In this document: piece after piece, positions 1-21,911 of the stretch
How positions within the stretch are numbered: position 1 is the first letter of the stretch
Layout of the letters: each line of letters begins with the position of its first letter
Source: a virus
Length of the DNA: 21,911 nt
Virus record (IMG/VR): IMGVR_UViG_3300049491_000865
Span: 1 to 21,911 of that record
Reading direction: 5' to 3' (one strand)
Position numbers and translations under genes: made by a program
Notes under the pieces: model-generated
Databases searched by the model: none
Told to the model about the DNA's origin: nothing
The model's input: the letters and a program-made list of their open reading frames with translations, nothing else

Positions 1-2
1 AT

Positions 3-1811
3 CTAGCCTCTCTCATCGGCTTCATTGACGTTGGCGTTGCGGATCCAGTCCTGGGTGGCGCGAGCCTCAGTGCGTTCGAGATCGAGGTCGCGGGCGAAGA
101 CGACGGTGCCACCCAGGGTTCCGAGGAGAGCTGCGATGGAGATGCTGTTGCGCAACGCCTCCCTCACGGCCGGCGTTGAATCGAGGATCCCCATCTCGAT
201 GGGGTCTCCGTGCTTGCTGTCCATGGCATCGTAGACGAGCACCTGGTCGTTCTTCATCGCCTCCAAGATGGGGGCGAGTACGGCTCTGGTCTCATCTCCT
301 GTCATGCCGCAGTTCGAGAGCAGGCGATGAACGGGCTCGACGAGCGCTTGCTTGAGGATGCCGTTGATGATGGGGTCATCGGGGTAGGCTGCGTTCAGGG
401 CCTTGACGACCCGCATCAGCGCCCAGCCGCCGCCTGGAAGACAGCCGTGCTTGATGGCGCCGCGAACGGCGCAGACGGCGTCCTCAGCGCGGTCTCGCTT
501 TTCCTTCAGTTCGCCGTTGCTGGCTCCGATGACTCGGAGCTTGGCGATGCCGCCGGTGAGCTTGCCCAGGCGCTCCTGGAGCAGGCCACGGTCGTAGTCG
601 GACTCGGGGTTCTCCAACTGGGTCGTGACGATGTCGACCTGATCCATCTCCCGCGTCTTCCAGGGTTCGCCATGAGCCGAGGCGCGACCGAGGATGATGG
701 AGCGGAAGCGACCGGCCTCGAAGGCGGTGGTGCCGGGCCCGAGGTCTTCCAGGGTTCCGGTGTCGAGGGGGCGATTGATGGGGTCGAAGATGGTGGCGCC
801 GGTGATGGCGGACAGATCCTCTAGGAACTGGGTCTGGCTGTTGAGCAGCGCCGTCTTGGGGACGACGAGGGGGAAGATCTTGAGGGCGTTGGGGAGCTGG
901 AAGCCGGCGGCGAAGGTGCCGAGCACCTGCTCCGAAAAGCCGATGGCGACGAAGACCACGGACGTGTGGCGGTACTCCGTCTGCTTGCCCTCGATCAAGT
1001 CCTGGAACATGGCGCCAACCTTGTCCAGGATGGAGTAGGCGACGAGGACGTCCGTTAGGGTTCCGTGGTAGAGGACGTAGACGGGGTTCTCCAATACCGT
1101 CATCTGTCGGGCGGCATCGTTGATGTACTTGGGGTGGAACTTGGCGCAGCTTTCCTCGTACCCCATGCCGATGGGGAAGCCATCGATCTCCTCGACCTCG
1201 TAGGAGGAGGGGCCTGAAGTCTCGGTGATGGTGACGTTACCTTCGTCGCCGACGAGGTTGAAACATCGCATGACGGCGTCGGCCAGCGGCTCATCGCCAT
1301 TGGCAGAGACGCGGGCGACGTTGCGCAGGAGCTTCTGGCCTTCTTCGGAAGTGGAGTCGACCTTAATCGACAAGTCGGCGATCGTGGGCTCGATAACGTC
1401 CTTGAACGCTTGTTCGAGGCGGCGCACGGCCCGCTGCGGACTCACCCTGGGGTTGGCGGTGCAGAAGAAGTCGGTGTAGCGAACGATGGCTTCGGCAAGG
1501 ATGGTGGCGGTGGTAGTGCCATCACCCGCCTCAGACGCCGTTCGGATGGCGGCATCTCTTGCCGCTTCCATGATGCAGTGCTTGGCCGGGTCGACAAAGC
1601 CGAGGCTTCTGAAGACTGTGACTCCGTCCTTGGTCACGATCGGCGGCATCCCGTGCTCGAAGCGCTCGATCATGACCTGGCGCCCACCAGGGCCAAGCGT
1701 GTCCCCGACAACGTCGGAAATGGTCTTCATGGTTTCGAGAACCATCTTGGACAGGCGCGGCCCCTTGGGCGTCACCTGCTTCGCTACCGACTTGACCTTC
1801 TGATACTCCAC
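3..1811 (-). CDS. groEL: Phage-encoded GroEL-type chaperonin (Cpn60)
   Basis: A 602-aa group I chaperonin that would fold phage, probably virion, proteins in an ATP-driven double ring. GroEL signatures run the whole length: DTLGPGGRQV (37-46), TKDGVTV (60-66), GDGTTTATILAEA (96-108), KLTGGIAKLRV (417-427), RAEDAVCAVRGA (441-452), PGGGWAL (459-465) and MGILDST (540-546). The three aspartates used for ATP hydrolysis in E. coli GroEL (D52, D87, D398) have counterparts D62, D97 and D444, so the protein looks active. It is about 55 aa longer than bacterial GroEL, has a divergent apical region, and ends in a charged tail instead of the Gly-Gly-Met repeats. The start is GTG, chosen because CAGGAG lies 8 nt upstream and the following residues fit the family. 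A GATTCGCTATAAG motif lies about 30 nt upstream, overlapping the helicase stop codon. The matching GroES-like gene is at 7299-7598. Family assignment is firm; the substrate is unknown. Confidence 0.96.
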   Translation of the reverse strand: MEYQKVKSVAKQVTPKGPRLSKMVLETMKTISDVVGDTLGPGGRQVMIERFEHGMPPIVTKDGVTVFRSLGFVDPAKHCIMEAARDAAIRTASEAGDGTTTATILAEAIVRYTDFFCTANPRVSPQRAVRRLEQAFKDVIEPTIADLSIKVDSTSEEGQKLLRNVARVSANGDEPLADAVMRCFNLVGDEGNVTITETSGPSSYEVEEIDGFPIGMGYEESCAKFHPKYINDAARQMTVLENPVYVLYHGTLTDVLVAYSILDKVGAMFQDLIEGKQTEYRHTSVVFVAIGFSEQVLGTFAAGFQLPNALKIFPLVVPKTALLNSQTQFLEDLSAITGATIFDPINRPLDTGTLEDLGPGTTAFEAGRFRSIILGRASAHGEPWKTREMDQVDIVTTQLENPESDYDRGLLQERLGKLTGGIAKLRVIGASNGELKEKRDRAEDAVCAVRGAIKHGCLPGGGWALMRVVKALNAAYPDDPIINGILKQALVEPVHRLLSNCGMTGDETRAVLAPILEAMKNDQVLVYDAMDSKHGDPIEMGILDSTPAVREALRNSISIAALLGTLGGTVVFARDLDLERTEARATQDWIRNANVNEADERG

Positions 1812-1840
1812 GCTGAGGGCTCCTGACGGGTGTCCGTAAT

Positions 1841-1855
1841 GCTTATAGCGAATCT
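1841..1855 (-). promoter_or_regulatory. Promoter-like motif upstream of groEL
   Basis: On the minus strand this reads GATTCGCTATAAGC, one of five near-identical copies in the window. It overlaps the TAG stop of the DnaB-like gene and lies about 30 nt before the groEL GTG, leaving room for a short leader with the CAGGAG ribosome site. If TATAAG is the -10 element, transcription would start near 1834. Promoter function is inferred from repetition and position. Confidence 0.6.
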
Positions 1856-3377
1856 AGCCGCCGGCCCTGGCCTTGAGCGGGGTCGGGCTGATTTCGGCCT
1901 CTTGTGCGGCCTGGACCGTGTCCTTGGCCCAGTACGGGATCTCGGCGCCCGTCAATTCCTCCCACTCGTACCCACTCTTGGTGAGGGCGTACGTCTCCTG
2001 GTATCGACTGCTGCGGGCGTCAAAGTTGCAGAGGCCCACGTAACGAGTCCTGGAGCCATCGAGCCGAGACTTGACGGCCCCGATGTAGGTCGGCCACAGG
2101 TACGACTTGCCAGTGGCGTGCCCCGGATCGTCGGCCCTGTCCAGCATGATGCAGGTGGTAGCGATCTTGGGCACGTCCGAGGTCCCGTGAAACTCCTCGA
2201 TCATGGGGACGAGGGTGCGGGCCTTGTTGGCGCCTGACGGTGCCTTGCGCAGGTGGGCGATGACGATGACTGGAATCCCGAAGCGGAGGACGATGTCGCG
2301 GATGAGCTTGATCGTCTGCTTGTAGGCGTGGTTCTCGTCCTCGTTGGTGTCGATGTAGTGCAAGTGGTCGATGATGATGAGCCGAGACTTTGTCACAACC
2401 TTCATCAGGTTCTTCTCCAGGGCCCGGAGGTCGAAGCTGCCGCTGGTGCGGTAGAGGGTCTGGAGATTGCCGACAGCCTTGAAGATCTTCTCGCGTTCGC
2501 TCTCCTCAAACGGCTTCATGACGCGATCGATCTTGCCCATGCGCCATTCGCCGTAGCCGATCTGGGGGGCGTCGTCGCCGCGCCTGCGGTAGTAGGCGGA
2601 TGAGATGAGGCCGTACTTGATGCGGCGCTCAATCTCATTGTTCTCGGCTTCGAGGGCGAAGTAGTGGACGGGGTACCCGGCCTGGGCGTTGTGCATGGCG
2701 ATGGCGGTGGCGAGCTGAGTCTTTCCGGCTCCGGTCTTGGCGCCGAGGACGATGAGGTCGTTGGGGATGATGCCACCGAGGTTGTCGTCGAGAAACTTGA
2801 CCCCGAACTGGAGGATCCGCTTCGACTGCTCCATGCGCTCCTCACGCTCTTCGTCGATGCGCTCTACCGCAGGCTTGAAGCCTTGGCTGATCCCCTCCTC
2901 GAAGGAGGCGGTGGCCTTCACCAGGGTGGCGTCCTCAACCACGGCCCAGGCGTCATCGAGCTTCTTCGCGTTGAAGGTGTTGACGGCTTGCTGGATCGAC
3001 TGACCGAAGATGACCGCCTTCATCCACATCGTCATCTCGTTGCGGAGGATGTCGAGGCCGTAGAACTTGGACTGCTTCAAGCAATCCGCCATCACCTCGG
3101 GGATGCGCTTCTGTAAGATGGCGTCCTCTTGCGTGAAGGGGCGGTACTCCTTCAGCTCGTGGGGAGAAGGGCGGCGGTGGTACTGGTTGTAGATGTCGAC
3201 GATGGCGCCGTAGATCTTGGCGACAGTGGGAGAGCTGAACCACTCCGTCTTCACCACGGCCACGCACTGCATGCAGAAGAGGTCGTCTTGCATGGCCCAG
3301 CCCACGATAGCTGCTTGCTTGGTCTGATCGAAGGCGAGGCTGGTGTCGAGGGTGAACGTCTTCTGGGTCTCGGACAT
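1854..3377 (-). CDS. dnaB: Replicative DNA helicase, DnaB family
   Basis: A 507-aa SF4 (RecA-fold) helicase expected to unwind the phage replication fork as a hexamer. The C-terminal ATPase domain has Walker A GAKTGAGKT (212-220), an ALEAE segment (241-245) at the place of the catalytic glutamate region, Walker B LIIIDHLHYI (333-342; D337), and IVIAHLRK (371-378), where DnaB proteins have a conserved sensor strand. Residues 394-412 (EEFHGTSDVPKIATTCIML) match the DnaB segment preceding the arginine finger. The N-terminal ~180 residues are helical and end in a charged linker (172-187), as in DnaB, but are divergent. The ATG lies 3 nt after the stop of the upstream DUF1376-like gene, with AGGAG about 14 nt before it, so the two are probably cotranscribed. 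Pairing of an initiator/loader candidate with a helicase is a common phage replication arrangement. Confidence 0.92.
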   Translation of the reverse strand: MSETQKTFTLDTSLAFDQTKQAAIVGWAMQDDLFCMQCVAVVKTEWFSSPTVAKIYGAIVDIYNQYHRRPSPHELKEYRPFTQEDAILQKRIPEVMADCLKQSKFYGLDILRNEMTMWMKAVIFGQSIQQAVNTFNAKKLDDAWAVVEDATLVKATASFEEGISQGFKPAVERIDEEREERMEQSKRILQFGVKFLDDNLGGIIPNDLIVLGAKTGAGKTQLATAIAMHNAQAGYPVHYFALEAENNEIERRIKYGLISSAYYRRRGDDAPQIGYGEWRMGKIDRVMKPFEESEREKIFKAVGNLQTLYRTSGSFDLRALEKNLMKVVTKSRLIIIDHLHYIDTNEDENHAYKQTIKLIRDIVLRFGIPVIVIAHLRKAPSGANKARTLVPMIEEFHGTSDVPKIATTCIMLDRADDPGHATGKSYLWPTYIGAVKSRLDGSRTRYVGLCNFDARSSRYQETYALTKSGYEWEELTGAEIPYWAKDTVQAAQEAEISPTPLKARAGG

Positions 3378-3380
3378 TTG

Positions 3381-4202
3381 CTAGTTGCTCTCCTGCTTGC
3401 GGGGGTCATTTCCTTCGAGCCACATCTTCTTGCGGTCTTCGGTCCAGTACTGGTTCAGCTCCTGCTTGACGTCCTCAGTGTCGTAGGTGCCCGGTTGCCA
3501 GGGCGGTTTCTCGCCCGGTGCCCTGGTTGGGGGTGTTACGGGTGCGGTGTTGTCGACCGGCTTGAAGGAGAAGTTCTTGGGGACGTAGCCGTTCCAGCAC
3601 GTCATGAACCTGCCCAGCCCCATCGTGAACTTCTTCCTGTCGTTCGGATCCCGCTCCTGGGCCCGCTCCCGCTTGTAGGCCTTGACGGCGGCCCATAGAC
3701 GTTGGTACTCTTCCTCTGTTGTGATGGTGTCACTCATCAGCTTGAGGCCTTCGGTGAGACCACCCTTGTTGGGTGGGTAGTCATTCAGGATCGGGGAGAA
3801 GTCGAAGGTGGGGGTGGGTTCGGAGTCTGAAGACGAAGAAGACTTCAGAGGAGATGGCTTCAACTCGTAGCGTTTATTGACGTTTTCCTTATTTCTGAAG
3901 GAGGCAGAGTCGGTTTCCTCGATGACGTCAGCCAACCTGTGGTTGAGCATCTTCGTCTTGTCCTCGGGGAGGAAGTTGAACTTCGCCATCACCCTCTTGC
4001 TGAGGAGGCGATCGACCTCTTCGTCGGACTTGACGTTGAACAGCCTTTTGAGACCGTCAATGTCCATGTCCACGTAACCATCCACCATTTGTCTGACCAG
4101 GAGAGTCCAGTAGACACCGACCTCCTCCATGGTTAGCTTCTGGACGGTGCCGCTTGCGGCCCAGTCCATGTGGTAGAACCGAACCCAGGGTCTCTTTCCC
4201 AT
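3381..4202 (-). CDS. DUF1376-like replication protein, candidate helicase loader/initiator
   Basis: A 273-aa protein. The N-terminal ~70 residues (RFYHMDWAASGTVQKLT, EEVGVYWTLLVRQMVDGYV) resemble the DUF1376 domain, a winged-helix-like domain found in phage and prophage replication proteins. A low-complexity Ser/Pro linker follows (about 115-132, with SSSSSDSEPTPT), then a basic C-terminal half (150-273) that I do not recognise. Domain, linker, C-terminal domain followed directly by a DnaB helicase gene is typical of phage initiator or helicase-loader proteins, so that role is inferred from position. The start is ATG with GAGGAG 7 nt upstream. It is the first gene of the minus-strand operon, and a GATTCGCTATAAG motif lies about 20 nt upstream. 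No Walker motif is visible, so it is not a DnaC-type AAA+ loader. Confidence 0.65.
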   Translation of the reverse strand: MGKRPWVRFYHMDWAASGTVQKLTMEEVGVYWTLLVRQMVDGYVDMDIDGLKRLFNVKSDEEVDRLLSKRVMAKFNFLPEDKTKMLNHRLADVIEETDSASFRNKENVNKRYELKPSPLKSSSSSDSEPTPTFDFSPILNDYPPNKGGLTEGLKLMSDTITTEEEYQRLWAAVKAYKRERAQERDPNDRKKFTMGLGRFMTCWNGYVPKNFSFKPVDNTAPVTPPTRAPGEKPPWQPGTYDTEDVKQELNQYWTEDRKKMWLEGNDPRKQESN

Positions 4203-4220
4203 TGATCTCTCCTCGCAACC

Positions 4221-4233
4221 CTTATAGCGAATC
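4221..4233 (-). promoter_or_regulatory. Promoter-like motif upstream of the replication operon
   Basis: On the minus strand this reads GATTCGCTATAAG followed by GGTTGC, then GAGGAG and the ATG at 4202. It is the strongest match to the window-wide consensus. With TATAAG as the -10 element the mRNA would start about 12 nt before the ATG, just before the ribosome site. The sequence upstream shows no clear TTGACA-type -35 box. It faces away from the copy at 4388-4400. Confidence 0.65.
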
Positions 4234-4257
4234 AGGTTTGAACCTTGAAGCTCTAGT

Positions 4258-4287
4258 TACGAGTCGTAGCTACGAGCCGTAGTACGA
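4258..4287. repeat. Palindromic TACGA repeats in the divergent intergenic region
   Basis: TACGAGTCGTA (4258-4268) is a perfect odd palindrome. TACGAGCCGTA (4271-4281) is the same element with one mismatch, and a further TACGA half-site begins at 4283. Start-to-start spacing is 13 and 12 bp. Such clustered palindromes are typical of operator sites for a dimeric DNA-binding protein; which protein binds is unknown. Confidence 0.5.
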
Positions 4288-4310
4288 ACCCCTGTATAGA
4301 AGAGAACTGT

Positions 4311-4370
4311 ACTGACTTGACCTGACCAGCACTGACCAGAAGTGACTTGCATTGTCTTGCACTAACTCAG
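4311..4370. repeat. Six tandem 10-bp direct repeats (iteron-like array)
   Basis: Six consecutive 10-bp units: ACTGACTTGA, CCTGACCAGC, ACTGACCAGA, AGTGACTTGC, ATTGTCTTGC and ACTAACTCAG. The shared core is TGAC[TC][TA]G, and the last two units are more degenerate. The 10-bp period places each core on nearly the same face of the helix. The array lies between the divergent replication operon and the UvsW-like helicase gene, outside any convincing coding sequence. Candidate roles, by inference, are replication-origin iterons or an array of activator/repressor sites serving both flanking promoters. Confidence 0.6.
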
Positions 4371-4387
4371 AATACAGATCATCAAGA

Positions 4388-4400
4388 GATTCGCTATATA
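4388..4400 (+). promoter_or_regulatory. Promoter-like motif upstream of the UvsW-like helicase
   Basis: GATTCGCTATATA, a copy of the repeated motif on the plus strand. Taking TATATA as the -10 hexamer (-12 to -7), position +1 falls exactly on the GTG at 4407 that best fits as the helicase start. This predicts a leaderless mRNA. No -35 element is apparent upstream; the 10-bp repeat array ends 18 bp before it. Confidence 0.6.
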
Positions 4401-4406
4401 GTTCAA

Positions 4407-5936
4407 GTGGTAGTCCTAGAAACTCCAACCAGAGCCCGCTTGGTCGGGTATGAACCCAGGGAGGCAACCCTGGAGAAGGCATTGTCCTACACGGACAAGA
4501 AGGTGGAGTTTGAACTCTCAAGGATCCAAAAGTCTGCTCACTTCTGGAGACAGAAGCTGGGGGAAGAGGAGTTTAAGAGAAGGGTCGATGCCCTGAAGGC
4601 AGAACGGAAGAAGTCTCTCCTCTTCAGAGACGAGGAAGGACTCTTCACCTACAGCGGACTCGGATCAAGAATCGCTGTTGCCGGAAGCGACGTCATCGAG
4701 AGAAGGTACAACCTCCCCGACTTCGACATCATGCCCTGGGCCAACAAGCCCAAGTACAAGGATCGCCCCTACCAGGTAGAGGCTCACGACAAGCTCATCG
4801 AAGCTGTTCAACACGGTCCCTGCGGCGTCGAGCTGGCAACTGGAGCTGGGAAGTCGACCATCATCCGCAACGTCCTGAAGACGATTGCTCTCGAAGCCGT
4901 CGTCATGGCTCCTTCAAAGTCGATCGCTGGTCAGCTCTACGACGATCTGTGCCACCACTTCGGCAAGCGCTACGTGGGCATGGTTGGCGATGGCAAGAAG
5001 GACTTTAAGAAGCACATTGTCGTGGCTATCGATGATAGCCTCTCGCTGGTAGAACCTGGCACCGAGATCTGGAATGCGCTCTCCTCGAAGCCGGTTTTTA
5101 TCGCTGATGAGAGCCACCTGTGCCCGGCTCAGTCGTTGGCGAAGGTCTGCTTCGGTCTGATGAAGAATGCCCCCTATCGCATGTTCTTTTCAGCGACCCA
5201 GATGCGCAACGATGGCCTCGACCTCGTCCTGGACGGAATCACCGGCAACATCGTCATACACAAGAACGTCCGCGAGCTGGTGGACGAGGGGTATCTGGCC
5301 AAGCCCATCTTCAAGATCGTCAAGTGCCAATCGAACAGCAGCTACGACAGCAAGGATGCGGTCCTCATGACGAGGAAGCACCTGTTCTACAATCGGATCG
5401 TCACCGAGATTGCTGCCGACCTCGCCAACAAGTTTGTCTCTCACATGAAGCGCCCCACCATCATCCTCGTCGAGGAAGTTGAGCAGTTCGGGCGCCTGCT
5501 GCCGCACCTCAAGCACGAGGCTCGTTTCGCCCACGGCCCCTTGACGAAAGAGAACAAGGAGTCCGTCCCCGAGGCCTACCACAAGGACAAGCCCAAAGAT
5601 CTGGTGCAGCTCTTCAACGAGGGCAAGCTCCCCATCCTCGTTGGCACAAGCTGCATCGCTACCGGTACCGACATTCAGGTTGCTGAGGCCGAGATCTATC
5701 TCATGGGCGGCAAGTCAGAGATCAAGGTCAAGCAGGGGCTTGGCCGCGAGACCAGAGGTGGCTTCAAAGGTAGCGTCGTCAATCCTTGGACCGGAAAGCA
5801 AAAGCTAGACAGCATCCACGTCGATTTTGAGGTCTCAAACATCGACATCCTCACGCGGCACGCCGACGAGCGTGCCTCCATCTATGCCGATGTTTATGAC
5901 GCACCGTCGTACATCGACATGACCGACTTCATGTAG
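4407..5936 (+). CDS. uvsW: SF2 DNA/RNA helicase, UvsW-like
   Basis: A 509-aa superfamily 2 helicase, close to the 503 aa of T4 UvsW, which rewinds and branch-migrates recombination intermediates and removes R-loops at origins. Counting from the GTG at 4407, motifs in order are: RPYQVEA, a Q-motif-like element (120-126); Walker A ATGAGKST (144-151); DESH (234-237); SAT (262-264); and motif VI QGLGRETR (443-450). The N-terminal ~100 residues (LETPTRARLVGYEP, LEKALSYTDKKVE, LLFRDEEGLFTYSG) look like the small accessory domain of the UvsW group. I chose GTG 4407 because family-like sequence begins there and a promoter-like motif lies immediately before it. An upstream in-frame ATG at 4347 would place the repeat array and the motif inside the coding region. 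The first ATG after that start falls well inside the conserved N-terminal region. No ribosome site precedes the GTG. Confidence 0.9.
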   Translation: MVVLETPTRARLVGYEPREATLEKALSYTDKKVEFELSRIQKSAHFWRQKLGEEEFKRRVDALKAERKKSLLFRDEEGLFTYSGLGSRIAVAGSDVIERRYNLPDFDIMPWANKPKYKDRPYQVEAHDKLIEAVQHGPCGVELATGAGKSTIIRNVLKTIALEAVVMAPSKSIAGQLYDDLCHHFGKRYVGMVGDGKKDFKKHIVVAIDDSLSLVEPGTEIWNALSSKPVFIADESHLCPAQSLAKVCFGLMKNAPYRMFFSATQMRNDGLDLVLDGITGNIVIHKNVRELVDEGYLAKPIFKIVKCQSNSSYDSKDAVLMTRKHLFYNRIVTEIAADLANKFVSHMKRPTIILVEEVEQFGRLLPHLKHEARFAHGPLTKENKESVPEAYHKDKPKDLVQLFNEGKLPILVGTSCIATGTDIQVAEAEIYLMGGKSEIKVKQGLGRETRGGFKGSVVNPWTGKQKLDSIHVDFEVSNIDILTRHADERASIYADVYDAPSYIDMTDFM

Positions 5937-5942
5937 GAGCCT

Positions 5943-6236
5943 ATGGACCACAACACGCTCATTGCCCTCTGTATCACTGGTTGGCTCTTGCTGCCAACCA
6001 TATTCTACCTCATCGGTGCCATGGTTCAGCGCGCCGTTGGCGTGGACAGAGAGGCGCCGGAAGCGCCGTTCTGTTGGCGGGGCATCAATCTCGCCCTTGG
6101 CGATGGCGTTGACCATCCCGAAGCATGTCAAGAGCTACGCGGTCTCAGGGCTGCTGGCTGGCACATCGAGAAGCAGGGTAGCGAGCGTGGCGGCTTCGTC
6201 TACCTTAAGTGCATCGCGCCTGGGCACAAGGAGTAG
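5943..6236 (+). CDS. Small single-span membrane protein, unknown
   Basis: A 97-aa protein I do not recognise. Residues 5-27 (LIALCITGWLLLPTIFYLIGA, then MV) form one hydrophobic membrane segment close to the N-terminus. The remaining ~70 residues are polar and probably form a small domain ending in EKQGSERGGFVYLKCIAPGH. The gene begins 6 nt after the UvsW-like stop; the GGAG ribosome site adjoins that TAG stop codon, and the next gene's ATG follows its own stop by 2 nt. It therefore looks cotranslated with the helicase and sigma-factor genes. No function can be assigned. Confidence 0.75.
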   Translation: MDHNTLIALCITGWLLLPTIFYLIGAMVQRAVGVDREAPEAPFCWRGINLALGDGVDHPEACQELRGLRAAGWHIEKQGSERGGFVYLKCIAPGHKE

Positions 6237-6238
6237 TC

Positions 6239-7273
6239 ATGGCGATGATGATTGACGATCCGCATTTCCGCAATTTCGCTACCTCCCTTGAGCACGCCAT
6301 TGAGTGTTGCGGAGAGACCGATGACGAGGACTTCCTTGCCAGGCAGAAGCGTCAGGTTGAGACCCTTGTCTTCTTGGAGAAGCAGTTCAAAAAGACCGTG
6401 ATCGGGTCTGCCAAGGGAGAGCGCATCTACAAGGGTTTCGTCAAGTTTATTTGTGACGAGCGGAAGAACATCCTTGACGCACGCCCCTACTTCAGGGAAC
6501 GCCAGCACGTCTTCACCAAGTACATCTCCACGGCCTTGCGCAAGAGGGCGGTGAAGCAGCTCTATCGCTTCAACTTCAACTACCGCTTCGTCCAGTTCGT
6601 CATGAACTTCTGCCCCTGGAAGCCGAAGTCGCCGATCACGAAGCTCGCAAACCAGATCCGCGCCATCCGTGACGAGCTGATTACGATGAATATGCCGCTT
6701 GCTATCTCGCGAGCCCGCATCTTCTACAGTCGCACCCCCAAAGCCCACCTCACTTACATGGACCTGATCCAGATCGCTTGCGAGGGCTTGATGTCGGGCA
6801 TCGACAAGTTCGTGCTCCCGTTCTCGAAGGCCTTCCGTAGTGTCGCCATCGGTCGCATGACCGGCAACTTCATCGAGAACTACTCGGAGACCCAGATCCA
6901 TTTCTATCCCGTCGACAAGCGCAAGCTGTACCGCGCCAACAAGCTGGTCGGGCGAGGCGCCACGACAGCAACCACGGTCGACTTCACAGACCTCGCCAAG
7001 AACGTCAACAAAGGTGTCGAGCCCGCACACCGCACCAACGCATCGGAGATCGCAAACCTCATGTCAGCAGCATCAACAGTTTCATCAGATACGCCCGTCA
7101 GCGATGACGATGACGAGACAGCCCGCGTCTCCGACCGCTTTGCAGCCCCAGCGGACACCCAGCCCGATGTCATCTGTGAACGTGCCGACAGCATGCGTCA
7201 GATGGCAGAGGCTATGACCGTCCTGAGTGCTTTCGAGCAGAAGGTGCTCCAGCTCAGGGGCGTAAGCCTGTAG
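6239..7273 (+). CDS. Divergent sigma-70-family factor lacking region 4.2 (gp55-like)
   Basis: A 344-aa protein with a recognisable sigma region 2. The segment about 150-216 contains MNMPLAISRARIFYS, then TYMDLIQIACEGLMSGIDKF (the sigma 'DLIQEGNIGLMKAVDKF' core), then FRSVAIGRMTGNFIENYS where regions 2.3-2.4 contact the -10 element. IHFYPVDKRKLYRANK follows, like the IRIPVH...KLNK segment after region 2 in sigma factors. The C-terminus, LSAFEQKVLQLRGVSL, resembles the start of region 4 (LPPREREVLRLRYGL) but stops there, so the helix-turn-helix that binds -35 boxes is absent. T4 gp55 likewise lacks this domain and uses only a -10-like element. The ~130-residue N-terminal extension is unassigned; an acidic patch (SDDDDE) lies near 288-293. 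The ATG at 6239 has AAGGAG 6 nt upstream. Inferred role: directing host RNA polymerase to the TTCGCTATA motif. Confidence 0.75.
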   Translation: MAMMIDDPHFRNFATSLEHAIECCGETDDEDFLARQKRQVETLVFLEKQFKKTVIGSAKGERIYKGFVKFICDERKNILDARPYFRERQHVFTKYISTALRKRAVKQLYRFNFNYRFVQFVMNFCPWKPKSPITKLANQIRAIRDELITMNMPLAISRARIFYSRTPKAHLTYMDLIQIACEGLMSGIDKFVLPFSKAFRSVAIGRMTGNFIENYSETQIHFYPVDKRKLYRANKLVGRGATTATTVDFTDLAKNVNKGVEPAHRTNASEIANLMSAASTVSSDTPVSDDDDETARVSDRFAAPADTQPDVICERADSMRQMAEAMTVLSAFEQKVLQLRGVSL

Positions 7274-7278
7274 GGTGT

Positions 7279-7290
7279 GTTTCGCTATAG
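7279..7290 (+). promoter_or_regulatory. Promoter-like motif upstream of the GroES-like gene
   Basis: GTTTCGCTATAG, the most divergent of the five copies (it lacks the GA before TTCGCTATA). It lies in the 25-bp gap between the sigma-factor gene and the GroES-like gene. With TATAGG as the -10 element, +1 would be the base just before the ATG at 7299. The GGAGAGG in between could instead act as a ribosome site on read-through mRNA. Confidence 0.5.
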
Positions 7291-7298
7291 GAGAGGTG

Positions 7299-7598
7299 AT
7301 GCTCACAGTCAACAAGAAGATCGCGTGTACCCCCTTCGAGACCACCCAGGTCAGGGTAGAAGTCAAGGGCGGTCTACCCATGCTCAAGCAGAAGCAGGAG
7401 CTGTCGAAGCTACAGGTCGTGCTCACGACCGAGGACCACTTCTATCGAGCAGGCGACTCCATCTTGGTCAGAGGAGACGCCTGCAAGCTCCAGTTCGCGA
7501 GGGAGGTGTACGAGGAAGGTGACAAGACCTTCATCCTCATCCCCTACGACATCGTCGTCGCGATCATCAGACCAGAAGGCGATGACGAGCGATGGTAA
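7299..7598 (+). CDS. groES: GroES-like cochaperonin
   Basis: A 99-aa protein the size of bacterial GroES (97 aa), which caps the GroEL ring. The C-terminal half follows the family pattern: FYRAGDSILVRGDACKL (48-64) matches the 'vGDrVLf.kyaGtev' strand, and KTFILIPYDIVVAI (76-89) matches 'eeylilreeDIlavi'. The N-terminal strand KIACTPFETTQVRV leads into VKGGLPMLKQ (22-31), which sits where the GroEL-binding mobile loop with its Gly-Gly-hydrophobic motif is expected. Overall identity is low, as for T4 gp31. The assignment is strengthened by the GroEL gene in the same window. GGAGAGG lies just upstream of the ATG. The last 7 nt overlap the next gene. Preceded by a copy of the TTCGCTATA motif. 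Confidence 0.75.
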   Translation: MLTVNKKIACTPFETTQVRVEVKGGLPMLKQKQELSKLQVVLTTEDHFYRAGDSILVRGDACKLQFAREVYEEGDKTFILIPYDIVVAIIRPEGDDERW

Positions 7599-8371
7599 GC
7601 GAAGACAGTCTCGGCGACCGCATGAAGGGGTACGAAGGCGTGCCCAGGAACAGGCTCGTCCCCAAGATGCCGGTCATGATCAGGCTCGATGGCAAGGCCT
7701 TCCACACCTTCACCAGGGGCATGCCACGCCCTTACCACCGCCCCTTCCACGAGTGCATGTGGACGGCCGCCACCTACCTCTGTGAGAACATCCAGGGCTG
7801 TCAGGTGGCGTACGTTCAGAGTGACGAGATCACGCTCTTACTCACCGACTACTCCAGCATCAAGACGCAGGCGTGGTTCGACTACGAGGTCCAGAAGATG
7901 GCCTCGATCGCTGCCTCCATGTGTACGGCTGCATTCAACTTCGCCCTGGCCGTCAACGCCGTCGGCAGGCCCGGGTTTGCTACCTTCGACGCCAGGGTCT
8001 GGAACCTGCCCAAGGAAGAGATCGTCAACGCCTTCATCTGGCGTCAGCAGGACGCTACCCGCAACGCCATTCAGATGGTGGGGCAGGCGCGTTTCAGTCA
8101 CAAGGAGCTGCACGGCAAGAGTTGCGACAACATCCAGGAGATGTTGTTCAAGGTCCACGGCATCAACTTCAACGACAGCCCGGTTCCGCAGAAGCGCGGC
8201 GTCTGCGTCGTCAAGGAGACTTACAACGTACAAGTGAAGTGTGGCACTGATCCAGATGGGTCGGAGTGGTCGGACTACGTCCGACGCACGCGCTGGGTCG
8301 CGGATGAGAACATCCCCATCTTCACCCAGGACCGCGCATACATCCAGCGCTTCGTGGACGTCGGCGAATGA
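7592..8371 (+). CDS. thg1: Thg1-like tRNA 3'-5' polymerase / tRNA(His) guanylyltransferase family
   Basis: A 259-aa Thg1-family enzyme; these add nucleotides in the 3'-to-5' direction, either G-1 on tRNA(His) or, in Thg1-like proteins, template-directed repair of tRNA 5' ends. Visible motifs are IRLDGKAFHTFTRG (30-43), with metal-binding D33; YVQSDEITLLL (74-84), with D78 and E79; KMASIAASMCTAAF (102-115); FDARVWNLP (132-140); and WRQQDATRNAI (150-160). The HINNLYN motif of eukaryotic Thg1 is replaced by ATRNAIQ, pointing to the Thg1-like (TLP) branch. SHKELHGKS (169-177) follows. The ATG overlaps the GroES-like gene by 7 nt, and the stop overlaps the next start as ATGA, so it sits inside a tight operon. 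No tRNA gene is visible in the window, so the substrate would be host tRNAs or phage tRNAs elsewhere. Confidence 0.92.
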   Translation: MVSEDSLGDRMKGYEGVPRNRLVPKMPVMIRLDGKAFHTFTRGMPRPYHRPFHECMWTAATYLCENIQGCQVAYVQSDEITLLLTDYSSIKTQAWFDYEVQKMASIAASMCTAAFNFALAVNAVGRPGFATFDARVWNLPKEEIVNAFIWRQQDATRNAIQMVGQARFSHKELHGKSCDNIQEMLFKVHGINFNDSPVPQKRGVCVVKETYNVQVKCGTDPDGSEWSDYVRRTRWVADENIPIFTQDRAYIQRFVDVGE

Positions 8372-9345
8372 AGCTGTTGTGGGTGGGCGATCCGCACGCT
8401 GAGCCTGGCGATCTGCCTGATTGCCAGGCTCTCGTCGACCTCATCCTCAGGGTGGGGAAGGAGCAGAGGCCAGACGTCCTGGTCCTGGCCGGCGACCTCT
8501 ACCACACCCACGCCGTAATCCACGCAGAAGTCCAGTGGTTCTGGTTCCAGGCCTTCGAGAAGCTGCGTGAGGCCTTCCCCCGCGTCATCGCTCTCAAGGG
8601 CAACCACGACGCCCCAGGATCCGCTGTCTCCAATGCCACGGCCTTGGTGGCCCACAAGTACCAGGTCGATGTCGTTGCCTGGGAGCCGGCCCCCCTCTTC
8701 AACTGCCTCTTCGTTCCCTATGCTAGCGGCGACCAAGTCCTGGAATGGTCAAAGAAATATGAGGCAGATGCACCTGGGTTGCTCTTTTGCCACCAGACCT
8801 TCAATGGATCGGTGTACGAGAACGGGTTTTTTGCCGGTGACGGCCTCGACCCTAATCTTATCAAGCAAAAGCGAGTAATCTCAGGACATATTCACACCCC
8901 CCAGGAGTTCGGAAAGATCTGGTACCCCGGTGCCCCGCGCTGGCGGACCCTGTCGGATGCGAATGTAGACCGAGCCATCTGGGTGCTCGAAATCGACAAC
9001 GGCAGCCTCGTGAAATCCACCCCCATCGACACCGGAACCGTGTGCCGGCAGATCTTCCACTTCGTGGACGCTGCCTCGACACCGATCCACGTCAAGCCAG
9101 ATCCACGGCATGAGTACAGGGTCGACATCGTTGGCTCCCAGGCCTGGATTGAAGAGCGCCGGCCGCTGTTCGAGAGCTGGGCCAGGGTACGCACGGTACG
9201 CACCGACTCCAAGGTCGAGATTCAGGTCAAGGAGTCAGACGGCGTCGACGTCGCCTTCGGCAAGTACCTCGACGCCTACAAGCCGGTGTGGACGTCTCTG
9301 GATGTCCTGAAGAAGCTGGTCAAGGAGAGGATCAATGGCTTCTGA
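8368..9345 (+). CDS. sbcD: SbcD/Mre11-like metallophosphoesterase nuclease (T4 gp47-like)
   Basis: A 325-aa calcineurin-type nuclease, similar in length to T4 gp47 (339 aa). All phosphoesterase motifs are present in order: GDPH (7-10; D8, H10), AGDLYH (41-46; D43), KGNHDAP (77-83; N79, H80), FCHQTF (140-145; H142) and SGHIHTPQ (172-179; H174, H176). WYPGAPR follows, as in SbcD. The partner ATPase (SbcC/gp46) is not in this window. With that partner, the complex processes DNA ends for recombination-dependent replication, which fits the UvsW-like helicase upstream. The start overlaps the Thg1-like stop by 4 nt (ATGA), indicating coupled translation, and the end overlaps the next gene by 11 nt. 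Confidence 0.92.
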   Translation: MKLLWVGDPHAEPGDLPDCQALVDLILRVGKEQRPDVLVLAGDLYHTHAVIHAEVQWFWFQAFEKLREAFPRVIALKGNHDAPGSAVSNATALVAHKYQVDVVAWEPAPLFNCLFVPYASGDQVLEWSKKYEADAPGLLFCHQTFNGSVYENGFFAGDGLDPNLIKQKRVISGHIHTPQEFGKIWYPGAPRWRTLSDANVDRAIWVLEIDNGSLVKSTPIDTGTVCRQIFHFVDAASTPIHVKPDPRHEYRVDIVGSQAWIEERRPLFESWARVRTVRTDSKVEIQVKESDGVDVAFGKYLDAYKPVWTSLDVLKKLVKERINGF

Positions 9346-9715
9346 TTGGGAAACGCAGTTGATGCTGCTGCGGGGTCTCACGGCTTCGACAGGCGTCATG
9401 CACGAGGCTCAGAAGCTCCAGCTCAAGAACTGGGGCGCAGTCGCATTCCAGGGCGTCGGTGGTTGGGTCTCCAACATCGACATCACCAGGAAGACGGTCC
9501 TGTACAGCATCACCAGCACCAGGAAGACGGCCCCGAAGGACTTGCCCAAGTACGTCGCTGCCCTCGACCGCAGCATTCACTGGCTGCTCGGGGGAGACTG
9601 GGCCCTAAATGTCAAGATCAATGGGAAGTCCGTGTACAAGGGCTCCCGAGAAAAAGCGAATGAGCAACGAGAGCAGAGAAGCAAGAATTCAAGAAGCAAT
9701 CGCGAAGCTGAGTAA
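9335..9715 (+). CDS. Hypothetical protein
   Basis: A 126-aa protein I do not recognise. It begins inside the last codons of the SbcD-like gene with AAGGAGAGG about 5 nt before the ATG. Residues 1-100 look like a small folded domain with several Trp residues (NWGAVAFQGVGGWVSNIDI, HWLLGGDWALNVKINGK). The tail from about 103 is highly charged (REKANEQREQRSK, NSRSNREAE). An in-frame 14-bp direct repeat (CACCAGGAAGACGG at 9484 and 9517) encodes the two TRKT segments. Its 3' end overlaps the probable small-terminase gene by 56 nt, an unusually long overlap. No transmembrane segment or signal peptide. Confidence 0.65.
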   Translation: MASDWETQLMLLRGLTASTGVMHEAQKLQLKNWGAVAFQGVGGWVSNIDITRKTVLYSITSTRKTAPKDLPKYVAALDRSIHWLLGGDWALNVKINGKSVYKGSREKANEQREQRSKNSRSNREAE

Positions 9716-10259
9716 GCGCGACCTCCACGCCTACAACATCTGGCGTGGAACCGATCGTCCAGCACTTGCACCGAGCCTGAACGCGAAGTTCTTCAACCTC
9801 TACCTGAACGGTAAGGGGTGTGAGGAGATCCGTAGACTCAATCCTCAGTTCGGCCTTGGCGACATCGTCGCTGCCCGTATCGAGGGCGAATGGGACAAGC
9901 GCAGGGATGAGCACTTGGATCAGCTTCTCGATCAGACCTCACGTCGACTCCAGCAGACGACAATGGAGACCGCCGACTTCGTCTGCGACCTCCTTGCTGT
10001 CGCCAACCGCGAGCATGGGGATAGGCTTCGCCGATACCTCCAGACCGGGGACGACAAGGAGTTGGGCGACTTCCGCATCAGCAGCCTCCCGGGCCTCAAG
10101 TCCGCGATCGAGATCTTGCAGAAGCTGACTGGCGACGACAGAAAGCAGAGCGTCACCCTGGCCGGCGAAGTTCTTCACCGTCAGACCGAAGAGAAGAAGC
10201 AGCCCACGCCCGAGCAGGCCTCGAACGTGCTCAAGCTGCTCATCGGCGACAAGAAGTAG
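9660..10259 (+). CDS. Probable terminase small subunit
   Basis: A 199-aa protein directly upstream of the large terminase. Residues about 43-80 (KFFNLYLNGKGCEEIRRL, then FGLGDIVAARIEGEWDKRR) have the pattern of the DNA-binding helix-turn-helix seen in many TerS proteins, with a Trp-x-x-Arg-Arg end. The middle (85-160) is predicted helical and could be the oligomerisation region. Small terminases recognise phage DNA and load it onto the large subunit. The assignment rests mainly on position and the HTH-like pattern. I chose the ATG at 9660 because the extra residues of a longer in-frame reading from 9609 (SRSMGSPCTRAPEKK) are only an alternate frame of the preceding gene. The ribosome site is weak, so translation may be coupled to that gene. 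Confidence 0.6.
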   Translation: MSNESREARIQEAIAKLSKRDLHAYNIWRGTDRPALAPSLNAKFFNLYLNGKGCEEIRRLNPQFGLGDIVAARIEGEWDKRRDEHLDQLLDQTSRRLQQTTMETADFVCDLLAVANREHGDRLRRYLQTGDDKELGDFRISSLPGLKSAIEILQKLTGDDRKQSVTLAGEVLHRQTEEKKQPTPEQASNVLKLLIGDKK

Positions 10260-10262
10260 CTC

Positions 10263-12236
10263 GTGAACATCACCCAGGACCAGAGGGAGTCTCTACTCCG
10301 CAGTATGCTTTTCGTCCCCTGTGAGACGAAGGAGCACCTACACACCTGGGTGAAGGCGTACCTTGGCCTTGATCTACCGGGCTCCACCGTCTGCCACACC
10401 GATACCGACTTCGAGCCCAGCAACAGCAATCCCATGGACCTGCTGTGGGAGGTGTACGACGCCGCCCGCAAAGGCGACCGCACCAAGTCCCGCTTCCTCT
10501 ACTACGCCGCCCGAGGCTGCTACAAGTCTGTCATCGCCTCCGTCATCGAGGCGTTGTGCATGTTCCATCTCCGTCGCGACGTCGGTCACATGGCCGCCAA
10601 CAAGGCGCAGTCAAAGATTGTTCAGACCTATCTTCGCCTGTACCTTCAGCGCCCGATCCTTCGCGACTTCATGACGTCGAAGAATGAGTCCGAGATCTCA
10701 GTCACCTGGTACGAAAGCGGGGACGAGAAGTTGTCACCGACCGAGTACAAGAAGCTCAAGGAGGAAAAGCCCGACTACGCCGGCTTCTTCGTTGAGAAGA
10801 TGTACATGGTCAAGGTGGTTGTCGCCACCCTTGGCGGTGCCAACGGCCTCCACTGCTCGATGATGGTCATGGACGAGCTTGACCTGACACCGGCAGAAAT
10901 CATCTCCGAAGCCGCCATGATCCCGGCCCCGGGCAAGGAAAAGGGCGAGCCAGCGATGGTCCTCATGACCAGCTCGCGCAAGTTTGCCATTGGTCCCGTG
11001 CAGGCCACGATCGATACCGCTCACAAGACCGGTGTCCAGCTCAGGCACTGGAATGTCATCGATGTCACGAAGACGTGCCCGAAAGAGCGCCACCTTCCCG
11101 AGCGCCCAAAGCTTAAGGTCTACTACAGTAACGACACCCTTCAGACCATCGACGAGGCCTCGTTTAAGAACCTGCCCGAGGAGGACCGCAAGGACTATAA
11201 GTCCGATCAGGCGTACGAGGGCTGTATCAAGAACTGCAAGATCTTTGCGATGTGTAGGGGTAGGCTAGCGACCGAGCAGAACAGCGACACCCAGCTCCTG
11301 CGCGATGTCGCCGACACTCAGGACATGTTCATGGGTCAGCCAGACGTCGAAAAGGCGCAGGCGCAGCTCATGTGCTGGAAGCCGTCCCGCGCCGGCATGA
11401 TCTATCCACGCCTCACCCGAGACACCCATCTCATCAGCGCTGCCAAGATTGCGGAGCTGATCACGGGCGACGACTACCCGCCCACATTCGGCAAAGCCGA
11501 CCTCATCCGCCTCCTCGCCACGCAGGAGGTTCGCTACTACGTCGGACTCGACCACGGCTTCAACCACTGCTTTGCCGGCGTCCTTGGCGTGAAGTGGGGA
11601 GCCAACGTCTTCGTCATCGATGCCTTCGAGATCCCCGGCCTTGAGCTTGATGGCAAGATCCGTCTCATGGAGTCTCGCTTCAAACAGTTTGACCCCATGA
11701 TCTTCGCCGACACCTCGCACCCGGGTGACAACAAGTCCATCGGTAAGCACGGCTTCAAGGTGAAGAAGTGGACGAAGGGGCCTGGGTCCGTGGTCGACGG
11801 CATTGGCGTCGTCCGCATGAAGCTCAACCCCGTCCTCAGCAACCGCCCCGAGCTATTCTTTCTCAAGGGAGACCTTGGCGTGGAGGCGTTGTTCGATCGC
11901 CTGATGAAGTATGCCTGGGTCATCGACACCAACACCGGTGAGCCAACGGATGAGCCCAACGAGGCCAACGACGACGGCTGCGACGCCCTCCGCTACATGA
12001 TCATGAACGTCTTTGCCCCCAAGGGCAGCGTTAAGGTGGCTCCGCAGGAGGACTCCAACCCTCTCGCGATCCCGCGCCAGACACCGCACCAAGCCCAAGT
12101 CCTTGAGCAGCATTGGAACCAGATCCAACAGCATGTTGGTTTGACGCAGTCTGGAACAGACCCCGTCACTGGAGAGGAAAGCCCGGTTCCAAAGTCAAAG
12201 GGGAAGAAGGGTGGTTTTGTATGGGATCTTGGATAG
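10263..12236 (+). CDS. terL: Terminase large subunit
   Basis: A 657-aa packaging motor with an N-terminal ATPase and C-terminal RNase H-fold nuclease. The Walker A-like loop AARGCYKS (82-89) has the ARG...KS form common in large terminases, with Cys-Tyr in place of the usual small residues. Walker B is MMVMDELD (200-207; D204, E205) and the coupling motif is MVLMTSSRK (232-240). Nuclease aspartates are visible in YVGLDHG (D430), FADTSHPGD (D483) and NEANDDGCDALRY (D571/D574). Between the domains, C272, C321, C325 and C331 form a Cys-rich insertion that may bind zinc. The start is GTG, 3 nt after the small-terminase stop, without a strong ribosome site. The C-terminal ~60 residues are a flexible Gln/Pro/Lys-rich tail. 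Confidence 0.93.
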   Translation: MNITQDQRESLLRSMLFVPCETKEHLHTWVKAYLGLDLPGSTVCHTDTDFEPSNSNPMDLLWEVYDAARKGDRTKSRFLYYAARGCYKSVIASVIEALCMFHLRRDVGHMAANKAQSKIVQTYLRLYLQRPILRDFMTSKNESEISVTWYESGDEKLSPTEYKKLKEEKPDYAGFFVEKMYMVKVVVATLGGANGLHCSMMVMDELDLTPAEIISEAAMIPAPGKEKGEPAMVLMTSSRKFAIGPVQATIDTAHKTGVQLRHWNVIDVTKTCPKERHLPERPKLKVYYSNDTLQTIDEASFKNLPEEDRKDYKSDQAYEGCIKNCKIFAMCRGRLATEQNSDTQLLRDVADTQDMFMGQPDVEKAQAQLMCWKPSRAGMIYPRLTRDTHLISAAKIAELITGDDYPPTFGKADLIRLLATQEVRYYVGLDHGFNHCFAGVLGVKWGANVFVIDAFEIPGLELDGKIRLMESRFKQFDPMIFADTSHPGDNKSIGKHGFKVKKWTKGPGSVVDGIGVVRMKLNPVLSNRPELFFLKGDLGVEALFDRLMKYAWVIDTNTGEPTDEPNEANDDGCDALRYMIMNVFAPKGSVKVAPQEDSNPLAIPRQTPHQAQVLEQHWNQIQQHVGLTQSGTDPVTGEESPVPKSKGKKGGFVWDLG

Positions 12237-12253
12237 ACACAATCTTCTGAGTC

Positions 12254-12658
12254 ATGGCTACAAAAGACCCTGTGAAGCGTCGTGCTCACGCGAAGCGTTG
12301 GCGCGAGTCCGAAAAAGGGAAAGCGTACTACGCGAAGTATCGCCAGCAGTGGGAGATGATGAATAAGGATAGGCGATCAAGAATCAATCGCCGAGCCCTT
12401 CTCAAACATCATGGTCTGACGGAAGCCGACTACGATGTCATGGTGTCGGATCGCGGTGGCAAGTGCGATCTCTGCCTAGAAAAGGTCGACAAGCTGTTTG
12501 TCGATCACTGTCACTCCACCCTTGTCATCAGAGGCCTTCTCTGCCGTCACTGCAATCTAGCCCTTGGACACTTCAAAGATCGGCCTGAGGTGCTGGCTCG
12601 CGCCGTCTCATATCTCGCCAAGCCGCAATCTTCCCCTCACAGGAGCGCCCGCCGATGA
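12254..12658 (+). CDS. HNH endonuclease, recombination endonuclease VII family (copy 1)
   Basis: A 134-aa HNH nuclease. A basic, helical N-terminus (1-52) precedes the zinc/nuclease core: CDLC (71-74), FVDHCH (82-87; D84, H85, H87), RGLLCRHCN (93-101; C97, C100, N101) and ALGHF. This matches the endonuclease VII family, which includes the T4 gp49 Holliday-junction resolvase and many free-standing homing-type nucleases. Its position between the large terminase and a structural gene, and a second copy further along the head module, favour a mobile nuclease. The stop overlaps the next start as ATGA. No ribosome site precedes the ATG; a 7-bp inverted repeat (TTTTGTA 12215-12221, TACAAAA 12259-12265) brackets the start. 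Confidence 0.88.
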   Translation: MATKDPVKRRAHAKRWRESEKGKAYYAKYRQQWEMMNKDRRSRINRRALLKHHGLTEADYDVMVSDRGGKCDLCLEKVDKLFVDHCHSTLVIRGLLCRHCNLALGHFKDRPEVLARAVSYLAKPQSSPHRSARR

Positions 12659-13641
12659 ACGGTACTCTCAAGCTCAACTCGAACATTCAAGCCTACGCCG
12701 ACATCGGCGAAACCTCCAATCCGACAAAGCGTTACGTGGATTGGAGTACGAAGCGTTCGTATCCCGTCAAGAACCCGAAGTCAGATCCCCACACGGTCGA
12801 TCCGGGAGCGTCCCTGACCCTGTTCAGTGGCATTCGCTCGACTTCGATCGACAACACGACCGAGTTCGCGTTGTCGTTGTCGACGCTGGCCAGCGACCGC
12901 TACCGCTTCGCCTGGACTGGTGTCGGTACCGCCCCCGCCCTCCGCACCAATCGAGGCCTGACCCTGGCAACGCATGCCGTCACCATGACGGCAAACGCCA
13001 ACCTGACGCTGACGATGGCGGCCACTGCCGGCGACTTCACCAACGTCCAGGTCGGAGACACCGTCTTCCTGCCAGACACCACTACCGGTGACGCAGCCTC
13101 CCCCTTCAGCCCCCTCAACACCGGTTACTGGTTTGTGTTGTCGAAGTCCCTGGACAACGGCACCCTCCAGCTCTCGCGCCCGATCGGTTCCAGCTTCCTC
13201 GGCTACAGCGAGGTTGTGACCGTGGTCTCGAATCCACAGGTGGTCGCGTTCAGTGCGGCCGGGGTCCAGGTCGGTGACAGCGTCAACATCAGCGCCGGCT
13301 TCAACGGCGTCATCCCCGGCACCTACGCCATCGTGGCCGTGACCGCGACCTGGTTCGAGGTCATTGCCACCCAGCCCCTGCCCATCTCGGCCACGGCTGT
13401 CCCGGGCGTTGCCGGCATGATCTTCTACACCGACGCCAAGCGCTACATCCGCGTCGAGGCAGATCAGTTCTGCATCGTACGCCTCAACGGCGACACCAGC
13501 GACATCAATGACGTCACGCCCTGGTCCGCTGGCGATCCCGAGCAGACGGGCTGGTTCGAGAAGTGCGGGCCGTGCTGGTCTGCGGTCGTCGTCAACAAGT
13601 CGTCGTCACCTCTCAACATCTACTTCATCTCGGCCGAGTAG
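12655..13641 (+). CDS. Beta-rich probable virion structural protein
   Basis: A 328-aa protein, not matched to a family with confidence. The composition (Thr, Ser, Ala, Val, Gly with alternating hydrophobics) indicates mostly beta structure. Two similar strands, NVQVGDTVFLPD (130-141) and GVQVGDSVNISAGF (203-216), suggest a duplicated beta domain covering about 125-245. The C-terminus contains two nearby Cys (EKCGPCW). No signal peptide or membrane span. Lying between the large terminase and the portal gene, it probably belongs to the virion, for example a head decoration or neck component, but this is inferred from position only. The start overlaps the HNH stop by 4 nt, with AGGAG about 11 nt upstream. 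Confidence 0.6.
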   Translation: MNGTLKLNSNIQAYADIGETSNPTKRYVDWSTKRSYPVKNPKSDPHTVDPGASLTLFSGIRSTSIDNTTEFALSLSTLASDRYRFAWTGVGTAPALRTNRGLTLATHAVTMTANANLTLTMAATAGDFTNVQVGDTVFLPDTTTGDAASPFSPLNTGYWFVLSKSLDNGTLQLSRPIGSSFLGYSEVVTVVSNPQVVAFSAAGVQVGDSVNISAGFNGVIPGTYAIVAVTATWFEVIATQPLPISATAVPGVAGMIFYTDAKRYIRVEADQFCIVRLNGDTSDINDVTPWSAGDPEQTGWFEKCGPCWSAVVVNKSSSPLNIYFISAE

Positions 13642-13644
13642 CCC

Positions 13645-15801
13645 ATGGCCAGTATTGAACATCCGCTGAACAAGGCCGTTTCTGACATCCTGGAAATGGC
13701 CGGTGGCCTCCGCGTCGAGAAGACGAGGAAGGGCGAGATGCGCATTCGCCTTGACGCTGAAGTCGAGCGCGAGCTGCGCAAGGCCCCGAAGGAGGTCGCA
13801 ACGCTGGAGAAGTCCATCGCCAAGGCCCTCAACGGCCAGGGAGACGCAGAGCGCCTTGCCTTCGAGAGTGACCCCACCCTCACGAACAAGTACGCGAGCA
13901 TCTACAAGCAGAAGACTCGGCTCATCCCCGACAAGCTGCTCAAGCGCATTGCCATCCAGGACGACCTCGTCGCCGCCATCATCCAGGCCCGACAGAATCA
14001 GATGTCGGCGTTCGGCAGGCCTCGCCCCGACCGCTTCAGCACCGGCTTCGTCATCGAGCCCCGCCAGGATGCCCTCGAAGCCCTGGAAAAGCTCAACGAC
14101 CCCGAGCTGAAGAAGCAGAAGAAGGAAGAGCTTCAGAAGCGCATTGCCAAGGTCACCAAGCGCATCATGACCTGCGGTGACGAAAGCCTCGACCTCGGCG
14201 GCGTCCAGGACAAGCTGACGTTCCCGATGTACATCAGCATGAGCATCCGCAATGCGGTCGTGCTCGGGCGCATCGCCACGGAAGTGATCTGGGTACCGAC
14301 CCCAGACGGTCAGAAGCGCTTTGCCTGCTTCCGCGTCATCGACGCCGGCACCATCTACCGCGCCGAGCCTCAGCAAGAGGCTGCGGAGCAGGTTCGCAAG
14401 CAAGCTCGCGCCCTCCTCGCCCAGCTCAAGAACGAGAAGTTGAAGCCTGAGCGCTTCCAGAACGACGAGTACGACTGGGTCCAGGCTATCGACGATCGTC
14501 CGGTCCAGGCCTTTACCGCTGAGGAATGCCTCGTCCACAATTTTTACCCGGTGCCTGACATCGAGCTTGACGGATACCCCGTCACCCCGCTCGACACCGT
14601 CATCAGCGCCGTCACCACCCACATCAACATCACCACCCACAACAAGCTCTACTTCCAGAGCGGTCGTGCGGCTCGCGGCATGCTCGTCATCAAGAGCGAC
14701 GACGTCGACGAGTCGGTGGTGGCTCGTGTTCGCCAGCAGTTCAACGCCCAGATCAACAGCGTCAACAACGCTTGGCGTATGCCGGTGTTCGGCGTCGGCG
14801 CCGAGGACGAGATCACATGGCAGCCCATCGATAGCGGTGGTCGTGACATGGAGTTCCAGTACCTCGCCGACATGAATGCCCGCGTGATCTTGAGTGCATT
14901 CGCGATGTCGCCGGAAGAGCTGCCGGGCTGGTCCTACCTCAGCCGAGGCACCAACAATCAAGCTCTGTCTGAGGGCAACAACGAGTACAAGATGGAGGCC
15001 GCACGCGACGTCGGCATTCGCCCCCTGCTCGCTCAGTTTGAAGACTTCCTCAACCACGCCCTTCTCCCCCTCTTCGACAAGACCCTGTCCGAAACCTGTG
15101 TCCTGAAGCTCGTCGGTCTCGACGCCGAGACCGCTGAGAAGGAGAGCGTTCGTCTCCAGCAGGACATGCCTGTCCACATGACCTACGACGAGGTCTTGGA
15201 AAAGGTCGAGAAGAAGGCCATTGGCAAGCGCTTTGGCGGCGAGTTCCCATTGAACCCGCAGTACCAGGCCATCCTCGACAAGTACATCACCGTGGGCCAG
15301 CTCCTGGAGGAGTTCTTCGGTGTCACCGGCGCCGCCAAGGATCCGCAGTGGGCGTACGTCCGTGACCCGTTCTGGTTCCAGTGGCAGCAGCAGATGATGG
15401 CTCAGCAGCAAGCTGAGCAACAGCAACAGCAGGCCCAGGCCCAGCAACAGGCCGGCAACGTCAACCCGCCCCAAGAAGGTGAGGAGGGCGGTGGTGGTGA
15501 AGATGGCACGGGCCAGGGCGAAAGCGCGAAGCCCACGCAAGAAACCTCCAAGACCGAGAACCAGAAGTCGAGCGATGCCGAAGCCAGCAGCGGCGGCGAT
15601 GACCTGTCGACGGCTGCGGATCAGGCTATGGGCGCTCTATCGAAGGCTGAGAAGCAACTCCCCGCATCCAAGCGCAAGCTCTTGCACCAGCAGAAGATGA
15701 TGGTGCAGGACTTCCTCAAGGGCTGGGAAGAGGACGCCAAGGAAGCTCATGCCTCCATCCTCGAAGTTGCTGAGAAGCTGAATCCGAAGAAGAAGGCGTA
15801 G
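13645..15801 (+). CDS. Portal protein
   Basis: A 718-aa portal candidate, the dodecameric ring through which DNA enters the head. The middle part has typical portal features: an N-terminal helical region, ISMSIRNAVVLGRIATEVIW (about 193-212), the clip/wing-like stretch NKLYFQSGRAARGMLVIKSD, and DMEFQYLADMNARVILSAFAMSPEELPGW followed by a Ser/Asn-rich loop. This last pattern resembles HK97/SPP1-type portals, where substrate residues precede 'IA.afgVPp.llg'. The C-terminal ~150 residues are low complexity: a Gln-rich run (QQQAEQQQQQAQAQQQ), then Gly/Glu and Ser/Lys stretches, and a final coiled-coil-like Lys-rich helix. Position between terminase and MuF-like genes supports the call. Its stop codon lies in a hairpin shared with the next gene's start. 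Confidence 0.85.
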   Translation: MASIEHPLNKAVSDILEMAGGLRVEKTRKGEMRIRLDAEVERELRKAPKEVATLEKSIAKALNGQGDAERLAFESDPTLTNKYASIYKQKTRLIPDKLLKRIAIQDDLVAAIIQARQNQMSAFGRPRPDRFSTGFVIEPRQDALEALEKLNDPELKKQKKEELQKRIAKVTKRIMTCGDESLDLGGVQDKLTFPMYISMSIRNAVVLGRIATEVIWVPTPDGQKRFACFRVIDAGTIYRAEPQQEAAEQVRKQARALLAQLKNEKLKPERFQNDEYDWVQAIDDRPVQAFTAEECLVHNFYPVPDIELDGYPVTPLDTVISAVTTHINITTHNKLYFQSGRAARGMLVIKSDDVDESVVARVRQQFNAQINSVNNAWRMPVFGVGAEDEITWQPIDSGGRDMEFQYLADMNARVILSAFAMSPEELPGWSYLSRGTNNQALSEGNNEYKMEAARDVGIRPLLAQFEDFLNHALLPLFDKTLSETCVLKLVGLDAETAEKESVRLQQDMPVHMTYDEVLEKVEKKAIGKRFGGEFPLNPQYQAILDKYITVGQLLEEFFGVTGAAKDPQWAYVRDPFWFQWQQQMMAQQQAEQQQQQAQAQQQAGNVNPPQEGEEGGGGEDGTGQGESAKPTQETSKTENQKSSDAEASSGGDDLSTAADQAMGALSKAEKQLPASKRKLLHQQKMMVQDFLKGWEEDAKEAHASILEVAEKLNPKKKA

Positions 15802-15834
15802 ATCTAAGAAGCTCTGTCTGAATCTTAGATTTAT
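15798..15834 (+). promoter_or_regulatory. RNA hairpin covering the start codon of the second HNH gene
   Basis: GTAGATCTAAGA (15798-15809) can pair with TCTTAGATTTAT (15823-15834): 10 Watson-Crick and 2 G-U pairs around a 13-nt loop. The stem contains the portal stop codon on one side and AU of the HNH start codon (15833) on the other, so the folded mRNA would hide the start. Ribosomes finishing the portal gene could open it. T4 gene 49 (endonuclease VII) is known to be controlled by a leader hairpin; similarity of role here is inference. Confidence 0.55.
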
Positions 15835-16234
15835 GGCAAGGACACAACAAGAAAAAGCCGAAGCCCGCAAAGTCGCATCTCTCAAGTATGCCCAAAAGCC
15901 AGAGGCAAAGGCAAAGGCTGCTGAGAGGTACCGAAGGGTTCGCGACAATTCGGACTTTAAGACGAAGTCTAGGGCAAGCAAGCTGATGAGAGACCACGGA
16001 CTAACGCTGGTGGAGTACGACAAGATGCTTGCGTCCCAGATGTTTACTTGTGCAATCTGTGAGAAGCCATTTTCTGCCGCTGTCCCGAGAAGCGCGATGT
16101 CGCCCGTAGTTGATCACTGTCACAGTTCTAGCAAGATTCGAGGGATCTTGCATAGGAAGTGTAATGCTGCCATCGGTATTTTTCAGGACGACCCCACCCT
16201 TCTTCAAAAGTCGGCGAAGTACCTGGAGCGATAA
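15833..16234 (+). CDS. HNH endonuclease, recombination endonuclease VII family (copy 2)
   Basis: A 133-aa paralogue of the nuclease at 12254-12658, alignable through HGLT..YD.ML, C..C, VDHCH and RG(I/L)L...CN. Core residues are C73, C76, D94, H95, H97, C110 and N111. The third zinc ligand, Cys in copy 1, is His107 here (RGILHRKCN), which could still bind zinc. Copy 2 has a 10-residue longer loop between the first CxxC and DH. The N-terminus (1-48) is very basic. The gene looks less GC-rich than its neighbours, suggesting separate acquisition. No ribosome site precedes the ATG, which is predicted to lie in an RNA hairpin; the stop shares one base with the next start. Confidence 0.85.
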   Translation: MARTQQEKAEARKVASLKYAQKPEAKAKAAERYRRVRDNSDFKTKSRASKLMRDHGLTLVEYDKMLASQMFTCAICEKPFSAAVPRSAMSPVVDHCHSSSKIRGILHRKCNAAIGIFQDDPTLLQKSAKYLER

Positions 16235-16992
16235 TGAAGAAACTCAGCCTAACGAAGGGTGTCGTCAAAATAATTCATGATGCTGTTGATCTTTTGTTCG
16301 ACAAGGCCATCACCCGCTTCATCGGTCGTCCTCATGGTGACAAGCGCATCTACATCGGTACCAAGCCTCGTGTCGACCTAACCTCCCTCTTCATCTCGGC
16401 CAGCGCCGAGGAGCACGCCAAGGCCGACCAAGACATCCTCAGCAGCCTCATCCGCATCGCCGTCGGCTACGCCGAGGCGCAGCGTGAATCAGCCAAGGCG
16501 CAGACGGTCAAGGCCGTCGATGCCTGGCTCAACAACGCCCACGCCAAAGGTGTCGAGACCGACGTCAAGACCGTGCTCGGGGGCGAGTTGGAGCAGGTGT
16601 GGGGCAAGGCCGCAACTGCCATGCACCGCATCGTCGATACCGAGGCCAGCAACGCCCGCAACACCGGCACCCTTGACGGCGTCGTCCGCGTCAATGCGGC
16701 CATGGGCATCGAGGACCCGATCGTCTACTTCGTCGTCGTCCGCGACCAAGCCCTGTGCGAGGAGTGCAAGCGCCTCCACCTCATGGCTGATGGTGTGACC
16801 CCAAGGCTGTGGCATCTTTCCGAGATCGGACACGGCTACCACAAGAAGGGGCAAGACAGCCCAAAGGTTGGCGGTCTTCACCCGCATTGCCGATGCAGTT
16901 TGGTCACGCTGATGCCGGGCTACGGCTTCGACAAAGCGGGCATGGTTTCATATATCGAGCCCGACCACGACGAGATGAAGAAGCAGCGATAA
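16234..16992 (+). CDS. MuF-like (SPP1 gp7-type) minor head protein
   Basis: A 252-aa head morphogenesis protein. The C-terminal half has the MuF signature: RDQALCEECKRLH (170-182; C175, C178), a GHGYHKKG loop and GGLHPHCRCSLVTL (213-226; H216, C219, C221). The Cys/His residues probably hold a metal. The preceding helical region (about 60-150, with IVDTEASNARNTGTLDGV) is also typical, as Mu F-like proteins have a long helix before the motif. In SPP1 the homologue binds the portal and affects DNA exit. Position after the portal gene fits, with the second HNH gene inserted between. The ATG has GGAG 7 nt upstream. Confidence 0.85.
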   Translation: MKKLSLTKGVVKIIHDAVDLLFDKAITRFIGRPHGDKRIYIGTKPRVDLTSLFISASAEEHAKADQDILSSLIRIAVGYAEAQRESAKAQTVKAVDAWLNNAHAKGVETDVKTVLGGELEQVWGKAATAMHRIVDTEASNARNTGTLDGVVRVNAAMGIEDPIVYFVVVRDQALCEECKRLHLMADGVTPRLWHLSEIGHGYHKKGQDSPKVGGLHPHCRCSLVTLMPGYGFDKAGMVSYIEPDHDEMKKQR

Positions 16993-17013
16993 TCCAGCCA
17001 CAACCTTTTGGTT

Positions 17014-17484
17014 ATGGGGACGCTGCTGGCGCTAGTTCTGGGATTCTTCTTCGTCGAGGCTGCGGGATATTTCTTTCACCGCCTCCTGCACACGAAGTGG
17101 ACGGGCTCGTTGCATCGAGCCCACATGACCCATCACGTGAAGTTGTACCCGCCCGAGGACTACCTCAGCGACAAGTACCGTCCGGCAGGCGCTGACAACA
17201 CCACCTACCGCTTCCTCGTCGCTGGCGTCGTCATCGCCGCTCTCTTCTTCTGGTTGACGCCGCTGTGGCTGGCGATCCCAGTTGCCTTCGATCTGGCCGC
17301 CTTCGGCTGGCTCAACAGCTACGTCCACGATTCGACTCACATTCGTGGTCACTGGCTGGAGCGCTTCAAGCTGTATCAGAAGTGGCGAGCCATTCACTAT
17401 CTCCACCATGTCGACATGGGCAAGAACTTCGGCATCGTGACGTTCTTGGCCGATCGCGTAATGAAGACCTACCGCAAGGCCTGA
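17014..17484 (+). CDS. Fatty acid hydroxylase-superfamily membrane protein
   Basis: A 156-aa integral membrane protein with the multi-histidine pattern of di-iron hydroxylases/desaturases (fatty acid hydroxylase superfamily, which includes sterol desaturases and CrtZ-type carotene hydroxylases). Counting from the ATG at 17014, the boxes are HRLLH (22-26), HRAHMTHH (34-41), HDSTH (105-109) and HYLHH (128-132). Hydrophobic spans are at about 3-20 and 65-100 (two close passes). The boxes therefore fall on one side of the membrane, as expected. The chemistry would be oxygen-dependent hydroxylation of a lipid, but the substrate cannot be read from sequence. An in-frame TTG at 17008 is an alternative start; no ribosome site is visible. 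The last 16 nt overlap the convergent RlpA-like gene. It is an unexpected function within a head-gene cluster, so probably an auxiliary metabolic gene. Confidence 0.85.
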   Translation: MGTLLALVLGFFFVEAAGYFFHRLLHTKWTGSLHRAHMTHHVKLYPPEDYLSDKYRPAGADNTTYRFLVAGVVIAALFFWLTPLWLAIPVAFDLAAFGWLNSYVHDSTHIRGHWLERFKLYQKWRAIHYLHHVDMGKNFGIVTFLADRVMKTYRKA

Positions 17485-17828
17485 TTCGGGATCGGGATCA
17501 TCCACACCGTCTCCCATCCATTGGCCCTGAGGGCCCTCGTGGTGGCCGGGGCGAGGTCGACCATAGCGTGACGAGGTCCACGGTCCCCAACCCTCGCATA
17601 CACGCTCCTGTGCGTTCTGGGGTTGTAGATGTAGACCGTGCTCCGGCACGGTAGCGTGGGGTGGGCCACGACCAGATCCGTCTCCCTGAGGTCTCGCCGT
17701 AGACACGCGGCGTAGGCGACCGGGTTCCAGGGGTCGTTGACGTGGGAGAAGTTGGTGGCGATGCCGACCGACAAACCGGCGGCGACCTTCAGGAAGGCCA
17801 CAATTTTGCAGAGGGCAACTGAGATCAT
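17469..17828 (-). CDS. RlpA-like double-psi beta-barrel protein, probably secreted
   Basis: A 119-aa protein with a hydrophobic N-terminus (about 1-24, VALCKIVAFLKVAAGLSVGI) resembling a signal peptide or anchor. The rest matches the RlpA-like barrel: VVAHPTLPCRSTVYIYN (53-69), where RlpA has 'AAHktLPfGt.V.VtN'; YARVGDRGPRHAMVDL (77-92), equivalent to 'V.v.DRGP...r.iDLS'; and ATTRALRANG (95-104). The His and Asp that are catalytic in RlpA have counterparts H56 and D82. C42 and C61 could form the disulfide seen in relatives with 'TACG...TLPCG'. RlpA proteins cleave or bind peptidoglycan glycan strands, so a role in cell-wall attack or remodelling is plausible. The ATG lies 9 nt after the CTAT of a promoter-like motif; GGGG is the only ribosome-site-like sequence. 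Confidence 0.75.
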   Translation of the reverse strand: MISVALCKIVAFLKVAAGLSVGIATNFSHVNDPWNPVAYAACLRRDLRETDLVVAHPTLPCRSTVYIYNPRTHRSVYARVGDRGPRHAMVDLAPATTRALRANGWETVWMIPIPNQALR

Positions 17829-17835
17829 ACCCCAG

Positions 17836-17850
17836 TCATAGCGAATCTAG
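17836..17850 (-). promoter_or_regulatory. Promoter-like motif upstream of the RlpA-like gene
   Basis: The minus strand reads CTAGATTCGCTATGA. It shares the 15-mer GGCTAGATTCGCTAT with the groEL copy, and both overlap the TAG stop of the preceding gene. With TATGAC as the -10 element, +1 falls on the ATG at 17828, the same spacing as at the UvsW-like gene. This would give the RlpA-like gene its own leaderless transcript. Confidence 0.55.
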
Positions 17851-18068
17851 CCCCGGAAGTACTCCTCGACGTCGGCCTCGTAGCCCTCTCCCTCCAGTAC
17901 TTCCAGGAGGTTGCGGCTGTCCGAGACCAGGGCGAAGGGGCCGCCATCGCCAAACTCCCAGCCGACTCCAGCCACGGTCTGGAGGCGTTTGGCGCCTTCG
18001 ACATCGGTGCTGGTGATGAGAACTGCGCCCTCGCCGCAGTTGCCCATGTCGCTGAGCTTGATCTTCAC
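17847..18068 (-). CDS. Small hypothetical protein
   Basis: A 73-aa acidic protein with no family I recognise. The pattern (GAVLITSTDVEGAKRLQTV, FALVSDSRNLLEVLEGEGY) suggests a compact alpha/beta fold with two strand-helix repeats. The start is GTG and overlaps the stop of the upstream 126-aa gene by 4 nt (GTGA), so translation is probably coupled. The TAG stop lies within the promoter-like motif of the next gene. No membrane segment. The reading frame is preferred over alternatives because of this stop/start linkage. Confidence 0.6.
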   Translation of the reverse strand: MKIKLSDMGNCGEGAVLITSTDVEGAKRLQTVAGVGWEFGDGGPFALVSDSRNLLEVLEGEGYEADVEEYFRG

Positions 18069-18445
18069 GACTCAACTGCCTTGAGCTGGGGCTGGCGCAT
18101 GATGACCAGCTTCTCGGTCTGGCTGGGCTCGTAGCGGAGGCTGACAGCGGCCTCGGCTGCATCCCGATCGATGCCGCGCCACTCCATGGCGGCGAGGTAC
18201 TCTTCCTTCCACTTGGGGGAGCACTTGCCGACGATCGTGTCCAGGCTGGCGCGGAGGGTTCCGCTCTCCTGCTTGGCGCCCGCCTTGAGTCGGGTCAAGA
18301 CCTCTCCCTGGCGAGCCTTGAGCTGTGCCTGCTCTTCCTTCAGCTCCTCCTGGAGCCGGGACACGCGACGAGCCGCCACCTCCACCAGCTCCATCTCGGC
18401 CTGGGTGATGGTGCGCTTGGGGTTGGAAATCGCCTTGGTCTTCAT
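18065..18445 (-). CDS. Hypothetical coiled-coil protein
   Basis: A 126-aa protein I do not recognise. Residues 14-60 (ITQAEMELVEVAARRVSRLQ, then EELKEEQAQLKARQGEVLTR) form a strong heptad-patterned coiled coil. The remainder (61-126) contains KWKEEYLAAMEW and ends in a polar tail (RQPQLKAVES). AAGGAG lies 7 nt before the ATG, a clear ribosome site. It is first in a three-gene minus-strand run that interrupts the plus-strand head module. No copy of the TTCGCTATA motif precedes it; the 87-bp divergent gap to 18533 has no convincing host-type promoter that I can see. Confidence 0.65.
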   Translation of the reverse strand: MKTKAISNPKRTITQAEMELVEVAARRVSRLQEELKEEQAQLKARQGEVLTRLKAGAKQESGTLRASLDTIVGKCSPKWKEEYLAAMEWRGIDRDAAEAAVSLRYEPSQTEKLVIMRQPQLKAVES

Positions 18446-18532
18446 CTTTGTCTCCTTGAGTGTAGGAACAGACTACCACGATCTAGGTCTGGCGTCTACA
18501 AGAAAGAAGAAGCCACCGCAATCTTCACAGGT

Positions 18533-21500
18533 ATGGCAACCGGCATGATCATTGACGGCGTCTTCGCCTCGCAGGCGATCGACTCTTCTGGGGAAATCCT
18601 TGACGTCGAGGGTTGTGACATCTCCACCCTGTCCAAGGACGGCGTCGCCAACTACGAGCACAAGGAAGGCGACAAGAAGGGTTCGGGGAACAACGGCGAG
18701 GAGATCGTCGGCAAGATCGTCTACGCCAAGAAGGTGTTTGGCGCCAGCGACTGCGACACCGACCGCGAGAAGAAGTACTGGAGCGACATCAAGGTCCCCT
18801 TCGTCTACGGCATGGTTCGCCTCTACGACGGCGCCGGACACAGCGGTGCCCAGGCCCTCGCGGCCCAGATCCGAGACCACCACGCAAACGGTGACCCGAT
18901 CCTAGTCCGTTTCAGCATCGAGGGCTCTACCCTAGAGCGCGACGGCCAGCGCCTGAAGACCTCGGTCGCCCGCCGTGTCGCCCTCACCCTCAAGCCCTGC
19001 AATCGCACCGCCGTCTCTGGCCTCATCGAGGATCCGAAGGCGCCGATTGGCTTCGACAAGAAGCCTGCCAACCAGGAAGTCGAAGTCGACGACATCCTCG
19101 CCGGCCTCGTCGAGAAGGGTGAAGTTCTCCAGCACCCCAACTACACCAAGCTCGGCGGCGCCCACGAGCTGCAAGCCGACCCCCTCGTCGACGAAGACGC
19201 TCTCACAAAGACGGCAAAGCTCTGGGTCAAGGCCAAGATCTTGAAGGCCCTCACCGCCGGTAGCTACGCCGGCACCGCGCCCAGCAACCTCACCCAGGGC
19301 TCAGCGCTTCAGCGTGAGGACAGTGGTCTCCGCACCCGCATGAAGAATGCGGTCAACAATTACAAGCCGGCCAAGAACTTCGACAAGGCCGAGTTCAAGG
19401 CCTTCGCCAAGGCGTTCTTGCCTGAGGCCGATGACAGCTTCATGGATCACTTCGCCGATGTCGCCCACGACTACCACATGAAGCGTATGCGCAAGGCCGA
19501 GGAAGACCTGGACAAGGCCGCCAAGAAGTCGAAGCCGCTCCCGAGCCCCGACGACAGCAACGAGCTGGCTCTGGAGCCGAAGAAGGCGACGAAGAAGGAC
19601 TTGGAGTTCCCGCCCAAGGAGCCGAAGCCGAAGCTGCCCAAGCCGAGTTCGATCGCGCCCGCCCAAGGCAAGGAGCTGGAGGCGGCGATCAAGGCCACGC
19701 ACAAGTACAAGAAGGCGCGCAAGGACGGCACCGGTCCCACGGAACAGGTGCTGGAGCGACTTGTTCCTCACGTAGTCAATGGCGTCGAGCTGAGTGGCAA
19801 GGATCTGGCGCGTTACCTCAACATCCCCGAGCCGGCTCCGGTTCCACTTACGGTTCGCGGTGAGCCCGCGCTTCCGTCGGAGCATGCCAAGCCGCACTTC
19901 GATCACGAGACCGGCTACCTCCACGTGCCGCCGTCGAAGGCGACGTTCTCTATGACCACGGGTAAGTGGTCGCCCGGTCACACCGGCGGCAAGTTCAAGT
20001 TCTACATCCCCGGCCACTACGACCCGGCCCTACACGGCCCCGATGCTGGTGCTGGTGCAGGCATCGCCAAGAAGGAGCTGGAGAACTTCCACGGCCTACT
20101 CGACGACGAACAGCGCACGAAGTACCACGACGTCGCCATGGATAACTGGTCCAAGGCGCACCAACTCATGCACGCCGGTCAGACCCCGGACGAGCTGGCG
20201 ATGCACTCGGCCCTGTTCTCGATGCTGTCGCCAAACACGCCCGTGCCCATGCACGAGTTGATGTACGGCTACCTCGTCGATTCCATGAAGCACACCGGCA
20301 TCGACGCCCGCAATCCAGCTTTCGGTGGCAAGCTCGGCGAGAAGATCAGCGGTCTCCTCAGGAGCTGGCGGGCCTCGAAGGCACATGGCCGTGCCGCCAC
20401 CGAGAAGCCAGACCTGGAGAACCCGGAGGAGTTTGGGATCTTCGGTGACTGGAAGGGTCGTGACACAGGCGAGACTGCACCTACTCACGCACCCTCGCAC
20501 TGGGAGCGCGTCAAGCACGCAATCACCCTCGGCGGCGACCAAAAGTTCGACCCCAAGAACCCAGACAAGCCTGCTCGTAAGCAGGGCATGTTTGGATCCT
20601 TCATGCTGGCTCAGGACAAGTTCGGCAACATGGCCAAGTACGCCAAGAACCATGAGGCGTTCCACAAGCTCTTCCTGGAGCACGGCCCCAAGGACCCGAA
20701 GGAGATCGTGAACCAGCTCCTCCACCACAAGGTCGAGGGCGGCAAGTTCGACAACGCCCGCAAGACAGCCCAGAGGAGTGGCAAGACCTCGTTCAACTAT
20801 GGCGGTCAAGAGTATTCCCTCGACGCCAAATATCCACACGGTCTCATTATCGAGGGCCTGGCACCAAAGACGGGTCGCTTTGCCGTGACTATGTCTGGCG
20901 CCGGCAACATGTGGGTGCCCGACACGCACATGGTCCGCTACAACTTCGGCTTGGAGAAGGCTGGGTCTGCTAGCGACGATGAAGAGGATGATGACGACGA
21001 CTCGACGGGCAAGGACCAGAAGGACAAGCGCTCGATCAAGGCCATCAAGGCCATCCTTTGGAATGAGAACCACCACCACCTCATGAACAAGATGGACGAG
21101 TACTACACCAAGCACTCGCCCGCCATCGACCACATGGTCTCCCGCGCCGAGAAGAAGGGCTGGTACCTGCATGGTGCTACGCCCGAGGAGAAGCGGAAGA
21201 ACGCCACCTTCGGTGCCTTTTGGAAGAACTGGTCCGCGATCAAGGGCCATGAAGAGAGCCGTGGCTACCAGACCGGTTCCTCGAACGACTACAGCGACCA
21301 CCTCCCGTTCTGGGAAGCTGTCAAGCACTTGTTCAAGGCTGAGGACATGGACGAGTCGCTGCCGATGCGCACCGCCGCCATTCACTCGGCGTGGGTGAGG
21401 AAGTATGGCGAGATGGGGGCGCAGTACATGTTCATGCGTCACCTCCTGCCGCAGCTCCTGGGCGCCGCCGCCATCCGCACCGCTCCCCACACCATCCGCA

Positions 21501-21802
21501 AGTTCGAGGCCCTTGCCATCGACCTCAGGAAGGCAGTTGCCGACGTCCAGGCCAAGGCCGAAGAGCCTGCTGATGAGCGCGTCGTCTTCGCCGGTAACAA
21601 GGTCGTGCCCGGTCACGCCATCACGGCCAAGGGCGAGTACGCGCTCCTGCACGAGGACGCAGATCATTTCGTGGCTGTTCCCAAGGAGAACGTGGGCGAT
21701 TGGTGCCACCACCACCTGGTGAAGTTGCCCAAGACCAAGCAGGGCACTCACTACCGCGTCACGCGCCGCCCGTCGGTGTTCGTAACCGATTTGGAAGGAT
21801 AG
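18533..21802 (+). CDS. Large protein with head-maturation-protease-like N-terminus and HhH-GPD-like segment
   Basis: A 1089-aa protein. Residues 8-170 resemble phage prohead/head maturation proteases: DGVFASQAIDSSGEILDVEG (8-27), ANYEHKEG (39-46) with candidate catalytic H43, and ILVRFSIEGSTLERDG (123-138) with candidate S128, then RRVALTLKPCN. A Lys/Pro-rich linker follows (about 320-375). In the second half, HSALFSMLSPNTP (558-570) and GLAPKTGRFAV (775-785), followed by VPDTHMVRYNFGL (795-807), recall the helix-hairpin-helix and catalytic Asp (VDTH) of HhH-GPD DNA glycosylases; D797 would be the counterpart. An acidic run (DDEEDDDDD, 815-823) interrupts after it. The C-terminal ~80 residues form another small domain. 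The protease call fits the position after the MuF-like gene; the glycosylase call is tentative. The ATG at 18533 lacks a strong ribosome site; Met5 is an alternative. Confidence 0.65.
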   Translation: MATGMIIDGVFASQAIDSSGEILDVEGCDISTLSKDGVANYEHKEGDKKGSGNNGEEIVGKIVYAKKVFGASDCDTDREKKYWSDIKVPFVYGMVRLYDGAGHSGAQALAAQIRDHHANGDPILVRFSIEGSTLERDGQRLKTSVARRVALTLKPCNRTAVSGLIEDPKAPIGFDKKPANQEVEVDDILAGLVEKGEVLQHPNYTKLGGAHELQADPLVDEDALTKTAKLWVKAKILKALTAGSYAGTAPSNLTQGSALQREDSGLRTRMKNAVNNYKPAKNFDKAEFKAFAKAFLPEADDSFMDHFADVAHDYHMKRMRKAEEDLDKAAKKSKPLPSPDDSNELALEPKKATKKDLEFPPKEPKPKLPKPSSIAPAQGKELEAAIKATHKYKKARKDGTGPTEQVLERLVPHVVNGVELSGKDLARYLNIPEPAPVPLTVRGEPALPSEHAKPHFDHETGYLHVPPSKATFSMTTGKWSPGHTGGKFKFYIPGHYDPALHGPDAGAGAGIAKKELENFHGLLDDEQRTKYHDVAMDNWSKAHQLMHAGQTPDELAMHSALFSMLSPNTPVPMHELMYGYLVDSMKHTGIDARNPAFGGKLGEKISGLLRSWRASKAHGRAATEKPDLENPEEFGIFGDWKGRDTGETAPTHAPSHWERVKHAITLGGDQKFDPKNPDKPARKQGMFGSFMLAQDKFGNMAKYAKNHEAFHKLFLEHGPKDPKEIVNQLLHHKVEGGKFDNARKTAQRSGKTSFNYGGQEYSLDAKYPHGLIIEGLAPKTGRFAVTMSGAGNMWVPDTHMVRYNFGLEKAGSASDDEEDDDDDSTGKDQKDKRSIKAIKAILWNENHHHLMNKMDEYYTKHSPAIDHMVSRAEKKGWYLHGATPEEKRKNATFGAFWKNWSAIKGHEESRGYQTGSSNDYSDHLPFWEAVKHLFKAEDMDESLPMRTAAIHSAWVRKYGEMGAQYMFMRHLLPQLLGAAAIRTAPHTIRKFEALAIDLRKAVADVQAKAEEPADERVVFAGNKVVPGHAITAKGEYALLHEDADHFVAVPKENVGDWCHHHLVKLPKTKQGTHYRVTRRPSVFVTDLEG

Positions 21803-21803
21803 C

Positions 21804-21911
21804 ATGCTCCCGAACGACATCTACCACGCCTACCTCACTGCCGAGAAGGATGGGGAGGAAAGCCGTCACCCGGCTGGCCGATTCCTTGTCAATGACGGCG
21901 CCATCTATCAC
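21804..21911 (+). CDS. Hypothetical protein, 5' part only
   Basis: An open frame of 36 codons that runs off the window edge, beginning MLPNDIYHAYLTAEKD. The ATG is 1 nt after the previous stop, with GGAAGGA about 5 nt upstream, a good ribosome site that supports it as a real gene in the same transcript. Too little is present to assign a family. By position it could be another head or capsid-assembly gene. Confidence 0.6.
   Translation, partial: MLPNDIYHAYLTAEKDGEESRHPAGRFLVNDGAIYH

Follow-up and report, generated by a model that had tools for sequence, protein, structure and literature searches.

A helix-phased array of 10-bp repeats at a divergent gene junction as a candidate replication origin in a virus related to Myxococcus phage Mx1

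The window that we analysed, the entire IMG/VR record IMGVR_UViG_3300049491_000865 (a virus contig of 21,911 bp that represents a fragment of a large uncultured phage), carries six tandem 10-bp repeats between divergent replication genes (Table 1). We have moderate confidence that these repeats constitute a putative initiator-binding (iteron-like) array of a replication origin situated inside a divergent control region. An earlier note on this DNA had proposed either an origin with iterons or a shared control region, and both ideas gained partial support: the control region through a pair of outward-facing motifs, and the origin through the GC skew in seven of ten relatives and the AT- and repeat-rich character of the junction. 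An origin and an operator share most of this anatomy; the skew and AT results tip the balance towards an origin.

The array follows an exact 10-bp period with the consensus NNNTGAC[TC][TA]G. Its mean pairwise identity, scored as the best six-unit array of period 10, is 0.66, a value reached by none of 2000 dinucleotide shuffles (maximum 0.46), so that the six tandem units described in the earlier note are real, although they lie one base further to the left than the originally given span of 4311-4370. Period 10 is the strongest among periods 6-25 (z 10.4; null maximum 5.6), and the array ranks first among those of period 10 in the 21.9-kb record, with nothing comparable elsewhere in it. The TGAC[TC][TA]G core is matched at 7/7 positions in four units (cores at 4313, 4323, 4333, and 4343), at 6/7 in one and at 4/7 in one. 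The decay towards the helicase gene that had been described is present, but it is not confined to that side; the flanks fade in both directions, with 5/7 matches at 4293 and 4303 and a 4/7 match at 4363. Direct repeats with fixed, helix-phased spacing, as found at iteron origins, are thus a feature of this array.

The 5-bp sub-period seen at the beginning of the array (TGACT TGACC TGACC), and the occurrence of similar TGAC-type 5- or 10-bp arrays in unrelated viral contigs, would fit a functionless, drifting short tandem repeat generated by slippage of 5- or 10-bp units. We consider this highly improbable, since the spacer bases differ between the units while the core is kept, the record's only such array sits between matched promoter-like motifs, and the arrays that relatives have in this position are built from unrelated units. 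Where exact TGACYWG arrays turned up elsewhere, the contigs lacked the window's proteins. Tandem 10-bp arrays of the TGAC type are present in the viral contigs L094, L081, L078, L097, and L072, in which window proteins were not detected.

As the earlier note had stated, the genes on the two sides of the array diverge, with a DUF1376-like/primosomal gene to the left and a superfamily-2 helicase gene to the right. The leftward operon combines the DUF1376-like/primosomal gene with that of a DnaB-like helicase, and this arrangement, together with synteny in about 30 relatives, speaks for an origin. The DUF1376-like protein is a candidate initiator or regulator. Its full-length AlphaFold model is poor (mean pLDDT 50), its N-terminal domain (pLDDT 67) had no PDB match at E<=0.001, and a pattern search found no close relatives of it. 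Elsewhere, the window encodes two endonuclease VII-type proteins (PF02945; 12254-12658, between the TerL and portal-region genes, and 15833-16234, after the portal gene), a tRNA-His guanylyltransferase (Thg1; 7592-8371), and a fatty acid hydroxylase-like protein (PF04116; 17008-17484).

An open frame running from TTG 4347, and a weak terminator-like hairpin on the minus strand (4332-4309), could be taken to mean that the array is part of a coding frame or an RNA feature such as a leader, a terminator or a small RNA; we judge this to be extremely improbable. The proteins of relatives align from GTG 4407, so that TTG 4347 is not the start of the helicase gene. Terminator matches did not exceed those in shuffles (one found versus 0.5 expected), and, seen from either promoter-like motif, the array region is upstream. 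The junction region had no tRNA, no Rfam match, no sigma-70 -35/-10 pair, and no nucleotide similarity to known phages.

Table 1. Features of the window around the array, and inverted pairs at the corresponding junctions of relatives.
Feature	Position	Strand	Remarks
GroEL-type chaperonin gene	3-1811	-	own GATTCGCTATA copy at 1844-1854 (-)
Third exact GATTCGCTATA copy	1844-1854	-	upstream of GroEL
DnaB-like replicative helicase gene	1854-3377	-	
DUF1376-like/primosomal protein gene	3381-4202	-	phrog_9327, 5.9e-8; PF07120, 25.1 bits (below the 30.1 cut-off)
Promoter-like element GATTCGCTATA	4223-4233	-	faces DUF1376 gene; inverted partner of 4388-4398
Tandem near-palindromes TACGAGTCGTA and TACGAGCCGTA	4258-4281		11 bp each, 13 bp apart, left of array
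Array of six 10-bp units	4310-4369		
Array unit 1	start 4310		tacTGACTTG
Array unit 2	start 4320		accTGACCAG
Array unit 3	start 4330		cacTGACCAG
Array unit 4	start 4340		aagTGACTTG
Array unit 5	start 4350		catTGTCTTG
Array unit 6	start 4360		cacTAACTCA
AT-rich stretch	4363-4406		68% AT (record 40%); adjoins array on helicase side
Promoter-like element GATTCGCTATA	4388-4398	+	faces helicase gene; 8 nt before GTG
Superfamily-2 helicase gene	4407-5936	+	phrog_16, ResIII; GTG 4407 start backed by relatives
RNA polymerase sigma factor gene	6209-7273	+	phrog_351, 5.4e-14
One-mismatch variant GTTTCGCTATA	7279-7289	+	9 nt before ATG
One-mismatch variant GATTCGCTATG	17837-17847	-	8 nt before ATG
Junction inverted pair, L007			GTTCGCTATAGG
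Junction inverted pair, L016			CGTTCGCTATAG
Junction inverted pair, L032			CGATTCGCTAGAA
Junction inverted pair, L041			AGATTCGCTA
Junction inverted pair, L044			AGTTTCGCTAC
Junction inverted pair, L046			GATTCGATAGA
Junction inverted pair, L053			TCGCTATACG
Junction inverted pair, L002			AAACGTGCTATA
Junction inverted pair, Mx1			TCTAATAGCGAG / CTCGCTATTAGA

Within the 204-bp divergent intergenic region (4203-4406), the array is enclosed by two 11-nt sequences, TATAGCGAATC at 4223 and GATTCGCTATA at 4388, which form a perfect inverted pair (p 0.002 in shuffles), so that, at the level of motifs, an outward-facing putative promoter is present on each side. The tandem near-palindromes to the left of the array, inside this pair, are putative operator-like sites. 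On the helicase side, the array adjoins the 44 nt with the highest AT content anywhere in the record; windows of 50 and 60 nt peak there as well. An AT-rich stretch of this kind is what an iteron origin would have, and we regard it as a candidate unwinding element; it overlaps the helicase promoter region and is hence not exclusive to an origin.

The outward-facing motifs, whose core occurs genome-wide in one relative (55 copies in G001), are also what one would expect if the array were purely a transcriptional operator through which a host regulator, or the DNA-binding protein encoded to the left, switches the divergent promoters, with replication starting elsewhere. We regard this, the chief rival reading, as a real, if lesser, possibility. 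Operator repeats would be expected to overlap the promoter core, but the array ends 18 bp short of the helicase element.

All five copies of the element in the window lie in sense orientation, with gaps of 8, 9, 8, 20, and 32 nt to the start codon, and the 8-mer TTCGCTAT is present in five copies versus 0.67 expected. The core TTCGCTATA has 55 copies in G001 (the L007 record, 168,646 bp) versus 0-3 in reversed controls; for G002, a relative of 96 kb, the corresponding counts are 35 and one. Of the 55 copies in G001, 42 lie between genes, and start codons tend to follow the element at a distance of 7-9 nt; an alignment of these copies revealed no -35 consensus. We infer that TTCGCTATA serves in G001 as a phage-wide promoter of genes with very short leaders or nearly none, one that the phage sigma factor may possibly read. 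A sigma factor without region 4 was considered as an explanation for the missing -35 element and was rejected, because the profile matches reach residue 350, into region 4. A search with PF00940 for a single-subunit RNA polymerase as the promoter reader was silent, as it was for the control genomes. The G009 genome (the L046 record, 182,279 bp) holds 24 copies of a cognate variant, TTCGATAGA, 22 of them intergenic, and the promoter motif thus seems to have drifted between lineages. The inverted pair of Mx1 and of some other relatives is not a genome-wide motif, and the promoter reading of the element can therefore be called firm only for part of the family. In phage AR9, a promoter motif found by overrepresentation is likewise repeated genome-wide before many genes (PMC5312081). 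The putative promoter motif described here differs in being TTCGCTATA, which mostly stands 7-9 nt before the start codon, in a phage that carries a sigma factor.

Protein searches recovered about 30 viral contigs that share the gene block GroEL(-) ... helicase(+) sigma(+) SbcD-like(+) TerL(+) portal(+). The sole cultured member found is Myxococcus phage Mx1 (OR576727), whose TerL and sigma factor are 45% and 42% identical, respectively, to those of the window. In the relatives found with an intact junction, identity over the best protein segment did not exceed about 66%, and none of them had a TGACYWG array; exact TGACYWG units were absent from the records of the seven relatives that were searched. 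The earlier note would have taken the absence of the repeat pattern from relatives with this gene order as a refutation: the exact units are indeed absent from the relatives examined, but the architecture persists in most of them, as an array of another sequence in this position. In many relatives, a perfect outward-facing inverted pair brackets the junction (Table 1). Its two copies are the same within a genome and differ between lineages, which argues that one factor probably reads both. Used as a search pattern, the window's inverted pair matched only contigs that lack the window's proteins.

When internal repeats were scored against shuffles in 25 regions (23 junctions and two leaders), 20 exceeded the shuffles at p<=0.03, namely the junctions of 18 relatives, the window, and the L007 leader. 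The repeats themselves are varied: four copies (three direct, one inverted half) of the 23-bp palindrome TCACTTCGGCCATTCCGAAGTGA in L044 (6198-6315), a tandem repeat of about 22 bp in L034, four copies of GGTATAATTGGTATG in L002, and GTCAAATGCCGTTCA-type repeats in L010, L012, and L021. The same junction of L058 (6049-6513) contains a 100-nt perfect inverted repeat and repeats of about 78 bp with strong hairpins. Ranked by repeat content among the intergenic regions of each of ten long relatives, the junction came out at 2/45, 1/37, 1/36, 10/50, 3/53, 2/56, 2/60, 5/52, 15/47, and 2/38, that is first to third in seven genomes with 36-60 such regions each; the value of 2/60 (G011) refers to the region directly upstream of the helicase gene, and a second region of that interval ranks first. 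The compact junctions of L041, L046, and L053 are without arrays, and those of G001, G004, and G009 have little or no array.

The first gene to the left of the junction codes, in many relatives, for a small winged-helix protein that resembles transcription regulators, a point in favour of a purely transcriptional operator. Pfam HTH matches lay above the cut-off for L030, L034, L036, and L017 and below it for Mx1, L010, and L002; the motif TD..L..R.V.RYLK.L...G.I is common to eleven winged-helix proteins, some of which are BLAST homologues of one another. In the group to which the window belongs, a DUF1376-like protein takes this place, and L016 alone has a firm assignment (68 bits). Repeat words tend to be shared where the winged-helix proteins are close (L005/L032, L010/L012/L021, L013/L014), a further point for the operator reading. 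Five of the seven most similar pairs of leftward proteins share several junction 9-mers (e.g., CCCCATTAGGG in L005/L032), and shared 9-mers came to 2.3 for related protein pairs versus 0.56 for unrelated ones; shared ancestry could explain this.

The earlier note had suggested cumulative GC skew as a check on the origin. In its raw form this proved uninformative, because it follows gene strand, and it was inconsistent between genomes. We therefore resorted to a strand-corrected test, in which the third-position GC skew of each gene is compared with its direction of transcription relative to the fork for each possible origin, and this gave a signal in relatives. It was run on ten long relatives; the window, as a fragment, lies outside it. 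Relative to the start of the helicase gene, the best-fit origins fell at +1.8, +15.2, +5.3, +4.1, -0.9, +8.3, -24.2, -69.7, +0.2, and +1.4 kb, hence within 10 kb of the junction in seven of ten genomes; 200 trials of a block-shift null that keeps the correlation between neighbours averaged 1.07 such genomes and never exceeded 5. With the terminus left free and genes within 10 kb removed, seven of the ten still lay within 12 kb. For Mx1, the 10-90% bootstrap interval of the origin is -2.2 to +1.4 kb. The test has kilobase resolution, gene classes are unevenly distributed between the arms, the genomes are related, and contigs were treated as circular. Composition that marks forks leaving the site, as expected of an iteron origin, is accordingly seen in relatives and at kilobase resolution. 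The sharpest skew origin belongs to G009 despite its compact junction, so arrays are not obligatory. Such compact junctions, and the genomes G011 and G015, which gave no skew origin, count against the array being part of an origin.

The most AT-rich 40 nt of the entire genome are found at the junction in Mx1, G012, and G014. In G005 no intergenic region is more AT-rich than the junction, and in G013 it is second; G001, G004, G009, G011, and G015 have no AT extreme there. In G012, G014, and G013, the AT-rich stretch flanks the array towards the helicase gene, as it does in the window. A purely transcriptional operator predicts neither a compositional origin nor an AT stretch that is extreme for the genome. 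In Mx1, the most repeat-rich intergenic region (OR576727, 102,699-102,876), with palindromic repeats of the TTAATCC type, is located near the point opposite the proposed origin. DnaA boxes are common at iteron origins without being obligatory, and phage origins may not need them; no TTWTNCACA sequence is present in the window.

The iterons of lambda and of satellite phage P4 are read by an adjacent initiator, and those of P4 are short decamers. Lambda-type switch regions, most of which are not origins, contain repeated binding sites for proteins, flanked by two promoters that point outwards. At PICI origins, sets of iterons flank an AT-rich region (PMC6092414). With the iteron origins (lambda O/ori, P4 alpha/ori, PICI pri-rep-ori), the window shares helix-phased direct repeats next to an AT-rich stretch and replication genes. 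It differs from them in that its array, unrelated in sequence, sits between two matched divergent promoter-like motifs, and in that the candidate initiator, predicted from sequence, is a DUF1376-like or winged-helix protein. The repeats between two outward promoter-like motifs recall the lambda-type divergent operators, but the flanking genes are replication genes and the array is a 10-bp tandem. Mx1 has the same gene block and divergent junction, with an inverted pair, repeats, an AT-rich core, and a winged-helix gene (product WNM70306) of its own; unlike the window, it has neither DUF1376 nor DnaB beside the junction, and its repeat units are unrelated. The literature on origin arrays, DUF1376, and leaderless phage promoters yielded nothing on this locus. 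We found no published replication origin for the Mx1-like phage group, and the Mx1 announcement mentions none (PMC10720576).

If the array is the initiator-binding part of an origin, the leftward gene product (DUF1376-like in the window, a small winged-helix protein in many relatives) would bind the repeats along a single helical face. Once bound, it would load the DnaB-like helicase on the neighbouring AT-rich DNA and thereby start bidirectional replication, and the same binding would tune both divergent promoters. More tentatively, the Mx1-like family may keep its origin at the conserved divergent junction, with the array and the specificity of the neighbouring winged-helix initiator or regulator being continually replaced together and the matched inverted promoter pair drifting in concert on both sides. 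Were the origin reading right, Mx1 and Myxococcus xanthus would provide a cultured model with a precise, testable origin, and the family would offer naturally varied initiator/array pairs at a single locus, in which changes of initiator specificity could be studied, along with a phage-wide promoter motif that the phage sigma factor might read.
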